Assembly: GCF_014202505.1 (NCBI RefSeq) | Contig: NZ_JACHGW010000002.1 | Location: 372,001 to 436,000 of the forward strand | Length of the DNA: 64,000 nt | Direction: 5' to 3' | From: Armatimonas rosea | Lineage (GTDB): Bacteria > Armatimonadota > Armatimonadia > Armatimonadales > Armatimonadaceae | Shown: positions 1 to 64,000 of the stretch, piece by piece | Layout: every line of letters begins with the position of its first letter | How positions within the stretch are numbered: position 1 is the first letter of the stretch | Notes under the pieces: model-generated | What the model was told of the DNA's origin: nothing | The model's database searches: none | The model's input: only the letters and a program-made list of their open reading frames with translations | Program-made: the position numbers and the translations under genes

Positions 1-99
1 CAGGGCCACCTTGCCTGCCAAGTCCATTGTTTCCATGCCAGACCGTTTCGCGCTAGCGCCGGCTTTTTCCTGCTCGGACGAGGCGTTATTCACGGTCAT
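1..99 (-). CDS. SDR family oxidoreductase, N-terminal fragment
   Basis: Thirty-three codons run off the left edge of the window. Residues 25-33 read MDLAGKVAL, the usual entry into a short-chain dehydrogenase/reductase Rossmann fold, where a TGxxxGIG cofactor loop would follow outside the window. The ATG at 99 is preceded by GGGAGG at 109-114 with 9 nt spacing, which supports this start; ATGs at codons 22 and 25 are in frame and would give a leader of more usual length for the family. The hydrophilic 21-24 residue extension is odd if translated. The Shine-Dalgarno lies in the arm of a large inverted repeat. The SDR call rests on a nine-residue motif, so substrate and pathway cannot be given. 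Confidence 0.6.
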   Translation of the reverse strand, partial: MTVNNASSEQEKAGASAKRSGMETMDLAGKVAL

Positions 100-103
100 T
101 CGG

Positions 104-224
104 TTTTGCCTCCCGGCTCGCTTAGGCTCGCCACCCTCCAGCTTCGTGAAGGGTTTTATGGGCTTGAACTACCCCCTTCGCTTGCCGGAGGGGGTCGCGC
201 TCTAAGGCGCGGGGGGAGGCAAAA
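104..224. repeat. nested palindromic intergenic element E1
   Basis: Outer arms TTTTGCCTCCC (104-114) and GGGAGGCAAAA (214-224) are perfect 11-bp inverted repeats. Inside are an ACCCCC/GGGGGT pair and a bulged CGCTTAG/CTAAGGCG pair. The element fills the gap between the TPR gene and the SDR start. On the minus-strand transcript one outer arm contains the SD of the SDR gene, so folding would occlude it. It belongs to a family of such elements in this window. Confidence 0.7.
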
Positions 225-235
225 ACGTGAAGACC

Positions 236-1516
236 TTATTCGAGCTCCAGGTCCTCGACCCGCAGGAGAGGGGGCGTGGGGAGGTCCTGGCTGAGGTCGA
301 AGTCCTCGAAGCGGGGGCGGGCGTGGCGTAGCCAGTCTGGGGCGGGCGTGTCCGGGGAGGTTGGCGCGGGCTCGGTGAGCTCGAGGGGCTTGAGGAACTT
401 GATCTCCTCCATGTGCTTCCCTGAGCGCGACATCGAGGCAAAGACCGAGAAGAAGAGCCCCACCAAGTAGCAAAACGCGAAGCCCGGCCAGTCCGGAAGC
501 GCAGGGACGAGCCGGGGGAAGAAGGTGAAGACGATCAGGGTTACCGCAGTGACGAGCCCCAGCAAGAGGACAATCCCCATCACGAGCAGGCTCGGGCTAA
601 AGGCATTGGCCAGCCAGAGGTGGCGGCGGACCTCCTCAGGGATGGTGAAGTACTGGCGGCGGCGGTAGCGCAGGATCCAGTGGTCGGTGTCGAGCAGGTA
701 CATCGTGTTCCAGACCAGCACCACCAGCGACCAGAGCAGCCCCCACCAGCTCCACCAGCCGAGAATGTGGTGGGCGGCCCAGCAGAAGAAGCTGGTCAGG
801 CACATCCAGAGATACCAGGGAAGCGCAAGCCACGCGGGCACGAGATAGCCACCCACTTGCTCCGCAAGGGCGCTCTGTGCGAAGGAGCTCCCAAGATCGG
901 CGAGTACCCCCTCGCGGTAGGCCTGGAGCGACTCCGGGCGGCGTTTTTGGCCCCAGAGCGCACGGGCGAGGCTGATAGGGAGCCCCGCACTATCGGGCGC
1001 AACCCCTAGGCCATCGCGGGCGGCCTGCTCCGCCTCCTGCCAGCGCCGTAGCCCTAAGAGCGCCTCGGCGCGTGCCTGGTGGCTATCGGGGTCCTCCGGG
1101 TAGAGCTCGGTGAGCTCCTCGCCAATCGCCAGAGCCTCTTTCCAGCGCTTGGTCTGGCCGTAGACCTGGGAGAGCACCCAGAGCGCGGCGGACTCGTGGG
1201 GATCGAGGCGGACCGCCTCTTGCGCCGCCGCCAGTGCCTCGGGCTTCTTCCCCAGAGCGAGCAGGGCAAAGGCGCGCAGGCGGTGGGGATACTCCTCAAA
1301 CGGGTCTTCGACCGCGGCACGCTCCGCCCAGCGCAGGGCCTGGACATAGTCGTTGCACTGGAGATAGGCACAGGCCAGGACCGCCAGCACCTCGGGATCG
1401 TCGGGGGCCTCGCGCAGGGCATCGGTCAGGAGCGGGATGGCCTGCTGCGGGCGGTCGAGCTGGAGCAGGTGGCGGGCACGTGTCAGGCTCTCTCTGCTAC
1501 GGTCTTCGCTGTCCAT
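236..1516 (-). CDS. TPR-repeat membrane protein
   Basis: A 426-residue protein with tetratricopeptide-like helices over about residues 10-220 (recurring A..LA.AY...G....AL..AE.A...DP pattern) followed by a membrane part with about four hydrophobic segments at roughly 228-280 and 305-370, rich in Trp in the first pair. The C-terminal tail of about 60 residues is acidic and Pro-rich, probably cytoplasmic. It should act as a membrane-anchored protein-interaction scaffold. The start at 1516 has GGAGGAG just upstream. The gene follows the AAA ATPase with a 9-bp gap, so the two are probably co-transcribed and the TPR protein may be its partner or adaptor. No enzymatic domain is visible. Confidence 0.85.
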   Translation of the reverse strand: MDSEDRSRESLTRARHLLQLDRPQQAIPLLTDALREAPDDPEVLAVLACAYLQCNDYVQALRWAERAAVEDPFEEYPHRLRAFALLALGKKPEALAAAQEAVRLDPHESAALWVLSQVYGQTKRWKEALAIGEELTELYPEDPDSHQARAEALLGLRRWQEAEQAARDGLGVAPDSAGLPISLARALWGQKRRPESLQAYREGVLADLGSSFAQSALAEQVGGYLVPAWLALPWYLWMCLTSFFCWAAHHILGWWSWWGLLWSLVVLVWNTMYLLDTDHWILRYRRRQYFTIPEEVRRHLWLANAFSPSLLVMGIVLLLGLVTAVTLIVFTFFPRLVPALPDWPGFAFCYLVGLFFSVFASMSRSGKHMEEIKFLKPLELTEPAPTSPDTPAPDWLRHARPRFEDFDLSQDLPTPPLLRVEDLELE

Positions 1517-1525
1517 GGTCTCCTC

Positions 1526-2761
1526 CTAGAGTAGCTTCTTGGCCCTCAGGTACTCCACGAGCTCATCGTAGATTCCCCCCTCATTGGCAAAGAGGGCGTA
1601 GTTGCGCGCCATGTCCAGCCAGGGCCGGGGGCTCGGGTGGACCTCGCGCAGGGCTTTCTTGAAGTCGTCGTTGCCGATAGGCCGGACCGTGCCGCGGACG
1701 ACCGAGTCCTCTAGGGCGTACTCCGCAGCGGTCTCGACCAGGTGCACCAGATCGGCCCCGGAGAAGTCGTCGGTGCGGGCGCTGAGGGCGGCGTAGTCCA
1801 GAGTCCCGACCGGCCGCTGGGCACACTGCAGGCGCAGGATCGCCTCGCGCGCCGGGGCATCGGGAGGCAAGACAAGCAGCGTGCGGTCGAGGCGCCCCGG
1901 CCGCCGCAGGGCCGCGTCGATATCCCACGGGTGGTTGGTCGCCGCCAGGACAAAGATCCCCTCGTTGTCGCTGCCAACCCCGTCGAGCTCGGAGAGGAGC
2001 TGGTTGAGGGTATCGCGGGTGGCGGACTCCCGGCGTAGGCTGCGCTTGCGGCCCAGCGCGTCCATCTCATCGAAGAACAGCACGCACGGGCGGCGACGGC
2101 GCGCCTCGGCAAAGAGGGCGCGGATGTTCTTCTCGGACTCCCCGACATACATGTCCAGCACATCGGCGAGCCCGATCGAGATAAACTGCGCGCCCAGCTC
2201 GCCTGCAACTGCGCGTGCCAGGTAGGTCTTGCCACAGCCGGGCGGGCCGTAGAGCAGCATCCCGCCGCGCAGGGACTTGCCGTACATCGCCCGGAGCTCA
2301 GGGTTCTTGAGCGGGGCCAGAAACGCGATATTGAGCCGCCGCTTCACCGCCTCCATCCCCGCCACATCGGAGAGGCGTATGGTCGACTCCTCGGCAGAGA
2401 AGATCGGCTCCGGGGCCTCGTCCCAGCCGTCGGTGCGCAGGCGAGCCGGAGCGGGGGTGGAGGTGAGGGGCGTGGGTGGCTCTGGCGCGGTTGCGCCGTC
2501 GCCACGGAGGGCACGCAGGAGCCGGCGGTAGCTATCGGCGCGGCTGCTCTGCCCGGCTTCTTCAGCCGCACGGGCGGCGTAGGTCAGTGCCTCTGTGTTG
2601 TCGGGCTGGCGGCTGAGCACAAAAGCGCTGTGCTCCAGTGCCTCGGGGTAGCGCTCCGCTTCGAGCAAGAGGCGCACCAGATGGAGCCGCAGTGCCAGGT
2701 TCTCGGAGTCGGTGTCCAGGGCGACCGTCAGCGCAGCAATAACCGAGGGATCAACAGGCAT
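1526..2761 (-). CDS. AAA family ATPase with N-terminal TPR-like region
   Basis: Using the ATG at 2761 gives 411 residues. Residues 1-80 form TPR-like helices, 90-125 is a Pro-rich linker, and 130-400 is a single AAA module: Walker A GPPGCGKT near 172-179, Walker B LFFDEMDA near 228-235, sensor-1 AATNH near 273 and the second region of homology RRPGRLDR near 286-293 with the trans-acting arginines. This is the FtsH/CDC48 style of AAA domain, but no protease or transmembrane part follows, so it is probably a soluble remodeller. A longer in-frame start at 2902 would run into the upstream intergenic region; TATATT at 2772-2777 on this strand argues for 2761. It pairs with the adjacent TPR membrane protein. 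Confidence 0.88.
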   Translation of the reverse strand: MPVDPSVIAALTVALDTDSENLALRLHLVRLLLEAERYPEALEHSAFVLSRQPDNTEALTYAARAAEEAGQSSRADSYRRLLRALRGDGATAPEPPTPLTSTPAPARLRTDGWDEAPEPIFSAEESTIRLSDVAGMEAVKRRLNIAFLAPLKNPELRAMYGKSLRGGMLLYGPPGCGKTYLARAVAGELGAQFISIGLADVLDMYVGESEKNIRALFAEARRRRPCVLFFDEMDALGRKRSLRRESATRDTLNQLLSELDGVGSDNEGIFVLAATNHPWDIDAALRRPGRLDRTLLVLPPDAPAREAILRLQCAQRPVGTLDYAALSARTDDFSGADLVHLVETAAEYALEDSVVRGTVRPIGNDDFKKALREVHPSPRPWLDMARNYALFANEGGIYDELVEYLRAKKLL

Positions 2762-2864
2762 CGTGGCTCTAAATATACCAGGAATGCGCCGGGGACGAAA
2801 GCCATAGGCGGGCAGGGTGAAGGTTCTGCTAAAATGGGAGTCGAAGAGCTCAGGAGAATTAAAA

Positions 2865-3527
2865 ATGCTACTTATCACCCCGCCTACGCTGACTGTACTC
2901 ACCCAGACCGATGCCAGGCCTCAGGCTGCGCGCCCGCGCGTTGCACCCATCAAGGTTGAGCTGACCCATCTCATCCCCACGGTGCTGGTGGAACTGCTCA
3001 GCACTCCCGAGCTCGCACCGCTGTTTTTCGAGGACGAGAGCCTGAAGGCGCGGGTGTCGGCGGGGAAGGTGCCGCTCGCGGCGCGGCCTGTGGGGCTGGA
3101 CAATCTTATAGCAAGCGATGCCGACCATACGCTCATTGCCCAGGGCACCCCCGAGGCCCTTAAGGAGCTCCGGGCGTTTCTCAAGAGCCTGGATGTGGAG
3201 CCTCAAGGGGTTCTGTTGACGATGCGCCAGGTGCAGAAAGGCAAGCCCGAGAGCCACCCCGTTGTCCAGACATTTAGCAACTTAAAAGCAAGCATCACGG
3301 TGGGCGGGGCGGCGGATATCCAGAGTCTCACCGTGCCCCCTCCTCTCAGCTGTGATGTCCAGAGTGTCACGGTCATCCCACACCTCAACCGTGATGGGAA
3401 GACGGTTGTGGTGGCGGCAAAGGTCAATAAAGAAAAATGGCTCGTGCAGACCGGTAAGCTCGGGGGGGAGCTGAAGTTTGTCTTTCCCCACAACCAGGAG
3501 CTGTCTCTCACCGCGACACGACAGTAG
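2865..3527 (+). CDS. secretin-like tandem paralogue 1
   Basis: 220 residues from the ATG at 2865, chosen because AGGAGA (2852-2857) sits 7 nt upstream and because the N-terminus MLLITPPTL matches the start of paralogues 3 and 4; an ATG at 2817 is less likely. About residues 75-115 resemble the N1-type ring-building domain of secretins (I.SDADHTLIAQGTPEALKELRAFLKSLDVEP in pattern: a strand, a 'T/S-P-E-A' turn, a helix and an LDV strand). The distal half has the IPHLNRDGKTV pattern that resembles the secretin beta-domain ('V.P.I..DG.V'). The protein is far too short to be a complete secretin. The N-terminus is a weak, uncharged signal-like stretch. It is the first of four tandem relatives and of unknown function. 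Confidence 0.7.
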   Translation: MLLITPPTLTVLTQTDARPQAARPRVAPIKVELTHLIPTVLVELLSTPELAPLFFEDESLKARVSAGKVPLAARPVGLDNLIASDADHTLIAQGTPEALKELRAFLKSLDVEPQGVLLTMRQVQKGKPESHPVVQTFSNLKASITVGGAADIQSLTVPPPLSCDVQSVTVIPHLNRDGKTVVVAAKVNKEKWLVQTGKLGGELKFVFPHNQELSLTATRQ

Positions 3528-3541
3528 ATAAGGCTCTTCCC

Positions 3542-4129
3542 ATGCCGTTCCCCCTTCCCCCCGCACTGGTTCAGCAAGCCCTCCCGCAGGAGAAACCGCG
3601 CCTTGTCAAGATTGAGCTCCATTTCGTAGCGCCATCGGCGGCGATGAAGCGAATCGACGGGAACGGGAAACAGAAGAGTCTCCGGCCCGATGGGCTGCGT
3701 AATGTCATTATCAGCGATGTGGATAAGGTGTTAATTCTCCAAGGCACCGAAGAAGCCGTGGCGGAGTTCAAGGCGCTCCTGCGTCTGATTGATGTCAAGC
3801 CCGTCGTCCTAGAGCTGAAGGTGCAGTTTGTGCAGGAAGGCGAGAACACGATCTACCTGCGCCTGCGCACTGCCGATGCCCAGAAAACCCGCGTGACTCT
3901 GGGAGAAGATGCCCTCGCCCGTGGCCTGCTGATCATCCCGCACTTGAGCGACGACAACAAGTCTGTCACTTTCGAGATTCTCCGTGAGGTCGGGGAGCCC
4001 TCAAAGCTGGCCGATCCCAAGAAAGTGCCCCTGATGAAGGCGGGAGCCCTCGGCCAGGAGCTGCGCATCCCGCTTGACGATGGCCTGCTCTTTCTCACCG
4101 CGACACTTCTGAAGACAGAAGGAAAGTAA
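3542..4129 (+). CDS. secretin-like tandem paralogue 2
   Basis: 195 residues. It gives the clearest secretin-like reading of the four: residues 45-95 contain LRNVIISDVDKVLILQG, then a helix with EEAVAEFKALLRLIDVKP, then a strand LELKVQFV, which is how N1/N2 secretin domains end before the gate. The second half has IIPHLSDDNKSVTFEI and closes with LRIPLDDGLLFLTAT, parallel to paralogue 1. It starts 14 bp after paralogue 1 and ends 3 bp before paralogue 3, so the four are one operon. Two copies of the domain pair in one complex would be expected to form a ring or cap; that is inference. No catalytic residues are seen. Confidence 0.72.
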   Translation: MPFPLPPALVQQALPQEKPRLVKIELHFVAPSAAMKRIDGNGKQKSLRPDGLRNVIISDVDKVLILQGTEEAVAEFKALLRLIDVKPVVLELKVQFVQEGENTIYLRLRTADAQKTRVTLGEDALARGLLIIPHLSDDNKSVTFEILREVGEPSKLADPKKVPLMKAGALGQELRIPLDDGLLFLTATLLKTEGK

Positions 4130-4132
4130 AAG

Positions 4133-4825
4133 ATGCTCTTGACGCCGCCACCCGCCTTGATCTTCCTGATGCAGGCCGCTGCAGAAAAAGAGCGAGGTAT
4201 CACGCGTGTGAGCTACGAGCTGCGCCATGTCCCGCCGGGTTACTTTCTGTACATGGTCGATAGGTCATCGCCAGCGACGCTACGTCCCAAAGGTGTCCAA
4301 ACGATCCAGTGCGACTACACGAAGCGGCAGATCACGGTCGCTGCGACCTCGACGGGGCATGCGGATCTGAAGCTGCTCCTCACGCGATTTGATGTGGTGC
4401 CCGAGCCCGAGCCCCTTCCCGTTAAGAAAATCATCCCCATTTTTTCGGAAGTCAGCCTGAAAATGAAAGGAAAGGACACGCTTGACGGAGCCATTATCGT
4501 CCCGATTGAAAAAGAGGCGACCGCGGAGTTCCCTCTCTCTGAGCCGACAGCCGTCTCCCTCTGTCCGCAGCCTGGCCGAGCTGCGAGCGAGGTCTCTTTC
4601 TACAAGTGGCGGATCACCCCACACTTCAGCCCCGATGAGAAGACCGCCACTCTTGATATTGTCTTGGTGGCGGAACAAAAACCGAAGGATCAGCTGATCT
4701 TCCTGGGGACGCAGACCGTGACCGTGGGAGTCTACACGAAAATCACCTTCCCCGCGACCATGGTACTCCCCGACAAACAGGAGTTCTTCGTCCGTGTCCG
4801 ACGCGCCAACCCCGACGACTATTAG
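4133..4825 (+). CDS. secretin-like tandem paralogue 3
   Basis: 230 residues. After an N-terminus MLLTPPPALIFLMQAAA that could be a short secretion signal, the N1-like segment (VSYELRHVPPGYFL to LLLTRFDVVP) occupies about 25-95. The C-terminal 75 residues share with paralogue 4 the blocks ITPHFSPDEKTATLD/VAHFSDDEKTARLE, LGTQTVTVG and VRV.R..PDDY, which marks a recent or constrained duplication of that domain. The position of the conserved D/E-rich turn (PHFSPDEKT) corresponds to the secretin 'P.I..DG' turn. The role is unknown; location outside the cytoplasm is probable but not shown. Confidence 0.7.
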   Translation: MLLTPPPALIFLMQAAAEKERGITRVSYELRHVPPGYFLYMVDRSSPATLRPKGVQTIQCDYTKRQITVAATSTGHADLKLLLTRFDVVPEPEPLPVKKIIPIFSEVSLKMKGKDTLDGAIIVPIEKEATAEFPLSEPTAVSLCPQPGRAASEVSFYKWRITPHFSPDEKTATLDIVLVAEQKPKDQLIFLGTQTVTVGVYTKITFPATMVLPDKQEFFVRVRRANPDDY

Positions 4826-4892
4826 TTCCCTAACGGGCGCAAAGGAAATATCATCGAGCTCCTGTCTTGGAGCCGGAAAGAAGATTGAAGTT

Positions 4893-5945
4893 ATGCTCTT
4901 ACCCACTCCCCCCGCATTTGTCTCTCTAATCCAGGCTGCTTCGCCAAAAGACGAGCTCACAACCGTTGTCTACGACCTGCACAATGTCTCGCCGGCCTAC
5001 TTTCTCCAAGAGCTAGACAGTCCTCGGAACCCGCGTCGGCCTGATGGAGTTGCGTCCATTACGCCCGACGATGTGCGGAGCATCATCATGGTCAAGGCAA
5101 CTCCCGCCGGGCATACCGCGCTGAGAGCGGTTCTGGAGAAGCTCGATACGTCTGCGCCGCCCCAGTACATCCACTTCTACCTGCACGCAACCAAAGATGG
5201 CGAGATCACGCGAGGAATTCCGCTCTCGACAGAAATAAGCGAGTCGTTGACGGTAGGCATTCAGTACAACCAGGCGGAGCTCGACGAGATGAAAAAACGC
5301 CCTTGGAACTGTCAGGTTCCTGTCAAGCCCGAGGTCGCGCTGATCTTCACGCCACACCGTGATGGCGATGATAAGACGATTCGCTTGGAGTGGCGGCTTG
5401 TGCGTTCTTTGCCGAAATCACAGACACAGACCGTGGTTCTGCCGGAGCTGACGCTCAAGATTGGGGAGAAGACCACCCTTCCCCTCAGTGATGCCCTCCC
5501 GTCTTCACTCTCCGCTCTCAACATGACCGCGTGGCTGGAGCCGAAAGTGGCGCCCAACTCCGTGGCTGCTTCCCAACAAGCCAACTCCTCGATCTATGCC
5601 GAAACCCGCGTCCAGGTAAAGAAGAAGGGCGAGCTGTTTCAGGCTCCGATCACCGCGCACGCCAAAGACGCCCCGGCTGAGTTTTACTTCGAGGAGCTAC
5701 AGGCTCAGGGGCAGACACTTGGCATTGTCGCCCACTTCAGCGACGATGAGAAAACGGCGCGGCTCGAATACTTTCTGCGGGTCAAAGACAACCTTCAGGC
5801 ATCGGTGATCTCGCTGGGCACGCAGACCGTGACGGTCGGGGAGAACACCAAGATGGTTCTCGACAAGCCCCTTGGCCTGACGGATGCCGATGAGTTCTAC
5901 GTCCGTGTCCAGCGTGTCACCCCCGACGACTATCTGCTTCCCTAA
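4893..5945 (+). CDS. secretin-like tandem paralogue 4 (two C-terminal repeats)
   Basis: 350 residues from the ATG at 4893; this start gives MLLPTPPAFVSLIQAA, collinear with the N-terminus of paralogue 3, and avoids the long overlap that an ATG at 4794 would create. The N1-like segment lies at about 25-85 (YDLHNVSPAYFL to LRAVLEKLDT). Two copies of the beta-type domain follow, about 95-215 and 230-350, the second ending LGTQTVTVG ... YVRVQRVTPDDY like paralogue 3. The protein therefore looks like a fusion or internal duplication within the family. It ends the four-gene run; the next gene is convergent 16 bp away. Confidence 0.7.
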   Translation: MLLPTPPAFVSLIQAASPKDELTTVVYDLHNVSPAYFLQELDSPRNPRRPDGVASITPDDVRSIIMVKATPAGHTALRAVLEKLDTSAPPQYIHFYLHATKDGEITRGIPLSTEISESLTVGIQYNQAELDEMKKRPWNCQVPVKPEVALIFTPHRDGDDKTIRLEWRLVRSLPKSQTQTVVLPELTLKIGEKTTLPLSDALPSSLSALNMTAWLEPKVAPNSVAASQQANSSIYAETRVQVKKKGELFQAPITAHAKDAPAEFYFEELQAQGQTLGIVAHFSDDEKTARLEYFLRVKDNLQASVISLGTQTVTVGENTKMVLDKPLGLTDADEFYVRVQRVTPDDYLLP

Positions 5946-5961
5946 AATAACAGTAGGCATG

Positions 5962-7212
5962 TCAGGGACGCCCCTGAGCATCCAGAAGAAAAGTCTGACG
6001 CACGATTCCCCGGACGGCTTTTTCTCGTCCGAGAGAATCCAGAGGATGCGCTTGACACTCCTGCTCGGACTTGGATAGAAAGTTCAGTAACACGAGGCTT
6101 CGCTTCTCGTTTGCGCCAACGGCCAAGCTCAGATAGGAGGGATCCGCGCGTCTCAGGGTGAGAACGGCAAAGGGGCTTCCCGACAGCCCGGCTGTTTTCC
6201 AGAGGGTGTGGGGATCATCAGAGGACGTGTCGGGGTTGAGAAAGCTCTCTCCGTAGAGTGTCGCCTCAATCGTCCGCCCCGGTGCAGCCTGCCGCCACCT
6301 GTCCAGCCAATCGAGAGAGGCGACACTGTCAGTGAGTCGTTTTGCCTGACGCAGAAATGTCTCACCAGTGAGCTTTGGCTTACCGTGCACAAGCGGAATG
6401 TACCAGTCAAACTGGTCAATACGCTTCCGTCGGCGTGGCTTGAGAGTCATAGAGAGAGCTGCCCCCTCTTTTGAGAGAGATTCGAGAAACATATAGCTAC
6501 TCTGGTCAAAATCTGACAGCAGGTACTGCGCGTCGAGGCGCGCAAAGCCAGGGAGCCGATGGAGACGTTTTTCTGCTGCACGGGTGTTTTGCTCCTCTTG
6601 GCGCTGCGAGCGAATCTCTATAGCAGCTTCTGTTTGCGAGTGAGGAATGTCACGAAGCCAGACCTGCTGTTTGCCTTTTTGTGCTGCGTCCTTTGCCTGC
6701 TCTCCAACCCTACTCAGACTCAAAACGGGTGTGGGTGGCAAGTTCCTCCAAGCTCGCCCTTTAGGGCTCTTGTGCAGTACCGCAAGATCGTGGGGTGACG
6801 CATCCAATAGATAACCGCTGGCGCAGCTTTCGTCTTTGTAGTGCTCTTCTCCTAGTACTAGGTCGCCTTTGAGCCAGGTAATTGCCACTTCCTTGAGCTG
6901 AGTACACCCGCTCCCGTGAGGGAGGCGGTAGTAGCGGATCAGATTTTGGAGCCGCTGGACTTGCGCGGGGGTGAGCAAAACATCGGCGAGGGGCTCTGGG
7001 GATGGGTTCGGAAGAAACGGTGCCGCCTTTTCCCTGACGCTGAGATAAGGCCGAGGCGCGGGATGGTAGGTGAAAAGATAGGAGTAGAAACCCCCATCGC
7101 CATACGAGCGAAAGTCAATAGTGACAGTCTGATTCGCCGAGCAGAGCAAGTCCATATCTCTCAGAGTACCGCGTGGGTTTCTTGCTTCAATGCCAGGATA
7201 GAATAGAGTCAT
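5962..7212 (-). CDS. hypothetical protein
   Basis: 416 residues with no family I recognise. The first 100 residues contain an RSYGDGGFYSYLFTYHP stretch and a segment LLTPAQVQRLQNLIRYYRLP that resembles proteins scoring a dose or rate from a query, but this is not diagnostic. A central region (about 165-235) is charged and Gln/Arg-rich and may be a coiled coil; the C-terminal 180 residues look like an alpha/beta fold. Two cysteines at about 103 and 131 could pair. No signal peptide or membrane segment is evident. The start at 7212 lacks a good Shine-Dalgarno; an ATG at 7158 (MDLLCSAN) has GAGAG just upstream and is a fair alternative. It is divergent from the nucleotidyltransferase gene, 46 bp away. 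Confidence 0.6.
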   Translation of the reverse strand: MTLFYPGIEARNPRGTLRDMDLLCSANQTVTIDFRSYGDGGFYSYLFTYHPAPRPYLSVREKAAPFLPNPSPEPLADVLLTPAQVQRLQNLIRYYRLPHGSGCTQLKEVAITWLKGDLVLGEEHYKDESCASGYLLDASPHDLAVLHKSPKGRAWRNLPPTPVLSLSRVGEQAKDAAQKGKQQVWLRDIPHSQTEAAIEIRSQRQEEQNTRAAEKRLHRLPGFARLDAQYLLSDFDQSSYMFLESLSKEGAALSMTLKPRRRKRIDQFDWYIPLVHGKPKLTGETFLRQAKRLTDSVASLDWLDRWRQAAPGRTIEATLYGESFLNPDTSSDDPHTLWKTAGLSGSPFAVLTLRRADPSYLSLAVGANEKRSLVLLNFLSKSEQECQAHPLDSLGREKAVRGIVRQTFLLDAQGRP

Positions 7213-7258
7213 GTCTTCTGATGTTGTTGTGGTTGTTTCCGAAAGGGGGGTGGGCTGA

Positions 7259-7696
7259 GTGCCACTTCCTGCCTTTCAAAGTGATGGAAACCTGCCGGAA
7301 GGGATCTACTCTGCTAGCTGGTCGGAGCTGGCCGAGCATTTCGGAGGAACGGAACGTCGCCAGCAGCTTCTTCAGCGCTTGGAACAGCTCTACGGGCTCG
7401 CGAGCGCAACCACGTTTTTGGAGCGCTTTGTTGTCTTTGGAAGCTTTGTTACCACAAAACCAGAGCCCGGCGATGTGGATGTCATCCTGGTGATGCGTCC
7501 GGGATTTCAGAGTGCTAGAGTAGGCGAACCAGCCTGTTTTCTCTTCGATCACGATGAAGAAGACCGGCGTTTTGGAGCCAGTATTTTCTGGATTCGGACA
7601 GACTTGCTGATCCTGGAGACCGTGGAGGAGTTTCTTGACTACTGGCAAACACGGCGTGACGGGGGGCGGCGCGGTATTATTGAGGTGGTGCCATGA
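7259..7696 (+). CDS. minimal nucleotidyltransferase (DUF6932-like)
   Basis: 145 residues from a GTG at 7259, with a G-run (7245-7250) 8 nt upstream acting as ribosome site. The core VVFGSFVTTKPEPGDVDVILVM at about 61-82 is the GS...D.D motif of the polymerase-beta nucleotidyltransferase fold: the Gly-Ser pair and the two aspartates that bind metal. The size and lack of further domains fit the MNT/DUF6932 group, often found as half of toxin-antitoxin pairs. It overlaps the next small gene by 4 bp (ATGA), so translation is coupled. Substrate unknown; AMPylation or nucleotide addition on a partner or RNA is the family precedent. Confidence 0.75.
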   Translation: MPLPAFQSDGNLPEGIYSASWSELAEHFGGTERRQQLLQRLEQLYGLASATTFLERFVVFGSFVTTKPEPGDVDVILVMRPGFQSARVGEPACFLFDHDEEDRRFGASIFWIRTDLLILETVEEFLDYWQTRRDGGRRGIIEVVP

Positions 7697-7902
7697 TTCA
7701 AAATGACCAAGAACTGAGAGTAACACAGGAGCGCATTGTGCGCTTTGAGAGCTTGCTGGCCCAGCTTCGGGTCAGTGCCAGCCGGGAAGAGTTTCCGCAG
7801 GTTTCGGGAGGCTACCGACGAGAGATTGAGCGAATGCACACAGAAGTGATGGAGTATCTCACGCGGCATAGCAGTGACGCGCCGCTCGCGATACAACGAT
7901 AG
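7693..7902 (+). CDS. short partner of the nucleotidyltransferase, antitoxin-like
   Basis: 69 residues, predicted almost wholly alpha-helical: MIQNDQELRVTQERIVRF and GYRREIERMHTEVMEYL. This pattern is the N-terminal helical half seen in HigA-type antitoxins (MI.N...Y..T...I..F ... EI..M..E...YL), here without the helix-turn-helix that follows in full-length members. The start codon overlaps the stop of the nucleotidyltransferase by 4 bp. The pair is best read as a two-gene module in which this protein binds the enzyme. It could equally be a stand-alone conserved partner of DUF6932 with no toxin role. Confidence 0.7.
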   Translation: MIQNDQELRVTQERIVRFESLLAQLRVSASREEFPQVSGGYRREIERMHTEVMEYLTRHSSDAPLAIQR

Positions 7903-7904
7903 CC

Positions 7905-9236
7905 ATGTCTTTTGATGTCACAGTAATCGGGGCGGGGATGGCGGGGAGCGAGGCGGCGTGGCAGGCGGCGCAGCGGGGGGCGAAGGTTCGGCTGGTCGAG
8001 ATGCGGCCCAAGAAGCTGACCCCGGCGCACCAGAGCGACAAGGCGGCGGAGATTGTCTGCTCGAACTCGTTTAAGAGCAACCATATTTCGAATGCGAGCG
8101 GCTTGCTCAAAGATGAGATGCGTAAGCTCGACTCGCTCATCGTGAGCTGCGCCGATGCCACTTCCGTTCCCGCGGGCGAGGCGCTGGCCGTGGACCGGGA
8201 GGCGTTCTCGGAGCTGGTGACCGAGCGGCTCCTGGCGCACCCGAGTATTGAGTTTGTCCGCGACGAAGCCACGGAGATTCCGGGCGAGGGAAAGGTGATT
8301 ATCGCCAGCGGCCCGCTGACCTCCGATGCGCTCGCGGCCCAGATTGGGCAGCTCACCGGGCGCTACGATCTCTATTTCTACGATGCGGTCGCGCCGATTG
8401 TCGATGCCAGCACGATTGACTATACGAAGGTCTTTCGGGCGTCGCGGCGGGGCAAGGGGCTGGAGGCGGACACGTCGGACGATGCGGCCTACCTCAACTG
8501 CCCGATGAACAAGGAGGAGTACACCGCGCTCTGGCAGGCCATCACGGAGGCGGAGCTGGCACCGGTTCACGACTTCGAGGACATCAAGTACTTCGAGGCC
8601 TGCTTGCCTGTCGAGGAGCTGGCGCGGCGCGGCGAGCGGACGCTCTCCTTTGGCCCGCTCAAGCCGGTCGGGCTGGAAGACCCGCGCACGGGGCGTCGCC
8701 CGTGGGCCGTGGTGCAGCTGCGGCAGGAGAACAAGGCGGGGACTCTCTACAACTTAGTCGGCTTCCAGACCCGCATGAAGTGGGGGGCGCAGAAGAAAGT
8801 CCTCCAGCTCATCCCCGGCCTGGAGAACGCGGAGTTCGTGCGCTTTGGGGTCATGCACCGCAACACCTACATCCACTCCCCGAGCCTCCTCGACGCCACG
8901 CTCGCCCTCAAGTCCGACCCACGGATTCGCTTCGCCGGGCAGATTGTCGGGGTGGAGGGGTATCTAGAGTCCGCCGCGATGGGCCTGATCGCCGGCCTTA
9001 ACTCCAGCCGTGAGACACCGATCATCTTCCCGCAGAGCACGTCGCTGGGGTGCCTGACGCACTATGTCGCCCACTACGAAGGCAAGCCCAAGGACTTCGC
9101 GCCCATGAACGCCAACTGGGGCATGATGCCTCCTCTGGAGGGCGACCGCATCCGAGACAAGAAAGAGCGCGGCCGCGCCATGGCCGCCCGAGGCCAAGCT
9201 GATTTCGACAAAGCACGGGAGCAGGTGGGGCTATGA
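7905..9236 (+). CDS. trmFO: TrmFO, folate-dependent tRNA m5U54 methyltransferase
   Basis: 443 residues, the usual family length. It makes 5-methyluridine at position 54 of the tRNA T-loop using methylenetetrahydrofolate and FADH2, in the cytoplasm. The N-terminal FAD-binding Rossmann motif VIGAGMAGSEAAW is at 7-19, followed by the family blocks VEMRPKK, CSNSFKSN with the conserved cysteine near 53, YLNCPMNKEEY, FEACLPVEELARRG, and the C-terminal GLIAGLNSSR and LGCLTHYVAH. The start lies 2 bp after the antitoxin-like gene, with TACAAC at 7892-7897 as a possible -10 only 7 nt upstream. It overlaps the following gene by 4 bp. Very secure assignment. Confidence 0.97.
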   Translation: MSFDVTVIGAGMAGSEAAWQAAQRGAKVRLVEMRPKKLTPAHQSDKAAEIVCSNSFKSNHISNASGLLKDEMRKLDSLIVSCADATSVPAGEALAVDREAFSELVTERLLAHPSIEFVRDEATEIPGEGKVIIASGPLTSDALAAQIGQLTGRYDLYFYDAVAPIVDASTIDYTKVFRASRRGKGLEADTSDDAAYLNCPMNKEEYTALWQAITEAELAPVHDFEDIKYFEACLPVEELARRGERTLSFGPLKPVGLEDPRTGRRPWAVVQLRQENKAGTLYNLVGFQTRMKWGAQKKVLQLIPGLENAEFVRFGVMHRNTYIHSPSLLDATLALKSDPRIRFAGQIVGVEGYLESAAMGLIAGLNSSRETPIIFPQSTSLGCLTHYVAHYEGKPKDFAPMNANWGMMPPLEGDRIRDKKERGRAMAARGQADFDKAREQVGL

Positions 9237-9985
9237 GCCGCCCGACCATGACCGAGGCACTGGCGGCGCTTCGACAGCTCCCGTTGACTTTTTTCCCCGG
9301 AGCGGATAGCGTAGACTTGGAGCAACTGGACGAGGTGCCGGGAGCTACGTCGCCCGATCCCGTGCGTGCGCTGTACGCCGATCACAATGGGTTTTCCGAC
9401 GACGGTTGGCCAACAGAGAGCGCCGAGTTCGCAAGGGGGCATGGAACCCGCTTCACCCTGATGCCCGTGGCGGAGGCGCTGGAGACACGCAGGGCGATTC
9501 TGGAGGAGTGGTTTGAGACGGAGGAAGAGGCCGCCCTCTACACAAACCTGTTGCCTCTGTGGACGGATAGTGCCAACTACATGTGTTACTTCCTTGCAGG
9601 TCCCTTGCAAGGCAGGCTGGGCTTTCTCTTCCACGAGGATCCGTACTTTATTCAGCCGCTCTTCCGAGACATCCCCGCGTTCCTCTGCGACCTTGTCCGC
9701 GAGGCACGAACAGGCAACAACGCTTTCGACTACCCCGCGCAGACGCCGCGCCCGGAGTGGGACGTGGTAGATACCGCGCTCTGTCAGGGATTTATCGAGG
9801 AGTATCTCACCTCGGAGAACCCCTTTCTGCAGCAAAACGCCGCCCGAAATGCCATCTACCTCTGTCCACCGGATCGTCTCTCGCTTCTGGAGCCTCTCCG
9901 AACAACCCCAAGAAACCTGGACGACTACGACTATGAAACCCTCCTGCGTGTGCTGGCAAAACGTGAAGCGGGGGAGCTGACCTAG
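9233..9985 (+). CDS. SMI1/KNR4 (SUKH)-like protein
   Basis: 250 residues. The middle part carries a SUKH-like progression: acidic loop with DHNGFSDDGW, FTLMPVAEALETRRAILEEW, then LLPLWTDSANYMCYFLAG, LGFLFHEDPYFIQPLFRDIPAFL. In this superfamily the 'f.p...d..g..yc.dl' and '.f..F.ll' strands form the core. SUKH proteins are frequent immunity proteins for polymorphic toxins but many have unrelated cytoplasmic roles. No toxin gene is adjacent, and it overlaps trmFO by 4 bp, so an immunity role is unsupported here. The last 70 residues are helical and may be a HEAT-like tail. Confidence 0.65.
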   Translation: MSRPTMTEALAALRQLPLTFFPGADSVDLEQLDEVPGATSPDPVRALYADHNGFSDDGWPTESAEFARGHGTRFTLMPVAEALETRRAILEEWFETEEEAALYTNLLPLWTDSANYMCYFLAGPLQGRLGFLFHEDPYFIQPLFRDIPAFLCDLVREARTGNNAFDYPAQTPRPEWDVVDTALCQGFIEEYLTSENPFLQQNAARNAIYLCPPDRLSLLEPLRTTPRNLDDYDYETLLRVLAKREAGELT

Positions 9986-9995
9986 GAGCGCGTCG

Positions 9996-11027
9996 ATGGG
10001 CCTGGTTCTCGCACGGATCGAGTGGGCACTGGCGCACCCTTGCCCCTTGCGCGACCCGAACAATTCGTACGGGGGTGAGGTTGGATACGCGGCTACTCAT
10101 AGTGATGCACTGCGCTGTGACATCGCAAACCCACCCTATGTAACCCGACAAGCCTACCAGGACATCTATCTGCTTTGGGATTCCTGCAAATTTGCAACGG
10201 GCTCTTTGGGAAGTCGAGCGGACGGCAGAGGGTGGGCGTATCCGGCATGGGGATTCTCCGTGGATCGGCGCTACCGAAAGCAGGGAGGCTGGAAAGGCTT
10301 GCAGATGCTCTGCGGCTCCTGCCCGGCGTGCTCGACAATAGAGGTTGTAGGGTGTACAGGAGGCTTTTCCGATGACGATCACGATGAGGAATATGGGTTT
10401 GTCGAAGACCCTGACCCGTTCGATCTGCTCGTCGAGGAGCAGGGGCTTCGGGGCGAGCTTGCCCGATATTTTCCGGTTACGACGCCACTCTGGTTTGGTC
10501 TCTGGATTCAGCCCATCATGCCTGCGGGGGGCGTCTCTGTCCTCCGTCAGCTCTTCGAGACGATGGAACGCAACGAAGGCAGCCGTAATGGCTGGGAGCT
10601 CTTTGGGCAAGCGGGTTTTCTGCGGGCATTGAAGACGGCGGAGAGAAATGGTCTGGAGCTCCATGTCCATCGCACAGCCGGAGGAACGATTGCGGGACCT
10701 AGGCCGCACTGCCCTCGTTGTAAAGCCGGTATGGAACTCGGTGAGAACTTGACCTGTAAGGTTTGTGGCAATGTCTGCTCCCCACAGGTGGGTAAGTGGG
10801 GCACGGGTCGGCGTGCTCCCTTGAAACCCTTGCTCAAAGAACTGGGCGAGGCACGTTTTATAGAGCTCGTGCGCTGGAGCCTGCTCCCGCAAAAAGCCCC
10901 TGAAGCGCAGCTTGACGAGCTGATGGAAGCGATTCTGGAACGAGAGCGCACGCGGCCGGTGTGGGAAGCGGAGAAGAAACAGTCGCTGAAGGCCATGATC
11001 GCTCGTGCACGAGTCTCGACACCGTAG
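9996..11027 (+). CDS. hypothetical protein with zinc ribbon
   Basis: 343 residues, not matched to a family I know. A CxxC...CxxC knuckle, CPRCKAG followed 11 residues later by CKVCGNVC, lies near 237-260 and should bind one zinc; a further CGSCPAC sits near 107-113. The part between is rich in Asp/His (SDDDHDEEY). It is an unusual hybrid with no membrane segment. AGGAG upstream at about 9984-9988 with 7 nt spacing supports the ATG at 9996, and it follows the SUKH-like gene by 10 bp, so these three may be an operon with trmFO. Function unknown; a nucleic-acid contact through the ribbon is a guess. Confidence 0.65.
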   Translation: MGLVLARIEWALAHPCPLRDPNNSYGGEVGYAATHSDALRCDIANPPYVTRQAYQDIYLLWDSCKFATGSLGSRADGRGWAYPAWGFSVDRRYRKQGGWKGLQMLCGSCPACSTIEVVGCTGGFSDDDHDEEYGFVEDPDPFDLLVEEQGLRGELARYFPVTTPLWFGLWIQPIMPAGGVSVLRQLFETMERNEGSRNGWELFGQAGFLRALKTAERNGLELHVHRTAGGTIAGPRPHCPRCKAGMELGENLTCKVCGNVCSPQVGKWGTGRRAPLKPLLKELGEARFIELVRWSLLPQKAPEAQLDELMEAILERERTRPVWEAEKKQSLKAMIARARVSTP

Positions 11028-11030
11028 ACT

Positions 11031-11105
11031 AGCCCGCACCCGGAGGGTACCCGGGCTTTGCGGCGCGAAGCGTCACTGCAGACGCCGGTTTCCAACCGGC
11101 GGCAC
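11031..11105. repeat. palindromic element E2 between convergent genes
   Basis: Two hairpins: AGCCCG (11031-11036) with CGGGCT (11052-11057), and GCCGGTT/AACCGGC (11084-11090/11094-11100) with a 3-nt loop. About 50 bp (11052-11104) recur in inverse orientation at 21882-21935 with only a few differences. It lies between convergent genes and may also end both transcripts, though no T-run is present. Confidence 0.6.
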
Positions 11106-11854
11106 TAGCGAGCGGGGGCGGCGAGGCGGATTCCGGTGTTGTCGTTCTGGGTGTTGGGGGTGGCCCCGCTCCGGTGGCTGCACTGGAACTTGTCGGTGAA
11201 GTCTGCCCAGCCGCCGCCACGTAGGACACGGAAGTGCTTGCGGGAGGACGCCGGCCCGGTGGGGTCTTTGAGCGGGGATTTTTTGTAGTAGTCCTCGTCG
11301 TACCAGTCCGCGCACCACTCCCAGACATTGCCCGCCATGTCCAATACCCCGTAGGGCGAGGCGCCCTTGCGGTAGCGCCCCACGGTGGCGGTGCCAACCC
11401 GTGGGAGGTTGTTGCTGAAGTTTTTATTGCGCATGAGCAGAAGCGGGAAGTGCCCCCGCGCCGACTCGGGCTTCGACGGTCCCCACGGGTAGAGGCGGCC
11501 GTCGGTGCCGCGTGCCGCCTTCTCCCACTGCGCCTCGGTGGGGAGAGTCAGCCTCGCCCAGTCCGCCAGCGCCCTGGCATCGTCCCAGCTCACATTGACA
11601 ATGGGGTGGTCCTTCTTGGTAAACCCAGGATTGAAGACCGGCGCCTTGGGCAGGGGGCGCTTGGTGGCCCGGCAAAACTCTTCGTAGAGCGCGACGGTCA
11701 CCAGGTTCTTTCCGATACGGTAGGCACCAAGGGCCAGCTTCTGGGCGGGCTTTTCATCGCCGGTAGTGCCCCCCCGGAGAAACTCGCCCTCAGGGATCAG
11801 GATCAGCTCACGTCGGTACTGGTCCAGCATTGGGGTGTTATCACGAAATGGCAT
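11105..11854 (-). CDS. SUMF1/formylglycine-generating-enzyme-like protein
   Basis: 249 residues covering one SUMF1 (FGE-sulfatase) domain: LILIPEGEFLRGG at the start, PIVNVSWDDARALADWARLTLPTEAQWEKAARG, YPWG, the GVLDMAGNVWEW hallmark and RVLRGGGWADF. FGE-type enzymes oxidise a sulfatase cysteine; related domains (EgtB, PvdO) do other oxidations. The distal segment has a single cysteine (QCSHRSG) where true FGE has two, so it is more likely a SUMF1 homologue than a sulfatase activator. AGGAGA 5 nt before the ATG at 11854 supports the start. No signal peptide. No sulfatase gene is nearby. Confidence 0.85.
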   Translation of the reverse strand: MPFRDNTPMLDQYRRELILIPEGEFLRGGTTGDEKPAQKLALGAYRIGKNLVTVALYEEFCRATKRPLPKAPVFNPGFTKKDHPIVNVSWDDARALADWARLTLPTEAQWEKAARGTDGRLYPWGPSKPESARGHFPLLLMRNKNFSNNLPRVGTATVGRYRKGASPYGVLDMAGNVWEWCADWYDEDYYKKSPLKDPTGPASSRKHFRVLRGGGWADFTDKFQCSHRSGATPNTQNDNTGIRLAAPAR

Positions 11855-11977
11855 GGAACTCTCCTGTGGGGGATTTTACCACTGGATTTCTCTCTTGTGG
11901 GAATCTGGTGGAAGAGAGCAAGACACTCCTTGAAGGCTTGGCTTGCCGTTAGGGGGCAATGGAGCAATAATAGAAAC

Positions 11978-13492
11978 ATGAAAGCACAGGCGCAAAAGGT
12001 GGAACTCACTCCCAAGCAACAAAAGGATCTGCTTCCTAATCCCCTCGGGGTGGGCGAGCTACGCCCTCTGGCGGGTATTCAGCTACTGGGGACGTTTCGA
12101 ACCGCTGCCGAGGTCGAGGAGCCTGAGGTCAAGGTTGCCTCCGAGGGCGACCGGGTGGTGGCGATCTGGCGGGCGAAGGAGCTACTCCAGGTCGCGGTGA
12201 GCACGGATGGCGGGAGCCGCTACACCGTGACCGCGCTCTCTGTGGGGGCACAGCCAAGCTCGATTGAGGGCTTCGCTTGGCAACCTCAAGTCGCACTGGG
12301 CGACGGGTTTATCCTGATTGCCTATGTCCAGCGACGGCACTTGCTGGTGCAGACCAGCACCGATGGGAGCCGCTTTAGCCCCCCTGTGATCGTCGCGAGC
12401 AATCTCTCAGAACAGCTCAATCGGACCGTGGGGGAGCGCTACCCGCTCCTCGCCTACAGCGAGGGGGGCTTTGGGATTGTCTGGCTGGAGACGGTTGGGA
12501 TGCAGGATCAGGTGAAGTTCGCTCGACTGGAGCCGCGGAACTTCGCGCGCCAGAGTGTGCCTGAAGGGGGAACCCGACTCTCATCGGTACCGCTTCGTCG
12601 TCTCACCCTTACGCCCACCACCCTCAGCCGCGCTGAGTTCTCGGCTAGTGCGCCCCAGATTCTCGTGTCGGGCCGGGAGCTACGGGTCTTCTTTACCGAG
12701 GATCAGAACCCGGAGTACGTACTGGCAATGGCGACCAGCCACGACGGCGGGCGCACCTTCGATACCCTAGCCTCCGCGGCGGAGGGGGACAGTGGGCTCT
12801 TGGGGGAGCGTCGCCGCAAAGGCACCGTGGGGAGTGTCACCAAGCCGCTGACAGAGCAGATGCCCTTCAAGTTTGCGGCTCCGGTTCTGCTACCGGGGCG
12901 CGGGGAGTTTCTGCCCACCCGTCTCAAGGCCTATCGCGACGGAGTACCCCTCTGGGTGCTGGCTCCCGAGAGCGCGGCCCAGGGGCTGTTCCGGGGAAGG
13001 CTACGCAACCTGGTGATTCCCCAGACCTCGGCTCGCCCCGAGCCGGAGGCACGGCGAGAAGAGCGCCGCTTTGAGCGCTTCTGGCCTCAGAACTTCCAGG
13101 TTGTTCCCAGTGTCGCTGGCGTGCAGGTCTTCTATGTGGATGGCTGGGAGAACCCGACTCGCCAGCTCACGCGGGTGTGGACCTCCGCGATTGTCGAGGG
13201 ACGTGGGGTCTCTCCCAACGTGTCCTTCTCCGACGAAGGAATGCTCTCGCTCGGGTCGGGCGTCTCGGGGGAGCAGGCGGTACTTCTGGCGTGCCAGAAG
13301 ACTGCTGAGGGCTTTGCGCTGAGGTCGCGCTGGGTACGCGGGGCCAACCCACTGGGAGACTGGCAGCTCGTGACATCGGTTCCCGGGGCCGTCACGTTCT
13401 TCCTGCTCACTCCCACGACACGGGGGATGGCAGCGCTCTGGCTGGAAGGGCTCAAGCTCCAAGCGGCCTTCCTCCCTGCACCCCGCCTTTAG
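11978..13492 (+). CDS. sialidase-like (Asp-box) beta-propeller protein
   Basis: 504 residues from the ATG at 11978. At least three Asp-box-type turns are visible: STDGGSRY, STDGSRF and SHDGGRTF, the S-x-D-x-G-x-x-F pattern of BNR/sialidase propellers. Strands of the type VVAIWRAKELLQVAVS and FGIVWLE repeat along the chain. There is no signal peptide, no catalytic Arg triad or Tyr that I can assign, so this is a propeller of unknown ligand rather than a demonstrated glycosidase. The start was placed downstream of the long open frame antisense to the SUMF1 gene because coding character begins there; GGAG lies 13 nt upstream, which is distant. Confidence 0.75.
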   Translation: MKAQAQKVELTPKQQKDLLPNPLGVGELRPLAGIQLLGTFRTAAEVEEPEVKVASEGDRVVAIWRAKELLQVAVSTDGGSRYTVTALSVGAQPSSIEGFAWQPQVALGDGFILIAYVQRRHLLVQTSTDGSRFSPPVIVASNLSEQLNRTVGERYPLLAYSEGGFGIVWLETVGMQDQVKFARLEPRNFARQSVPEGGTRLSSVPLRRLTLTPTTLSRAEFSASAPQILVSGRELRVFFTEDQNPEYVLAMATSHDGGRTFDTLASAAEGDSGLLGERRRKGTVGSVTKPLTEQMPFKFAAPVLLPGRGEFLPTRLKAYRDGVPLWVLAPESAAQGLFRGRLRNLVIPQTSARPEPEARREERRFERFWPQNFQVVPSVAGVQVFYVDGWENPTRQLTRVWTSAIVEGRGVSPNVSFSDEGMLSLGSGVSGEQAVLLACQKTAEGFALRSRWVRGANPLGDWQLVTSVPGAVTFFLLTPTTRGMAALWLEGLKLQAAFLPAPRL

Positions 13493-13526
13493 CACCCAGC
13501 GCTCCGCCATCGATAAAGCCCTCACG

Positions 13527-14297
13527 ATGAAAGATGACCTGGGCGACCGTATGAAGCGCGACTACGAGAGCCGCACGCGCTTCCTACTACCGCGCCGCAC
13601 TTACACGCTGCTCCGTATCGACGGTAAGGCGTTCCACACCTACACGCGCGGCTGCGCCCGCCCCTACGACCTGGAGCTCATGGCCGATATGGATCGGGCT
13701 GCCGCCGCGCTCTGCAAGGAGGCGCAGGGTGCCGCGCTCGGCTATGTCCAGAGCGATGAGATCAGCGTGCTTCTGACAGACTTTAGCGACACGGGCACCG
13801 AGGCGTGGTTCGACGGCAACCTCCAGAAGCTGGCCTCGATCTCGGCGAGCCTTGTCACCGCGCACTTCAACGCCGCCCGCATTGCCCGTGGTGTTGCGGA
13901 TAAACTAGCTGTCTTTGATGCGCGGGTCTGGACCATTCCAATGCCAGTCGAGGTGGAGAACTACTTTATCTGGCGCCAGCAGGACGCCACCCGCAACGCG
14001 ATCTCGATGACGGCGCACGCCCACTTCTCGCACGCCTCGCTCCAGGGGCTCTCCACGGATCAGCTGCAGGAGCGGCTCTTTGCGGAGAAAGGCATCAACT
14101 TCAACGACCTGCCGGTCGGCTTCAAGCGTGGCCGGGTGATCGAGCGCCAGACCCGCGAGGAGCCCGTGACCTACACGCATAAGCGTACCGGCGAGGAGCA
14201 GAGCGCGCTGGCTCTGCGGAGCGCCTGGGGCTCGGTCGAGCCGCCCGTCTTCACGCGGGATCGCCCGTGGTTGAAGGAGCGCATTCCGGTACACTAG
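13527..14297 (+). CDS. Thg1-like 3'-5' tRNA nucleotidyltransferase
   Basis: 256 residues. Thg1 enzymes add G to the 5' end of tRNA-His in eukaryotes; bacterial and archaeal Thg1-like proteins (TLPs) repair 5'-truncated tRNAs by templated 3'-5' addition. The catalytic metal site is visible as LLRIDGKAFHTYTRG (Asp near 32) and GYVQSDEISVLL (Asp near 77), and KLASISASLVTAHFN and RNAISMTAHAHFSH are characteristic family blocks. Length matches the family. Upstream is a 34-bp gap after the propeller gene; downstream lies a truncated DUF1016 gene 4 bp away. The assignment is strong; whether its role is repair or tRNA-His maturation cannot be told from sequence. Confidence 0.93.
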   Translation: MKDDLGDRMKRDYESRTRFLLPRRTYTLLRIDGKAFHTYTRGCARPYDLELMADMDRAAAALCKEAQGAALGYVQSDEISVLLTDFSDTGTEAWFDGNLQKLASISASLVTAHFNAARIARGVADKLAVFDARVWTIPMPVEVENYFIWRQQDATRNAISMTAHAHFSHASLQGLSTDQLQERLFAEKGINFNDLPVGFKRGRVIERQTREEPVTYTHKRTGEEQSALALRSAWGSVEPPVFTRDRPWLKERIPVH

Positions 14298-14301
14298 GCG
14301 C

Positions 14302-14694
14302 ATGGATGCTAGGCAAGTAGAGCTTCTTCCCACCGGCTACGACGCGCTCTTGAAGGCCATCAAGGAGCGAGTGAGCACCGTGCAGGTCCGCGCCGCCGTG
14401 GCGGTCAACACCGAACTGGTCCGTCTGTACTGGAGCATTGGGCACGACATTCTTCAGAAGCAACAAGCAGAGGGCTGGGGCAGCAAGGTGATTGACCGCC
14501 TCTCCCGCGACCTAAAAGCATCGTTTCCGACGATGCAGGGATTCTCGCGAACAAGCTTGTTGTATATGCGCGCTTTTGCTGCCGCTTGGCCAGACGAGGC
14601 AATTGTCCAACGGGTCGTTGGACAATTGCCATGGCGGCAAAACATCGCCTTGCTGGACAAGCTCAAAGACCCGGAGCTGCGGCTCTGGAGCTAA
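14302..14694 (+). pseudogene. truncated DUF1016 (YhcG-type) nuclease N-terminal domain
   Basis: 130 residues matching only the N-terminal domain of DUF1016/YhcG proteins: RAAVAVNTELVRLYWSIGHDI, then GWGSKVIDRLSRDLK, FPTMQGFSRTSLLYMRAF and LPWRQNIALLDKLKDPELRLW. Full-length members are about 340-370 residues and carry a PDDEXK nuclease domain after this point; here a stop follows at once and the ATP-grasp gene begins 18 bp later, so the nuclease half has been deleted. TACACT at 14290-14295, 6 nt before the ATG, may be a promoter, so a helical stub could still be made. DUF1016 genes are common in defence and restriction regions. Confidence 0.8.
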
Positions 14695-14712
14695 TCGAGG
14701 GAAACTAACGCG

Positions 14713-15483
14713 ATGCCGACACTGATTGTCCCGGATCGGGCGAGCAACCCGGATATCAAGGCGCTGCAGGAGGCGGCTGTCGCGCGGGGGTGGCGGTTTG
14801 CTCCCGTGCGCTACCAGCTCCCTGAGGGCTTTGCGTCCGATCAGCCGGTCCTCTACGGCGACCCGCTGTTTTGCGATATTGTCGCGGCGCAGCTGGGGGT
14901 GCGGCTCTTGGAGCCCGCCGATGATTTCCTGGTGCGCCTGCCGGATGCGTGGCGACTGCGCCACGTCGCGCTCACGACCCTGACCGAGGCGCGGCTCTGG
15001 GAGAGTGGCCCGGTCTTTGCCAAGCCCGCGGCGGATAAGTCGTTTCCGGCGCGGGTCTATGCTAGCGGTGCAGCGCTCCCGGGTGAGGAAGTCGTTCCCG
15101 GAACGACGCCCGTCCTGCTCTCCGAGCCCGTCCACTGGGAGGTCGAGTGGCGGCTGTTTGTGTGTGCGGGTAAAATCGTCACCCGCTCGCCGTACTTCCG
15201 CGACGGCAAGCTAGACTCGGTGGCGCGCCCCGACGAGCTCGGGGAGCTGCGGAGCTTCACCAAGGCACTGCTCCCCGAGCTTGAGGGACTCCTGCCTCCC
15301 GTGATGGTTCTCGATATCGGCAAGATTGTGGGCAAGGGCTGGGCGGTGGTCGAGGCCAACCCGGCGTGGGCCAGTGGGCTCTACGCCTGCGATCCGAAAC
15401 AGACACTCACCGCACTCGCGCTGGCCACGGTTCCCGGCGATACCCAAAGCGCTTGGCTGCGCCCCGCCGCGCTTCTGGAGTAG
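14713..15483 (+). CDS. ATP-grasp domain protein (DUF4343-like)
   Basis: 256 residues. The ATP-grasp signature is spread over VFAKPAADKSFPARVY (Lys near 98-103), HWEVEWRLFVCAGKI (about 141-155) and VMVLDIGK ... AVVEANPAWASGLY (about 198-225), the last with the Glu-x-Asn that binds metal. The overall form matches the DUF4343 group of small ATP-grasp proteins, which use ATP to ligate or activate an unknown acid. GAGGGA (14697-14702) is 10 nt upstream of the ATG. It is convergent with the cyclase gene, 4 bp apart. Cytoplasmic; substrate unknown. Confidence 0.85.
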   Translation: MPTLIVPDRASNPDIKALQEAAVARGWRFAPVRYQLPEGFASDQPVLYGDPLFCDIVAAQLGVRLLEPADDFLVRLPDAWRLRHVALTTLTEARLWESGPVFAKPAADKSFPARVYASGAALPGEEVVPGTTPVLLSEPVHWEVEWRLFVCAGKIVTRSPYFRDGKLDSVARPDELGELRSFTKALLPELEGLLPPVMVLDIGKIVGKGWAVVEANPAWASGLYACDPKQTLTALALATVPGDTQSAWLRPAALLE

Positions 15484-15487
15484 AAGG

Positions 15488-17560
15488 CTAATCAGGAAAC
15501 TTGATCTTTTTCAGCAGTGCCTGAAAGCGCGGCTCGTTGCGGATACTATCGAAGAGCGGATCGACCTTGAAGTTCCCGCACGAGCCGTCTTGCTGGTCGT
15601 AGCTCTTCTCCAGCCAGTCGAGTGCCTTCTCTTTTTCTCCCAGTCCGAGGTAGATCATGGCACGGAGACCAGGGGCCACAAAGCGCGTTTGGGCTTGGGT
15701 CTCTAGGTCCCGCAGAACCTGTTCTGCCTTGGCACGCTCGCCGATTCGGGCATAGGCGTAGCCGAGGTCCGTCAGAAACTGTGGCTGGGTATCGAGAGCT
15801 CTTGCCTTTTCAAAGTGGACAATCCCGGCGGCAGGGTTGCCCTTCCAGACCTCCGCCCAGCCTAGGAGATGGTAGGCAAACGAGAAGTTGGGATCTATCG
15901 TCAGCGCCTTCTTTGCCTGTAGGATCATCTCATCGTAGCGCCGGGCATACTCCAGATAAAAGGCATAGTCCGCGTGAAACAAGGCGGAGAGGGGGTCTAG
16001 CTCGGTTGCCTTTTGGATGAGAGAGAGCCCTTCGTCGAAGTCTCCACAGACGGTCTTAACCCAGCCCAGCTGATCGTAGGCAAAGGCAAGGTTAGGATTG
16101 AGGGCAATGGCCCGCCGGAGAGCCTTCTCGGCTTCCGTCCAGTCAAACGTGCTGGCGAGAACGATGCCAAGCGAGAGGTGCGCCTCCGCAAGGTTAGGAT
16201 CGAGGGTGAGGGCTTTCTGCGCCAGCTCCTTTGCCGTTGCCCAGGCTTTCTGACTCTCCACCAGCGCGATACCGGCCCAGGAGTAGGTATCGGCAAGCCC
16301 GGTGTAGGCCAGTGCGTAGCCGGGATCACGCTGGATCGCCTGCTTAAAATACTTGAGCGCCTCCTTCCAGCCCGCCTCGGTGTTCTTTAAAAAGGCACGA
16401 TGTCCCTTGAGATAGAGCTCGTAGGCGGGAATACTCTTCGTGGGCTTTTTGGCCAGCTGCTGCGCATCGTCGACACCGAGCTTGCCCTTGAGCGCGGCGA
16501 CGACTTTCCCCGCGATCTCGCTCTGGATCGTGAGGACGTTGGTCATCTCGCGGTCGTAGGTCTCCGACCAGACATGGAAGCCGTCTGCCGCTTTGATAAG
16601 CTGTGCAGTAATGCGGAGCTGCTTGCCTGCCTTGCGGACGCTCCCCTCCAGCACAAAACGGACGTGCAGTTTCTCACCGACATCGCGGAAGATGGCTTCC
16701 CCACTCTTGCCCTTGAACGCAAAGCAGGAGGTGCGACCCGGGACACGGAGGTTCGGGACCTTGGCGAGGGCATTGAGCAGCTCCTCGGTCATTCCATCGC
16801 TGAGGTACTCGTCGCTTTTATCGGCGCTCATGTTGACAAACGGCAAGACCGCAACCGATTTTTGATCGGGGGGCTCTCCCACGCTCGCTGGCGGTGTCTT
16901 GGGCTGGCTGGTCCGACGGGTGAGCAGCCAGCCTGCGCTCCCCAGCGCGGACACGGCGACCGCGCCCAGCGAGAGCAGCTTCCGTCGGCTTGGGCTCGGT
17001 TTGACCGGGTCAGCAGGAAGGGGCTCTTGCCAGGGAAGCAGGACCCGGTAGACCCCTAAAGGCATGTCGATGTTCTTGAGCTTGGGAGAGTCCAGCGGGG
17101 CGAGCGCCTCCTCAAGCTTGTTGTGCACCTGCGCGTAGACGGTCTCAGAGAGGCAGATGCCCCCCCCGACAGCCAGCGGCTCGATCCGAGCGGCGATATT
17201 GACCCCATCCCCGTAGATGTCACTGTCGCGCTGCACGACCTCGCCGACATGGATGCCAATACGCACTTGGAAGGCATGGCTGACAGGCTGGGTGGTGTTG
17301 TGCTGGTGGAGGGCTCTCTGAAAGGCGATAGCACACTGGGTCGCCTGGAGGGCACTGGGAAACTCTGCCAGAAAGCCGTCGCCGGTGGACTTGACCTCGT
17401 GGCCGTGGAAGAGCGCAAAGTTCTCCCGCTGGAGGCGCTGGCTGGTGCGAAGGAGCTCCAAGGCAACGGTCTCGTTTTCTTGGGCCCGCTTGCTGAAGCC
17501 CACCATGTCCGTAAACATAATGGCCGCGAGCCGACGTCGCTCGGTGGTTTCAGAGGACAT
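15488..17560 (-). CDS. class III adenylate/guanylate cyclase with TolB-like and TPR domains
   Basis: 690 residues in a known architecture. About 8-140 is a class III cyclase domain, opening LAAIMFTDMVGFSK, with STGDGFLAEF and DIYGDGVNIAARIEPLA, including both metal-binding aspartates. A membrane helix follows near 202-222. Residues 240-350 resemble the TolB/FlgO-like domain that begins SVAVLPFVNMSADKSDEYLS. The last 300 residues are TPRs. It would make cAMP or cGMP in the cytoplasm and present the rest outside. The -10-like TTAAAT lies 6 nt upstream of the ATG. It is divergent from the YcxB-like gene. The nucleotide made is not decided by the residues I can place. Confidence 0.9.
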   Translation of the reverse strand: MSSETTERRRLAAIMFTDMVGFSKRAQENETVALELLRTSQRLQRENFALFHGHEVKSTGDGFLAEFPSALQATQCAIAFQRALHQHNTTQPVSHAFQVRIGIHVGEVVQRDSDIYGDGVNIAARIEPLAVGGGICLSETVYAQVHNKLEEALAPLDSPKLKNIDMPLGVYRVLLPWQEPLPADPVKPSPSRRKLLSLGAVAVSALGSAGWLLTRRTSQPKTPPASVGEPPDQKSVAVLPFVNMSADKSDEYLSDGMTEELLNALAKVPNLRVPGRTSCFAFKGKSGEAIFRDVGEKLHVRFVLEGSVRKAGKQLRITAQLIKAADGFHVWSETYDREMTNVLTIQSEIAGKVVAALKGKLGVDDAQQLAKKPTKSIPAYELYLKGHRAFLKNTEAGWKEALKYFKQAIQRDPGYALAYTGLADTYSWAGIALVESQKAWATAKELAQKALTLDPNLAEAHLSLGIVLASTFDWTEAEKALRRAIALNPNLAFAYDQLGWVKTVCGDFDEGLSLIQKATELDPLSALFHADYAFYLEYARRYDEMILQAKKALTIDPNFSFAYHLLGWAEVWKGNPAAGIVHFEKARALDTQPQFLTDLGYAYARIGERAKAEQVLRDLETQAQTRFVAPGLRAMIYLGLGEKEKALDWLEKSYDQQDGSCGNFKVDPLFDSIRNEPRFQALLKKIKFPD

Positions 17561-17618
17561 GGCAGTATTTAACCACAGAAGGTTTTGGAGTAGAAGCTGT
17601 TGTACACTGGACTTGAAA

Positions 17619-18191
17619 ATGCATACCGTAACTTGGCGCTGGGCAAAAGAGGACTGGGAAGTCTGGTACCACTCGTATGTGCAGGGAGAGACCTACCGAG
17701 ACCAGTGTCGGCAAGCAAAGACTGTCGGAGCGGTGGCGGGAGTTTTTGTAGGGCTTTTGGGGCTACGCCTGCTGACTAACTGGTTAGAGTTGGTTGGAGT
17801 GTTGCTCGCAGGTGGGCTACTGGGCTTCACGGTTGTGAGTCTCTATCTTGCTATCTACACGCGCCGCTCGATCGCGAAGCTGATTCAGGATGGTCTGGCT
17901 CAGTATCCTGTCACGGAGAGCTACACAATGAGCCTGGAGCCTGAGGGAGTGCGCTTTAAGCTCACGGGCTCGCAGCACCTTTACGAGTGGAGTGCGATTG
18001 AGTGCCTTGGGAAGATCCATGGAGAGTTTCTCTGGTTTCGTATCCAAGGACAGGACTGGTATCTTCCTCCCTCGGCCTTCCCCGATACAGAGCTTCGTAC
18101 CGCTTTTCTGGAGACAATCGAGCGTGCAAAAGTGGCAGGGGGAGCCTCACCGACAAGTGCTCCTTGGTGGCGACAGGGTCAGGGAGCTTAG
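17619..18191 (+). CDS. YcxB-like membrane protein
   Basis: 190 residues from the ATG at 17619. Two adjacent transmembrane helices at about 36-80 (VGAVAGVFVGLLGL and VGVLLAGGLLGFTVVSLYLA) are followed by a C-terminal cytoplasmic domain YTMSLEPEGVRFKLTGSQHLYEWSAIECL, the layout of the YcxB family (a PH-like fold after a two-helix hairpin). TACACT at 17602-17607 may be the -10. Ends 3 bp before the ACT-domain gene. Function of the family is unknown. Confidence 0.75.
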   Translation: MHTVTWRWAKEDWEVWYHSYVQGETYRDQCRQAKTVGAVAGVFVGLLGLRLLTNWLELVGVLLAGGLLGFTVVSLYLAIYTRRSIAKLIQDGLAQYPVTESYTMSLEPEGVRFKLTGSQHLYEWSAIECLGKIHGEFLWFRIQGQDWYLPPSAFPDTELRTAFLETIERAKVAGGASPTSAPWWRQGQGA

Positions 18192-18194
18192 CGT

Positions 18195-18548
18195 ATGAAC
18201 CTAGCCCTGCTCCCCGAAACCTACGCGATCTGGAAGCTCCCTGCCTCGGCTCCGTTGCCGCAAGTGCCGTTCTTCGCCGCGATTCGCACGGGTGAGGAGC
18301 TCTCGCTGGTCACGGAGGAGACATAGGCCCCGAGCGGTGTCCCCTGCGAGCGGGGCTGGCGTGCCCTCAAGGTCGCCGGGCCGCTGGACTTCTCGCTCAC
18401 TGGGATTCTCGCCGCCCTCGCCGCTGCCAAGGTCCCCATCTTCGCCCTCTCCACGTTTGACACCGACTACGTCTTGGTGAAAGAGACCCAGCTCACCGCC
18501 GCCGTCGCCGCGCTGGAGGCGGCTGGGCATATTTGCGGCGGGGGCTAA
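18195..18548 (+). pseudogene. ACT-domain (CASTOR-like) protein with in-frame TAG
   Basis: Reading on through one TAG (codon 44, 18324-18326) gives a 117-residue protein that is otherwise intact: MNLALLPETYAIWKLP, TGEELSLVTEE, then GWRALKVAGPLDFSLTGILAALA, VPIFALSTFDTDYVLVKE and a Gly-rich end before TAA. This is the ACT/CASTOR-like amino-acid-binding family found next to many bacterial enzymes. TAG replaces a residue in a loop between two conserved strands. Other genes here end at TAG, so it is not a general sense codon. GGGAG (18182-18186) supports the ATG. Either a fresh nonsense mutation, a sequencing error or suppression. Confidence 0.85.
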
Positions 18549-18624
18549 AAGTCCCCGCCTCGGATTTTGGGAGCGTCCCGAGGACGCGCAGAAACCAAGC
18601 CGTTTCCGCGCCCTCGGGGCGCTC
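18537..18624. repeat. palindromic element E3
   Basis: A first hairpin GGCGGGG/CCCCGCC (18537-18543/18553-18559) overlaps the end of the ACT gene; a second pairs 18571-18588 with 18607-18624 (16 of 18 positions, GAGCG..CCCGAGG..CGCG type). The AAAGTCCCCG segment is shared with element E5. It lies between the ACT gene and the convergent DUF5722 gene and may terminate both. Confidence 0.55.
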
Positions 18625-18643
18625 TCTCTGGGAGACGGGTATT

Positions 18644-20611
18644 TTACTGCCCGGCGAGAATCGCGGGGGCGAGCCAGGTGGCCCAGCAGTAGGCTTCTTT
18701 CCCGTTGGCGTTGGTGGTGAAGGTGAGCGCGATCGCGCGGCCGGCGTAGGGCGTGAGGTCCAGCGCGTGGGGAGTGGGCTTGCCGCAGTCGGTGAGCGTG
18801 GTGCTCCAGATTTCTTTGCCGTCGATGCGGACGCCGAAGGTGATGCCTCGGGGCGCGGGTTCTTTGGCGCTGTTGAGCACCTCGAAGCGGAGTGTTAGGC
18901 GCGTGGCCTTGGGGAGTGTCACGGGGAAGCTGGCCTCGGCCACTCCGACCGCTTTCGGGTGCTGGAAGAGGCCAGGGACACGCTTGCCGGTGCTGGTCTT
19001 CTCCTTGGCCTGCCGCCAGTCCAGGCAGTTGGTGGGAGTTGCCGTCCAGAGCTGCTTGACCCCATCCCAGACCACCTCGCCAGGATAGAGGCTCTCCACC
19101 CCGACCCCGGAGCGCTCCCCGATGCGTTTTGTGGTGGGCTTGGCATCGTCCCAGCTCTTGAGGCCCGTGAGCGGCAAGAGCGGCGCGATCGTGGCGGCCC
19201 ACTCGGAGGTCTCGGCCTTCTGGCAGACACTCCACATCGGGCGGCGGCGGCCCTCTAGGTCGCGCAGACCGAGCTTGAGGCCCCCTTCTGCCGGATGATC
19301 CTGGTGGCGGTGGAGAATAAAGGCATCGACTCCGGGCATGTGCCGCACCTTCTCAAAGGCGTAGGCATAGGCCGCCGCCTGGACTTTTTCGGCCTGCTCG
19401 CCGCTGCCCTTGCAGTTGAAGCCCTGCTCGGAGAGGATCACCCGCCGCGCTGCATTTTTGACGCGCTGGCCGGGCTGGTTGAGATAGGCGAGGAGCACTT
19501 CCAGGTTCTTGAAGGTGACAATCGGCGTGTCGAAGCCCAGGCCCGCGTCTTCGTCGTCCCAGAATACCGGATCGAAGAGCCCTTGGGGGTACGGGTGATG
19601 TGCCACATGCCAGTCGAAGTCCCCCTCGGCCTTGGCGAGCGCATTGAGACCGTCGATGAGCTGGCGACCGGGCATCGTCCGGTCCGGCGCTTCGTGGCGG
19701 TCGGTCCAGTAGTAGTCCATCGAGACATAGACTCTGAGGTCGCGGTGGGCGCTCTTGACCGCGAGCCAGGCAAGGCGTAGCGCATCGGCGTACTCGCGCA
19801 CGAGCGTCTCGGGTGTGGCCTTCCCCAGGTTGTACCAGTGCCAGTGGCTCTGGACTTCGTTGCCGATAATGAAGCCCCCGACCCGCCCGAAGCGCCCCTC
19901 GGGCTCGGTCCAGCGCTTGGCGAGAAACTGCAAGAGCCCCCGGTAGAGCCGCTCGCTCTTGGGGTTGCTCAGGTTAAACGCCGAGAGGGGGTTGGCCGCG
20001 CCTTTTTTGTCGCAGTGCGGGTGGATCAGCAGGTCACCGTCGGCGGCGTCGCGCGGGAAGTAGTTGAGAAAGATCACGGTCACCAGAATCCCGGCCTGGG
20101 TGAACGCCCGGACTTCGTCGTCGTAGCGGGCGAGTGCTCCTGCGGCTAAGGGAATCTTCTCGCCGTCCACCTCCATAAACTCCACCGGGCCGCCGTAGGG
20201 GCCGCCAACTGCGGGCAGGAGCACCTCGCGGATGCTGAGGTTCATCCCGACATGCTTGGCCCCGAGCGCCACGGCATCGGCGCGGTCTACGACACACTGA
20301 ACCCCTTTGATGCTCTTGGGCCACGGCAGTGGGCTTGTCCGCGTCGCTGTCTCCGCCAGCTCCGTCACCCACTGCGACGCCTCGGTCTCACTGGTTCGGA
20401 AGCGCCAGAACAGCCGATCCCGCCCGGCGCTATCGAACCGAGGGAGGGTAAAGTCCTTCCCCGCGATCCGCTCCACCGCCAGCGTCTCCCACGCCGCCGC
20501 CCCGACACCCTGCCCGAAGAGCTGGCGGGGCACTTGGTGGTTGGAGCGAATCGTAAAGGTCAGAGACTGCGCATCGGCACGGATGCGGGCAAGCGGCGTC
20601 GGAGTTTCCAT
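18644..20611 (-). CDS. DUF5722 glycoside-hydrolase-like protein
   Basis: 655 residues. Region 110-520 looks like a retaining (beta/alpha)8 glycosidase: IIGNEVQSHWHWYN contains the Asn-Glu acid/base, and RRVILSEQGFN supplies a candidate nucleophile glutamate at the end of a later strand; the blocks MDYYWTDR and WHVAHHPYPQG also fit the DUF5722 family. The last 130 residues (about 525-655) look like a carbohydrate-binding or NPCBM-type beta-sandwich, ending ITFGVRIDGKEIW ... RAIALTFTTNANGK. No signal peptide is visible, which is unusual for such an enzyme. TATAAT (20617-20622) lies 5 nt before the ATG at 20611. Substrate unknown. Confidence 0.82.
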   Translation of the reverse strand: METPTPLARIRADAQSLTFTIRSNHQVPRQLFGQGVGAAAWETLAVERIAGKDFTLPRFDSAGRDRLFWRFRTSETEASQWVTELAETATRTSPLPWPKSIKGVQCVVDRADAVALGAKHVGMNLSIREVLLPAVGGPYGGPVEFMEVDGEKIPLAAGALARYDDEVRAFTQAGILVTVIFLNYFPRDAADGDLLIHPHCDKKGAANPLSAFNLSNPKSERLYRGLLQFLAKRWTEPEGRFGRVGGFIIGNEVQSHWHWYNLGKATPETLVREYADALRLAWLAVKSAHRDLRVYVSMDYYWTDRHEAPDRTMPGRQLIDGLNALAKAEGDFDWHVAHHPYPQGLFDPVFWDDEDAGLGFDTPIVTFKNLEVLLAYLNQPGQRVKNAARRVILSEQGFNCKGSGEQAEKVQAAAYAYAFEKVRHMPGVDAFILHRHQDHPAEGGLKLGLRDLEGRRRPMWSVCQKAETSEWAATIAPLLPLTGLKSWDDAKPTTKRIGERSGVGVESLYPGEVVWDGVKQLWTATPTNCLDWRQAKEKTSTGKRVPGLFQHPKAVGVAEASFPVTLPKATRLTLRFEVLNSAKEPAPRGITFGVRIDGKEIWSTTLTDCGKPTPHALDLTPYAGRAIALTFTTNANGKEAYCWATWLAPAILAGQ

Positions 20612-20616
20612 AGCTG

Positions 20617-20660
20617 ATTATACGGTGCTACTTGTCTCGATCCATGGGCTTGGCTATACT
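20617..20660. promoter_or_regulatory. back-to-back promoters of the DUF5722 and SUKH genes
   Basis: On the plus strand TTGTCT (20632-20637), a 17-nt spacer and TATACT (20655-20660) form a near-consensus promoter whose start point would fall at the ATG at 20668. On the minus strand TATAAT (complement of 20617-20622) lies 5 nt before the ATG at 20611. Both transcripts would be leaderless or nearly so. Confidence 0.7.
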
Positions 20661-20667
20661 TCGTTCC

Positions 20668-21486
20668 ATGAAAGCAACCCCACTGACCATCTGGCGCCCG
20701 CCTGCCTTCTTGCCCTATCTTCAGTCCACGCTCACTCCTGAGCTCGTGGCGCAGGCGGAGCAGCGGCTTGGCGTCACTCTTCCGGCGGAGTACCTTGCGC
20801 TGCTGGAGGTCCAGAATGGGGGCTACATTCGCTACGGTCTTCCTGACTTGGTGCACAACGTGATTCGTGGAATCGGCCCCCACTATCCCAACCTGCTGGA
20901 CGTCGACTGGGATCACTTAGACGATGCGCCGAGCTTCCCTCTTGAGGGCTTGATTCCCTTTGACGGCGATGGGCACTGGTATCTGTGTCTCGACTATCGC
21001 GATCGCTCGCAAGAGCCTGCTGTCGCCTATATTGATGTGGAGTGCGATGAGCAGCTTGAGCTCGCCCCGAGCTTTGCAGCGTATCTGGCGCTACTGGAGT
21101 ACGACGCCCCCTCCGGAGTTGTCCTCACACCCGTTGCGGAGATTGCTACACTGGTTGCTACTCTCGAAGCTCATTTGAAGATCACTTTTGAACCACCGAG
21201 CTCTTCGAACCATGGGTATCCCGTCTATCGCGCCCAGCTGGGGACAAAGGCTCAGCCGGAGTGGATTTGGCTCAGTCCCAATACCGTTCCTCGTGGCTTT
21301 GTCCGTGAGAGTGATCGTCGGTACTCCGAGCTCCGCGACCTCTTGCCCGGGACGGCGCTACGCTTCCTCGAGCTTCCTCCAGAGAGCTATCTGTTGGTAG
21401 TAGACGCCAAGCGCCAGAGTGCAGTACTCGCCGCCTGTGCAGAGCTCGGACTAGCCGCTCGACCCGCGGAAGACTATGCCTCATGA
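20668..21486 (+). CDS. SMI1/KNR4 (SUKH)-family protein
   Basis: 272 residues from the ATG at 20668. A clear SUKH-1 pattern: LTPELVAQAEQRLGVTLPAEYLALLEVQNGGYIRY, then PSFPLEGLIPFDGDGHWYLCLDYR, EPAVAYIDVE and FAAYLALLE. These are the helix, the 'LP.dy..ll...NGG' hallmark and the central strands. A second, unrelated 100-residue domain follows. The start is set by the promoter TTGTCT-17-TATACT just upstream; an in-frame ATG at 20644 would sit before the -10. It overlaps the SnoaL-like gene by 4 bp. Immunity function is possible but no toxin is adjacent. Confidence 0.85.
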   Translation: MKATPLTIWRPPAFLPYLQSTLTPELVAQAEQRLGVTLPAEYLALLEVQNGGYIRYGLPDLVHNVIRGIGPHYPNLLDVDWDHLDDAPSFPLEGLIPFDGDGHWYLCLDYRDRSQEPAVAYIDVECDEQLELAPSFAAYLALLEYDAPSGVVLTPVAEIATLVATLEAHLKITFEPPSSSNHGYPVYRAQLGTKAQPEWIWLSPNTVPRGFVRESDRRYSELRDLLPGTALRFLELPPESYLLVVDAKRQSAVLAACAELGLAARPAEDYAS

Positions 21487-21869
21487 GCTCAAGTGAAGGG
21501 GTGGTGCGGCGCTTCTGGGAGCTGATGGCTACCAATGATTTTTCCTCCGTGGCCGAGGTCCTCGCCCCGGAGTTCGTGCTGGAGTGGCCGCAGTCGGGCG
21601 AGCGCCTGCGCGGGGCGGAGCGCTTTGCCCAGATGAATGCGGAGTACGAGAGCCATGGCCCGTGGCGCTTCACGATCCATAAGATTGTCGCCAGCGAGAC
21701 CGAGGCCGTCAGCGATGTGTCCGTGACCGATGGCGTCCAAAACGCCCGAGCACTCTCATTTTTTACGATCAAGGATGGCAAGATCACGCGCCTGGTCGAG
21801 TTCTGGCCCGAGCCGTATCCCGCCCCTGAGAGCCGCAAGCACCTGACAGAACCCCTTGAGCCTGTGTAA
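21483..21869 (+). CDS. SnoaL/NTF2-like protein
   Basis: 128 residues of the NTF2-like cone fold: VVRRFWELMATNDFSSVAEVLAPEFVLEWPQSGERLRGAERFAQMN, then a curved sheet ending FFTIKDGKITRLVEFWPEPY. That closing strand and the first two helices are typical of SnoaL-like polyketide-cyclase homologues, which often act as small-molecule binding or isomerase proteins. Starts 4 bp inside the stop of the SUKH gene (ATGA). Followed by palindromic element E4. Substrate unknown. Confidence 0.85.
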   Translation: MSSSEGVVRRFWELMATNDFSSVAEVLAPEFVLEWPQSGERLRGAERFAQMNAEYESHGPWRFTIHKIVASETEAVSDVSVTDGVQNARALSFFTIKDGKITRLVEFWPEPYPAPESRKHLTEPLEPV

Positions 21870-21881
21870 AATGGATCGGTT

Positions 21882-22031
21882 GCCGCCGGTTCGAAACCGG
21901 CGTCTGCAGTGGCGTTCCGCCGCAAAGCCCGTGCCGGGCTACCGAACTTAGCTCCCTAGCCCGGCACGGGCTTTGCAGCCGCAGGCTACTGATGACGCCT
22001 AATTTCATTGGGCGAACCAAAATGGAGGCGT
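21882..22031. repeat. multi-hairpin element E4
   Basis: Three hairpins in series: a CCGGTT/AACCGG type at about 21885-21902, a perfect 20-bp inverted repeat (21922-21941 with 21957-21976; arm begins GCAAAGCCCGTGCC) and a weaker one with ACGCCT/AGGCGT (21995-22000/22026-22031) around a TTCG-like loop. The first 55 bp are the reverse complement of E2 with few changes. Sits between the SnoaL gene and the gene at 22044. Confidence 0.7.
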
Positions 22032-22043
22032 TAGACGAATCAT

Positions 22044-22346
22044 ATGCAGGTACCTTTGAAACCGTCCTACGACACAGAGCTCACCAAGAAAGTCGCGCAG
22101 GTGCTCCAGGAAGTACAGAAGCTCAAGGTGGGCATGACCCGCGCCGAGCTGCTCAATACCTTCACCACGGAGGGCGGGCTCTCGTCGCGCACCTGGCGGC
22201 GCTATGTCTCCCAGCGCTGTCCCTACATTAAAATCGATGTCGAGTTTGCTCCCGTTGGCCCACGAGTGGGTGTAGGGGATGAGAGCCCCTGCGACAAAAT
22301 CACGAAGCTCTCACCTCCCTTTCTGGAGTGGAGTATCAAGAACTAA
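22044..22346 (+). CDS. conserved small protein, unknown function
   Basis: 100 residues. The pattern LQEVQKLKVGMTRAELLNTFTTEGGLSSRTWRRYVSQRCPYIKIDVEF (helix, GMTR turn, GG loop, strand) is one I have met in hypothetical proteins of Acidobacteria and Planctomycetes, usually ending in an 'I..WSI.D' strand, as here (FLEWSIKN). The GMTR motif recalls small outer-membrane-associated SmpA/BamE-like folds, but there is no signal or lipobox. ATG at 22044 has no clear Shine-Dalgarno. It lies alone between element E4 and a small membrane gene. Confidence 0.6.
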   Translation: MQVPLKPSYDTELTKKVAQVLQEVQKLKVGMTRAELLNTFTTEGGLSSRTWRRYVSQRCPYIKIDVEFAPVGPRVGVGDESPCDKITKLSPPFLEWSIKN

Positions 22347-22400
22347 TCCCAAAAGGGGAACCACACCGGAAAAGCGTCATAGGAGGTGCTTGGAGAGAAT

Positions 22401-22616
22401 ATGAATAAAACTCAGCTCAAACAACTCAGCAACCTCTGTTTCGCTTTAGGGTTCGCCTCGATCATCGGCTCTATCGCGATCTGGTTTTTTACGGGGGGGA
22501 AAGAGGCCGATACCCAAGCACACGCCGAGCGTTTTGGCATCTTTGTCGGGCTCTGGGCCCCAACTTTCTTGATCCTATCCAATCGCTTTGACCGCTATGC
22601 AGAGACAGGCGTGTAG
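22401..22616 (+). CDS. small two-helix membrane protein
   Basis: 71 residues with hydrophobic spans LCFALGFASIIGSIAIWFF and FGIFVGLWAPTFLIL separated by a polar GGKEADTQAHAER loop. The ATG at 22401 is favoured over the one at 22386 because AGGAGG (22381-22386) and GGAGAG (22392-22397) lie upstream of it. No family recognised; YiaA/B-like two-helix proteins of this size are typical. Ends 88 bp before the next gene. Confidence 0.65.
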   Translation: MNKTQLKQLSNLCFALGFASIIGSIAIWFFTGGKEADTQAHAERFGIFVGLWAPTFLILSNRFDRYAETGV

Positions 22617-22704
22617 AGTCGGAGAGGGGGTGCAACCGAATCCCCAAGACAAGAGTCTGAGACGACGTTGCCGGGCAGGTACGTCTGGCGTGGAGGATTT
22701 TTGT

Positions 22705-23244
22705 ATGAAACCGGTTGCGATGATTTCGCTGTTAGCTGTCTCTTTACTGGCGTGCACTCCCAGTACACAGGCGCAGACACGTGTCCAGGAGCTCTACGGC
22801 AAGGCCCAACAAGCCCTCAAGGCAGGAGATATCCCGGGGGCAAGCAAGCTCGCGCGTGAGGTTCTCCAGAAAAACACGGACAAGAAAGCCTGGTACTACG
22901 GGAACCTGGTCTACGAAGCCAATCAGCTCTTGGGGCTGGTGGCGCTACGCGAGGGGAAAGTTGCCGCGGCAAAGAGCTATCTGCTTGCCGCAGGGAAGAC
23001 CCCCGGCTCGCCACAGCTAAGCTCCTTCGGCCCGACAATGACCTTGGCGCAGGAGCTCCTGAAAAAAGGCGAAAAACAAGCGGTGCTGGACTTTCTGGAC
23101 GAGGTCGCAGCCTTCTGGGCGACGCCCAAACCGGGGCAACCTGCTTCCCTCAAGGCGCTCATGGACGGTCATGCTGCGCAGCTTCGCCAGTGGAAAGCGG
23201 AGATTCGTGCGGGGAAACAACCAACCCTCAATCGTGTCCGGTAG
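22705..23244 (+). CDS. secreted or lipoprotein TPR-like protein
   Basis: 179 residues from the ATG at 22705, with GGAGG (22692-22696) 8 nt upstream. The N-terminus MKPVAMISLLAVSLLACTP has a lipobox-like LLAC at 14-17, so it may be a lipoprotein; otherwise a signal peptidase I site lies after TQAQ. The mature part has TPR-type helices (ELYGKAQQALKAGDIPGASKLAREVLQ, YEANQLLGLVALREGKVAAAKSYLLAAG). Role unknown; probably a periplasmic or outer-membrane interaction partner. Confidence 0.78.
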   Translation: MKPVAMISLLAVSLLACTPSTQAQTRVQELYGKAQQALKAGDIPGASKLAREVLQKNTDKKAWYYGNLVYEANQLLGLVALREGKVAAAKSYLLAAGKTPGSPQLSSFGPTMTLAQELLKKGEKQAVLDFLDEVAAFWATPKPGQPASLKALMDGHAAQLRQWKAEIRAGKQPTLNRVR

Positions 23245-23256
23245 AATCTAGTCACT

Positions 23257-23790
23257 ATGGCGCTCTCTTCTTATCTCGAAACCTACCCGACCCTTGGCGA
23301 GCGGGTCTTTGTGCACGACTCCGCGCAGGTGATCGGCGATGTGACTCTCGGGGCAGATGTCTCGGTGTGGTGCAACGCGGTGCTGCGCGGCGATGTGCAC
23401 AAGATCGTGATCGGGAAGGGGACCAACTTCCAGGACCTGGCGATGGGGCATGTTACCCATGTCGGCTACAACGGCTCGAAGGGCGCGCCGCTGACCATTG
23501 GGGAGTACGTGACCGTGGGGCACTCGTGCGTTCTCCATGGCTGCACGATCGGGGACGAGTCTCTGGTGGGGATGGGCTCGATTGTCTTGGACAACGCCGT
23601 GATCGAGCGCCATGTGATGCTCGGGGCGGGGAGCTTGGTCTCGCCGGGGAAGGTCTTGGAGAGCGGGTTTCTCTACCTGGGACGCCCCGCGGTTAAGATT
23701 CGGCCCCTCACCGCCGACGAGATTGCGTTTCTGCGCTACTCGGCGGAGCACTACATCCAGACCAAAGACAACTACTTGCGCACGGTATAA
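23257..23790 (+). CDS. gamma-carbonic anhydrase family protein
   Basis: 177 residues of left-handed parallel beta-helix: GDVTLGADVSVWCNAVLRGDVHKIVIGKGTNFQD, then zinc-ligand region AMGHVTHVG and TVGHSCVLHGCTIGDESLVGMG, so His near 68, 89 and 94 fit the three ligands of the trimeric family (YrdA/PaaY group). C-terminal helix GRPAVKIRPLTADEIAFLRYSAEHYI is typical. Cytoplasmic. It may hydrate CO2 or be one of the many inactive relatives. TAGAAT at 23242-23247 gives a -10 9 nt before the ATG. Followed 7 bp later by the next gene. Confidence 0.93.
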   Translation: MALSSYLETYPTLGERVFVHDSAQVIGDVTLGADVSVWCNAVLRGDVHKIVIGKGTNFQDLAMGHVTHVGYNGSKGAPLTIGEYVTVGHSCVLHGCTIGDESLVGMGSIVLDNAVIERHVMLGAGSLVSPGKVLESGFLYLGRPAVKIRPLTADEIAFLRYSAEHYIQTKDNYLRTV

Positions 23791-23797
23791 TCGGCGT

Positions 23798-25069
23798 ATG
23801 CTTTTTTCAAGACAGTCCCAACAACGAAGTGACAGACCGGCGCGCAGTGAGGTGATCACGCCGATCCGCAACGAGACATTCAACAAGAACGGCACGGCCA
23901 AGGAGCGCAGGCAGGGCGGCAACCCGCGCACGGTCAATGGGGTCTTTGCCTTCGATGGCTCGATGGACGGCAACCGTCAAGTCGACCCGCAGATCGCGGT
24001 GGGCGGCGGCTTTGTGCTCCACGGTACCAACAGTGGCCTGGTCATCTACGATAAAAAAGGCAACTATCTACAGGGGGTCTCACAGAAAGCCTTCAACGAT
24101 GGCATCGACCCGAAGCTCTTCTTCGATGTCCACAACAAGGTCTTTGCCTTCGATCTCTGGTGGTACTACGACAAGGAGAAGACCAAGCCGGTCAATATCT
24201 CGGTCTCGGAGACATCCGACCCGCGTGGCGCGTGGAACACCTACCCGATCTCGATCACGCAGGCGGTCGATGGCGGGGGCAATGGCTACAGCCGCAAGTG
24301 GTTTGGCTACAGCTTCCCCGGTGGCCCGGAGCGGACGATTGTGATGAAGATGGCGGAGCTCAAGTCCGGCAAGCCCGCCACGGCCTGGCACTTTGCCGGC
24401 AGCCTCGGGCACCCGGTCAACACGCTCGACCCCATCGACGATCTCTACTTCGTGGACTTGACCGAGAGCGAGATCGTCCTGACCCGCGTCACCGATGCGG
24501 GCGATGGGACGCCCAAGATCGCGTCGGTGGTCCGCAAGCCCCATGGCTTCACGCACTTTGGCTGGCCGCCGCAGTCGCCGCAAAAAGGGACTCCGCAGAA
24601 GACGTCATCGGGGGATCGGAATCCCAAGAACCTGGTGATCCAGAACAAGCACCTCTGGTTCTCGCACGTGGTCAGCTTCGAGGGCCGCGCCGCCGTGCAG
24701 TGGCACCAGTTCACGCTCGATGGGGCCGAGGTGCAGGGCGGGCGGATCGCGCACCCGACCAATGGCTACATCCAGACCACGATCGCGGTCAATAAAAACA
24801 ACGATGTCCTGATCGGCTTCCAGGAGGCCGGCCCCGAGATGTTCATCAGCCCGCGCTACGCCACGCGCAAGGCCAGCGATCCCAAGGGCACGACCCGCCC
24901 GGTGCAGAGCCTCGGGGAGGGCGAGGGCGCGACCGACGGGGTTGCCTGGGGTGACTACTCCTGCACCGTGCTCGACGGCGACAACCGCACCGACCTTTGG
25001 ACCATCCAGAGCCGCGCCAACTCCAAAGGCCGCGGCGAGTGCGTCATCGCCAAGATCACTGTGAAATGA
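23798..25069 (+). CDS. hypothetical beta-propeller-like protein
   Basis: 423 residues from the ATG at 23798, which lies 6 nt after a perfect -10 TATAAT (23786-23791). The chain is mostly short strands with repeated turns: FDGSMDGNRQVDPQIAVGGGFVLHG, VFAFDLWWYYD, GNGYSRKWFGYSFPGG, DGVAWGDYSCTVLDG. The blocks GGGNGYSRKW and the WGDYS turn look like a conserved secreted-protein family, but no signal peptide is present; the N-terminus is basic and Gln/Arg-rich. Not placed in a named family; no catalytic motif. It overlaps the following gene by 4 bp. Confidence 0.7.
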   Translation: MLFSRQSQQRSDRPARSEVITPIRNETFNKNGTAKERRQGGNPRTVNGVFAFDGSMDGNRQVDPQIAVGGGFVLHGTNSGLVIYDKKGNYLQGVSQKAFNDGIDPKLFFDVHNKVFAFDLWWYYDKEKTKPVNISVSETSDPRGAWNTYPISITQAVDGGGNGYSRKWFGYSFPGGPERTIVMKMAELKSGKPATAWHFAGSLGHPVNTLDPIDDLYFVDLTESEIVLTRVTDAGDGTPKIASVVRKPHGFTHFGWPPQSPQKGTPQKTSSGDRNPKNLVIQNKHLWFSHVVSFEGRAAVQWHQFTLDGAEVQGGRIAHPTNGYIQTTIAVNKNNDVLIGFQEAGPEMFISPRYATRKASDPKGTTRPVQSLGEGEGATDGVAWGDYSCTVLDGDNRTDLWTIQSRANSKGRGECVIAKITVK

Positions 25070-25569
25070 CCGGAGACTGTCCCGAGTTTATCGAAGCCAT
25101 TCGCCTGACTCGGGACTTCTTCCCCGAAGCAAAGCCCTACATTTCGTTAGAGCGAGGCCTTCACTGGGATCACCTCTGGCAGGCACTCTTGGATGCCGGG
25201 GCAAGGATGGATTTCTCCTGCGACTCTGGCTGCCACCGACCTGGGGAGCATGCTTTAGTGCACAAGCTTCACCGTCCCGAGGTCGTCAGCGACGATGAAA
25301 TCTACCGGGTACTTTTAGAGCACACCGGCTTTTCTCCCACGGGGAGGGTTGTCGTGATCCCGGATGCCTCGTGGCGGCCAGGCTTCGTCCCAAGCGCTCG
25401 CCTGCCTTTTGTCTGTTCGTCTCAAACCGTCGCGACACGCCTGCATGAGTACGACGACCTCTTTTTCCAGGGCAACGACACCGTTTTTGTGTTTGAGTCT
25501 GGTGAGGCTTTCCTACTGAACCACGACGAAAAGTTTATCTGGGCTAAGTCCAAACAGCGTAAAGGATAA
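25066..25569 (+). CDS. hypothetical protein
   Basis: 167 residues, start ATG at 25066 inside the TGA of the previous gene (4-bp overlap). Mixed alpha/beta, with three cysteines in a run FSCDSGCHRPGEHALVHK that might bind metal with nearby histidines (C-S-D-S-G-C ... H ... H). The rest, ending EYDDLFFQGNDTVFVFESGEAFLLNHDEKFIW, resembles small cytoplasmic proteins found as immunity or chaperone partners. Not recognised. It follows the propeller gene as if co-transcribed. Confidence 0.6.
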   Translation: MTGDCPEFIEAIRLTRDFFPEAKPYISLERGLHWDHLWQALLDAGARMDFSCDSGCHRPGEHALVHKLHRPEVVSDDEIYRVLLEHTGFSPTGRVVVIPDASWRPGFVPSARLPFVCSSQTVATRLHEYDDLFFQGNDTVFVFESGEAFLLNHDEKFIWAKSKQRKG

Positions 25570-25578
25570 CGATAAACG

Positions 25579-25992
25579 ATGGAGCTCTCGGTCCACGATA
25601 ACTTTCTGATCTCCTACGAAGTGCTCTGCGAGAGGCGCGAGATTCGCCTGCACACGGAGTTTCGCGATGTCGCGCTTGGTGCGCCTTTTGAGTACACCGA
25701 CGTGGTTTTTCGTGGGGTCTTTGCGTATCACTTCAAGCAGGACACCCTGACGAACCTCCTTTTTGATATCGAGGAAGTCGCTGTTTCCAGCATTCTGGAG
25801 GAAGCCCAAGCACTCCTAGACGCCGGTCGCCCCTACGGCTGGCCTCGGGTGGAGGGGAGCCCGTCTCCCACTCTGGAAGCCTATCTGAGTGCAAACGACG
25901 TGCGCGGTTTTGAAATTGCATCGTCGTACGGGCTGGACGGCTGGGTGCTGGCCCAGAGCATGGAGTTTATCGCGGTGACGCCGTCGGTGTAG
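25579..25992 (+). CDS. hypothetical protein, immunity-like
   Basis: 137 residues. The pattern MELSVHDNFLISYEVLCERREIRLHTEF, then FEYTDVVFRGVFAYHF and a terminal SSYGLDGWVLAQSMEFIAV is that of small single-domain beta-rich proteins seen beside toxins (several 'Imm' families have a similar 'i.l.....r.iv..G..ayhf' core). The exact family is not recognised. AGGA lies about 12 nt upstream of the ATG. The last 26 bp overlap the convergent gene at 25967. Confidence 0.6.
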   Translation: MELSVHDNFLISYEVLCERREIRLHTEFRDVALGAPFEYTDVVFRGVFAYHFKQDTLTNLLFDIEEVAVSSILEEAQALLDAGRPYGWPRVEGSPSPTLEAYLSANDVRGFEIASSYGLDGWVLAQSMEFIAVTPSV

Positions 25993-26599
25993 TCATGGAA
26001 CCCTCCCAAACGAGCATCTTCTGGCCTTTCTCCGAGAGGCGCTTGGCGTGCCCATCGGCGAAGGTGAAGCCTAGGCTGCTCCCGTGCCGCCTCTGGGAGA
26101 CTGTCGTTCCATTGTCGCTCTCGAAGAAGAGCACAACGTCGGCGGTACGCTCTAGCTCCTCTAGCTTTTTCTTGCTGAGAGCCTTGTTCATCGCGTAGCC
26201 CACCTCTCCCTTCGACAACGGGCACTTGGGTAGCGTCTTTAGATACGGCTTCAGAGCGTCTTCCCAGTTTTCGGCAGGGGGAAGTGTCTCGTGGTGATCC
26301 TGTGCGTACATCACCGCGGCGGTTCCCAGCATCTTCATATTCGAGAGGCACTGGGTCTCGTTGGCCTTCGTGGCCGCGCAGGCAACGTGAAAGACCCCGG
26401 CAAAGACCAGCCAGAGACTGGTGAGTAGCGAGACCCAGATACCGACTAAGCCGAGAAGCAGCTCGCGGTGCCGGGTCTGTCGCCAGCGCAGCTCCACACG
26501 ATATGCCGCAAACCCCAGCGCGACGGCGGCGATTACCGGGACAATACCCCAGGCCGTATGGCTCAGAGCGCCATAAAAGGCGATACTCCGCTCGCTCAT
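25967..26599 (-). CDS. membrane protein with DUF1559-like C-terminal domain
   Basis: 210 residues. Two membrane helices at about 16-31 and 46-70 (AWGIVPVIAAVALGFAAY and LLLGLVGIWVSLLTSLWLVFAGV), then a periplasmic part CLSNMKMLGTAAVMYAQDHHETLPP and FADGHAKRLSEKG. That second half is the globular part of the DUF1559 prepilins found elsewhere in this window, complete with the FADGH turn, but here attached to a polytopic membrane anchor instead of the class III signal. TAGAAT (26604-26609) lies only 4 nt before the ATG. Possibly a prepilin-derived fusion. It overlaps the gene at 25579 tail to tail. Confidence 0.75.
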   Translation of the reverse strand: MSERSIAFYGALSHTAWGIVPVIAAVALGFAAYRVELRWRQTRHRELLLGLVGIWVSLLTSLWLVFAGVFHVACAATKANETQCLSNMKMLGTAAVMYAQDHHETLPPAENWEDALKPYLKTLPKCPLSKGEVGYAMNKALSKKKLEELERTADVVLFFESDNGTTVSQRRHGSSLGFTFADGHAKRLSEKGQKMLVWEGSMTTPTASPR

Positions 26600-26617
26600 G
26601 GCCTATTCTATCTGAGA

Positions 26618-26959
26618 TTAGACCAAGTGGGTGCCATTAGGTACAGGGCGCTCGGGCTGGGCGAGGATGATCGCGCCGGTTTCGTCGGTGAAGCCGGTGA
26701 CGAGAACTTCGCTCATAAATGAGGCGATCTGTTTCTTGGGGAAGTTCAGTACGGCGATCACCTGACGCCCGAGGAGCGATTCGGGCGTGTAGTGGACCGT
26801 GATCTGCGCCGATGACTTGCGCACGCCCAGCTCCGGCCCGAAGTCGATCCAGAGCTTGATCGCGGGCCGTCGCGCCTCGGGGAAGGCCTCGGCACGGACA
26901 ACGGTCCCGACACGCAGCTCCACGCGCTCGAACTCCTCCCAGGTCAGGTCGTTGCTCAC
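26618..26959 (-). CDS. csaA: CsaA-like tRNA-binding protein
   Basis: 113 residues, a single OB-fold of the CsaA/Arc1p-type (MetRS C-terminal like) family: [32 protein letters not shown], then [30 protein letters not shown] and SEVLVTGF. CsaA binds tRNA and, in Bacillus, SecA and preproteins. Cytoplasmic dimer. The start is a GTG at 26959 overlapping the TGA of the serine hydrolase gene by 4 bp, so the two are translationally coupled. Confidence 0.92.
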
Positions 26960-28014
26960 TTTGCCAGCTCCGCGAGCTCGATCAGCTGCCGCACGAGGGG
27001 CTTGCCAAGCGTTTTGGGGACACTGGTATTGACTTGGAGAGCCATGCTGAGCTTGTGCTCGGGGAAGTAGAGGAGCTCGGTGAGGTAGCCGGGGAAGTAG
27101 CCACTGTGGCCCCAGGCAACTCCCAGCGGTGTGGGGCGGATCATGGTCCCCAGGCCATAGGTGACATTAGGTCCGAGCTGAGCGGGAACCCCGTGCACCT
27201 GCTCCTCGTGCAGCTCCTGCGAGAACGCCTTTGCCTCATAGAGCCGCTTACCCCAGCGGGCGAGGTCCTTGGCGGTGGATGCCATGCCACCGCCGCACCA
27301 CTCCACCTGGGGATTGAAGGCAAGCTGGCCGTCTTTGAGCATGGTATCGGAGCCTCCGAAGGGGTTGTCTTTTCCGGCGTAGCCCTGCACCAGGCGGGGA
27401 ATCCGGCGGCGGTCCGAGGGGAGGGTGTCGCTGAGCTGGAAGGGCTTCAGGAGCCGCTTTTTTGCCTCGTCGTAGTAGGTTGACCGCGTGGTGTGCTCGA
27501 TCACCATGCCCAGCACGATGTAGTTGGTGTCGGAGTACTCCCAGCCCTGGCCGGCGGCGAAGGGGGCTTTGGTGTCAAAAATATAGGCTAACCGCTCCTC
27601 GGGCTTCCAGACTTTGTCGGGGTGGGCGAGCAGGTCGCGGATAAACTCGTCTTTGAACTCGAAGCGCACGAGCCCGCTGGTGTGGTTCATGAGTTGGCGG
27701 ATCGTGAGCTCGGCGGCGTTGGGCAGGCGTGAAAACCAGGACTCTTTCCCCAGGTAGACCGAGAGCTTCTCATCGAGGACGAGCTTCTTCTCCTGCACGA
27801 GCTGGAGCGCAACCGCCGCGACATAGGTCTTGCCGACACTCCCTTGGAGCATCCGGTCGGTGGGCTTGAGAGGGATCTTGCGCTCCTTGTCCGCCCAGCC
27901 GATCACCAGCCCCTGCGGCGCTTCATCGCCGCGCACGATACCAAGGCTTGCCCCGGGAAAAGAGACGGACTCCTGCCAGTGCTGCAGTGCGGCTTGAAGA
28001 GAGGTCTGTTTCAT
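26956..28014 (-). CDS. class C beta-lactamase-like serine hydrolase
   Basis: 352 residues from the ATG at 28014, chosen over 28023 because TATAAT (28022-28027) lies 7 nt upstream of it. The three penicillin-binding motifs are present: SVGK (S-x-x-K) near 59-62, YSDTN (Y-x-N) near 150-156 and HSGYFPG (H-x-G) near 312-318. This is the AmpC/EstB-type fold, active on peptides or esters; the substrate is not shown. No signal peptide is visible, unusual for a peptidase of the cell wall and fitting an esterase or intracellular D-peptidase. Element E5 lies just upstream, and csaA follows as an overlapping operon partner. Confidence 0.88.
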
Positions 28015-28028
28015 GCGTGCCATTATAC

Positions 28029-28170
28029 GGGGCCTGAAAGTCCCCGTCTAGGACCGCCTTCGGCGAAGCGGGCCGAGCCCGCGGAGAATGCTTCCTCGGT
28101 GCGGGCTCGGCCCGCTTGACGCGAAGCGTTGCCCCGGGTACCCGTTGGGTGGTGGGACTTTCAGGCCCCG
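28029..28170. repeat. nested palindromic element E5
   Basis: Outer arms CGGGGCCTGAAAGTCCC (28029-28045) and its exact complement (28154-28170) enclose perfect 17-bp inner arms AAGCGGGCCGAGCCCGC (28066-28082) with 28101-28117. It fills the gap between the serine hydrolase start and the nucleoside hydrolase end. Confidence 0.75.
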
Positions 28171-28179
28171 ACCCCTCCA

Positions 28180-29079
28180 TCATTTTTGGGGTGGCTGGCT
28201 GGTGAGCTGGACGAGGGCTTCGAGGACGCGGGCCTTACGGACGGGGTCCAGGATCAGGAAGCGGTCGCGGCCTCCGTTCTTGGGGGTGAAGCGTGTGAAG
28301 CCATCGCCCTCGACTGTCACCTGGCCGGGGGGAGAGAGCGCGAAGTAGTCCCGGTCGGGCTGGGCGGCGTAGAGGCAGCTTGCCAGGTCCCAGCAGGGGC
28401 GCTCCTCGCCCGGTTGGCAGTAGACCTTGTAGGCCAGCGGGATCGGGTGGGCGGGGACATACGAAAAGTCCTGCTCGATGCTCTTGACCGGGTAGCGCAG
28501 GGCGTAGCCGATCTCGAAGCCGCCCCAGACAATCGGGGTGGGCCAGCCCTGCGCGAGCTTCTGCGCGGCGGGGATGTCCTGGGTGACATTGTACTCGCAG
28601 AAGTGATTATTACTATCAACGGTTGCGAACGCCCCTGCCATGATCGAGAGGAGCTTGACCTTGCGCTGGACCAGCTCACGGTCCTTGGGATCGTCCAAAA
28701 GTCGCGCTAAGTTGGAGAAAAAGCCGACCTGAGCAATCGCGACCGAGCCATCGGGCTGGGACTGGAGGGTCTTGCGGAGCAGCTCGACAGCATCCGGGGC
28801 GCGGTCCGGGTTGATCCGGTGGGGGAACTTCTCGGCCACCTTGAGATAAGCGCTCGGGTCGCCGGGCTTGCCGTCGCGCTTGACCCCAATCGGAGTCTCG
28901 GGGCGTCCATAGAACGTGTTGACCGCGTCCGTAAAGCGCGCCGACCAGGGATCGACTCGGGTGAGCGTGACTGCGAGAAGCTTGCACGCGCCCCGGCTCT
29001 GGAGGCTGTGCAAGACCGCAAGGGCGAGGGCATCGTCCACATCGTTGCCCATGTCGGTATCAAAGATCAATGGTGTCAT
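28180..29079 (-). CDS. nucleoside hydrolase
   Basis: 299 residues, family length 300-320. Cleaves the N-glycosidic bond of ribonucleosides to base plus ribose in purine or pyrimidine salvage. The calcium-binding opening LIFDTDMGNDVDDALAL carries the hallmark DxDxxxDD (residues 7-16). Later positions CNQPG... are not as clear as in Escherichia RihA/B, so the base preference is undecided. Cytoplasmic. Its promoter region contains element E6; the start codon ATG at 29079 follows a GATAAAAAG stretch. Confidence 0.92.
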   Translation of the reverse strand: MTPLIFDTDMGNDVDDALALAVLHSLQSRGACKLLAVTLTRVDPWSARFTDAVNTFYGRPETPIGVKRDGKPGDPSAYLKVAEKFPHRINPDRAPDAVELLRKTLQSQPDGSVAIAQVGFFSNLARLLDDPKDRELVQRKVKLLSIMAGAFATVDSNNHFCEYNVTQDIPAAQKLAQGWPTPIVWGGFEIGYALRYPVKSIEQDFSYVPAHPIPLAYKVYCQPGEERPCWDLASCLYAAQPDRDYFALSPPGQVTVEGDGFTRFTPKNGGRDRFLILDPVRKARVLEALVQLTSQPPQK

Positions 29080-29095
29080 GGTGTATTCTTTTTAT

Positions 29096-29225
29096 CGCCC
29101 CGGTTGGAGCGGGGCGTCAACGGGCGTCGCAAGCTCCGCCGCAAAGGCCTTCGGCCATAGGGCTTTCTGATGGCCGAAGGCCTTTCCAGCCGTAGGCTCG
29201 TTGACGCCCCGCTCTAACCGGGGCG
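29096..29225. repeat. nested palindromic element E6
   Basis: Outer arms 29096-29122 and 29199-29225 match in 26 of 27 positions (start CGCCCCGG, then GTTGGAGCGGGG). The inner hairpin AAAGGCCTTCGGCCAT (29143-29158) pairs perfectly with 29170-29185. It also shares GTCGCAAGCTCCG with element E8. It fills the gap between the nucleoside hydrolase and GT9 genes. Confidence 0.75.
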
Positions 29226-29226
29226 A

Positions 29227-30207
29227 TCATAATGGGAGCGATAACAGCTCCCGTGCTGCGTGTTCTACCTGATCCGGCGTGATCGCGTCCAGCGCCGCGC
29301 GGATGGCATCGTCGGTGGGCTTGACTCCTTCGGCGAGGGGAGAGACCAGGCTCCGGTGCCGGGGACCGTCGTAGTGCCAGCGGGTGTACTTGGTCGGGCC
29401 GAAGATTCCCACGGTGGGCAGGCCGACACCCGCGGCAAGGTGCAGGAGGCCACCATCGTTGCCGATCCAGAGCTCGCAGCAGGAGATCAGGGCCATGGCC
29501 TCGCGGAGCTTGGTCTTTCCCGCCAGCATCAGGGGCTTGTGGCGCATCGCCGCCTCGACCGCCTCCGCCGCCTTGCGCTCGGTATCGGTGCCGAAGAGAA
29601 CCACCCGCGCCCCGAGCGTCTCACTCAGCCGATCCCCGACAAGGGCGTAGTGCTCGGCCTTCCACTCTCGCACATAGGGGTCGTTGGCACCGGGCTGCAT
29701 CCCGATAAAGCATGTGCCTTCGGGTGCTAATCTAGCTTGCGCGGCGGCTTTTTCGTCGCCTTTGACCCAGAGAATGGGGCTGGGATCGTAGGTGCCGGGG
29801 GTAATGGCTTGCAGTAGGTCTAAATAGGCAACAATCTCGCGCTTGTCCCAGAGATACGGGACCCGGTGCGTGAGCATAAACCCGCGCCCTTCGGCGTTGA
29901 AGCCGACCCGCTGCTTGGCACCGCACGCCACCCCGAGCATCGCGGCACGAAACGAGCGGTCCACGAGAAAGCAAATGTCAGGCTTGGCAAGCTTCTGGGC
30001 GAGCGCAAAGAGGCCATCGTCTTTTTTGTAGGCCAGGAGCGTGTCGGTGTAGGGGCAGTTTTCGAGAAGCTGCACCGCCGCGCCGCCCGCCATCAGGGTC
30101 ACGTGGCTCTCGGGGTAGGCTTGCTTGATCCCCCGCAGGAGCGGAGTAACAATGAGCGTGTCGCCCATGTACTTGTGCTTGGTGACAACGGCAATTCTCT
30201 TAGGCAT
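29227..30207 (-). CDS. glycosyltransferase family 9 (heptosyltransferase-type)
   Basis: 326 residues. GT9 enzymes such as WaaF/WaaC move heptose from an ADP-sugar to lipopolysaccharide inner core. Visible: N-terminal KRIAVVTKHKYMGDTLIVTPLLRGIKQAYP (GDT...TPL...K..YP), PYTDTLLAYKK, and the C-terminal donor-site region WIGNDGGLLHLAAGVGLPTVGIFGPT, the G-N-D-G-x-x-H motif with the conserved Asp and His. Cytoplasmic face of the inner membrane. A presence of LPS or a related heptosylated surface glycan fits the diderm picture. The start is at the ATG at 30207; it ends 2 bp from element E6. Confidence 0.93.
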   Translation of the reverse strand: MPKRIAVVTKHKYMGDTLIVTPLLRGIKQAYPESHVTLMAGGAAVQLLENCPYTDTLLAYKKDDGLFALAQKLAKPDICFLVDRSFRAAMLGVACGAKQRVGFNAEGRGFMLTHRVPYLWDKREIVAYLDLLQAITPGTYDPSPILWVKGDEKAAAQARLAPEGTCFIGMQPGANDPYVREWKAEHYALVGDRLSETLGARVVLFGTDTERKAAEAVEAAMRHKPLMLAGKTKLREAMALISCCELWIGNDGGLLHLAAGVGLPTVGIFGPTKYTRWHYDGPRHRSLVSPLAEGVKPTDDAIRAALDAITPDQVEHAARELLSLPL

Positions 30208-30231
30208 CTTTCGCCCACTTTACCGTAAATT

Positions 30232-31248
30232 CTAGAGGGAGATCACAAACATGTTTGGAAATCTGTTGTGGGTGACCAGTGCCTTCTTACTGTCAGGGGA
30301 GAAGAACATCTCAAAGCCCATGGAGGAGGCTGCAGCGTTTTCTTCGGTGAGTGGCTCGCGCACAAGACAGCGCCGGCTGCTACCATCGCGGGCGACGAGC
30401 CAGAGCTCATTGAAAGCGATGGGTAGCTTCCGCTTGAGGAGCACTTCCCAGGTCCCTTGCTCGGGGAGCTGCTGGGGGACGGCGCGACTAATCAAGACTG
30501 TCTTGCTATCGGGGCTCATCACAAAGTGGTGTAGCTGCCCGGTGAGGAGCTTGTCGTGCACCACGACATTTTCACACGGCCGCGCTCTGTCGCGCTCACA
30601 GAGTTGGAGGGACTCCTTACCACTGTAGCAATAAAAGAGAAAGCGTCCGTCGTCTTGGATCTGGATTGGCCAGGATACGTACGATGTCTGCGGCTCGGGG
30701 GGCTTGGGAAGGACGCTATAGAGCTGGGTGTTGTGCCCTGGGCTTGCTTTCGTGAAGTCCCGCCAGACGAGCCAGCCGGAGCTATCCGGGAGCCAGAGCG
30801 GAGCGCTCTGCAAGCCGTTGTTTGTGACGGGGATACGCCGCAGACCACTGCCGTCGGGGTGCACCAGAGCGTAGCTTTTATGGGTAAGCCCCTTTACATC
30901 CATAAGGGTCTCTGGGTAGAGAAGCCACTTGCCATCGGGCGAGGGGAGAGACTGCTCACGAAAGGTCGCAGGTGGAGAGAGGCTTTTGGCTGGTCGCACA
31001 CTGCCCATCCCTACCATCCCGTACGGAGAGATCTCTAGTGGCAGAGGGCGCAGCTTTTGTGTCCTTAGGTTGTAGATGCCTTGGGCACTGACCACTTCCT
31101 CCAACCCAAGCCAGCTAAAATAAGACAGAGACGGTAGCTTCTGCCCCGCGCTTTCGAGCCGTGGGGGCGAGGCCACGCGAACCGCCACGCCGGTGACGGC
31201 TGTGACAAAACCGAGGGCGGCGACGAGAAGCTTTGTCTTGGTGCGCAT
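30232..31248 (-). CDS. WD40/TolB-like propeller lipoprotein or membrane-anchored protein
   Basis: 338 residues from the ATG at 31248, 6 nt downstream of TACTAT (31255-31260). The first 25 residues (RTKTKLLVAALGFVTAVTGVAVRVA) form an N-terminal membrane anchor or uncleaved signal. The rest has repeated SPDGKWLLYPE, PDSSGWLVWRD, SPDSKTVLISRA and SPDSKKALVTH turns, the 'SPDg...l.y' pattern of TolB/WD40-like propellers. Probably a periplasmic scaffold. The stop is 25 bp from the GT9 gene, so the two may be an operon, though no link in function is evident. Copies of its first 5 codons recur upstream of E7 (see findings). Confidence 0.78.
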   Translation of the reverse strand: MRTKTKLLVAALGFVTAVTGVAVRVASPPRLESAGQKLPSLSYFSWLGLEEVVSAQGIYNLRTQKLRPLPLEISPYGMVGMGSVRPAKSLSPPATFREQSLPSPDGKWLLYPETLMDVKGLTHKSYALVHPDGSGLRRIPVTNNGLQSAPLWLPDSSGWLVWRDFTKASPGHNTQLYSVLPKPPEPQTSYVSWPIQIQDDGRFLFYCYSGKESLQLCERDRARPCENVVVHDKLLTGQLHHFVMSPDSKTVLISRAVPQQLPEQGTWEVLLKRKLPIAFNELWLVARDGSSRRCLVREPLTEENAAASSMGFEMFFSPDSKKALVTHNRFPNMFVISL

Positions 31249-31281
31249 GGAGCAATAGTACCTTATGGGAACCACGCGAGT

Positions 31282-31377
31282 CCGGAGGAACGAGTCCTCC
31301 GGCTTAAGAGGGCGACGGCTGCCTTCGCAGCCAACCGAGCTTACTGCTCGCGAAGGCGAGCGTCGCCCTCTTAAGCC
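31282..31377. repeat. palindromic element E7 flanked by a 16-bp direct repeat
   Basis: A hairpin CCGGAGGA/TCCTCCGG (31282-31289/31295-31302) is followed by perfect 17-bp arms GGCTTAAGAGGGCGACG (31301-31317) with 31361-31377. The element is flanked by identical 16-bp copies of GTCTTGGTGCGCATGG at 31235-31250 and 31401-31416. Confidence 0.75.
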
Positions 31378-31446
31378 CGGACACTTGTTGTTCGGGTTTG
31401 GTCTTGGTGCGCATGGCGTTTTAGTTTCTCTGTCTCGACAAATGGT

Positions 31447-33255
31447 TCACTCCACCGTAAACTGCGCGGCGTGGAGCTGGGCATAGACCCCATTTTGCTC
31501 CAAGAGCTCGCTGTGGGTGCCGCGCTCGACAATCTTTCCGGCCTCCATCACCAGAATCAGATCAGCGGCGAGGATGGTCGAGAGACGGTGGGCGATTGCA
31601 AAGGTCGTGCGGCCCTCGGAGAGGCGCGTCAGGGCGTCTTGGATCAGCCGCTCGCTCTGGGTGTCTAGGGCGCTGGTGGCTTCGTCGAGGATCAGGATCT
31701 GCGGGTTCTTGAGGATCGCGCGGGCGATTGCGATGCGCTGCTTCTCTCCGCCCGAGAGCTTGTAGCCGCGCTCCCCGACCACGGTATCGTAGCCGGCGGG
31801 GAGGCTGGCGATATGGTCGTGGATCGCGGCGGCCTGCGCGGCGGCGATCAATTGCTCATCGGTGGCATCGGGGCGGCCGTAGCGCAGGTTCTCACGGATC
31901 GTGTCGTGGACGAGATACGTCTCCTGGGTCACCACCCCGATTGCCTGCCCGAGCGTGGCCAGCGGTAGGCGCTTGATCTCGTGGCCGTCGATTCGCACGA
32001 TCCCCGAGTCGGCATCGTAGAGGCGGGGAATCAGGTAGGTGAGCGTCGTCTTGCCCGAGCCGCTGTGCCCGACCAGCGCGACCAGCTGTCCCGGCTTGGC
32101 CGTGAACGTGATCTCCGAGAGCGTTTGCTTGTCGTCGTCGTAGGCGAACGACACATTCTCAAAGCTCACCTCGCCGCGTACCTCCTCGGGCTTGAGCGCG
32201 ACCGCATCGGTGGGCTCCGGGTCGCGGATCTCCTGCTTCATGTTGATGTACTCAAAGATGCGCTCAAAGAGCCCCAGCGCGGTGAGCACCTCCACCTGGA
32301 CATTGAAGAGGCTGGTCAGCGGGAAGAAGAGCCGGCCCTGGAGCGCGGTGAAGGCGACAATCAGCCCGACGGTCAGGCGCTGCGACTCGCCGTGTGCCAT
32401 GAAGTAGCCCGCCAGCCAGTAGACCAGCGCGGGCGTGAGGGAGAACGTCAGCGGGATCAGGCTAAAGAAGATCCGCATGATGGTCGACTGGAGAACCTGG
32501 GTCGCGGTGAGCGCCTCGTTCTCCTTGGCGAACTTGGCCAGGGTCCGTGCCTGCTGCCCGCTGGTCTTGGTCAGGAGTACCCCCGAGACCGAGAGAGTCT
32601 CCTGCATCGTCGCGGAGAGGTCGGCGTTCTGGCCCGCGGCGGTCTTGCGCATCTCGCCCATTCGCATTCCGAGCTTGGCGGAGACAATAGCAAATACCGG
32701 GAGGATACTCAGCGCCAGCAGGGTGAGCCGCCAGTCCAGCAAGATCATGGCGATCAGGGTGGAGATCACGACCGTGACATTGTTGAGGAAGTTGGCGATG
32801 GTGTCGGAGAGAACCCCTTGGACGCCGCTAACATCGGAGATCAGGCGGGACTGAATCTCTCCGGTGCGCGTGCTGGTGAAGAAGCGAAGGCTCATCCCTT
32901 GCAGGTGGTCGAAGAGCTGGAGCCGCAGGTCCCGCATGATCTTCTGGCCCACCAGCACCGAGAGGTAGCCAAACCAGAGCGAGAAGCCGCTGGAGGCGAC
33001 CGTCATGAGAAGTGTCAGGAGCGTGAACTGGGTGACAATCCCAAAGTCTTGCTTGCCAAAGCCTTCATCGACAATGCGCCGCAGGTAGGCTGGCGGGTAG
33101 AGCCCCAGGAGTGCGGAGATCAGCACCAGCACGACAATAAAGGCGAGCTGGCGTCGGTACGGAATAAAGGTCGCAAAGACACGCTTGACGGTCTCTGGAT
33201 TTGGCTTCTTCGGCGCTCCGCCCGGCCCGCCTGGCCCTCCCATACGAAAACCCAT
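31447..33255 (-). CDS. ABC exporter, fused permease-ATPase
   Basis: 602 residues from the ATG at 33255, which lies 6 nt after TACAAT (33262-33267). Six transmembrane helices over about 25-310 are followed by an ATPase domain: Walker A GHSGSGKTT near 396-404, signature LSGGEKQRIAIAR near 502, Walker B ILILDEATSALD near 528 and H-loop AIAHRLST near 552. This is a half-transporter of the type I exporter fold (MsbA/lipid A or multidrug like), expected to dimerise. A glycine-rich N-terminal stretch (MGGPGGPGGAPKK) precedes helix 1. Substrate undefined; lipid A-core flipping is possible given a GT9 gene nearby, but unproven. Confidence 0.93.
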   Translation of the reverse strand: MGFRMGGPGGPGGAPKKPNPETVKRVFATFIPYRRQLAFIVVLVLISALLGLYPPAYLRRIVDEGFGKQDFGIVTQFTLLTLLMTVASSGFSLWFGYLSVLVGQKIMRDLRLQLFDHLQGMSLRFFTSTRTGEIQSRLISDVSGVQGVLSDTIANFLNNVTVVISTLIAMILLDWRLTLLALSILPVFAIVSAKLGMRMGEMRKTAAGQNADLSATMQETLSVSGVLLTKTSGQQARTLAKFAKENEALTATQVLQSTIMRIFFSLIPLTFSLTPALVYWLAGYFMAHGESQRLTVGLIVAFTALQGRLFFPLTSLFNVQVEVLTALGLFERIFEYINMKQEIRDPEPTDAVALKPEEVRGEVSFENVSFAYDDDKQTLSEITFTAKPGQLVALVGHSGSGKTTLTYLIPRLYDADSGIVRIDGHEIKRLPLATLGQAIGVVTQETYLVHDTIRENLRYGRPDATDEQLIAAAQAAAIHDHIASLPAGYDTVVGERGYKLSGGEKQRIAIARAILKNPQILILDEATSALDTQSERLIQDALTRLSEGRTTFAIAHRLSTILAADLILVMEAGKIVERGTHSELLEQNGVYAQLHAAQFTVE

Positions 33256-33337
33256 ACGCAGATTGTATCGCAACTTAAGAGAACTTTTGTTTTTAGGGTC
33301 GGCTATGGCCAGGACGGTACTGATAGAATAGGGGGAT

Positions 33338-34972
33338 ATGTCTCTTAAACGCCGCAGTTTTCTCGGTCTGCTCTCGTTGAGTCTTCTTGGCTGCCAGAAC
33401 ACCGCCAAGCCGCCAGCTGCCCCCCCACCGCCGGAGGGCGCAAGGTTTGTCGAGGTTGCGGAGTCGTCTGGTCTGAAGTACGCATGGACCGCGCCGGGCA
33501 AGCGTCCCCTCAATATCCTGCAGACCATCGGCAACGGCTGTGCGTTCCTCGACTTCAACAACGACGGAAACCTAGATATCTTGCTCGTGGGTCCCAAGCC
33601 GGCGCTGTTTGCCGGCGATGGCAAGGGCAAGTTCACGGACGTGACCTCCACGGTTTTAGGGAGCTTATCGGGCTATTTTCTGGGTTGCGCGGTTGGCGAC
33701 TACGACGGCGACGGGTTCGCCGATGTGTATATTTCTGGGTACCGTGAGGGACGCTTGCTGCACAACGAGGGGGGGAAGAGCTTCCAAGACGTGACCGCGA
33801 GCTCGGGGCTGAAGCCGCAGCCTTGGGGGACATCGTGCGGGTTTGCGGATCTCAATGGCGATGGAAAGCTGGATTTGTATATCGCCAACTACGCGGATTT
33901 TAACGACAAGACCGAGCCACAGCTCTGCAAGTTCCGCACGGAGAAGCACGGCGAGGTGCTGAGCTCCTGCGGGCCGACACGCTATATCGGGCTGAAGGGG
34001 ACTCTCTGGCAAAACACGGGCAAGGGCTTCACGGAGATCTCGCAGGCGGCGGGGTTTGGGACGCAGAACGGGCGCGGGCTTGGGGTGGCGTTTGCCGATA
34101 TCCATGGCAAGGGCCTCGTGAGTGTCGCGCTGGCCAACGACGAAGCACCGGGCGATCTTTTTAGCGCCCGTGGCGGGGGCAAGTTCGAGAACACAGGCCA
34201 GGCTGCCGGGGTCGCCACCGACTCCGAGGGGAAGGTCCACGGCGGGATGGGGATCGACTGGGGCGACTACGACAACGACGGCAAGCTCGATCTCTTTGTG
34301 GCGACCTTCCGAAATGAGGTCAAGAACCTCTACCACAACGAGGGCGATGAGGCCTTTAACGACAAGAGCAATGCATCCGGGATCGGCCAGGCGGCGCTGC
34401 CGTATGTCTCGTTTGGGGCCAAGTTCCTCGATGCGGACAACGACGGCTGGCTGGACTTGGTTGTCACCAATGGCCATGTCCAGGACAATATCGAGCTGAT
34501 CGAGGACACGACCTACCGCCAGAAGACCCTATTTCTCCACAACCAGCAGGGCTTCTTCACCGATGCGGGCCAGGCCTCGGGAATCGGAAATCTCCCCCCG
34601 ATCGTGGGGCGCGGTCTTGCGGTGGGGGACTACGATAACGATGGTCGGGTGGACGTCCTGATTGTCGATAGCGAGGGCAAGCCCCTCCTCCTCCACAACG
34701 AGAGTGCGCCCCAAGGCTGGGTGGGCTTTGACTGCGGTGGGCGCTACGGCGCGGTGCTGACCCTCAAGCTCGCCAGTGGCCAGACCCGCGTGCGCCAGTG
34801 CCAGAGTGCCGGCTCCTACCTGAGCGCCTCGGATTCTCGCGTGCACTTTGGGCTGGGCAAGGACACGGTGGAGAGCCTCACGGTACGCTGGCCCTCTGGC
34901 AAGAGCGAGACCTGGAAGGGCTTCCCCACCGGGAAGTACCTCACGCTGGCACCCGCCCAAGCGCCGCACTAG
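33338..34972 (+). CDS. UnbV/CRTAC1-like FG-GAP propeller lipoprotein, copy A
   Basis: 544 residues from the ATG at 33338, with TAGAAT (33324-33329) 8 nt upstream. The signal SFLGLLSLSLLGC has a lipobox LLGC near 19-22, so it is lipid-anchored. FG-GAP/VCBS calcium turns DFNNDGNLD, DYDGDGFAD, DLNGDGKLD, DYDNDGKLD, DADNDGWLD and DYDNDGRVD mark a seven-bladed propeller over about 60-440. The last 100 residues are the ASPIC/UnbV domain (YLSASDSRVHFGLG ... VRWPSGKSETW). Its C-terminus overlaps the TPR gene on the other strand by 4 bp. Closely related to copy B at 40530, with near-identical blocks. Confidence 0.9.
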   Translation: MSLKRRSFLGLLSLSLLGCQNTAKPPAAPPPPEGARFVEVAESSGLKYAWTAPGKRPLNILQTIGNGCAFLDFNNDGNLDILLVGPKPALFAGDGKGKFTDVTSTVLGSLSGYFLGCAVGDYDGDGFADVYISGYREGRLLHNEGGKSFQDVTASSGLKPQPWGTSCGFADLNGDGKLDLYIANYADFNDKTEPQLCKFRTEKHGEVLSSCGPTRYIGLKGTLWQNTGKGFTEISQAAGFGTQNGRGLGVAFADIHGKGLVSVALANDEAPGDLFSARGGGKFENTGQAAGVATDSEGKVHGGMGIDWGDYDNDGKLDLFVATFRNEVKNLYHNEGDEAFNDKSNASGIGQAALPYVSFGAKFLDADNDGWLDLVVTNGHVQDNIELIEDTTYRQKTLFLHNQQGFFTDAGQASGIGNLPPIVGRGLAVGDYDNDGRVDVLIVDSEGKPLLLHNESAPQGWVGFDCGGRYGAVLTLKLASGQTRVRQCQSAGSYLSASDSRVHFGLGKDTVESLTVRWPSGKSETWKGFPTGKYLTLAPAQAPH

Positions 34973-36657
34973 GGCTTCTTGGGCGTGTCGGCCGTCTCGC
35001 GCATCGTGGCGTCCATCAGGGCTTGGAGGCCACGGGCGGCTTGCTCGGGGTGGGTCTTGAGCATCTGGATCATGCCCATCTGCTGCTTTGCCTTCTCCAG
35101 CTCGCCGGTCTGCTGGTAGAGTAGCGCGAGCTTCTCGTGGATGGCGATATCGGCGGGGTGGGCGAGCTCCTGCTCCACCAAGCGCCGTACCTCGTCATCG
35201 ATTCGCGAGACCTCCGTGGCGACCTCCTGAATCTCCTTGGCCTTGTCGGGCTTGCCAATCTTGCGGTAGGCCAGGGCCATCAGGCGCAGGGCACTGATGT
35301 CGCGCGGTCTTGCCTGGAGCACCTCATTGAGCAGAATTCCCGCATCGGCGGCCTGCTTGGGATCGTTTTTATCGAGGAGGATCTGCGCGAGTGCCTGCTT
35401 TGCGGAGATCGCATCGGGCTCCAGCTGGAGGGAGAGGCGCAGGTGCTGCTCGGCCTCCGCGACCCGGGCGGGGCTGCTCTGCTGGGTGGTGAGGTGGTAG
35501 CCCAGCATGTAGTGCGCCTGGGCATCGCGGGGGGCGGCGGCGAGGCGACGGCGCAGCAGGGCCTCGGACTCCGCAGGCTTGTAGTTGGCGCGCAGGGCAT
35601 CGGCCATGGGGGTGAAGAAGTCCGTGCGCTCCGGGGCGAGCTGCGCGGCTTTCTGGTAGGCGGCTAGCGAGAGATCGTAGCGCAGGCCCTGGTAGAAGTA
35701 GGCCTTCCCCAGCGCGATCCAGACCTCGACGTTCTTGGGGTCCTGCTTGCTGGCCTTCTCCAGGTTCTCCAGCGCGAGCCGGTGGAGCTTGAGGAGGGTC
35801 GCGGCGCGTCCCAGACCCACCACGGCGGGGAGCCAGTCCTTGCGCTGGGCGAGAATTTTCTTGTAGGCAAGTGCCGCTTTGACGCCCGCACCCCCCGCGA
35901 GGAGGACATCGGCGCTGGCAAGCTGTGCCTCCAGCGAGTCGGGGGCGAGGGTGAGAGCCTTCTGCGCGGCCTGCTCCGCATCACGGTAGCGGCCGTTGCG
36001 CACCAGCGCCTCGGCCCAGAGGAGCTGTGCCTCCAGCGAGTCGGGGTTGGCGTGGGCGAGCCGCTCACGGTAGATAAAGCCGCTGTGGGCACGGTCCCGG
36101 CGGGCTTGGCCGTCGAAGTAGCTATTGAGGTAGCTTCCCAGGGAGTAGCGCTGGCTGACCTCGCTGGGGCCATTGGGACAGAGTGCCTTGGCGACCTCGA
36201 TATCGCTTGCCCCTTTGGGCAGTGCCTCCGCTCGCTTCAGTGCCTCTTCCACCACCTCCGGCTTATCCGCACCGCCCTTGCGTGCCTCTTCAAGGACCGA
36301 GCGGGCAGCGGGTCGCTGGTTTGAGGTGGTGAGGCAGGCGGCCCAGGTACGCCAGAGGAGCTCATCGCGCATCCCGGTCTGGATCGCCTTTCCCAGGGCA
36401 TCGGCGGCCTCTCCAAAGCGATTGACCTCTGCGAGCCGTCCCCCGAGCAGGGCGAGCGCCGGTCCATCGGTGGGGGCGCGCCGGGTGTAGAGCTCTAGGT
36501 CGTCCAGGTAGGACTCCCGTAGCCAGGTCGCGTGGTAGGCCTGAACCAGGGAGCGGCTACCGAGTCCTAGGGTAGCAAGAACTAAGGCCACACCGAGCCA
36601 GCGGAGGCGCTGACGCGATGTAGCCTTAGACGAAGCGTGCGGAGAGGGAGAAGACAT
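34969..36657 (-). CDS. TPR-repeat protein, copy A
   Basis: 562 residues. An N-terminal membrane helix at about 19-38 (RWLGVALVLATLGLGS) is followed by TPR-type repeats through residue 540, including LLWAEALVRNGRYRDAEQAAQKAL, DPKNVEVWIALGKAYFYQG and ADPKQAADAGILLNEVL. It matches copy B (42146) in length and order, including TDGPALALLGGRLAE versus TNGSLLAVLAGRHAE. It is probably exposed in the periplasm as a scaffold for its UnbV/prepilin partners. TACACT (complement of 36664-36669) is 6 nt before the ATG at 36657, so it has its own promoter after the lipoprotein gene. Confidence 0.85.
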   Translation of the reverse strand: MSSPSPHASSKATSRQRLRWLGVALVLATLGLGSRSLVQAYHATWLRESYLDDLELYTRRAPTDGPALALLGGRLAEVNRFGEAADALGKAIQTGMRDELLWRTWAACLTTSNQRPAARSVLEEARKGGADKPEVVEEALKRAEALPKGASDIEVAKALCPNGPSEVSQRYSLGSYLNSYFDGQARRDRAHSGFIYRERLAHANPDSLEAQLLWAEALVRNGRYRDAEQAAQKALTLAPDSLEAQLASADVLLAGGAGVKAALAYKKILAQRKDWLPAVVGLGRAATLLKLHRLALENLEKASKQDPKNVEVWIALGKAYFYQGLRYDLSLAAYQKAAQLAPERTDFFTPMADALRANYKPAESEALLRRRLAAAPRDAQAHYMLGYHLTTQQSSPARVAEAEQHLRLSLQLEPDAISAKQALAQILLDKNDPKQAADAGILLNEVLQARPRDISALRLMALAYRKIGKPDKAKEIQEVATEVSRIDDEVRRLVEQELAHPADIAIHEKLALLYQQTGELEKAKQQMGMIQMLKTHPEQAARGLQALMDATMRETADTPKKP

Positions 36658-36677
36658 ACTTCGAGTGTATCTCGAAA

Positions 36678-36932
36678 CTACTTCCCGCCACCCATCTGTG
36701 CCTGAATTTTTGCCTTGACCTCAGGCGGGGTATTGGGGTCGTTGAGCGCTTTGCTCATCTGACCCTGAGCCTCGGCGGGGAGCTGCGCGGGGGCACCTCC
36801 GGACTTGGCAGCATCTGCGGCAAGCGCCTTAGGATCGTCCTTAACCGGCTCCTGCTCGGTCTTGCAGCCCACAAGGCAGCTCAGGGCGGCCAGTGCGGCG
36901 ATGATCAGGGAGAGCTTGTGTGTTTTTGTCAT
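36678..36932 (-). CDS. small lipoprotein, copy A2
   Basis: 84 residues. Signal peptide with lipobox LVGC (Cys near 23): MTKTHKLSLIIAALAALSCLVGC. The mature part is acidic then Pro/Gln-rich, and ends with NTPPEVKAKIQAQMGGGK, a tail shared with copy A1 at 38083 and, more loosely, copy B at 43838. AAGGA about 8 nt before the ATG at 36932. It follows a prepilin gene across a strong hairpin. Probably anchored in the outer or inner membrane beside the prepilin; function unknown. Confidence 0.8.
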   Translation of the reverse strand: MTKTHKLSLIIAALAALSCLVGCKTEQEPVKDDPKALAADAAKSGGAPAQLPAEAQGQMSKALNDPNTPPEVKAKIQAQMGGGK

Positions 36933-36958
36933 GTCAACATTTCCTTTTCACAGAGTAA

Positions 36959-36988
36959 AGACGCACTGCCGCTCAGGGCAGTGCGTCT
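36959..36988. promoter_or_regulatory. hairpin between prepilin A2 and lipoprotein A2
   Basis: Perfect 12-bp arms AGACGCACTGCC (36959-36970) and GGCAGTGCGTCT (36977-36988) around a 6-nt loop, read on the minus-strand mRNA between the two genes. There is no T-run, so a processing or decay block, or partial terminator, is likelier than full termination. Confidence 0.6.
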
Positions 36989-37010
36989 GTGGAAAGTGAT
37001 TTCCTACGAG

Positions 37011-37823
37011 CTACGGGACGAAGACCGTGGTGCTCTTGTTGTTCTTGAAGAGGTAGAAGTCGTTTGCACGAGCCGCTCCCCACTTGAGTGCCTTGACATG
37101 GCCGTCGGCGAAGACATAGTTGCCGGCGTCGAAGTGACCCTTGGTGCCTGCACTCGCGTACTGAGCATTACAGCCGCCCGAGGTCGCTGCATCCTGGCCC
37201 GCTTGACGTCCGCCGAGCTTCCAGGTGTCACATCCGGTGAAGAGGGAGCCCCAGGGCGAGCCGTAGTTGATGTCGCCACCGTTGACATCGACGACCTCGA
37301 TGGTCTCTGCCGGTGCGGTCATGGCTGCGAGCGCGGTGGGGGTTCCACCCCAGTTGGACATACCGGTGTTGGGATCGGTATTGTTTCCTGCCTCACGGGT
37401 GTTGATGCGTCCCACGGAGCTGTAGGTGCGGGTCTTGGGGGCCGTGTTGAACTTACCGTCCCAGTAGTTGCCCAGGCCATAGTTTGCGCCAGCGCTACCA
37501 CGAACACTGGGACACTTCCACATGTCGGTGTTCTTGGTGTAGGGCTCGATCATGGACTCAAACGGGGTAACGGCCTGGCCACCACCGTTGATGGGCGGGT
37601 TTGCCGGGAAGGCCACGGGCAGGGTCTCGTCATAGTCTTGAGCATACATCATCAGCCCAAGCCCGATCTGCTTGAGGTTGGAGATACAGGAGACGGCACG
37701 GGCGCGCTCACGTGCCTGTGCAAAAACGGGGAAAAGAATCGCGGCAAGGATCGCGATAATGGCGATAACAACGAGGAGCTCAATAAGCGTAAAAGCTCTT
37801 CGTGTATTAGAAAGACGAGTCAT
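37011..37823 (-). CDS. DUF1559-type prepilin, copy A2
   Basis: 270 residues from the ATG at 37823 with AAGAGG upstream. The class III signal [23 protein letters not shown] has the GFTLIE-type cut site but with Ala at -1 (A/FTLIE). After the helix, [39 protein letters not shown] is the DUF1559 hallmark, and [15 protein letters not shown] is the distal turn. These are the minor-pseudopilin-like proteins of type II secretion-type machinery. Near-identical to copy A1 (38422) through the middle 150 residues. A promoter TAGACA-17-TATAAA lies at 37954-37982. Confidence 0.9.
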
Positions 37824-37953
37824 TTTAAACCTCTTATAAAAAACCAAGGATTAGTGCGTGATCCCAAGCCTGCGACGCCTATCACCGAGTGGATTTGATC
37901 TTCTTAGATGAGACGCTACTCTGAGCGTTTTTTGGGTTCTGGCTTAAGGATGG

Positions 37954-37982
37954 TTTATACCATGACAATCAAGTTCTGTCTA
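37954..37982 (-). promoter_or_regulatory. promoter of prepilin A2
   Basis: On the minus strand TAGACA (complement of 37977-37982), a 17-nt spacer and TATAAA (complement of 37954-37959). It would give a 5' leader of about 120 nt ending at the AAGAGG ribosome site, in contrast to the leaderless genes elsewhere. Confidence 0.6.
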
Positions 37983-38023
37983 TGACGCGTATGAAATTTG
38001 TATTAAAATTTCGGTGCGCCAGA

Positions 38024-38053
38024 AAAAAACGAACCCGGGCTGGTGGGCCCGGG
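38024..38053 (-). terminator. intrinsic terminator after lipoprotein A1
   Basis: On the minus strand a stem CCCGGGC/GCCCGGG (38047-38053 with 38034-38040) is followed by TTCGTTTTTTT. It lies 30 bp after the lipoprotein stop and before the promoter of the next prepilin. Confidence 0.8.
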
Positions 38054-38082
38054 CTGAGAAAAAAATAAGAGACGATGGGGGG

Positions 38083-38343
38083 CTAGCGGCCGCCGCCACC
38101 CATCTGTGCTCGGATCTTTGCCTTGACCTCGGGGGGGGTGTTGGGGTTGTTGAGAGCATCGCTCATCTGGCCCTGAGCCCCTTGGGGAACGGGAGCGGGA
38201 GCCGCGTTGCTACCTGCCTTCGCCGCATCGGCTGCAATGGCCTTGGGGTCGTCTTTAACAACATCGCCACCTTTCTGGCAGCCTACGAGACAGGGCACGG
38301 TCAGTGCGGCGACAAAGAGGGAGAGCTTAAGGGAGTTAGTCAT
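38083..38343 (-). CDS. small lipoprotein, copy A1
   Basis: 86 residues with lipobox LVGC (Cys near 22) after MTNSLKLSLFVAALTVPCLVG. The mature segment DDPKAIAADAAKAG and the ending NTPPEVKAKIRAQMGGGG match copy A2 closely, so the two arose by duplication with the adjacent prepilins. A hairpin (38369-38400) lies between this and the prepilin gene at 38422, as at the A2 junction. No Shine-Dalgarno is obvious. Function unknown. Confidence 0.8.
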   Translation of the reverse strand: MTNSLKLSLFVAALTVPCLVGCQKGGDVVKDDPKAIAADAAKAGSNAAPAPVPQGAQGQMSDALNNPNTPPEVKAKIRAQMGGGGR

Positions 38344-38368
38344 GGAGTTGGGGTCTTTCAGAAGACGG

Positions 38369-38400
38369 AAGACGCACCACCCCGGGAGGCGGTGCGTCTT
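38369..38400. promoter_or_regulatory. hairpin between prepilin A1 and lipoprotein A1
   Basis: Perfect 10-bp arms AAGACGCACC (38369-38378) and GGTGCGTCTT (38391-38400) with a 12-nt loop. Its position and the AGACGCAC sequence repeat the A2 junction hairpin, so the arrangement is conserved after duplication. Confidence 0.6.
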
Positions 38401-38421
38401 TTCTTGTGGCGTTACGACGAG

Positions 38422-39234
38422 CTACGGTACGAAGACCGCGGTGCTCTTGTTGTTCTTGAAGAGGTAGAAGTCGTTTGCACGAGCCGCTCCCCACTTGAGT
38501 GCCTTGACATGGCCGTCGGCGAAGACATAGTTGCCAGACTCAAAGTGTCCCGAGGTCCCTGCGTTGGCGTACTGTGAGTCGCAGCCACCCGAGGTTGTGG
38601 CGTCCTGTCCGGCCTTGCGTCCGCCGAGCTTCCAGGTGTCACATCCGGTGAAGAGGGAGCCCCAGGGCGAGCCGTAGTTGACATCGCCGCCGTTGACATC
38701 GACGACCTCGATGGTCTCCGCCGGTGCGGTCATGGCTGCGAGCGCGGTGGGAGTTCCACCCCAGTTGGACATGCCCGTGTTCTGGTCGGTGTTGTTTCCT
38801 GCCTCACGGGTGTTGATGCGTCCCACGGAGCTGTAGGTGCGGGTCTTGGGGTCGTTGTTGAACCGACCGTCCCAGTAGTTGCCCAGACCGTAGCCGGCTC
38901 CGGCCTTGGCGCGGGAGCTCGGACACTTCCACATGTCGGTGTTCTTGGTGTAGGGCTCCAGCATGGACTCTAGGGGAGTGACCGCCTGGCCGCCACCGTT
39001 GATGGGCGGGTTTGCCGGGAAGGCCACGGGGAGGGTCTCGTCGTAGTCCTGGGAGTACATCATCAGCCCAAGCCCGATCTGCTTGAGGTTGGAGATACAG
39101 GAGATCGCACGGGCGCGCTCACGTGCCTGTGCAAAAACGGGGAAGAGAATGGCAGCAAGAATCGCGATAATGGCGATAACGACCAGGAGTTCGATGAGCG
39201 TAAACGCTCTTTTTTGAGAAGAAAGACGAGTCAT
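38422..39234 (-). CDS. DUF1559-type prepilin, copy A1
   Basis: 270 residues. N-terminal [21 protein letters not shown], then [39 protein letters not shown], and distal [12 protein letters not shown]. As in copy A2, the residue before the cut is Ala, not Gly. AAAAGG upstream of the ATG at 39234 fits. The 194-bp region before it holds only weak -10 candidates (for example attcta at 39379-39384, complement). It differs from A2 mainly at a few dozen positions, so copy choice may matter for assembly. Confidence 0.9.
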
Positions 39235-39428
39235 TTAGAACCTTTTCAGTAGAAAATCGTACGATAATTCGTGAAATCGTACGCCCGACGCTGGGTGATT
39301 TTAGGTCATCATTGATTCAGAGGCTTTGAATGAGTATGAGATTTTTCAAAGTATTGTAACTGATGCCAGCGTTAAGTGATTCTATACCATACTTAGTTAA
39401 GAAAAGCGATTTTTTCGAAAAACTAAAT

Positions 39429-40505
39429 TTATTTTTCAGGAATTTTGATTTTGTGATCTGCCATTTTCATCGGTATATCCGACCCTGAGAGCGCTTTCCT
39501 AAGAGGCATATGGCAAGAAACACAGTTTGTTTTGGGATTTATAGGACATGTTTTTTGATTTGATGCGGGTGTTGAGTGGCATTTTAAACAGATGCGCTCG
39601 TAGAAAACAGGCTGTGTCTTGGCATTCTCATGGGGGTTGTGGCAGGTCACGCAAGAGAGGGTCTCCGGGCTCTTTTGGAAGCACTTACTCTCCATGAGGC
39701 CGTAGGTCTGCATCCGGTTGGTCACATCGCCCGGCAGGTGCGCGGCAGCCACATCCTCCGGTGTCCCGTGGCACTTCCCACAGCGCAGGTTGAGCTCACG
39801 GGCAGGGAGCTTGCCGAGGGACTCCATCTTGCCTTGGGTGTAGTTCCCTGCGCGGGCGGCGGCGACATGGGCGGTGCCCGAGCCATGGCAGGACTCACAG
39901 CCCACGCCAAAGAAGCGGCGCTCGGGGAGGGCGACCGGGTCGGGGACACTGACCGCGTGGCAGAGCAGGCACTTCTTGGCGTTGGCGGCGGAGTGGATCT
40001 TGCCAAGGGAGCCGGGGGCGAGCTTCTCCTGCCCGGGGGTGATGTACCAGGTTGACTTGGCCGGGAAGTAGCTCATCCGAAACTCCGCCATCTTGCTCTC
40101 GTCGAGGAAGGCGACATAGGTGACTCCGGTCTTGCCCGAGCCCAGAGCGAGCTCCAGGGGGACCGTCTCCTGGGAGAGGCCTGGGATCGCGACCGTGAGG
40201 GTCTCCGCCACTTTTTGGAGCACAAACTCGGAGCTGCCGATCTTGCCGAGGGGCGGGAGGCGCACCCCGGCCTCGTCGTGGGTGAGGAGGCTTAGGGTGT
40301 GGGCATGGTTGCTCTGGCTATGGCTCTTGGCGATATCGGGGTGGCACTCCGCGCAGGCGGCGTTGCCCACAAAGGTCACCGCCGCCGGGGTGGGCTTGGG
40401 CGACGAGGGAGTCAGGCTGGGGTCACCCAGGCACCCGGCCATCACGGCCAAGAGAACGGGGAGCCCCACCACGAGAGCTCTTTGAAGGGCAGCACGGTAT
40501 CGCAT
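39429..40505 (-). CDS. seven-heme c-type cytochrome lipoprotein
   Basis: 358 residues. Lipobox-like LAVMAGC near residue 25 suggests a lipid anchor. Seven CxxCH heme sites are visible: CAECH, CLLCH, CESCH, CGKCH, CVTCH, CLKCH and CVSCH. The spread of the sites and NAACAECHPDIAKSHSQSNHAHT recall cytochrome c554-like multiheme carriers. It should pass electrons in the periplasm or at the outer surface. TACAAT (40514-40519) lies 8 nt before the ATG, so it has its own promoter after the UnbV gene (24 bp away). Multiheme cytochromes beside UnbV/TPR genes suggest surface redox. Confidence 0.92.
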   Translation of the reverse strand: MRYRAALQRALVVGLPVLLAVMAGCLGDPSLTPSSPKPTPAAVTFVGNAACAECHPDIAKSHSQSNHAHTLSLLTHDEAGVRLPPLGKIGSSEFVLQKVAETLTVAIPGLSQETVPLELALGSGKTGVTYVAFLDESKMAEFRMSYFPAKSTWYITPGQEKLAPGSLGKIHSAANAKKCLLCHAVSVPDPVALPERRFFGVGCESCHGSGTAHVAAARAGNYTQGKMESLGKLPARELNLRCGKCHGTPEDVAAAHLPGDVTNRMQTYGLMESKCFQKSPETLSCVTCHNPHENAKTQPVFYERICLKCHSTPASNQKTCPINPKTNCVSCHMPLRKALSGSDIPMKMADHKIKIPEK

Positions 40506-40529
40506 CTTGCCGGATTGTACCGCAGGCGG

Positions 40530-42149
40530 CTACTCTTTCAGGGAGTGTACCTGATCGGCGGCGAGGTCTTTGTGCTCGGTGGTCTTGCCATCGGGCCACT
40601 TAATGCTCACGCTGGCCTTGGTGGCGCTACCCAGCCCGACATGGACACGTGGGTCCGACGCGCTCAGGTAGGAGCCATCGGTCTGGCAGTGGCGCAAGAG
40701 CTTCTTGCCGTCGGGGAGGGTGATCGTCACCAGCGCGCCGTGGCTGGGCTTCCCACTGAGGGAGAGCAGGAGCCAGTGCCCCGCTTGGGGAGTCTCGTTG
40801 TGCAGGAGCAGGGGCTTGCCCTCGCTATCGACAATCAGGACATCCACCCGACCATCGTTATCGTAGTCCCCCACCGCAAGGCCACGACCCACGATCCGAG
40901 GCAGGCTCCCGATTCCCGATACCGCACTCTTGTCGTCGAAGCGCTGCCCTTTATTGTTCTGGAGGAAGATCACCGGCTGGGGGTAGCTCTCGGTCTTGTC
41001 GATCTGGGCGATATTGTCCTGGACATGGCCATTGGCTAGGATCAGGTCGAGGAGGCCGTCGTTGTCCGCATCGAAGAACTTGATCCCAAAGGTGATAAAG
41101 GGCAAGACCGTGTCGCCGAGGCCCGAGACAGCGGCTTTCTCCTGGAAGAAGCCCTGGCCCTCGTTGTGGTAGAGCGCCTTGACCTCGTGGCTGAAGGTTG
41201 CGACCACCAGATCGGGCTTGCCATCGTTGTCGTAGTCGCCCCAGTCGATCCCCATTCCCCCGTGGGCACGTCCCTCGGTGTCGTAGGCCGTGCCGGATGC
41301 GGTCCCTTCGTTGGTGAACTTCAGGCCCGTGTTGACCAAGAGATCGCCGGGGAGCTCATCGTTGGCGATGGCGATACTGTCTTGCCCCGAGCCGTTGAAG
41401 TCGAGACACGCCACCCCGAGGCCGCGCCCTGCGACTTTCTTTGCCCCGGTCTTCTCCGCCACCTCCGCAAACTTGCCGCCGCCCTGGTTGTGGTAGAGCA
41501 CACCCCGCTCGGGGTCGTAGAAGCGGGGGCCACAGGAGCTCAGGATGCCATTGAAGCTACAGAGCTGCGGCTTGGTCTCGGGGCCAAAGACCGCGTAGTT
41601 GGCCACATAGAGATCCAGCTTTCCATCGCGATCCAGGTCCGCCCAGCTCGCCGATGTTCCCCAAGGCTGTGCCTTCATCCCCGAGCTCGCCGTCACATCC
41701 GTAAACTTTTTCCCACCGTCGTTGTGCAGCAAGCGACCCTCACGATAACCCGAGAGATACACATCGGTGAACCCGTCACCGTCGTAGTCACCCACCGCGC
41801 AGCCCAGAAAATAGCCCGATAAGCTCCCTAAAACCGTGGAGGTCACGTCGGTGAACTTGCCCTTGCCATCGCCGGCAAACAGCGCCGGCTTGGGACCCAC
41901 GAGCAAGATGTCTAGGTTGCCGTCGTTGTTGAAGTCTAAGAACGCGCAGCCGTTGCCGATCGTCTGTAGGATATTCAAGGGGCGCTTGCCCGGCGCGGTC
42001 CACGTGTACTTCAAACCTGCTGAATCTGCGACATTGACAAAGCGAGGGGCCGTCGTGGCCGTTGCGGGAGGAGCCGTTTTGGCGGTGTTCTGGCAGCCGG
42101 TCGCCACCAGCAGTGGGGCGAGGGCTAGGCCAGTAAGTGGGCGTTTCAT
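40530..42149 (-). CDS. UnbV/CRTAC1-like FG-GAP propeller lipoprotein, copy B
   Basis: 539 residues. Signal MKRPLTGLALAPLLVATGC with lipobox VATGC (Cys near 19). Calcium turns DFNNDGNLD, DYDGDGFTD, DLDRDGKLD, DYDNDGKPD, DADNDGLLD and DYDNDGRVD, and a C-terminal ASPIC/UnbV domain (SYLSASDPRVHVGLG, IKWPDGKTTEH). The first about 110 mature residues and the segment GRGLAVGDYDNDGRVDVLIVDSEGKPLLLHNE are near-identical to copy A even in DNA, while the middle differs. It overlaps the TPR gene upstream by 4 bp, and the cytochrome follows 24 bp later. Confidence 0.9.
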   Translation of the reverse strand: MKRPLTGLALAPLLVATGCQNTAKTAPPATATTAPRFVNVADSAGLKYTWTAPGKRPLNILQTIGNGCAFLDFNNDGNLDILLVGPKPALFAGDGKGKFTDVTSTVLGSLSGYFLGCAVGDYDGDGFTDVYLSGYREGRLLHNDGGKKFTDVTASSGMKAQPWGTSASWADLDRDGKLDLYVANYAVFGPETKPQLCSFNGILSSCGPRFYDPERGVLYHNQGGGKFAEVAEKTGAKKVAGRGLGVACLDFNGSGQDSIAIANDELPGDLLVNTGLKFTNEGTASGTAYDTEGRAHGGMGIDWGDYDNDGKPDLVVATFSHEVKALYHNEGQGFFQEKAAVSGLGDTVLPFITFGIKFFDADNDGLLDLILANGHVQDNIAQIDKTESYPQPVIFLQNNKGQRFDDKSAVSGIGSLPRIVGRGLAVGDYDNDGRVDVLIVDSEGKPLLLHNETPQAGHWLLLSLSGKPSHGALVTITLPDGKKLLRHCQTDGSYLSASDPRVHVGLGSATKASVSIKWPDGKTTEHKDLAADQVHSLKE

Positions 42150-43834
42150 TGCGGTATTTTACCTGGACTCGGGGTCTGCTTGGGGGCGCTGACCGCCTCG
42201 GTGGAGGCCAGCGCTTGGTTGAGGGCGCTCAGACCGCGCTCGGCTTTCTTGGGGTCTTTGCGGAGCATGTAGGCGGCATCGTGGTGGAGCTTGGCCTTCT
42301 CTTTTTCGCCGCCTTGTTCCAGGAGTGCGGCCATCTTCTCGTGGAGCTCGGGGCGCATGGGCTCGCGGCGGAGCTGGTCGTCGATGAAGTTGCGCTTCTC
42401 CATATACTCGGTGAGCTGGGCAAAGCTCTCTTGGGCGTCCTTGGCCTCTTGGAGCCGACCCGCTTGTCGGTAGGCCTGGGCGAGGTCTTTGGTCGCCGCC
42501 ACGTGGTACATATCGTCGGCGATCACGGCCTCCAGCAGGGGGATCGCCTCGGCTGCCTGGTTTTTCCGCACGAGCAGGCTCCCGAGGCGCGCCATCGATG
42601 CCACGGCGCGGGGCTCTAGCTCCAGGGAGCGGCGCAGCAGCTTCTCCGCCTCGGCCTCGCGCTCGGGGGTTCGGTTGCTGTCCAGAAGAATAGTCGCCAG
42701 CTGAAAGTGCGCCTCGGCATCGTCGGGGACATCGGCGAGGCGCGCGCGCAGGAGTTTCTCCGCCTCGGCCCAGCGGAAGATCGCCCGGAGCGCGTTGGCG
42801 TTGGAGAGGGCGTAGTCGGTGCGCTGGGGAGCGAGCGTGCGTGCCTTGGCGAAGGCATCGACCGCGGCACCGAAGTTGAGGCGCTGGTTGTAGTGGGCGC
42901 GTCCCAGCCCGATCCAGGCATCCGCGTTTTGGGGCGCGAGGGTCGTGGCCTTGGTAAAGACCTCCAGCGCGATGGGATAGAGGGATTTCTCCAGCGAGAC
43001 CTGGCCCATTCCGAGGAGAGCGGGGAGCAGGTCGGGCTGCTTCTTCAGGAGCGCGGTGTACTCCAGGCCGGCCTTGGCCAGAGCGCCTGCGTTTCGGTAG
43101 ACCTCGGCGCGGAGCAGGCGGGCATCGGTGCGCTCGGGCTGTGCCTTGAGGACCACCTCAAGCTCTTTTTCCGCATCGGTGTAGCGCCCGTTGCGCACTA
43201 GCGCCTCGGCCCAGAGGGTGCGGCGGTCCAGGTTGTCGGGGGTCTCGCTTGCCCAGGCCTGGCGGGTGGCAAAGCCGCTCTGGGCGGGGCTGCGCTCCGC
43301 CTGCCAGCGGGCGTAGCCATTGAGGAAGCTCCCCCGGGTGCGGCGGGCGACAAAGGTGCTAGGGCCTTCTGGGGCGATCGCACGGGCGAGCTCCTGGCCG
43401 GTGGCGGTCGCGGGAAGTGGCTTGCAGCGCTCCAGGGCCTCTTGGGCGGCGGCGTGGGACCCGGGCTTGCTCAGCGCGAGCTTGAGCACCAGCCCCGAGC
43501 GCTCCCGCTCGTTGGCGGCGGCGAGGGCGGCGGCCCAGGTCAGCCAGACATCGCTCTGGGTCTCGCCGGCGGCGATCGCGCGCTCTAAAAGCTTAGCGGC
43601 CTGGGGGAAGTCGCCGGTCTCGGCGTGGCGTCCCGCCAGCACGGCAAGGAGGGAGCCGTTGGTGGGATCGTTGTGGGCCTGTAGCTCCAGGTCGGGGAGG
43701 TAGGCCTCGCGCAGGCAGGTGGCGTCCCAGGCCTGGCGCGTGGCATAGGCACCTCCTCCCAGGCAGAGCGTGCCTAGGAGGAGGCTGGCAGCGACACGGA
43801 GGCGCGGGGCTCTCGTGCGCGTTCCGGTGCTCAT
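42146..43834 (-). CDS. TPR-repeat protein, copy B
   Basis: 562 residues, the same length as copy A at 34969 and collinear with it. A membrane helix (RLRVAASLLLGTLCLGGGAYA) near 12-32 is followed by TPR helices: DPTNGSLLAVLAGRHAETGDFPQAAKLLERAI, LWAEALVRNGRYTDAEKELEVVL and DDAEAHFQLATILLDSN. Periplasmic scaffold by analogy. It starts 3 bp after the lipoprotein gene and overlaps the UnbV gene, so prepilin, lipoprotein, TPR and UnbV form one tight operon. Confidence 0.85.
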   Translation of the reverse strand: MSTGTRTRAPRLRVAASLLLGTLCLGGGAYATRQAWDATCLREAYLPDLELQAHNDPTNGSLLAVLAGRHAETGDFPQAAKLLERAIAAGETQSDVWLTWAAALAAANERERSGLVLKLALSKPGSHAAAQEALERCKPLPATATGQELARAIAPEGPSTFVARRTRGSFLNGYARWQAERSPAQSGFATRQAWASETPDNLDRRTLWAEALVRNGRYTDAEKELEVVLKAQPERTDARLLRAEVYRNAGALAKAGLEYTALLKKQPDLLPALLGMGQVSLEKSLYPIALEVFTKATTLAPQNADAWIGLGRAHYNQRLNFGAAVDAFAKARTLAPQRTDYALSNANALRAIFRWAEAEKLLRARLADVPDDAEAHFQLATILLDSNRTPEREAEAEKLLRRSLELEPRAVASMARLGSLLVRKNQAAEAIPLLEAVIADDMYHVAATKDLAQAYRQAGRLQEAKDAQESFAQLTEYMEKRNFIDDQLRREPMRPELHEKMAALLEQGGEKEKAKLHHDAAYMLRKDPKKAERGLSALNQALASTEAVSAPKQTPSPGKIPQ

Positions 43835-43837
43835 GGG

Positions 43838-44131
43838 CTAGCGGCCACCGTAGCCCGAAGGAGCGCCATAGCCCATGGGACGACCCATGCCACCGGGCGG
43901 GCCACCGGCATTGCCGCCACGGTTGGCGTGCTCCATGTACTGCTTCACCGACGACGGTGCGTTGGCGGGGATCTGGCTCTGGACACCCGCCGGCATTCCG
44001 GCCTGTGGCATGGGGGCGGGGGCCTGTGTCTGTGGAGCGGGGGCTGCGGGAGCCGGCTCCGAGTTGTTACACCCGGAGACGACTACCCAGAGCGCGCCAC
44101 AGAGAAGGGCTCCAAGGAGAGTCTTCTTCAT
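43838..44131 (-). CDS. small lipoprotein, copy B
   Basis: 97 residues from the ATG at 44131. MKKTLLGALLCGALWVVVSGC has a lipobox VSGC. The mature part is rich in Pro, Ala and Gln, then Gly-rich (GGNAGGPPGGMGRPMGYGAPSGYGG), the last part not shared with A1/A2. It begins 14 bp after prepilin B with no hairpin between, unlike the A copies. Function unknown. Confidence 0.78.
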   Translation of the reverse strand: MKKTLLGALLCGALWVVVSGCNNSEPAPAAPAPQTQAPAPMPQAGMPAGVQSQIPANAPSSVKQYMEHANRGGNAGGPPGGMGRPMGYGAPSGYGGR

Positions 44132-44145
44132 GTGGTTTCTTCTTC

Positions 44146-45015
44146 CTACGGAGTGAAGGTCGCCGTGGGCTTGACCAGCTTGAAGAGGCGCCAGTCGTTC
44201 TGGCGAACCGCGCCGTAGTTCATGGCCTTGGCATGGCCATCGGCGAAGGCATAGTTGCCCATCTTGGAGTGGCCCGGCATGGGGAGCTTCTGGGGGTGGG
44301 TGAAGTCGCCCGTACACTCGGTGGAGTTGTCGATTGCCGCAGCCGAGGGCTTCACGCGGCCGGCCAGCTTCCACATGTCACAGCCGGTGAAGAGGGAGCC
44401 CCAGGGGGTACCGACATAGAAGGTCTCGGCCTCACCGTTCTCGTTGCGGCCGTAGGCCTCGACAAGCGCGATGGTGTCGGCGGGGGAGTCGAAGGCGGCG
44501 AGGGACTTGCCCTGGCCCCAGGCGCTCATACCGGTGTTGGGATCGTCCCACTGACCACGCGCCGCGGCCTCTTTGGTGCAGATCTGGCCCACATAGCCGT
44601 AGGAGCGCTTCACCAGCGGGCGGCGGGTGGCGTAGGCACCATCGTAGAACTCACCAATCCCACGCGCAGGGCGGGGCTGGGCGTCGCTGGGGCAGCCAAA
44701 GATCTGGTCGTTCTTGATGTAGGGCAGGATCTGGTGCTCGTAGGGGATCTCGGCGCGGCCACCGCCGTTGATTCCGACGGTACCGGTCGGGCTGGCAAGG
44801 ATAAAGGCCGCCGGCATGGTCTCGTCGTAGTCCTGGGCATACATCATGAAGCCAAGGCCCATCTGCTTCAGGTTGGACAGACAGGAGGTCTGGCGTGCCT
44901 TCTCACGGGCTTGTGCAAAGACCGGGAAGAGAATAGCGGCCAGAATCGCGATAATCGCGATCACCACTAAGAGCTCGATCAGGGTAAAGCCCTGCTTGCG
45001 AAGATTTATAGACAT
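44146..45015 (-). CDS. DUF1559-type prepilin, copy B
   Basis: 289 residues. Here the cut site is canonical: [24 protein letters not shown] with Gly at -1. Then [39 protein letters not shown] and [12 protein letters not shown]. More divergent from A1/A2 than those are from each other. AAGGA precedes the ATG at 45015. The 138-bp region upstream contains TTATAAAGG and TTAAAATAA stretches that may be promoter elements, and the LacI-type gene is the neighbour upstream. It heads the prepilin B-lipoprotein-TPR-UnbV operon. Confidence 0.9.
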
Positions 45016-45153
45016 TTCTTATTCCTTTATAAGAGCAAGCTCGGTGAAGCAACAGCGACAGTGGCTTGCAGCTCGTTTCAAATTATTTTAAACAGTGAAG
45101 ACGATAACAGTGCGGATCTCTCCGCGGGGATAGATGTCCGAAAAGATGGTTTC

Positions 45154-46200
45154 TTAGACCCTCCTTTCTGGTAAAGGCGGTGCAGCGACCGTGCCACGCT
45201 CAATCCACTCTCCAGGGAGCAGTACCCGCTGAAGAGAACACTTTTTATCTTGAATTTGTTCCAAGAGCATCTCAATTGCGTGCTCGCCGAGTGCTCTAAG
45301 GGGCTGTTGTATCGTTGTCAGCGCCGGAGTTGACTTTCGCCCAATCTCATCATCGTTAACCCCAATCAGAGAAAACTCTTCCGGGACCCGGCCCCCCCGC
45401 TCCTGAAGCGCTGTGAGAGCCCCAATCGCGATGGCATCGTCCCCACAGAAAAACGCCGTCGGGTGCTGCGCGGCAGGGAGCGTCTCCAGGAGCCGCTGGG
45501 TCTCACGGTAGCCCGATGCCTCGCTGTAGTGGCCCAGGACGGAGAGCTCGGATGTCAGAGAGATTCCCGCTTGCTGGAGAGCTGTTGTGTAGCCCGCCTG
45601 GCGCTCAAAGCTACTGCGCAGGTCGGCGTCGCCGCCAAGATAGGCGATCCGGCGGTGCCCCAGAGCGATCAGCTTACTGGTCGCCAGCTTGCCGACCGCC
45701 TCGTTGTCCATGTCGATCACGGAGACCGCGAGCTCGGGGCGGTTCTCGCCGAGGAAGATAATCGGGAGCTTGGCCTTTAGGATCGGGGCGAGCACTTTAT
45801 TGGGAAAGGTCGGGGTGACAAAGATCAGCCCGTCGCAGTGGCCATCGAGGTAGCGGGAGATATTGCCCGGGAGGTCGTCCCAGTGGTCCTCGGTGATGAT
45901 CAGGGCGCGCTGATGATGGCGCTGTGCACCGACAAGTAGCCCATCGAAGACGGGGCCAAAGTAGCGGTCGTGGGTCAGCGACGGCCGGTCGGAGAACGAG
46001 GCGACAATGCCGATGGTATCCATGCGCCGACGAGCGAGGCCACGTGCCACCCCATTGGGATGGTAGCCTAGCTCCTCCACGGTTTTCAAGACCTTTGCAC
46101 GGGTCTCTTCGCTCGCCTGACCTGTCTTGCCGTTCAGCACAGAGGAGACGGTCATTGCGGAGAGCCCACATGCTCGGGCGACATCGCGTATTGTCGGCAC
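45154..46200 (-). CDS. LacI-family transcriptional regulator
   Basis: 348 residues from a GTG at 46200; AAGGAA (46208-46213) is 7 nt upstream, and this start gives the family opening MPTIRDVARACGLSAMTVSSVLNGK. An in-frame TTG at 46221 is less likely. Residues 1-55 are the helix-turn-helix plus hinge, and 60-340 the periplasmic-binding-like effector domain (IGIVASFSDRP, IIFLGENRPELAVSVIDMDNEAVGKLA, GHRRIAYLGGDADLRSS). Sugar or nucleoside-like effector probable. Two central-CG palindromes in its promoter suggest autoregulation, and prepilin B downstream is the likely target if any. Confidence 0.92.
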   Translation of the reverse strand: MPTIRDVARACGLSAMTVSSVLNGKTGQASEETRAKVLKTVEELGYHPNGVARGLARRRMDTIGIVASFSDRPSLTHDRYFGPVFDGLLVGAQRHHQRALIITEDHWDDLPGNISRYLDGHCDGLIFVTPTFPNKVLAPILKAKLPIIFLGENRPELAVSVIDMDNEAVGKLATSKLIALGHRRIAYLGGDADLRSSFERQAGYTTALQQAGISLTSELSVLGHYSEASGYRETQRLLETLPAAQHPTAFFCGDDAIAIGALTALQERGGRVPEEFSLIGVNDDEIGRKSTPALTTIQQPLRALGEHAIEMLLEQIQDKKCSLQRVLLPGEWIERGTVAAPPLPERRV

Positions 46201-46221
46201 CTTAGCGTTCCTTGCAATCAA

Positions 46222-46278
46222 CCAAGCCTTACCGGTAAGGCTTGGCGAATTCTACCACCCCAAGCGTTTGGGGTGCAA
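46222..46278 (-). promoter_or_regulatory. LacI-type promoter with two operator-like palindromes
   Basis: On the minus strand TTGCAC (46273-46278), an 18-nt spacer and TAGAAT (46249-46254). A 24-bp perfect palindrome (46222-46245, half-site CCAAGCCTTACC with central CCGG) lies just downstream of the -10. A second imperfect 16-bp palindrome (46258-46273, CCCCAA...TTGGGG, central CG) lies in the spacer. Central CG palindromes are the LacI-family form. Confidence 0.75.
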
Positions 46279-46316
46279 GTGGGAGGCGAAATTTTTCTGA
46301 GAGATACCGCAGGGAG

Positions 46317-47240
46317 CTACTGCACTTCGAACTCGAACTTGAAGCGCTGGGTGCTGGCGACCGCCTGGCCACTCTTGAGCGCGGGCCGCCACTTCCACTT
46401 CTTCAGCGCCTCCAGCACGCGCTGGTCGATCTCGGGGTTGCCCGACGACGTGCGCAAATTAACCTCGAAGCTGCCGTCGGCCTCGATCTCGACCACGACA
46501 CGGACAAAGGACTTAAACTCGCCCTTCTTGAGCGTATCGGGGATCGTGGGCTGGACCTGCTGGCTGGGCTCGGCCTCGCGTGTGGGGCCGCTGGGCTTGG
46601 GAGTCGGCGGTGGGGTGGGCCGAGGTGTCGGGGTGGGCTCCGGGGTCGGCTTGGGAGTGGGGCGCGGGGTGGGCGTGGGCTCTGGGGTCGGCTTGGGAGT
46701 GGGTTTGGGAGTCGCAGCGGGCGCGCTCACCGGAGGCGCGACAGTCGCCTGCACCGGAGCCTGCGCGGGCGCACTGGGGCGAGGCGTTGGCTGGGGGAAG
46801 CTATCGACCGAGGGCTGGGCACGCTGGCTGGCACTGGGCGCAGGACCACCCACTGCGGTGAGCACGGGGCGGACATCGGGAGCCGGAGCGGGCTGCTTGG
46901 GAGCGGCGACGGGCCGGAGGTTGGGCTGAGGCCGCGCGGCAGGCGGACTCGGCTGTGTGGGCGGCGGGCTGGCCGCAGTGACGGGCGGGGGCACCGGTGT
47001 CGGGGCGGGTGTCGCTTGGGGAGCGGGCGTTGCCTGGGGAGCAGGCGTGGCCTTCGGAGGCGTGCGACACTCCGGACAGTCCTGAAAGACAACCTCGACA
47101 AAGCCAGGGTGTGGGTCCTGGTGGCCCGCGTGGCCGGCGGAGAAGCGGCCCACGGCAAGCAGGAGCAGGGCATTGAGCCCCACCGAGAGCCCCAGTGCCA
47201 CGCCAAAGCGAGTATTGCGGTTGTCTTTCAGGTCGGTCAT
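46317..47240 (-). CDS. tonB: TonB-like energy transducer
   Basis: 307 residues. One N-terminal helix (about 14-34), a Cys pair CPEC near 55-58, a long Pro-rich spacer of about 170 residues with repeated PTPKPTPEPTPTPR units, and a C-terminal TonB domain ending VEIEADGSFEVNLRTSSGNPEIDQRVLEALKKWKW. TonB couples inner-membrane proton force (ExbBD, not in this window) to outer-membrane receptors. It follows the receptor gene by 9 bp. The Pro repeats are reiterated in DNA as well (about 46590-46720). The N-terminal CPEC is unusual for TonB. Confidence 0.92.
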   Translation of the reverse strand: MTDLKDNRNTRFGVALGLSVGLNALLLLAVGRFSAGHAGHQDPHPGFVEVVFQDCPECRTPPKATPAPQATPAPQATPAPTPVPPPVTAASPPPTQPSPPAARPQPNLRPVAAPKQPAPAPDVRPVLTAVGGPAPSASQRAQPSVDSFPQPTPRPSAPAQAPVQATVAPPVSAPAATPKPTPKPTPEPTPTPRPTPKPTPEPTPTPRPTPPPTPKPSGPTREAEPSQQVQPTIPDTLKKGEFKSFVRVVVEIEADGSFEVNLRTSSGNPEIDQRVLEALKKWKWRPALKSGQAVASTQRFKFEFEVQ

Positions 47241-47249
47241 GGTCTTTGC

Positions 47250-49718
47250 CTAGAACTTATGGGTCAGGCTGAGCAGCACGCGGCGGCCCTGCTGGAAGCG
47301 GGTGCCGGTGAAGGGCGAGTTGAAGTTCATCACGCTCCGACTATCGAGCAGGTTCTCCACCGAGAGGTCGGCTTGCAGGCCGTTAGGGAGCAGCTTGCCC
47401 CCCGTGGAGTAGCGGAAGTTGAGCTCGGTGCGCGCCTGGCGCTTGCCACCGTCGAGGGCCACGTTCTCGTCCAGCGGGCTAACAATCGGCGAGGAGAACG
47501 CGCCGCTGCCGTAGTAGCCACTGAGCGCGACACTGGAGCCATTGTGGAGCCCGTAGGTCAGGCCCGCCGAGAGGGTGTTGAGCTGGTCGTGGTCCGAGTA
47601 GGGCTCGTCGCCGCCGATCAGCTTGTTGATGGCATTGGCCCAGGTAAAGAACCCGCCCAGCCCGACCCCGTTCTTGGGGGCCTTGTCGTAGGAGAGCTCC
47701 AGGCCATTGGCAAACGAGCCCGCGCTGATATTGACCGTGGAGAACACCCCGATCTGGGTTCCGGGGATAAGAATGGCGGTATCGAGCTGGTTCTGGAACC
47801 ACTTGCGGTAGGCGGCCACCTTGACGGTCTGGTTCTGGGGCAGCTGGCGCTCCAGGCTGGTCTCGACCATCTTGACACGCTGGGGCAGCACACCTGTCCC
47901 GATCAGCGCACCCTGCGCCAGCGGCGGCTGGGAGAAGAGCTGGTTGTAGGACGCCCGCGCGACGGTCTTAGGGGCAACGGTGTAGGCGAGGTTGACACGC
48001 GGAGAGAGATCGGTGACATTGACGGTGTCGCCCGCCGTGCCATCGACTGTCTGCTCGGAGCGGTAGCTATCCAGGCGCAGGCCGTAGTTGACCGTCAGCT
48101 TCTCGCTCGCCTTGAAGGTATCCTGGGCGTAGGCCGCGCCGTAGTAGCCCTTGCGCTTGACGCGGAGAGTGGGGGTGAGGCTTGAGCTGCCCAGGATGTA
48201 GTCATCACCGACCATCGTGCCGCCGGCAGGAACCAGGCGTGCATCGAGCTCATGGAGGGCGTTGAGGGCGGTCTGGCTCCCGGCGACAATCTGGTAGCTC
48301 TCGTTGCCGCGCTGGTCGGAGAAGAGGCCACCGAACTTGAGGGTGTGCTTGCCCTCGTTGACGGTCAGGTTGGCCTGGAGCTGGCTCTGGTTGTACTTGC
48401 GCCTGATGGTGGGGTGGAACTCAATCGACGAGTCCGCGGCGAGGGTACTTGAGGCGATACTCGCGCCATTGCCCGGCGTGTTGTTGAGCAGGTCCTGCTG
48501 GGACTCCGACGAGCCAAAGGTCACGACCGCGGTGGTCTTGGCGTTGAGCTGCTTGCGGTACTGGAGCGTCCCAAAGCCGTTGTTGTCTTGCTGGTAGATA
48601 TCCTGACCGAGAGCATCCTGCGACGCGAGCCCATCGCTGGCGTTCTTGACACCGCCGTAGCCAAAGCCCTGCCCGACGGGAATATACTTGGAGCCCAGGC
48701 CCGTGCGGTTGGCGATCTGGGTGCGCGCCGGGGCGGTGTTGACGGTCAGAGAGAGCTTCTCCGCGCCCGAGAGGTCGTAGTCGAAGTTGGCAAAGAGGGT
48801 CTGGGAGGTCTGGCCGTTGTGGCGGCTCTGCTTGTCGGGCTGTGGGGCCTCGATGGCGTTGTTGGTGGTGCGACCGGTGTAGTTGACCAGGTAGCCCAGC
48901 TTCTTGCCCTCAGGGCCGGTCTGGCCGCCGGCGGTGAAGCTGGTCTCGCCCGTGCCAAAGCTCCCGCCCGTCATGGTCAGCGAGCGGAACGGCACCAGGG
49001 TCCCCGAGCGCAGGGTCAGGTTGAGCGCCGCCGCGGTCTCGGAGCCGTACTCGGGGGCGAATCCACCGGTGATCACGTCGATTGTCTGGAGCGCATCGGG
49101 GGCGAGGAACTGGCCCGCGCGGCCCTGGAAGGCACCCGGCAGGAGGAAGCCATTGAGGTAGATCGAGGTCGCGGAGTGCTCGGCGCGGGGGTGGATCTGG
49201 TTCACCGAGTCCTCGGCGAGGCCGGGGACGGCGCGCACGGCCTTGGTGAGGCTCTGGCGGTTGCCCGCCGTGAGCGGGAAGGTCTGCACGGACTCACGGG
49301 AGAGAGACTTGGCCGAGGTGGTCTCGCCACTGCGAATGCGATCACGCTCGGCGGTAATCTTGATGGTCTTCTCCTTCAGTGGCTCCAGCAGTACCTCGAC
49401 ATCGGTGGTGGCATCGGCGACCACGGTGACCGACTGGGTGTCTTTCTGGAACTCGCCCGCCGATGTGGTGAGCTTCCAGGCACGGTTCTCCAGCGGTGGC
49501 GTGAGCGCGATCCCATCGGCACCCGTGGTGACCGTCAGGGGCGCACGGACTCCCGCACTATCGGTGAGCAGGACCTTCGCGCCGACAAGCGGCTTCTCCG
49601 ACTCGGCGCTGAGGACTTTGATCTTAAGACGCCCGACGACATCGGCGTGGGCAACGGAGGAAAGAGAGACTGAAAAGGCAAGCACAAGCCCGAGGCGGGC
49701 AACAGACGAAACACGCAT
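47250..49718 (-). CDS. TonB-dependent outer-membrane receptor
   Basis: 822 residues. Signal peptide MRVSSVARLGLVLAFSVSLSSVAHA, then a carboxypeptidase-regulatory-like domain (about 27-115), plug from about 125 (RDRIRSGETTSAKSLSRESVQTFP, IHPRAEHSATSIYLNGFLLPG), and a beta barrel ending RRVLLSLTHKF with the terminal Phe. Ligand unknown: no His-rich loop or heme site is obvious. It is transcribed from the small CxxC gene (49792) together with tonB. The neighbouring Fur-family gene and TTGCAA boxes point to a metal complex or siderophore as cargo; inference. Confidence 0.95.
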   Translation of the reverse strand: MRVSSVARLGLVLAFSVSLSSVAHADVVGRLKIKVLSAESEKPLVGAKVLLTDSAGVRAPLTVTTGADGIALTPPLENRAWKLTTSAGEFQKDTQSVTVVADATTDVEVLLEPLKEKTIKITAERDRIRSGETTSAKSLSRESVQTFPLTAGNRQSLTKAVRAVPGLAEDSVNQIHPRAEHSATSIYLNGFLLPGAFQGRAGQFLAPDALQTIDVITGGFAPEYGSETAAALNLTLRSGTLVPFRSLTMTGGSFGTGETSFTAGGQTGPEGKKLGYLVNYTGRTTNNAIEAPQPDKQSRHNGQTSQTLFANFDYDLSGAEKLSLTVNTAPARTQIANRTGLGSKYIPVGQGFGYGGVKNASDGLASQDALGQDIYQQDNNGFGTLQYRKQLNAKTTAVVTFGSSESQQDLLNNTPGNGASIASSTLAADSSIEFHPTIRRKYNQSQLQANLTVNEGKHTLKFGGLFSDQRGNESYQIVAGSQTALNALHELDARLVPAGGTMVGDDYILGSSSLTPTLRVKRKGYYGAAYAQDTFKASEKLTVNYGLRLDSYRSEQTVDGTAGDTVNVTDLSPRVNLAYTVAPKTVARASYNQLFSQPPLAQGALIGTGVLPQRVKMVETSLERQLPQNQTVKVAAYRKWFQNQLDTAILIPGTQIGVFSTVNISAGSFANGLELSYDKAPKNGVGLGGFFTWANAINKLIGGDEPYSDHDQLNTLSAGLTYGLHNGSSVALSGYYGSGAFSSPIVSPLDENVALDGGKRQARTELNFRYSTGGKLLPNGLQADLSVENLLDSRSVMNFNSPFTGTRFQQGRRVLLSLTHKF

Positions 49719-49791
49719 GAAAAATCAAGCTCCTGAAAAAGAGAAATGTTGAAGAGGCGATAGCAAGATTGTGCGAGCGAAGACGCTCGGT

Positions 49792-50118
49792 TCAGGAGAG
49801 GCGTGTGGGCGGACCGCGTGTCGCAAGGGACGGGGCCAGCGTGCGCGGCGACGAGACCGCAGGGGGGCTGTAGACTCCGGGCAGGCACGGTGCGGGGGGC
49901 AGTAGCGGCGTGATCGCCGGCGCAAGGGAGACAGGGGCCGACTCAAGCACGCACTGTGCACACGAGTCGCTCCCCGCAAACGCCAGCGAGGCCGCATCAG
50001 GGCGGAGGTGGGACTTAAAGTGGGTGAGGGGACACCAGACACAGACAAACAGCCACAGCCCCGCAACCAGAGGCGCGAGGTGTTTTAGAAATCGTTGCTG
50101 TTTGCAAGAGATGTCCAC
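49792..50118 (-). CDS. small CxxC membrane protein (DUF2946-like)
   Basis: 108 residues from a GTG at 50118. A hydrophobic segment near 12-34 (LKHLAPLVAGLWLFVCVWC), then SDSCAQCVLE (CxxC) and a Pro-rich tail. The pattern fits the DUF2946 group of small proteins that accompany metal transport genes. The CxxC, downstream L-rich tail and RGPP end resemble the gene at 58758, which also opens a set of metal genes. A -10 TACAAT (complement of 50135-50140) coincides with the TTGCAA-type box. It heads the receptor/tonB operon. Confidence 0.6.
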   Translation of the reverse strand: MDISCKQQRFLKHLAPLVAGLWLFVCVWCPLTHFKSHLRPDAASLAFAGSDSCAQCVLESAPVSLAPAITPLLPPAPCLPGVYSPPAVSSPRTLAPSLATRGPPTRLS

Positions 50119-50134
50119 AATGTAGCCGGTGGTT

Positions 50135-50152
50135 ATTGTATCACGATTGCAA
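50135..50152 (-). promoter_or_regulatory. TTGCAA-box S1 over the -10 of the receptor operon
   Basis: Direct reading TTGTAT-CACGA-TTGCAA (50136-50152), two hexamers 5 nt apart. The minus-strand -10 TACAAT is the complement of 50135-50140, inside the left half. A repressor bound here would block RNA polymerase. Confidence 0.6.
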
Positions 50153-50196
50153 TAGGCCGGCGAGAGACAGCAACGCCAATAGGGCTAGGGCTGGAG

Positions 50197-50646
50197 CTAC
50201 TTAGACGAGGGCTGGGTCTGGCAGCGCTCGCAGGTTCCATGGAGGGTGAGTGTGTGGCTGGCGACCTGGAAGTTATTGGGCAGGACGGTCTGGGTGAGCA
50301 TCTCCTCGACCATGCAGCCCTCAAAGTCGGCGATCGAGCCGCAGCTATCGCAGACCAGGTGGTGGTGGTGGGCGGTGTCCGAGGGGCCGGGGGCGGGCTC
50401 GTAGCGGTAGAAGCCCTCGCCAAACTCGGTGCGGATGAGCAGCTCGAGCCGCGTGAGCTCGTTGAGCGTCCGGTAGATCGTCACGAGGTTAATGTCCGAG
50501 CCGGTCTGCTCGTAGATATCCTGCGCCGAGAGCGGGGTCTCGCTGGCCGCAAGGAGGCGCAGGAGAACCCGACGAGGCAGCGTCCGTCGCAACCCCGCCT
50601 GCTCAAGGGTGGCTTCAAACCACTGGAGGCGCTCATCCTTGGTCAT
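50197..50646 (-). CDS. Fur-family metalloregulator
   Basis: 149 residues, normal for the family. Winged-helix DNA-binding part (about 10-80: LVTIYRTLNELTRLELLIR) then the metal part TAHHHHLVCDSCGSIADFEGC and HTLTLHGTCERC. The two CxxC pairs (Cys 99/102 and 139/142) fit the structural zinc site, and His 93-96, 131 and 136 with Cys residues could form the sensor. From sequence alone Fur, Zur or Nur cannot be separated; the TTGCAA half-site resembles the Streptomyces Nur box. TATAAT on the minus strand (50661-50666) is the promoter. Divergent from prepilin 50763. Confidence 0.93.
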   Translation of the reverse strand: MTKDERLQWFEATLEQAGLRRTLPRRVLLRLLAASETPLSAQDIYEQTGSDINLVTIYRTLNELTRLELLIRTEFGEGFYRYEPAPGPSDTAHHHHLVCDSCGSIADFEGCMVEEMLTQTVLPNNFQVASHTLTLHGTCERCQTQPSSK

Positions 50647-50703
50647 GGGTAGTTGAGGAGATTATATCACGGTGGGGTTTTTGGTATTGTTTTTTAGATG
50701 CTA

Positions 50704-50743
50704 ATGAAATCTCATTGCATTAGTTATCGAGGTGCGATATTCT
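50704..50743 (+). promoter_or_regulatory. promoter of prepilin 50763 with TTGCAA-like box S2
   Basis: TTGCAT (50715-50720), a 17-nt spacer and TATTCT (50738-50743). The -35 is the right half of ATGAAA-TCTCA-TTGCAT (50704-50720), again two hexamers 5 nt apart. GAGGAGGGG follows at 50751-50759 before the GTG at 50763. Confidence 0.6.
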
Positions 50744-50762
50744 TCCCAGAGAGGAGGGGCCG

Positions 50763-51443
50763 GTGCGACAAGGATTTAGCCTCGTGGAGCTTATGGTGTG
50801 CATTGCTATTATTGCCATACTGTTGGCGATTGCCCTACCCACACTAGCGCTGGCGCGGGCACGGGGGCGGCAGACTGTCTGTGTGCGCAACTTGCAGCAG
50901 CTCACCATTGCGGCACGTCAGTATGCCGCCGACTACGAGGGAGTCCTGCCTCTCACCAGTCACTCAGGGAGTGAGTCCGCCTGGCTGAAGACACTCCAAG
51001 GCTACGGGATCACCCCAGCACAGGCTCTCTGCCCCGACGACCCTCTGCGCGGGCGACGCCAGCGTCAGGGGGGGACGAGCTACGCTTGGAACGAGCAGCT
51101 CCTTGGGGAGCTTGCGGCTGCCCACGATGCGGGAGCACGCCCCCAGGTCGCCTATCTGGCGGCACCGTCGCTGGAGCAGCTCGCACGCCCCGCCGAGACA
51201 CTGCTCCTGCTCGAACAGAGCGAGGCCAGCGGCACCGACCTGCGCGGCGACCATATCCACAACCGGGCCTGGAAGCGCTTCCCCGAGCGTCTCTGTGAGC
51301 TGCTCCAGAGCGATCTAGCCCTCGCGCGACACCCCGGTGGGACACTCACGACCTGCGCCGATGGCCACCTCCAGCACTTTCCCCCGGGGGCTCTGGAGGC
51401 CCTGGCCCGCCAGGGCGACGACCCCCTGCAAGTCCCTCTCTGA
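50763..51443 (+). CDS. prepilin-like protein
   Basis: 226 residues from a GTG at 50763 with GAGGAGGGG upstream. MRQGFSLVELMVCIAIIAILLAIAL has a canonical Gly/Phe cut site but SLVE in place of TLIE. The rest, RGRQTVCVRNLQQLTIAARQYAADYEGVLPLT, is a DUF1559-like head and TTCADGHLQHFPPG a form of the distal FADGH turn. Shorter than the other prepilins. It is followed 10 bp later by the HupE/UreJ-like gene, so the two are one transcript: a surface pseudopilin transcribed with a metal permease. Confidence 0.85.
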   Translation: MRQGFSLVELMVCIAIIAILLAIALPTLALARARGRQTVCVRNLQQLTIAARQYAADYEGVLPLTSHSGSESAWLKTLQGYGITPAQALCPDDPLRGRRQRQGGTSYAWNEQLLGELAAAHDAGARPQVAYLAAPSLEQLARPAETLLLLEQSEASGTDLRGDHIHNRAWKRFPERLCELLQSDLALARHPGGTLTTCADGHLQHFPPGALEALARQGDDPLQVPL

Positions 51444-51453
51444 AAGCACCTCT

Positions 51454-52560
51454 ATGAAGTCCCTACGTTTTCTCTGGCTCTTTTGTCTTCTCCTTGCCGC
51501 ACCTGTCTGGGCACACCCCATGCAGGTGGAGGCGGTGGTCGCGAAGCTTCGGCCCCAGGAGACCTATCTCTATATCGAGTTCGTGGGCAATGTCCAGGAC
51601 ATCACACAGATCCCCGGCGTCACCCTGGGCGATGACCGCCGCAACCCCGATGGCACCTTCCCCACCGACTTTCAGAAGAAGCTGGAGGGCTACATCAACG
51701 GGGGCTTCAAGCTGGAGCAGGCCGGTCAGCCCTGGCCCGGAGAGCTGACCCAGGTCCGCTACGACACGAGCCTGGATGTCACCCGCTCGCGCTTCACGCT
51801 CTCGATGCGCTACCCTCGCACCCCCGGCCAGACCCAGGCCATCACGATCACCAACACGCTCTTTGACTACCTCCCCAACGCGGAGACGATGATTGTCGCG
51901 GGAGGCACCACGCAGCGCCTGAAGACTGGTAGCCAAGCGACCGTGAACCCGGCGGACCTGACCACCAACCTGCTGCGCAATATCCAGCAGTTCCTCCTCT
52001 CCGGCATGGAGCACATCGTCACTGGCCCCGACCACCTGCTCTTTATCTTCGCCTTCCTGCTGGCCACCACGAGCTTCCGCGCGATCATCAAGACCCTCAC
52101 GGGCTTCACGATCGCCCACTCTGTCACCCTGATCCTGACCACCTTGGGGATCCTGAGCTTCCCCGCCCGCTGGGTCGATGTGATTGTGGCACTCTCGATT
52201 GTGTTTGTGGGGGTGGAGAATATTATTGGGCTGCGAAAAAAGAGCGCCTTCAAGAACCGCTTCTGGGTGGCGACCTGCTTTGGGTTTATCCATGGCTTCG
52301 CCTTCGCCGGCAACCTGCGAGACATGGGCCTCCCCGAGGGAAGCGCCTTGGTCTGGAGCCTGCTCTCCTTCAACCTCGGGGTGGAGACCGCACAGGTGCT
52401 ACTCTGCTGCATCGCCTTTCCTCTGCTCCTCTGGTGGCGCAGAGACACCGAGAAGCGCCCCAGCTCCAGCCTGACCTGGAAGAGCATCCAGCTGATGCTC
52501 TCCGGGCTGATCGCAGGCGCAGGGGCGGTCTGGATGTTCCAGCGACTCCTGGGCGGTTAA
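51454..52560 (+). CDS. HupE/UreJ-type membrane metal permease
   Basis: 368 residues from the ATG at 51454. Signal peptide (SLRFLWLFCLLLAAPVWA) and a soluble periplasmic domain to about 175, then the six-helix HupE/UreJ-2 region starting LSGMEHIVTGPDHLLFIFAFLL, whose His/Asp signature is the family metal site, through TGFTIAHSVTLIL and FGFIHGFAFAG. Related proteins move nickel or cobalt, and some are zinc-regulated. Inner membrane. It shares the Fur-adjacent promoter with the prepilin. The large periplasmic part is typical of the UreJ_2 subgroup. Confidence 0.88.
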   Translation: MKSLRFLWLFCLLLAAPVWAHPMQVEAVVAKLRPQETYLYIEFVGNVQDITQIPGVTLGDDRRNPDGTFPTDFQKKLEGYINGGFKLEQAGQPWPGELTQVRYDTSLDVTRSRFTLSMRYPRTPGQTQAITITNTLFDYLPNAETMIVAGGTTQRLKTGSQATVNPADLTTNLLRNIQQFLLSGMEHIVTGPDHLLFIFAFLLATTSFRAIIKTLTGFTIAHSVTLILTTLGILSFPARWVDVIVALSIVFVGVENIIGLRKKSAFKNRFWVATCFGFIHGFAFAGNLRDMGLPEGSALVWSLLSFNLGVETAQVLLCCIAFPLLLWWRRDTEKRPSSSLTWKSIQLMLSGLIAGAGAVWMFQRLLGG

Positions 52561-52599
52561 TGTTATTTTGTTGCAATAGTATTTTAGTTGTGATATTCT
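52560..52599 (+). promoter_or_regulatory. promoter of prepilin 52704 with TTGCAA box S3
   Basis: TTGCAA (52571-52576), 17-nt spacer, TATTCT (52594-52599), the same design as the promoter at 50715-50743. A weaker hexamer ATGTTA precedes by 5 nt (52560-52565). The start point near 52606 would give a leader containing a terminator. Confidence 0.6.
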
Positions 52600-52648
52600 T
52601 GTCGATGTGAGTTACTTGATGCGTGGCTAGTGAGAACAACTAACCCAC

Positions 52649-52691
52649 CCGTCCCGGCGCTGTTCAGCCTCCTGCCGGGACGGCTTTTTTT
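52649..52691 (+). terminator. terminator or attenuator ahead of prepilin 52704
   Basis: Stem CCGTCCCGGC (52649-52658) with GCCGGGACGG (52674-52683), 15-nt loop, then TTTTTTT (52685-52691). It lies after the S3 promoter and 12 bp before the prepilin start codon, so it could end the HupE transcript or act as a leader attenuator. Confidence 0.85.
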
Positions 52692-52703
52692 GTGAGGAGA
52701 TAG

Positions 52704-53558
52704 ATGAGACCACGACGAAGCGTCTTTACGCTGATTGAGCTTTTAGTTGTTATTGCCATTATTGCGATCTTGGCCTCAATCCTCTTCCCGGTCTTTGCCC
52801 AGGCACGAGGCAAGGCGCGGCAGGCGAGCAACCTCTCGAACCTGAAGCAGATCGGGCTTGCGGTGCTGATGTATGCCCAGGACTACGACGAGACCATGGT
52901 GCCCTATCTCTTGCCGCGGGTCGGGGGAGGGACGGTCTGGTGGCATGGGGTGACCCTACCCACGAGCCCCTTGACCTACCGCCGCGAAGAGGGGTTGATC
53001 CAGCCCTACATGAAGAATGTCCAGATCCAGGACTGCCCCGTGGGAAAAGACATTCCCACGCCGTTTAACTGGGTGGGAGGCAACCTCGTGCCCGCCTACG
53101 GCACCAACGCGCTAGCCTTTGTGCAGCCAACCGCCGCCAATCCCACGACCGTGAGCCTGGCGGCGTTTCAGGAGCCCGCCAGCACGATGCTGATGCTCGA
53201 TGCGGTGAATGCGGTCAATCCCGCGGCGCTGACCAAGTCGTTTTTTATCTCCCCCAACTGGACACGTAATGCCGCCGGTGCGGTAGTCGATAATGGCGGA
53301 GCGGCCAGTAGCCTTGCGCCCCGCGTGCATGGCCGCCACTCGGGCAACACGGCGTGCGTGCTCTGGGCCGATGGGCATGTGACTGTCGCGCGTCCCCAGT
53401 TCCGCCCCGCAGGCTCTGCCGCGATCAACGACAACCGCCGCGCTCGTAATGTGGGGGAGCTCTCGCCCGTGGCTCTGCCCGCCACCATCACCGCCAGCGA
53501 CCCGCGTCTGGTAGAGTACAACCGATTCTTTGCACTGGATAAGACCACGGGCCTATGA
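52704..53558 (+). CDS. DUF1559-type prepilin
   Basis: 284 residues. [24 protein letters not shown] has Val at the -1 position. Then [39 protein letters not shown] and [18 protein letters not shown] lies 6 nt before the ATG at 52704. It is separated from the S3 promoter by the terminator at 52649-52691. Overlaps the next gene by 4 bp, so both are coupled. Pseudopilin beside metal genes, as at 50763 and 60037. Confidence 0.9.
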
Positions 53559-54403
53559 AACGACGCGTTTTTCTCTTGGCGGCACTGCTCCTGCTTGCAC
53601 CGCTCCTCCCCGCCAAGGCAGGCGCTCAGGCACTCTTCCCCTCGGAGTGCTTTCCTGTCGAGCGCCTGCCTGCTGCCCTTCGCCCCAAGGCTGAGGAGAT
53701 CCTTCTCAAGCTCTTGGACTCGGAGGGGCTCTACACCGTGGTGGGGGGGATGAAGCCCATGTCCAGCGGGTTTGTGAGCGCCTATTTCGCGGTGGATCGG
53801 CCCGATACCGCGCGGCTGGACGAGCTGCGCCAGGTGCTGGGGGCGCTCCGCTGTGGCCCCAACCTGCGCTGTGAGCTGCTGGTCTTTCATACGGCCAACG
53901 ACGGCAAGCGCTACGCCGAAGCAGTCGTGTTCTACCGGCCCGCGGTTGCTCAAATCACCCGCACCTACGAGAGCTACTTCGCCCCGCTGGGCCTCACACC
54001 CCACACCGATCCGCTCGAAGTCGCACTCTCCGTAGAGCATCTTGAGGGTGCCCCGCGCAACCGGGGGCTAGGCTACCTCTACGGCTACCCCAAGCCTGCG
54101 GTGGACTTCTTTGTGGCAGGGCAGGAGGAGTACGCCCGCACCAAGAAGATCACCCCCCGCGACTTTCGCCAGATACCCACGTTTGGCCGAGAGAGCGGCA
54201 GCTTTGTCTACGCGGTTCCCAAAGGCACGCCCGAGACCGACGAAGACCGCCGGCTCAAGGCACGTGCGGGGCAGATCCTGGCTGAGTACAAAAAGCGCCG
54301 TGCACGCTTTATCGGCCCTGGCAAGCCGGGGATTGTCGCCCTCCTGCGCGACTGGTTCACCAATGAAAAGGGGGAGTGCGCCCCGGAGAATGCACGATTC
54401 TGA
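53555..54403 (+). CDS. secreted protein of unknown function
   Basis: 282 residues. Signal peptide [26 protein letters not shown], then a soluble domain with a Cys near 33 and pair CGPNLRC near 100-106. The middle ([48 protein letters not shown]) looks like an alpha/beta fold. No known family recognised. It overlaps prepilin 52704 by 4 bp and precedes the ABC transporter, so a role in the pilin/metal set is likely but open. Confidence 0.7.
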
Positions 54404-54416
54404 TAATTTAATGTAA

Positions 54417-54433
54417 TTGCAATTATGTTGCTC
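54417..54433 (+). promoter_or_regulatory. TTGCAA box S4 before the ABC transporter
   Basis: TTGCAA-TTATG-TTGCTC, hexamers 5 nt apart, embedded in a TAATTGCAATTA palindrome (54414-54425). A -10-like GATACT at 54457-54462 lies 6 nt before the ABC start at 54469. Confidence 0.55.
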
Positions 54434-54468
54434 TAAAGATCGAGTTGCATCCTGTCGATACTACTTGT

Positions 54469-55224
54469 ATGCAAGATGCAACCTCCGCAGCCCTCTGGAT
54501 CGAGCGGCTCTGTGTCTCCTATCGCACCAGCGCTCTCCAGCCCCCGCGCCGTGTCGTTCATGAGCTCTCCCTTGCCGTCGCACCGGGGGAAGTGGTGGGC
54601 TTCCTCGGCCCCAACGGGGCGGGTAAGTCATCGACAATCAAGGCCATCCTCGGATTTCTCACCCCCGACTCCGGCCAGGTGCGTGTCTTTGGCCAGTCCG
54701 CCGGGACACCCGCCGCCAAGCAGCGCCTTGGCTACCTGCCCGAGGTGGCGCTCTACTACCCGTTTCTCACCCCAATGGAGACCCTCTGGCTCTACGGGAA
54801 GCTCCAGAAGCTCGGGGGCAGGGAGCTCCAGCGCGAGTCCTACGACCTCCTCAAGCGGGTCGGGCTGGAGGGCTACGAGAAGCGCCCGCTCAAGACCTTC
54901 TCCAAGGGAATGCAGCAGCGCCTTGGAATCGCGCAGGCGCTCCTGGGGAGCCCGGACTTGCTTGTTCTCGACGAAGTGACCAGTGGGGTGGACCCGATTG
55001 GGCGGCGCCACCTGCGTGAGCTTCTCGCCGAGGTGCGTGCACGCGGCACGACTATCTTCTTCTCATCGCACGAGCTCGATGAGGTTGCTCAGCTCTGCGA
55101 TAGGGTGCTGCTGATTGCAAAGGGGCGCTGCCTGGACGAGCGCCGGATGGACACGGCCCTACGTGCGGGGATTGGCTCGCCCCTCGAAGATTATTTTGTG
55201 ACCACGATTCAGAAAGCTGCCTAA
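54469..55224 (+). CDS. ABC transporter ATPase subunit
   Basis: 251 residues from the ATG at 54469; an in-frame TTG at 54445 is unlikely. Walker A GPNGAGKSS near 47-55, Q-loop region YLPEVALYYPFLTPMETLWLYGKLQ, signature FSKGMQQRLGIAQAL near 148 and Walker B DLLVLDEVTSGVDP near 168. This belongs to the ABC-2-type branch (NosF, GldA and multidrug families), and its QKLGG form fits an exporter or an envelope-remodelling system. Cytoplasmic, paired with the permease at 55230 (6 bp gap). Confidence 0.93.
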   Translation: MQDATSAALWIERLCVSYRTSALQPPRRVVHELSLAVAPGEVVGFLGPNGAGKSSTIKAILGFLTPDSGQVRVFGQSAGTPAAKQRLGYLPEVALYYPFLTPMETLWLYGKLQKLGGRELQRESYDLLKRVGLEGYEKRPLKTFSKGMQQRLGIAQALLGSPDLLVLDEVTSGVDPIGRRHLRELLAEVRARGTTIFFSSHELDEVAQLCDRVLLIAKGRCLDERRMDTALRAGIGSPLEDYFVTTIQKAA

Positions 55225-55229
55225 GTAAA

Positions 55230-56009
55230 ATGCGATTTAAGCTCACTGTCTGGGGGGCACTGGCCGCCGCGGCCTGCCTGGAGTCCCTCCGCCGAAAAGA
55301 CCTCTGGGTCTCGGCCATTCTCGCTGTCTTAATGATCTCCGCCGCCGCGCTAGTGGGCAAGTTCGGGGTTGCCGGGCTTGAGATGTTCCTCAAGGACGTC
55401 ACCCTGACCGTGGTGAACCTGCTCTCCCTGGTGCTGGCCGTGCTCTTTGCCGCCCGCCAGCTCCCCGAGGAGCTCAGCCGCCGGACGGTCTACCCGCTGC
55501 TGGCGCGGCCGATCACCCGCTTTGACCTGATCTTTGGGAAGTATCTTGGCGCGGTGGTGCTCTCGACCCTGGCCCTCTTACTCTTTGCGCTGATCGGCTG
55601 GGGAGCGCTGAGCTGCTTTGGGCTGAAAGTGGGGGCGATCTTTGGGCAGTATCTCTGGCTGCGTTTTCTCTCGCTGCTGCTGATCTGCGCCCTGACCATG
55701 GCCCTCTCAGTCTTCCTCACCCCACAGGCCACCGTGACCATGGCGCTGCTCCTGGCCGCGGGCTCGTCGACCTTTGCCACTGCGGTGAAGCTTCTCCACG
55801 GGACGGCAGGGGCGATCGGTCGGGCACTCTTGAGCGGGGCCTACTTTGTCCTGCCACAGCTCGACCTCTTCGACCTCTCCAAGAAAGTCAGCTACGGCTG
55901 GAACCCGGTGATGCACAGCACGATGCTCTTTCTCTTGGGCTACGCTCTGGTTCATGTTGCCATCTGCCTCGCACTGGGCAGCCTGCGCTTTAGAAAGCAG
56001 GCGCTCTAG
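55230..56009 (+). CDS. ABC-2-type permease subunit
   Basis: 259 residues with about six hydrophobic spans (near 31-47, 60-80, 108-130, 145-165, 172-190 and 228-248). The TRFDLIFGKYLGAVVLSTLALLLFALIGWGALSCFGL stretch is like the NosY/ABC-2 permease family. Follows the ATPase by 5 bp and abuts the TPR protein with no gap, so the three are one operon. Substrate unknown. Confidence 0.85.
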   Translation: MRFKLTVWGALAAAACLESLRRKDLWVSAILAVLMISAAALVGKFGVAGLEMFLKDVTLTVVNLLSLVLAVLFAARQLPEELSRRTVYPLLARPITRFDLIFGKYLGAVVLSTLALLLFALIGWGALSCFGLKVGAIFGQYLWLRFLSLLLICALTMALSVFLTPQATVTMALLLAAGSSTFATAVKLLHGTAGAIGRALLSGAYFVLPQLDLFDLSKKVSYGWNPVMHSTMLFLLGYALVHVAICLALGSLRFRKQAL

Positions 56010-56900
56010 ATGAAGCTTGAGCTGACTGTTTTAGGGCTCTGCGCCGTGGGCCTGAGCCTCAACTCCCGGCTCGCCGCTCAGGTGCGCCCCGACCTCGCCG
56101 CCCCGACCGCGATGAGTGTCTCCCAGCAGGAGAAGCTGGAGCAGGTGGCGTCGGCCTCGCTCTTTGGGCAGTTTCGCTCCAATATGTCCGATTTTCTCTG
56201 GCTGAAGGTGGATAAGTACCTCCACCGCGGAGTGGACATGCGTGGCCTGACAAAAGAAGAGAGGGAGCACGACTCCGCCCAGCGTGTCCAAAATGGCACC
56301 GCCGAGGCCGGCAACCGCGAGCACACCGACGAGACCACGGTTGTCCCTACGGCTCGTACGGACTGGCGCGGTGTTCTAGGCGATGTGGAGCGCGATATCA
56401 AGCCCTTTGCGAATATGGGGAGCCACACCCACCGGGACCCACGTGAGGCCCTTCCGCTCTTTCGCCTGATGACCTGGAGCAATCCAAAGTTCATCCAGGG
56501 CTACACCACAGGGGCGGTGATGATGGCGCGGCAGAAGCAGAGCAAGCAACAGGCGCTTGCGTTCCTGGCAGAGGGCCTGCGCAACAACCCCGACAGTGTG
56601 GAGATCGAGGCGACCTTTGCCTTCCTCCTCATGAAGGGGGAGGCGCGGCGCTGGGACGAGGCGGTGGACCATGCGGAGCGGGGGCTGGCAGCGCTCCAAA
56701 AACGGGATCTGCGCACCCTCAGCGACGATGAGCGGGGGGCTTGGCAGGACTGTATCCGCTGGCGGGTGCTCGCCTACCGCAACCTAGGACGCTCGCAGCA
56801 AGCGATCCAAGCGGCACAGGAGGGGCTCCGGCAGTTCCCCGACGATGCGACCTGTACGAAGCTGCTCAAGGACATGGGGCAGTATAAAAAGGCATTATAA
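56010..56900 (+). CDS. TPR-like protein of the ABC operon
   Basis: 296 residues. A hydrophobic N-terminus (MKLELTVLGLCAVGLSLNSRLAAQ) is an anchor or signal. A conserved-looking stretch LFGQFRSNMSDFLWLKVDKYLHRGV at about 50-74 precedes a variable, charged linker, and the C-terminal 150 residues carry TPR-type helices (WDEAVDHAERGLAAL, RSQQAIQAAQEGLRQFP). It seems to be the third member of an ABC/permease/TPR set; role unknown, probably periplasmic. Confidence 0.75.
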   Translation: MKLELTVLGLCAVGLSLNSRLAAQVRPDLAAPTAMSVSQQEKLEQVASASLFGQFRSNMSDFLWLKVDKYLHRGVDMRGLTKEEREHDSAQRVQNGTAEAGNREHTDETTVVPTARTDWRGVLGDVERDIKPFANMGSHTHRDPREALPLFRLMTWSNPKFIQGYTTGAVMMARQKQSKQQALAFLAEGLRNNPDSVEIEATFAFLLMKGEARRWDEAVDHAERGLAALQKRDLRTLSDDERGAWQDCIRWRVLAYRNLGRSQQAIQAAQEGLRQFPDDATCTKLLKDMGQYKKAL

Positions 56901-56917
56901 ATGCAATTGACTTGCAA
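56901..56917 (+). promoter_or_regulatory. TTGCAA box S5 before the MerC-like gene
   Basis: ATGCAA-TTGAC-TTGCAA, hexamers 5 nt apart. The right TTGCAA (56912-56917) is also a possible -35, with TACCTT (56935-56940) 17 nt downstream. Confidence 0.65.
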
Positions 56918-56951
56918 TAAATCAGAGGCCATGGTACCTTTAGCTCCTACC

Positions 56952-57323
56952 ATGACCTCCTCGCCCTCTCTCTTGGATCGCCTCGGTCTTACCGCCTCGC
57001 TTGCCTGCGCGGCGCACTGTGCCCTCATGCCACTCCTGGTAAGCGCTCTGCCCCTCTTTCTCCAAGACGAGCGGCTGGAGTGGGCGCTCGTGGGAAGCTC
57101 CGCGGGTCTGGGAATCAGCTCGCTGGTCCGAGGCTACCGAAGACACCAGAGGCGCTTGGCACTGGTGGTCCTCGCGCTGGGGCTACTCCTGCTGGTGCTG
57201 GGACGGCTCACTGAGGAGGCAGGAGGACAGGGATATCGGGGGGTGGTGCTGGTCGTGCTCGGCGGGCTCGGGGTTGCGCTGGCGCACTTTCTTAATCATC
57301 ACTTGAGCTGCCCACGGTCCTGA
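56952..57323 (+). CDS. MerC-like membrane protein
   Basis: 123 residues from the ATG at 56952. LGLTASLACAAHCALMPLLVSALP carries the C-A-A-H-C motif of the MerC family near 17-21; three to four membrane helices follow, including LVVLALGLLLLVLGRL and VLVVLGGLGVALAHFLNHH. MerC proteins import mercuric or other metal ions; relatives with this motif also occur beside Fur/Zur genes. The C-terminal HFLNHHLSCPRS adds His/Cys ligands. Inner membrane. The upstream TTGCAA box ties it to the metal set. Confidence 0.88.
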   Translation: MTSSPSLLDRLGLTASLACAAHCALMPLLVSALPLFLQDERLEWALVGSSAGLGISSLVRGYRRHQRRLALVVLALGLLLLVLGRLTEEAGGQGYRGVVLVVLGGLGVALAHFLNHHLSCPRS

Positions 57324-57340
57324 GCGGGTATGCTGAGAGA

Positions 57341-58696
57341 ATGAATCGGCGAGCTTTACTTCTGGGGGCTGGGCTGGGCCTCACGGGCCTGGTCACACGC
57401 GGCGCACGGGCGCTTGATCGGAGCGCGGTGGCACCGGGCTACGGTCCCTTGCTCCCCACCCCCGCACGCAACACCGGTGAGGTCGTCCTCGCCCTGCCCG
57501 AGGGGTTTTCCTACACGGTCCTGAGCCGACAGGGGAGCCGCATGACCGATGGACACCTCACCCCCACCCACCACGATGGCATGGCGACATTCTCGGTCGA
57601 GGGGAAGCTGCGTCTGGTGCGCAACCACGAGGTGCCCTACACCCTCGCACGCCCCGGCACGGCGCTGCTGCAGGACGCCCATGCCTACGACCCGAGCGCG
57701 GGCGGGGGAGTGACCACCTTGACGGTCGATCCGACCACGCGTGAGCTTCTCTCCAGCCACCTGAGCCTCGCCGGCACCCACACCAACTGCGCGGGCGGCC
57801 CGACTCCCTGGGGCTCGTGGCTCTCCTGCGAGGAGACCACCCTGGGGGCGGCGCTCGGCAAAGACGAGAAGGGCAAGCCGATCGGGGGCTTTGAGAGAGA
57901 GCACGGCTATATCTTCGAGGTGCCCGCGAGCAACGAAGCCCCCGTGATGCCCGTGCCGCTGAAGGCCATGGGCCGCTTTGTCCACGAGGCGATCGCGGTC
58001 GATCCCGCCACCGGCATTATCTACGAGACCGAGGACCGCAAGACCGCCGGGGTCTACCGCTTTCTGCCCCACAAGCCCGGTCAGCTCCACGAGGGCGGGC
58101 GGCTCCAGATGCTCGTGATCGACGGCAAGCCGCAGGCCGATCTGCGCAAGGGCCAGACAGTCGGCAGGCCGCTTCCCTGTGCCTGGATCGAGATCGACGA
58201 CCCCGACCCGGCGGCGGCGGGGACCAACTCCCTGGCGGTCTTTGAGTCCGGGAAGGCCAAGGGGGGCGCGACTTTTGCCCGCCTGGAGGGCTGCTGGTGG
58301 GGCAATGGCCATGTCTACCTCAATGCCACTATCGGCGGCGACAAGGAGCTAGGCCAGGTCTGGCGCTACACCCCGCAAGGCAGCGAGAAGGGGGAGCTGG
58401 TGCTGCTCTTTGAGTCGAGCGCCAAAGAGGTCCTCTGGAACCCCGATAATCTCTGTGTCACCCCCCGCGGCGGCCTGGTGCTCTGCGAGGATACCTACGG
58501 CGGAGACTGCTACCTGCGCGGCCTGACCAAAAAAGGCGAGATCTTTAGCTTCGCCCACAATGTCTACGCTGGCTACGAAGAGAGCGAGTTCGCGGGGGCC
58601 TGCTTCTCCCCCGATGGCCAGACGCTCTTTGTGAACCTGCAGCTCCCCGGAGTCACGCTGGCGATCTGGGGACCCTGGGAGCGCGGCCCGTTCTAG
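57341..58696 (+). CDS. PhoX-type alkaline phosphatase family (DUF839)
   Basis: 451 residues. Twin-arginine-like NRRALLLGAGLGLTGL at the N-terminus. The body has the PhoX calcium/iron-binding form: HLTPTHHDGMATFSVEGKLRLVRNHEV, HTNCAGGPTPWGSWLSCEETTLG, VHEAIAVDPATGIIYETED, YEESEFAGACFSPDGQTLFVNLQ. PhoX hydrolyses phosphomonoesters in the periplasm with Ca and Fe. TATGCT (57329-57334) lies 6 nt before the ATG. Neighbouring metal genes are interesting given its iron cofactor. Confidence 0.9.
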   Translation: MNRRALLLGAGLGLTGLVTRGARALDRSAVAPGYGPLLPTPARNTGEVVLALPEGFSYTVLSRQGSRMTDGHLTPTHHDGMATFSVEGKLRLVRNHEVPYTLARPGTALLQDAHAYDPSAGGGVTTLTVDPTTRELLSSHLSLAGTHTNCAGGPTPWGSWLSCEETTLGAALGKDEKGKPIGGFEREHGYIFEVPASNEAPVMPVPLKAMGRFVHEAIAVDPATGIIYETEDRKTAGVYRFLPHKPGQLHEGGRLQMLVIDGKPQADLRKGQTVGRPLPCAWIEIDDPDPAAAGTNSLAVFESGKAKGGATFARLEGCWWGNGHVYLNATIGGDKELGQVWRYTPQGSEKGELVLLFESSAKEVLWNPDNLCVTPRGGLVLCEDTYGGDCYLRGLTKKGEIFSFAHNVYAGYEESEFAGACFSPDGQTLFVNLQLPGVTLAIWGPWERGPF

Positions 58697-58717
58697 CCAG
58701 CGTTCTCATTTGTTTTA

Positions 58718-58751
58718 TTGACATCTGATTTCTTTTGCAGTAGAATTGCAA
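58718..58751 (+). promoter_or_regulatory. promoter with TTGCAA box S6
   Basis: TTGACA (58718-58723), 17-nt spacer, TAGAAT (58741-58746), the best consensus promoter in the window. The box TTGCAG-TAGAA-TTGCAA (58735-58751) overlaps the -10. Its right half is in the palindrome AATTGCAATT. Transcribes the small CxxC gene at 58758. Confidence 0.8.
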
Positions 58752-58757
58752 TTGGAT

Positions 58758-59123
58758 ATGATGCGGTCTCTTCGGCGCTACCTGCAGCACCTCACTCTCT
58801 TTCTTGGGGTGATCTTGTCGGTCGTGTACGGCCCGGTTGAGATGCTTCACTCTGCGGCGCACGCGCAGGCCATCGCCACCGCGCAGGTCCACCAGAGGGC
58901 GCAGGGAGCTGCGCCCACCGATACCCTCGCTGCGCCCACGGAGGCGTGTGCTCTCTGTGTGCTTGCGGCCCTCTTGGTTGCTCTGCCGCGGGTAGAGTGC
59001 CTCCTCCACGAGCCCCCGACACAGCCGCGACAGGTCTGCCTGGTCCTCTCCCACCCCGAGAGCCTGCGGCTGGCCGCGCCGTGCTTTCAGCCCCTTCGTG
59101 CCCCGCCTGCCCCCACTTGCTAG
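58758..59123 (+). CDS. small CxxC membrane protein (DUF2946-like), second copy
   Basis: 121 residues from the ATG at 58758 (a second ATG at 58761 is equally placed). One hydrophobic helix near 14-28 (LTLFLGVILSVVYG), HSAAHAQ, then ACALCVLAALL with CxxC, a Pro-rich tail ending PPAPTC. It parallels the gene at 49792 in layout: membrane segment, His/Cys site, variable tail. Preceded by the strong S6 promoter. Possibly a metal-binding or copper-type accessory; not shown. Confidence 0.65.
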   Translation: MMRSLRRYLQHLTLFLGVILSVVYGPVEMLHSAAHAQAIATAQVHQRAQGAAPTDTLAAPTEACALCVLAALLVALPRVECLLHEPPTQPRQVCLVLSHPESLRLAAPCFQPLRAPPAPTC

Positions 59124-59161
59124 ATAGATCGTCGTCGTTTTCTCTAGAAGTGAGGTGTTTT

Positions 59162-60040
59162 ATGTGTTCGTCTGACAGTAGACCCACGCTGCTTGTCGCG
59201 GTTGCGGTCGCCCTGCTGGGGGGCGGGTTGCTCCAGTGGGCAGGTAAAGAGGCAGAGAGAGCCCCCGCTCCCGGCTCCGGTGCGCCCGTGCCACAGCAAG
59301 GGGGAGCTCATATCGAGACCGCCCGCCACTCGGCCAATGTCCAAGCGGCAGGGGACTACCACGTGGAGGCTCAGCTCAGTGCCTTGGGCGAGCTCACGCT
59401 CTATATCTATGGTGCCAAGGAGAAGCAGCTCCTTCCGATCCCCGCAACCCTCGCACGGACAGGGATCGAGGCTGTCACGGTGACCAGCGGCGAGGGAAGC
59501 CAGCCGCTGGTGCTGGCACCACGTCCCCTCTCCACCGACCCGCAGGGGATGTCGTCACGCTTTGTGGGGAGCCTGGGGCGGCCCGTGAAGGCGATGCAGG
59601 TTGGGCTCTCGCTGACCATCCCCCTCTTTGGCCAGACCTACCGGCTCCAGTGGCGACCCGAGTACTTGGTTCCTGGGGCCACCCTCGCGGATGCCTCCCT
59701 GCCTGCCGATGCCTCCCTGCCTGCTGCAGTGGGAGACGCGGAGGCGCAGAGGCTCTTTCTCACGCCGGGAGGGCTCTACACCGCCGCCGATATCGCTGCC
59801 AACGGCCGCCAGACCGCGACCCAGAAGTACGGCAGTCAGATGTCCCAGCACAACGCCCACCCCAAGCCCGGGGAGCGTCTCTGTCCCATCTCGGAGACGG
59901 CGGCAAGCCCCAAGTTCGCCTGGATCATTGGCGGCAAGACCTATCTCTTCTGCTGCCCGCCGTGTATCGAGGAGTTTGTCAAGCGGGCTAAAGAGAAGCC
60001 TGCGTCTATTAAATCGCCAGAAAGCTATACCAAGAAATGA
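59162..60040 (+). CDS. membrane-anchored protein with YHS/TRASH-like metal site
   Basis: 292 residues from the ATG at 59162 with GAGG 6 nt upstream. An N-terminal helix ([15 protein letters not shown]) anchors it. A central domain (about 55-170) of strands [12 protein letters not shown] is followed by a Pro/Ala segment containing a DASLPA tandem repeat. The last 45 residues hold CPISETAA and [16 protein letters not shown], a YHS/TRASH-like C...CCxxC heavy-metal site. Probably a periplasmic metal binder. It overlaps the next prepilin by 4 bp. Confidence 0.75.
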
Positions 60041-60834
60041 AAAAAGCCTTTACTCTTATTGAGCTTCTCGTCGTCATTGCTATTATCGCCATCTTAGCGG
60101 CCATTCTCTTCCCGGTCTTTGCCCAGGCCCGTGCCAAGGCGCGCCAGACCTCGGACCTGTCGAACCTCAAGCAGCTTGCTCTGGGCTGGCTGATGTACGC
60201 GCAGGACTACGACGAGACCGTGATGCCCTCCGGGCTCCAGACCGCGCTGACGACCGGAGTGCGGGTGCAGTACTGGTACGCGGCGGTCCGCTCCGGCGCG
60301 GCCTTTGGCTCCGCTCCCGACCTAGGGGAGCAGAACGGCCTGCTCTGGCCCTATCTCAAGAACGCCTCGATCCTGGGAGACACCGCGGCCAGTGGGATGC
60401 CCTTTAGCACGCTCTGGGGGAGGGTTCACTACGGCTACAATGTCTGCTACCTGGGCGGCTACGGCACCTTTGCCCACCCCGGCGGCCCACAGCCCGGCTG
60501 GACCCAGAACCCGGCGAGCATGGCCGCTGTCGAGGTGCCCGCCGACACACTGGTCTTTGCCAACAATGGCCTCTGGAACACGGTCGAGAACCGGGTGACC
60601 CTGCACCCCTGGGCCTGGCCACCGTCGAGCCGCGCCGGCGCAACCCCCACGATCCATGCCCGCCACAACCAGAAGGCCAATGTCGCCTTTGCCGATGGGC
60701 ATGCCAAGGCGTTCTCGGTGCAGACCCCTGCGACAATCGCCAATGCCGCCGCGATACGTAGCGCCAACCTCGGCTTTCTCACCCCAGGTGCCGCGATCAA
60801 CGATGCCTTCTACAATGGGCGGGGGACACCGTAG
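60037..60834 (+). CDS. DUF1559-type prepilin
   Basis: 265 residues. [21 protein letters not shown] with Ala at -1; [54 protein letters not shown]. The residue pair SD replaces the usual SC in the NLKQ block. It overlaps the metal-site protein by 4 bp and is 1 bp from the next gene, so it is in the same operon, again coupling a pseudopilin to metal-binding proteins. Confidence 0.9.
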
Positions 60835-60835
60835 C

Positions 60836-62131
60836 ATGCAAGCAAGCTGGACATCGTTTCGCAATGGGGGGAGCGTCGGGGGCGGCATCAAGCGCCTGCC
60901 CCTGCGCTGGTCACCCACCCAGAGTATCGCCTGGAAGACCGAGCTCCCCGGCTACGGGCAGTCGTCGCCGGTGGTCTGGGGAGGGAGGGTCTTTGTGACA
61001 TCGGTGCAAGGCCCGATGCGCGAGCGCTGCCTGGTGCACGCCTGCGACCTTAAGAGCGGGAAGCTGCTCTGGAGCCGCGCGTTTGCCTCCAGCCTCCCAC
61101 ATGAGATGAGCTACTATGTCAGCCGTGCCGCCCCGACTCCGGTGGTGGACAGCAAGGGAGTCTATGTCTTCTTCGAGAGCGGTGAGCTGGCCGGGCTCGA
61201 CCACGGCGGCAAGACCCTCTGGAGCCGCTCCCTCGTCAAGGAGTACGGGACCCTCACCAATGAGTTTGGGATCGGGCAGTCGCTGGCCCAAAACACCGAC
61301 ACGGTCTTTGTGCTGGTCGACGATCCCGGAGTGGCGTACCTACTTGCCGTGGATAAAAAGACGGGCAAGAACCGCTGGAAGGTGAGCCGGGAGCCGCGCA
61401 AGAGCTGGACGTCGCCGGTGGTGACAAAGCAGGGAGAGAAGGAGCTCCTCCTTGTCAGCGCCAACGGCTTTGTCGAGGGCTTTGATACCAAAGACGGCAC
61501 GCTGCTCTGGTCGGTGGACCGAATCACGGGAAATATCATGCCGTCGGTGTGCGTGGACGGCGACTCGGTCTTTGTGGGGGCAACCCCCGCGCAAGCGCGT
61601 CTCGCGCGGCCCGGGGGGCGGACCGCGGCGGAGTCGAACTGCTGCTTGAGGCTCATTACCAAAGACGGCAAGCCAAGCGCCGAGGTGGTCTGGGAGGGGA
61701 AGAAGGCGACCTGCGACTTTGCGAGCCCACTCGCCTACCGCGGGCTGGTCTACTATGTCACCGCCGCGGGGATCGTGTTTTGCGTGGATGCTAAGACTGG
61801 CAAGGAGCTCTACTCCGAGCGCATCGACAGCCCGTGCTGGGCATCGCCGCTGGCAGTGGGGGAGCATGTCTACTTCTTCGGCAAGAACGGCATCACGACA
61901 ATTATCAAAGCGGGGCCGGTCTTTGAGAAAGTCGCGAGCAACCCGCTCTGGGACACCCAAAACCCACCCAAGACCAAAGAGCCCTTCTCGACCACGCCCA
62001 ACAACCCTGCCAACGCGGGAGCGGCGCGTGCCACCAGCCCCGACTCCCTCGACCCGATCCTCTACGGCTACGCCGCGCTTGAGGGCCAGCTGGTGATCCG
62101 GCTGGGCTCGCACCTCTTCTGCGTGCGCTAG
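60836..62131 (+). CDS. PQQ-like beta-propeller protein
   Basis: 431 residues from the ATG at 60836. Repeated blade turns typical of quinoprotein-like (BamB/PQQ) propellers: HACDLKSGKLLWSRAF, LAVDKKTGKNRWKVS, FDTKDGTLLWSVD and CVDAKTGKELYSE, each with the A-x-D-x-x-T/S-G-x-x-x-W. The N-terminal MQASWTSFRNGGSVGGGIKRLPLRWSP is like the mature start of secreted propellers (WTSFRNG as 'WPSWRGP'), but a signal peptide is absent. Ends overlapping the convergent SRAP gene by 4 bp. It may bind the redox or surface assembly made by this cluster; unproven. Confidence 0.82.
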   Translation: MQASWTSFRNGGSVGGGIKRLPLRWSPTQSIAWKTELPGYGQSSPVVWGGRVFVTSVQGPMRERCLVHACDLKSGKLLWSRAFASSLPHEMSYYVSRAAPTPVVDSKGVYVFFESGELAGLDHGGKTLWSRSLVKEYGTLTNEFGIGQSLAQNTDTVFVLVDDPGVAYLLAVDKKTGKNRWKVSREPRKSWTSPVVTKQGEKELLLVSANGFVEGFDTKDGTLLWSVDRITGNIMPSVCVDGDSVFVGATPAQARLARPGGRTAAESNCCLRLITKDGKPSAEVVWEGKKATCDFASPLAYRGLVYYVTAAGIVFCVDAKTGKELYSERIDSPCWASPLAVGEHVYFFGKNGITTIIKAGPVFEKVASNPLWDTQNPPKTKEPFSTTPNNPANAGAARATSPDSLDPILYGYAALEGQLVIRLGSHLFCVR

Positions 62132-62799
62132 CCGACTGGCACCAGTAGCTCGGCATCGTCGTTTGCCGGCGAGCCGACACGCTTGCTGACAAAGATCGCG
62201 TCCATTTGATCGGCGGGAAAAGGAGAAAACAAAGGCGGGAGGTCGAGGGGCTTGTAGCGCCCCACCTCCAGCCACATCGCCTCGTCGTCGGGGTTTTGCA
62301 GGATCACCGGCATGCGCTCGTGGATTGGGGCGACCAGCGCGTTGGCCTCGGTGGTGAGCACCGTGCAGGTACGCAAGGGCGAGCCATCGGGCGCGTGCCA
62401 CTCTTCGTAGAGGCCCGCGAAGGCAAAGAGCTCGCCGCCGCGCACACGGAAGTGCGTGGGCTGCTTGGTCTTGCGGTCCCACTCGTAGAACCCATCGGCG
62501 GGGATCAGGCACCGGCGGCGGGAGAGGGCGTGCTTGAAGCTGGGCTTCTCCTGCACGGTCTCGCTGCGGGCATTGATGAGCTTGCTGGCGATGGCTGTGT
62601 CTTTCGCCCAGAACGGCACCAGCCCCCAGTGAAGCGGCTCCAGCAGGCGCTCCGCGCGCGGCCCGTGCGCCGTGACCGCCGCGACGGGCTGGGTCGGGGC
62701 GATATTGTAGCGCGCGGTCGGCTCGAACAAGCTCCCCTGAATGTCGAAGCGCGCCATAAGCTCATCGGGGCCGTGGTGCATCGTGAATCGTCCACACAT
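62128..62799 (-). CDS. SRAP/HMCES-family DNA-protein crosslink peptidase (YedK-like)
   Basis: 223 residues from the ATG at 62799, which makes Cys2 the second residue as the family needs (MCGRFTMHHG); TATAAC (62806-62811) lies 6 nt upstream. The catalytic Glu is in GFYEW (near 105) and the His in IHERMPVIL. HMCES/YedK forms a thiazolidine link with abasic sites in single-stranded DNA and so protects replication forks. Cytoplasmic, part of the SOS/repair toolkit. Upstream is element E8. Confidence 0.95.
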   Translation of the reverse strand: MCGRFTMHHGPDELMARFDIQGSLFEPTARYNIAPTQPVAAVTAHGPRAERLLEPLHWGLVPFWAKDTAIASKLINARSETVQEKPSFKHALSRRRCLIPADGFYEWDRKTKQPTHFRVRGGELFAFAGLYEEWHAPDGSPLRTCTVLTTEANALVAPIHERMPVILQNPDDEAMWLEVGRYKPLDLPPLFSPFPADQMDAIFVSKRVGSPANDDAELLVPVG

Positions 62800-62848
62800 A
62801 AGTTTGTTATACCTGATGGTCCCGCCCGTTGGATCGCCCCGGGTAGAT

Positions 62849-62999
62849 CGCCCCCATGAACGGGGGCGTCTTGCTGTCGTCGCAAGCTCCGACACGAAGG
62901 CCTTCGGCCATACCGAATTATGGCCGGAATGGCCTTCGTAGCCAAAGGCTCTCCAGTCCGGCCGTTCTAATCGGCCGGAGCTCCAACGGGCCGGGTTGG
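62849..62999. repeat. multi-hairpin element E8
   Basis: Hairpins CGCCCCC/GGGGGCG (62849-62855/62862-62868), CGAAGGCC.TTCGGCCAT with a near-complement (62895-62911/62920-62938), and CCGGCCG/CGGCCGG (62958-62964/62972-62978). It shares GTCGCAAGCTCCG and the AAGGCCTTCGGCCATA core with element E6. Sits between SRAP and PadR. Confidence 0.7.
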
Positions 63000-63001
63000 C
63001 A

Positions 63002-63022
63002 ATATCTCAAAAATTGAGATAT
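63002..63022 (+). promoter_or_regulatory. PadR-type operator
   Basis: Perfect 9-bp inverted repeat ATATCTCAA (63002-63010) and TTGAGATAT (63014-63022) with a 3-nt spacer, 22 bp before the padR-like start. A related half-site GAGATAACTCAA follows at 63033-63044. Autoregulation is likely. Confidence 0.65.
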
Positions 63023-63044
63023 GATGTTTTTGGAGATAACTCAA

Positions 63045-63368
63045 ATGGCATTTCGTGGGGACACCGAGGCACTTATTCTTGCGACTCTTTCCGGGGGGCC
63101 ACAGCACGGCTATGAGATCACACGGCGGGTCAATGGGCTGGACGGCATGAAGATTCAAGACGGCCAGCTCTACCCGATCCTGCACCGGCTGGAGAGCGAG
63201 GGGATGATCACGGCGGAGTGGGTGCCCCAAGAAGGTAAGCCCGCCCGCAAGGTCTACCGGCTCACGGAGGCGGGGGGGAAGAAACTGGAGGAGAAGCGCA
63301 CGGACTGGGAGACCTTCGCTAGCTCCGTCTCCGCGCTCTTGGCCAAGCCGGAGGTACGCAATGCCTAA
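63045..63368 (+). CDS. PadR-family transcriptional regulator
   Basis: 107 residues from the ATG at 63045, with GGAG (63032-63035) 9 nt upstream. Winged helix: TEALILATLSGGPQHGYEITRRVN, IQDGQLYPILHRLESEGMITAEW, and the closing helix YRLTEAGGKKLEEKRTDW. PadR regulators typically control a linked membrane protein, and the gene overlaps the next by 8 bp. The inverted repeat upstream is its probable operator. Confidence 0.93.
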   Translation: MAFRGDTEALILATLSGGPQHGYEITRRVNGLDGMKIQDGQLYPILHRLESEGMITAEWVPQEGKPARKVYRLTEAGGKKLEEKRTDWETFASSVSALLAKPEVRNA

Positions 63369-64000
63369 GCTGAAAGCCGCGCCGGAGACTATCGCCGAGT
63401 ACAGCGATGCCCTCCGCCAGCGCCTCGCCGGAACCCTGCCTCCTGAGAAAATCGACGAAGTGGTCGCCGAGACCCAGGCACACCTGGAAGACAGCGCCGC
63501 CGACCTACGCTACCAAGCCGATATCTACGAGCGCCAGGCCATCAGTCAGTTTGTGCCCGTGGGCACGCTCTCCCAGGGAATCAGCCGCGCGTGGGCACCC
63601 ACTTTCCTGCGGCACAGCGGGACACGGCCTCTCCAGCTGGTCAGCTGCCTCCTCGCCTGCCTGGGGACTCTGGCGGGGCTGGCGGCACTCACCTGGCGGG
63701 GCTACGCAAACCCCCTCACGCTGGCGGCTGTGCTCGTCCTGCCCCTGAGCTTTCTCCTCGCAGCTCTCGCCTGCCGCCCCCAGCCGCGTCGCTTTATCCC
63801 CGGAGGAGTCGCCGCGATCCTGCTCTGTTCGGTCTGGGGCGGCTGGAAGCTCACCCTGCTCTATCCAAAGCCCATAGTTGCATTTGATCCCAGCTGGCTG
63901 GTCTCGCGCTTCGATGCGCCGGCTCAGGCCCAGCAGGCTCGCCTAGAGAGTGTCCGGACCGCCAAGCGAGTGGCCTTTCTCCATCTGGGCCTCAAGTTTA
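63361..64000 (+). CDS. membrane protein paired with PadR, partial
   Basis: 213 codons to the right edge. N-terminal 60 residues are helical (YSDALRQRLAGTLPPEKIDEVVAETQAHLEDSAADLRY), the HAAS/DUF1700-type signal domain of membrane proteins coupled to PadR. Three hydrophobic segments follow near 95-110, 121-138 and 145-165. Overlaps PadR by 8 bp; ATG at 63361. The C-terminus is outside the window, so size and number of helices are unknown. Confidence 0.85.
   Translation, partial: MPKLKAAPETIAEYSDALRQRLAGTLPPEKIDEVVAETQAHLEDSAADLRYQADIYERQAISQFVPVGTLSQGISRAWAPTFLRHSGTRPLQLVSCLLACLGTLAGLAALTWRGYANPLTLAAVLVLPLSFLLAALACRPQPRRFIPGGVAAILLCSVWGGWKLTLLYPKPIVAFDPSWLVSRFDAPAQAQQARLESVRTAKRVAFLHLGLKF

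Follow-up and report, generated by a model that had tools for sequence, protein, structure and literature searches.

Secretins are usually regarded as outer-membrane pores, and the ring-building type of fold is also used outside the secretin pore, as in SpoIIIAG and FliF. Two signalling systems are of further relevance here, namely the BlaR1-type M56 proteases (PF05569) with their repressor BlaI, and the STN (PF07660) signalling proteins that go with ECF sigma factors. In BlaR1, the C-terminal position of the M56 protein holds the penicillin-sensing domain.

The window analyzed here is a stretch of 64,000 nucleotides (C2:372001-436000) in the 6.3 Mb, 19-contig genome of Armatimonas rosea, and it carries four neighboring genes for short proteins of secretin descent. 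Like PilQ (PF00263 and PF03958), these proteins have an N1 domain and a collinear remnant of the C-domain, but they lack the pre-gate stretch, the lip motif, and the N0/STN domain, they are 195-350 instead of about 550 residues long, and they have no clear signal peptide. SpoIIIAG and FliF belong to other families, and the module in the window differs from them in also retaining the secretin C-domain remnant. In some relatives of the window proteins, the module lies beside an M56 protein or is fused to its C-terminus, next to BlaI; this linkage is found in the relatives L007 and L106, whereas no M56 or BlaI gene was found among the locus genes checked around the window four. Similarly, one relative in the same genome shares an ECF locus with a protein of STN type, but the short forms carry N1 and the C-domain instead of STN. 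No sigma factor adjoins the four genes of the window.

The locus and its secretin ancestry

The position and strand of the four genes (Table 1) had been given correctly in a preliminary description of this DNA, and so had the absence of a neighboring pilQ or gspD gene, as all Secretin and Secretin_N matches of the genome lie outside the window. A full secretin or pilus locus at this site was considered and ruled out; the window contains no secretin, and the nearest full-length relative in the genome, a PilQ-like protein of 548 residues, is encoded at C1:1390062, with a shikimate-kinase-like gene downstream that we take to be aroK. The four genes look like a single operon, with intact frames, coding-like codon use, gaps of 14, 3, and 67 bp in order from gene 1 to gene 4, and an AGGAG ahead of the ATG of gene 1. 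A divergent TPR/AAA-ATPase gene pair lies upstream, a minus-strand gene without Pfam match follows downstream, and trmFO is found at position 7905. A promoter scan of the locus returned one site, on the opposite strand, against 0.8 expected.

Table 1. Positions in the window of the four mini-secretin genes and their parts
Feature	Position	Strand	Evidence
Gene 1, mini-secretin, 220 aa	2865..3527	+	ORF; blastp vs gene 2, 7e-18; leave-out profile, E 6e-21
Gene 1, N1 domain	~2946-3200		
Gene 1, distal C-domain remnant	~3201-3524		
Gene 2, mini-secretin, 195 aa	3542..4129	+	Leave-out profile, E 3.9e-23; model; Foldseek
Gene 2, N1 domain	~3599-3802		
Gene 2, distal domain	~3803-4111		
Gene 3, mini-secretin, 230 aa	4133..4825	+	Blastp vs gene 4, 2e-19; leave-out profile, E 8.7e-8; same-genus ortholog
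Gene 3, N1 domain	~4208-4396		
Gene 3, distal domain	~4397-4813		
Gene 4, mini-secretin with two distal domains, 350 aa	4893..5945	+	Leave-out profile, E 1.9e-14; profile matches at residues 12-201 and 239-344
Gene 4, N1 domain	~4959-5156		
Gene 4, distal copy 1	~5157-5504		
Gene 4, distal copy 2	~5505-5927		

The four proteins are related beyond chance, as had been supposed. All pairs are homologous, with blastp E values that range from 2e-19 to 4e-4 (1e-10 for genes 2 and 4, 1e-6 for genes 1 and 4, 3e-6 for genes 2 and 3, and 4e-4 for genes 1 and 3, next to the two closest pairs in Table 1). The motifs by which they had been grouped hold for the most part. LGTQTVTVG is present in both genes 3 and 4, but the common start MLL.TPP is limited to genes 1, 3, and 4 (gene 2 reads MPFPLPP), the PDDY ending applies to gene 3 and not to gene 4, where LLP follows PDDY, and the second of the distal copies in gene 4 departs from the P-H-(x)-(D/E)-G/D-K turn, reading AHFSDDEK without the proline. 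That gene 4 has two distal copies was borne out by the separate match of the second one at residues 239-344 (i-E 1.8e-7) to the profile of its relatives. With a stricter 31-row profile, built without two close relatives (the same-genus ortholog and the paralogue of the M56 operon), the second copy was not cleanly separated, as the second stretch then covered residues 161-298 at 0.012 and the distal-only test gave 0.02 at Z=100.

No Pfam or NCBIfam model matched any of the four proteins above its own cut-off. Secretin_N reached 16.1, 12.9, and 16.3 bits on genes 1, 2, and 4, below its cut-off of 28.2, and gave no match on gene 3. The N1-like segment was nevertheless confirmed by profile and fold searches. 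A profile of the four window proteins matched the PilQ-like secretin of the same genome at E 2.9e-12, with 43% identity between the N1 domains over 56 columns. Alignment by hhalign of 17 short proteins with 18 full Armatimonadota secretins gave E 2.8e-23, and the two aligned collinearly from N1 up to and including the R-x-x-x-G-x-T strand, interrupted by a single large gap. A profile of 33 short forms from outside the window gave E values between 3e-26 and 4e-19 for the four window proteins. The leave-out profile of 31 relatives, which contains neither window genes nor the two close relatives named above, still recovered all four (Table 1), whereas the best E among its controls, 64 other proteins of the window and 4 reversed sequences, was 0.31. 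The assignment of genes 1-4 to a family descended from secretins is thus firm.

It could be argued that only N1 derives from a secretin and that the distal part is an unrelated beta domain resembling the secretin C-domain. When compared on its own, the distal half of the window subfamily indeed matches secretin C-domains weakly (P 0.017), and the distal-only matches of the window four to the leave-out profile lie between 0.0004 and 0.075 at Z=100. However, the reversed distal controls score 6.5-9.7 in the latter test, and relatives with a clear C-domain sequence bridge the gap: the window distal halves match those of other short forms at 4.7e-4, and these in turn match secretins at 4.1e-9 (reversed controls of that comparison, 0.43-0.47), while the relative L056 reaches 30.6 bits for Secretin_N and 18.8 bits for a partial Secretin domain. 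The link between the window distal domain and secretins thus relies on these intermediate relatives. Together with the fold of the modeled distal half described below, they render an unrelated origin very improbable, and the distal segment with its P-H-x-D-G-K turn is the C-domain of a secretin in shortened form.

The predicted structure of gene 2 agrees with this assignment. AlphaFold2, with the four window sequences as sole input, delivered a model of moderate confidence (pLDDT 70.5, pTM 0.48; the five models span pLDDT 70.5 to 40.0) in which an N1-type domain (beta-alpha-beta-beta-alpha-beta) is followed by a distal domain made up entirely of beta strands. In a Foldseek search of the PDB, ranks 1-24 were all secretins, with pIV as the best match (1.6e-6), at TM-scores on the model of no more than 0.40-0.48. 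VIA-align placed secretins in rows 1-35, followed by the first unrelated row at Z 6.5; the whole-length matches have large rmsd values of about 4.5-9 A. Each domain also finds secretins by itself, the N1 domain with Z 9.3 and 2.1 A (XcpQ) and the distal half (87-195) with Z 8.6 (RcpA) and Z 8.2 for a second secretin. The model of gene 4 was poor (pLDDT 50.3) and was not used for fold searches. The description of the four proteins as built from secretin-like domains is consequently backed by profile, fold, and survey results alike, and it extends to the distal domain.

Parts of the secretin retained and lost

What has been removed becomes apparent when 37 short forms and 18 full Armatimonadota secretins are aligned together. 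The distance from the invariant N1 aspartate to the TPH motif has a median of 54 residues (44-98) in the short forms and of 128 (125-131) in the secretins; in gene 4 it amounts to 195, as the extra domain sits inside this stretch. The tail measures 77 residues (47-114) in the short forms versus 115.5 (110-132) in the secretins, and the lip motif is found in 0 of 37 short forms versus 17 of 18 secretins, although these 18 had been selected in part with a less strict version of the motif. In total, the short forms lack about 75 residues ahead of the gate segment and another 40 or so at their end, while the first strand, a remnant of the gate segment, the V-x-P-H strand, the R-x-x-x-G-x-T strand, and the last strand of the C-domain are kept. 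Judged by this alignment, two elements with which full secretins build their membrane-spanning barrel have been lost, namely the lip motif and the stretch ahead of the gate, which agrees with the earlier remark that all four proteins fall short of the length of a full secretin. With both elements gone, the short proteins would presumably be unable to form the usual pore.

In the secretin BfpB, the outer barrel is formed by about 85 residues at the beginning of the secretin domain and about 50 at its end, and the inner barrel and the gates lie in between (PMC12114550). By analogy with that layout, the short forms would have kept mostly the strands of the inner barrel and the gate, whereas the outer part that spans the membrane would largely be gone.

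A family spread across Armatimonadota

Relatives of the window proteins are widespread in the phylum. A search matched 213 of 291 Armatimonadota genomes, full secretins included, and stand-alone short forms occur in at least 23 of the 291, in varied neighborhoods. Fused short forms are present in at least two genomes (G065 and G067), with the fusion itself read in G067. Tandem groups exist elsewhere as well: one genome (G006) has two intact copies and one copy split into two frames adjoining folC, and another (G099) has two adjacent copies, one of which is cut by the contig end. Outside the phylum, profile A2 had zero matches in 149 genomes (Acidobacteriota) at 1e-8 and in 5 genomes at 1e-5; as full secretins were missed there too, this null result tells little. 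Our literature search found no account of barrel-less secretins or of secretin-M56 fusions. The short forms are firmly recognized as a phylum-wide family without a curated model above cut-off for the window four, and the earlier suggestion of a repurposed domain family finds agreement among the profile, fold, and survey results.

The sole other genome of the genus (G001) contains a single ortholog of genes 3 and 4, directly upstream of trmFO. A tree of 37 short forms, which resolves few deep branches, joins genes 3 and 4 and this ortholog in one clade (100/100), with gene 3 closest to the ortholog (98/80), so copies 3 and 4 must have separated before the two species did; G001 either lost copies or never possessed all four. 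Genes 1 and 2 group weakly with the paralogue of the M56 operon (90/59). Between gene 3 and the ortholog, the identity is 56%, dN is 0.36, and dS is 1.26 (near saturation), with differences of 0.32/0.26/0.51 at the three codon positions, whereas the adjacent trmFO has a dN of 0.035 in the same species pair. By these values, the genes are constrained, yet evolve about 10 times faster than trmFO.

The fast divergence, the relative split into two frames in G006, and the single gene in G001 against four in the window would also be expected of decaying secretin duplicates on their way to loss. Decay is largely excluded, however, as the window has four intact frames with coding-like codon use, third-position changes predominate between the orthologs, and this truncated layout recurs in many families of the phylum. 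Synteny was also used in the search for a conserved partner, for which trmFO was a candidate. None of five named trmFO loci in Armatimonadota (L117-L121) has a short form nearby, and trmFO was rejected as it looks like a bystander.

Possible roles of the short forms

The most informative neighborhoods are those of relatives. A second locus of the same genome (L007) encodes BlaI, an M56 protein, and then, in overlapping frames, a short form behind a transmembrane segment, and this short form is the paralogue nearest to genes 1 and 2. In G067 (L106), BlaI is followed by an M56 protein of 740 residues (M56, 82.3 bits; Secretin_N, 24.8 bits) whose C-terminal part is the mini module itself. Furthermore, in both the same genome and G001 another short form follows an STN-type protein at a locus that also encodes an ECF sigma factor; in the former genome, the STN-type protein reaches 20.2 bits for STN, below the cut-off of 28.4. 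Other short forms adjoin folC, recJ, lepA, asnS together with a PP2C-type phosphatase gene, or trmFO, the names folC, recJ, lepA, and asnS having been obtained by reading translations. As these contexts vary, no single function is indicated. As evidence on relatives, they would favor a role in the envelope as regulators or adaptors, and the closest paralogues hint at regulation or sensing, a context seen in the relatives and extended by analogy to the window.

It had been proposed that the short proteins might assemble into rings or caps in cooperation with a secretin encoded elsewhere. Such accessory proteins would stack their N1 domains on top of or within the ring formed by the N-domains of the PilQ-like protein and thereby modulate its gate or anchor partners. 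In favor of this reading are the fact that N1 is the ring domain of secretins, the closeness of the window N1 to that of the PilQ-like protein, and the presence of at least one full secretin in all 25 short-form genomes tested, although full secretins are common in the phylum and the co-occurrence is therefore uninformative. On the other hand, no pilus or secretion locus was found among the short-form neighborhoods listed, and a cap would not be expected to be fused to an M56 protease. We consider accessory rings unlikely.

The location of the proteins also has to be weighed. A hydropathy-based check found no clear signal peptide in any of the four. Their best 11-residue stretches score 1.17-1.72 on this crude measure, compared with about 2.3-3.3 in relatives whose signal peptides are plain. 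No basic residue precedes the weak N-terminal hydrophobic stretch in genes 1, 3, and 4, and in gene 2 the best stretch falls within N1. With a weak hydrophobic stretch and no basic residue ahead of it, the window four may not be exported. Because no signal peptide is recognizable, N1 and the beta modules could be intracellular protein-interaction domains. It would fit this view that genes 1-4 and the relatives L014, L055, L015, and L116 show no plain signal peptide and begin with N1 or close to it, and that a phosphatase gene lies beside the asnS-linked pair. Plain signal peptides in L056, L057, and L110, among others, the membrane anchor in L007, and the resemblance of the window N-termini to weakened signal sequences (MLLTPPPALIFLMQAAA) argue against a cytoplasmic role, which we judge to be about as improbable as the accessory rings. 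The start sites of some relatives are uncertain.

The reading that we prefer, tentatively and at a little less than an even chance, is that the four genes encode repurposed, pore-less secretins acting as adaptor or sensor modules of the envelope. Tandem duplication gave rise to four mini-secretins descended from outer-membrane secretins, which kept the N1 domain of ring-building type and a shortened C-domain and dropped the parts of the membrane barrel. The four proteins would most likely be small envelope modules, either soluble or membrane-tethered, in which N1 may associate with sister copies or with a partner and the beta-domain may expose a binding or sensing surface. The four diverged copies, expressed from one apparent operon, could form one mixed complex. 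Envelope location, oligomerization, and a sensing or adaptor role are inferred.

It thus looks as if a pore protein had been turned to a task other than that of a pore. More speculatively, and with less confidence than for the window four, Armatimonadota may have domesticated secretins on a large scale, as a phylum-wide, fast-evolving, barrel-less family of extracytoplasmic sensing or adaptor modules that in some lineages stands in the place of the sensor domain in a BlaR1-type protease or an ECF sigma system and here came to form a four-gene operon. The M56 fusion offers a direct route to testing a sensory role, and barrel-less forms would supply small soluble models of the secretin C-domain. 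Moreover, annotations of such genes as secretion-system proteins would be corrected. A recurrent family that has shed the membrane parts of the secretin and kept its ring-building and gate parts would show that a giant pore can be dismantled and reused.

Variant forms of the secretin relatives

In the Armatimonas rosea genome itself, a protein encoded outside the window carries a partial Secretin domain; it gave no N1 (Secretin_N) match, and the lip motif of full secretins was not seen in it. As judged from its sequence, this protein is a short form consisting of the C-domain alone, and a similar match (31 bits, in a 188-aa frame) was found in G001, the only genome of the same genus compared.

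Two further variants come from other Armatimonadota. The 321-aa protein of G017, in which the lip motif was not seen, is followed by a 290-aa gene with which it has an N1-like motif in common, and it looks like an intermediate between a full secretin and a mini-secretin. In the short-form array of G006, the third copy is split over two frames, which reflects either a real frameshift or an assembly error.

Coordinates and matches of the features discussed
Feature	Location	Match or remark
188-aa protein, partial Secretin domain	L021:1432-1998; own genome C1:41079-41366	Secretin 32.7 bits, positions 7-119
Secretin-like protein, 321 aa	L064:8392-9357 (G017)	Pre-gate segment retained
Third short form of G006 array, two frames (153 + 90 aa)	L056:7264-8042	
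DUF6932 gene overlapping 69-aa gene	window 7259-7902	DUF6932 105.8 bits
256-aa protein	window 13527-14297	Close relative in G001, L054:6109-6879
130-aa ORF	window 14302-14694	Start matches 351-aa G001 protein, L054:5049-6104

Other genes of the window

The 130-aa ORF has apparently been cut short, since its start matches a longer G001 protein. The 256-aa protein resembles bacterial Thg1-type guanylyltransferases and is a putative enzyme of that type. Just upstream of trmFO, the DUF6932 gene, which was not called at the corresponding position in G001, and the overlapping 69-aa gene have the look of a two-gene module.
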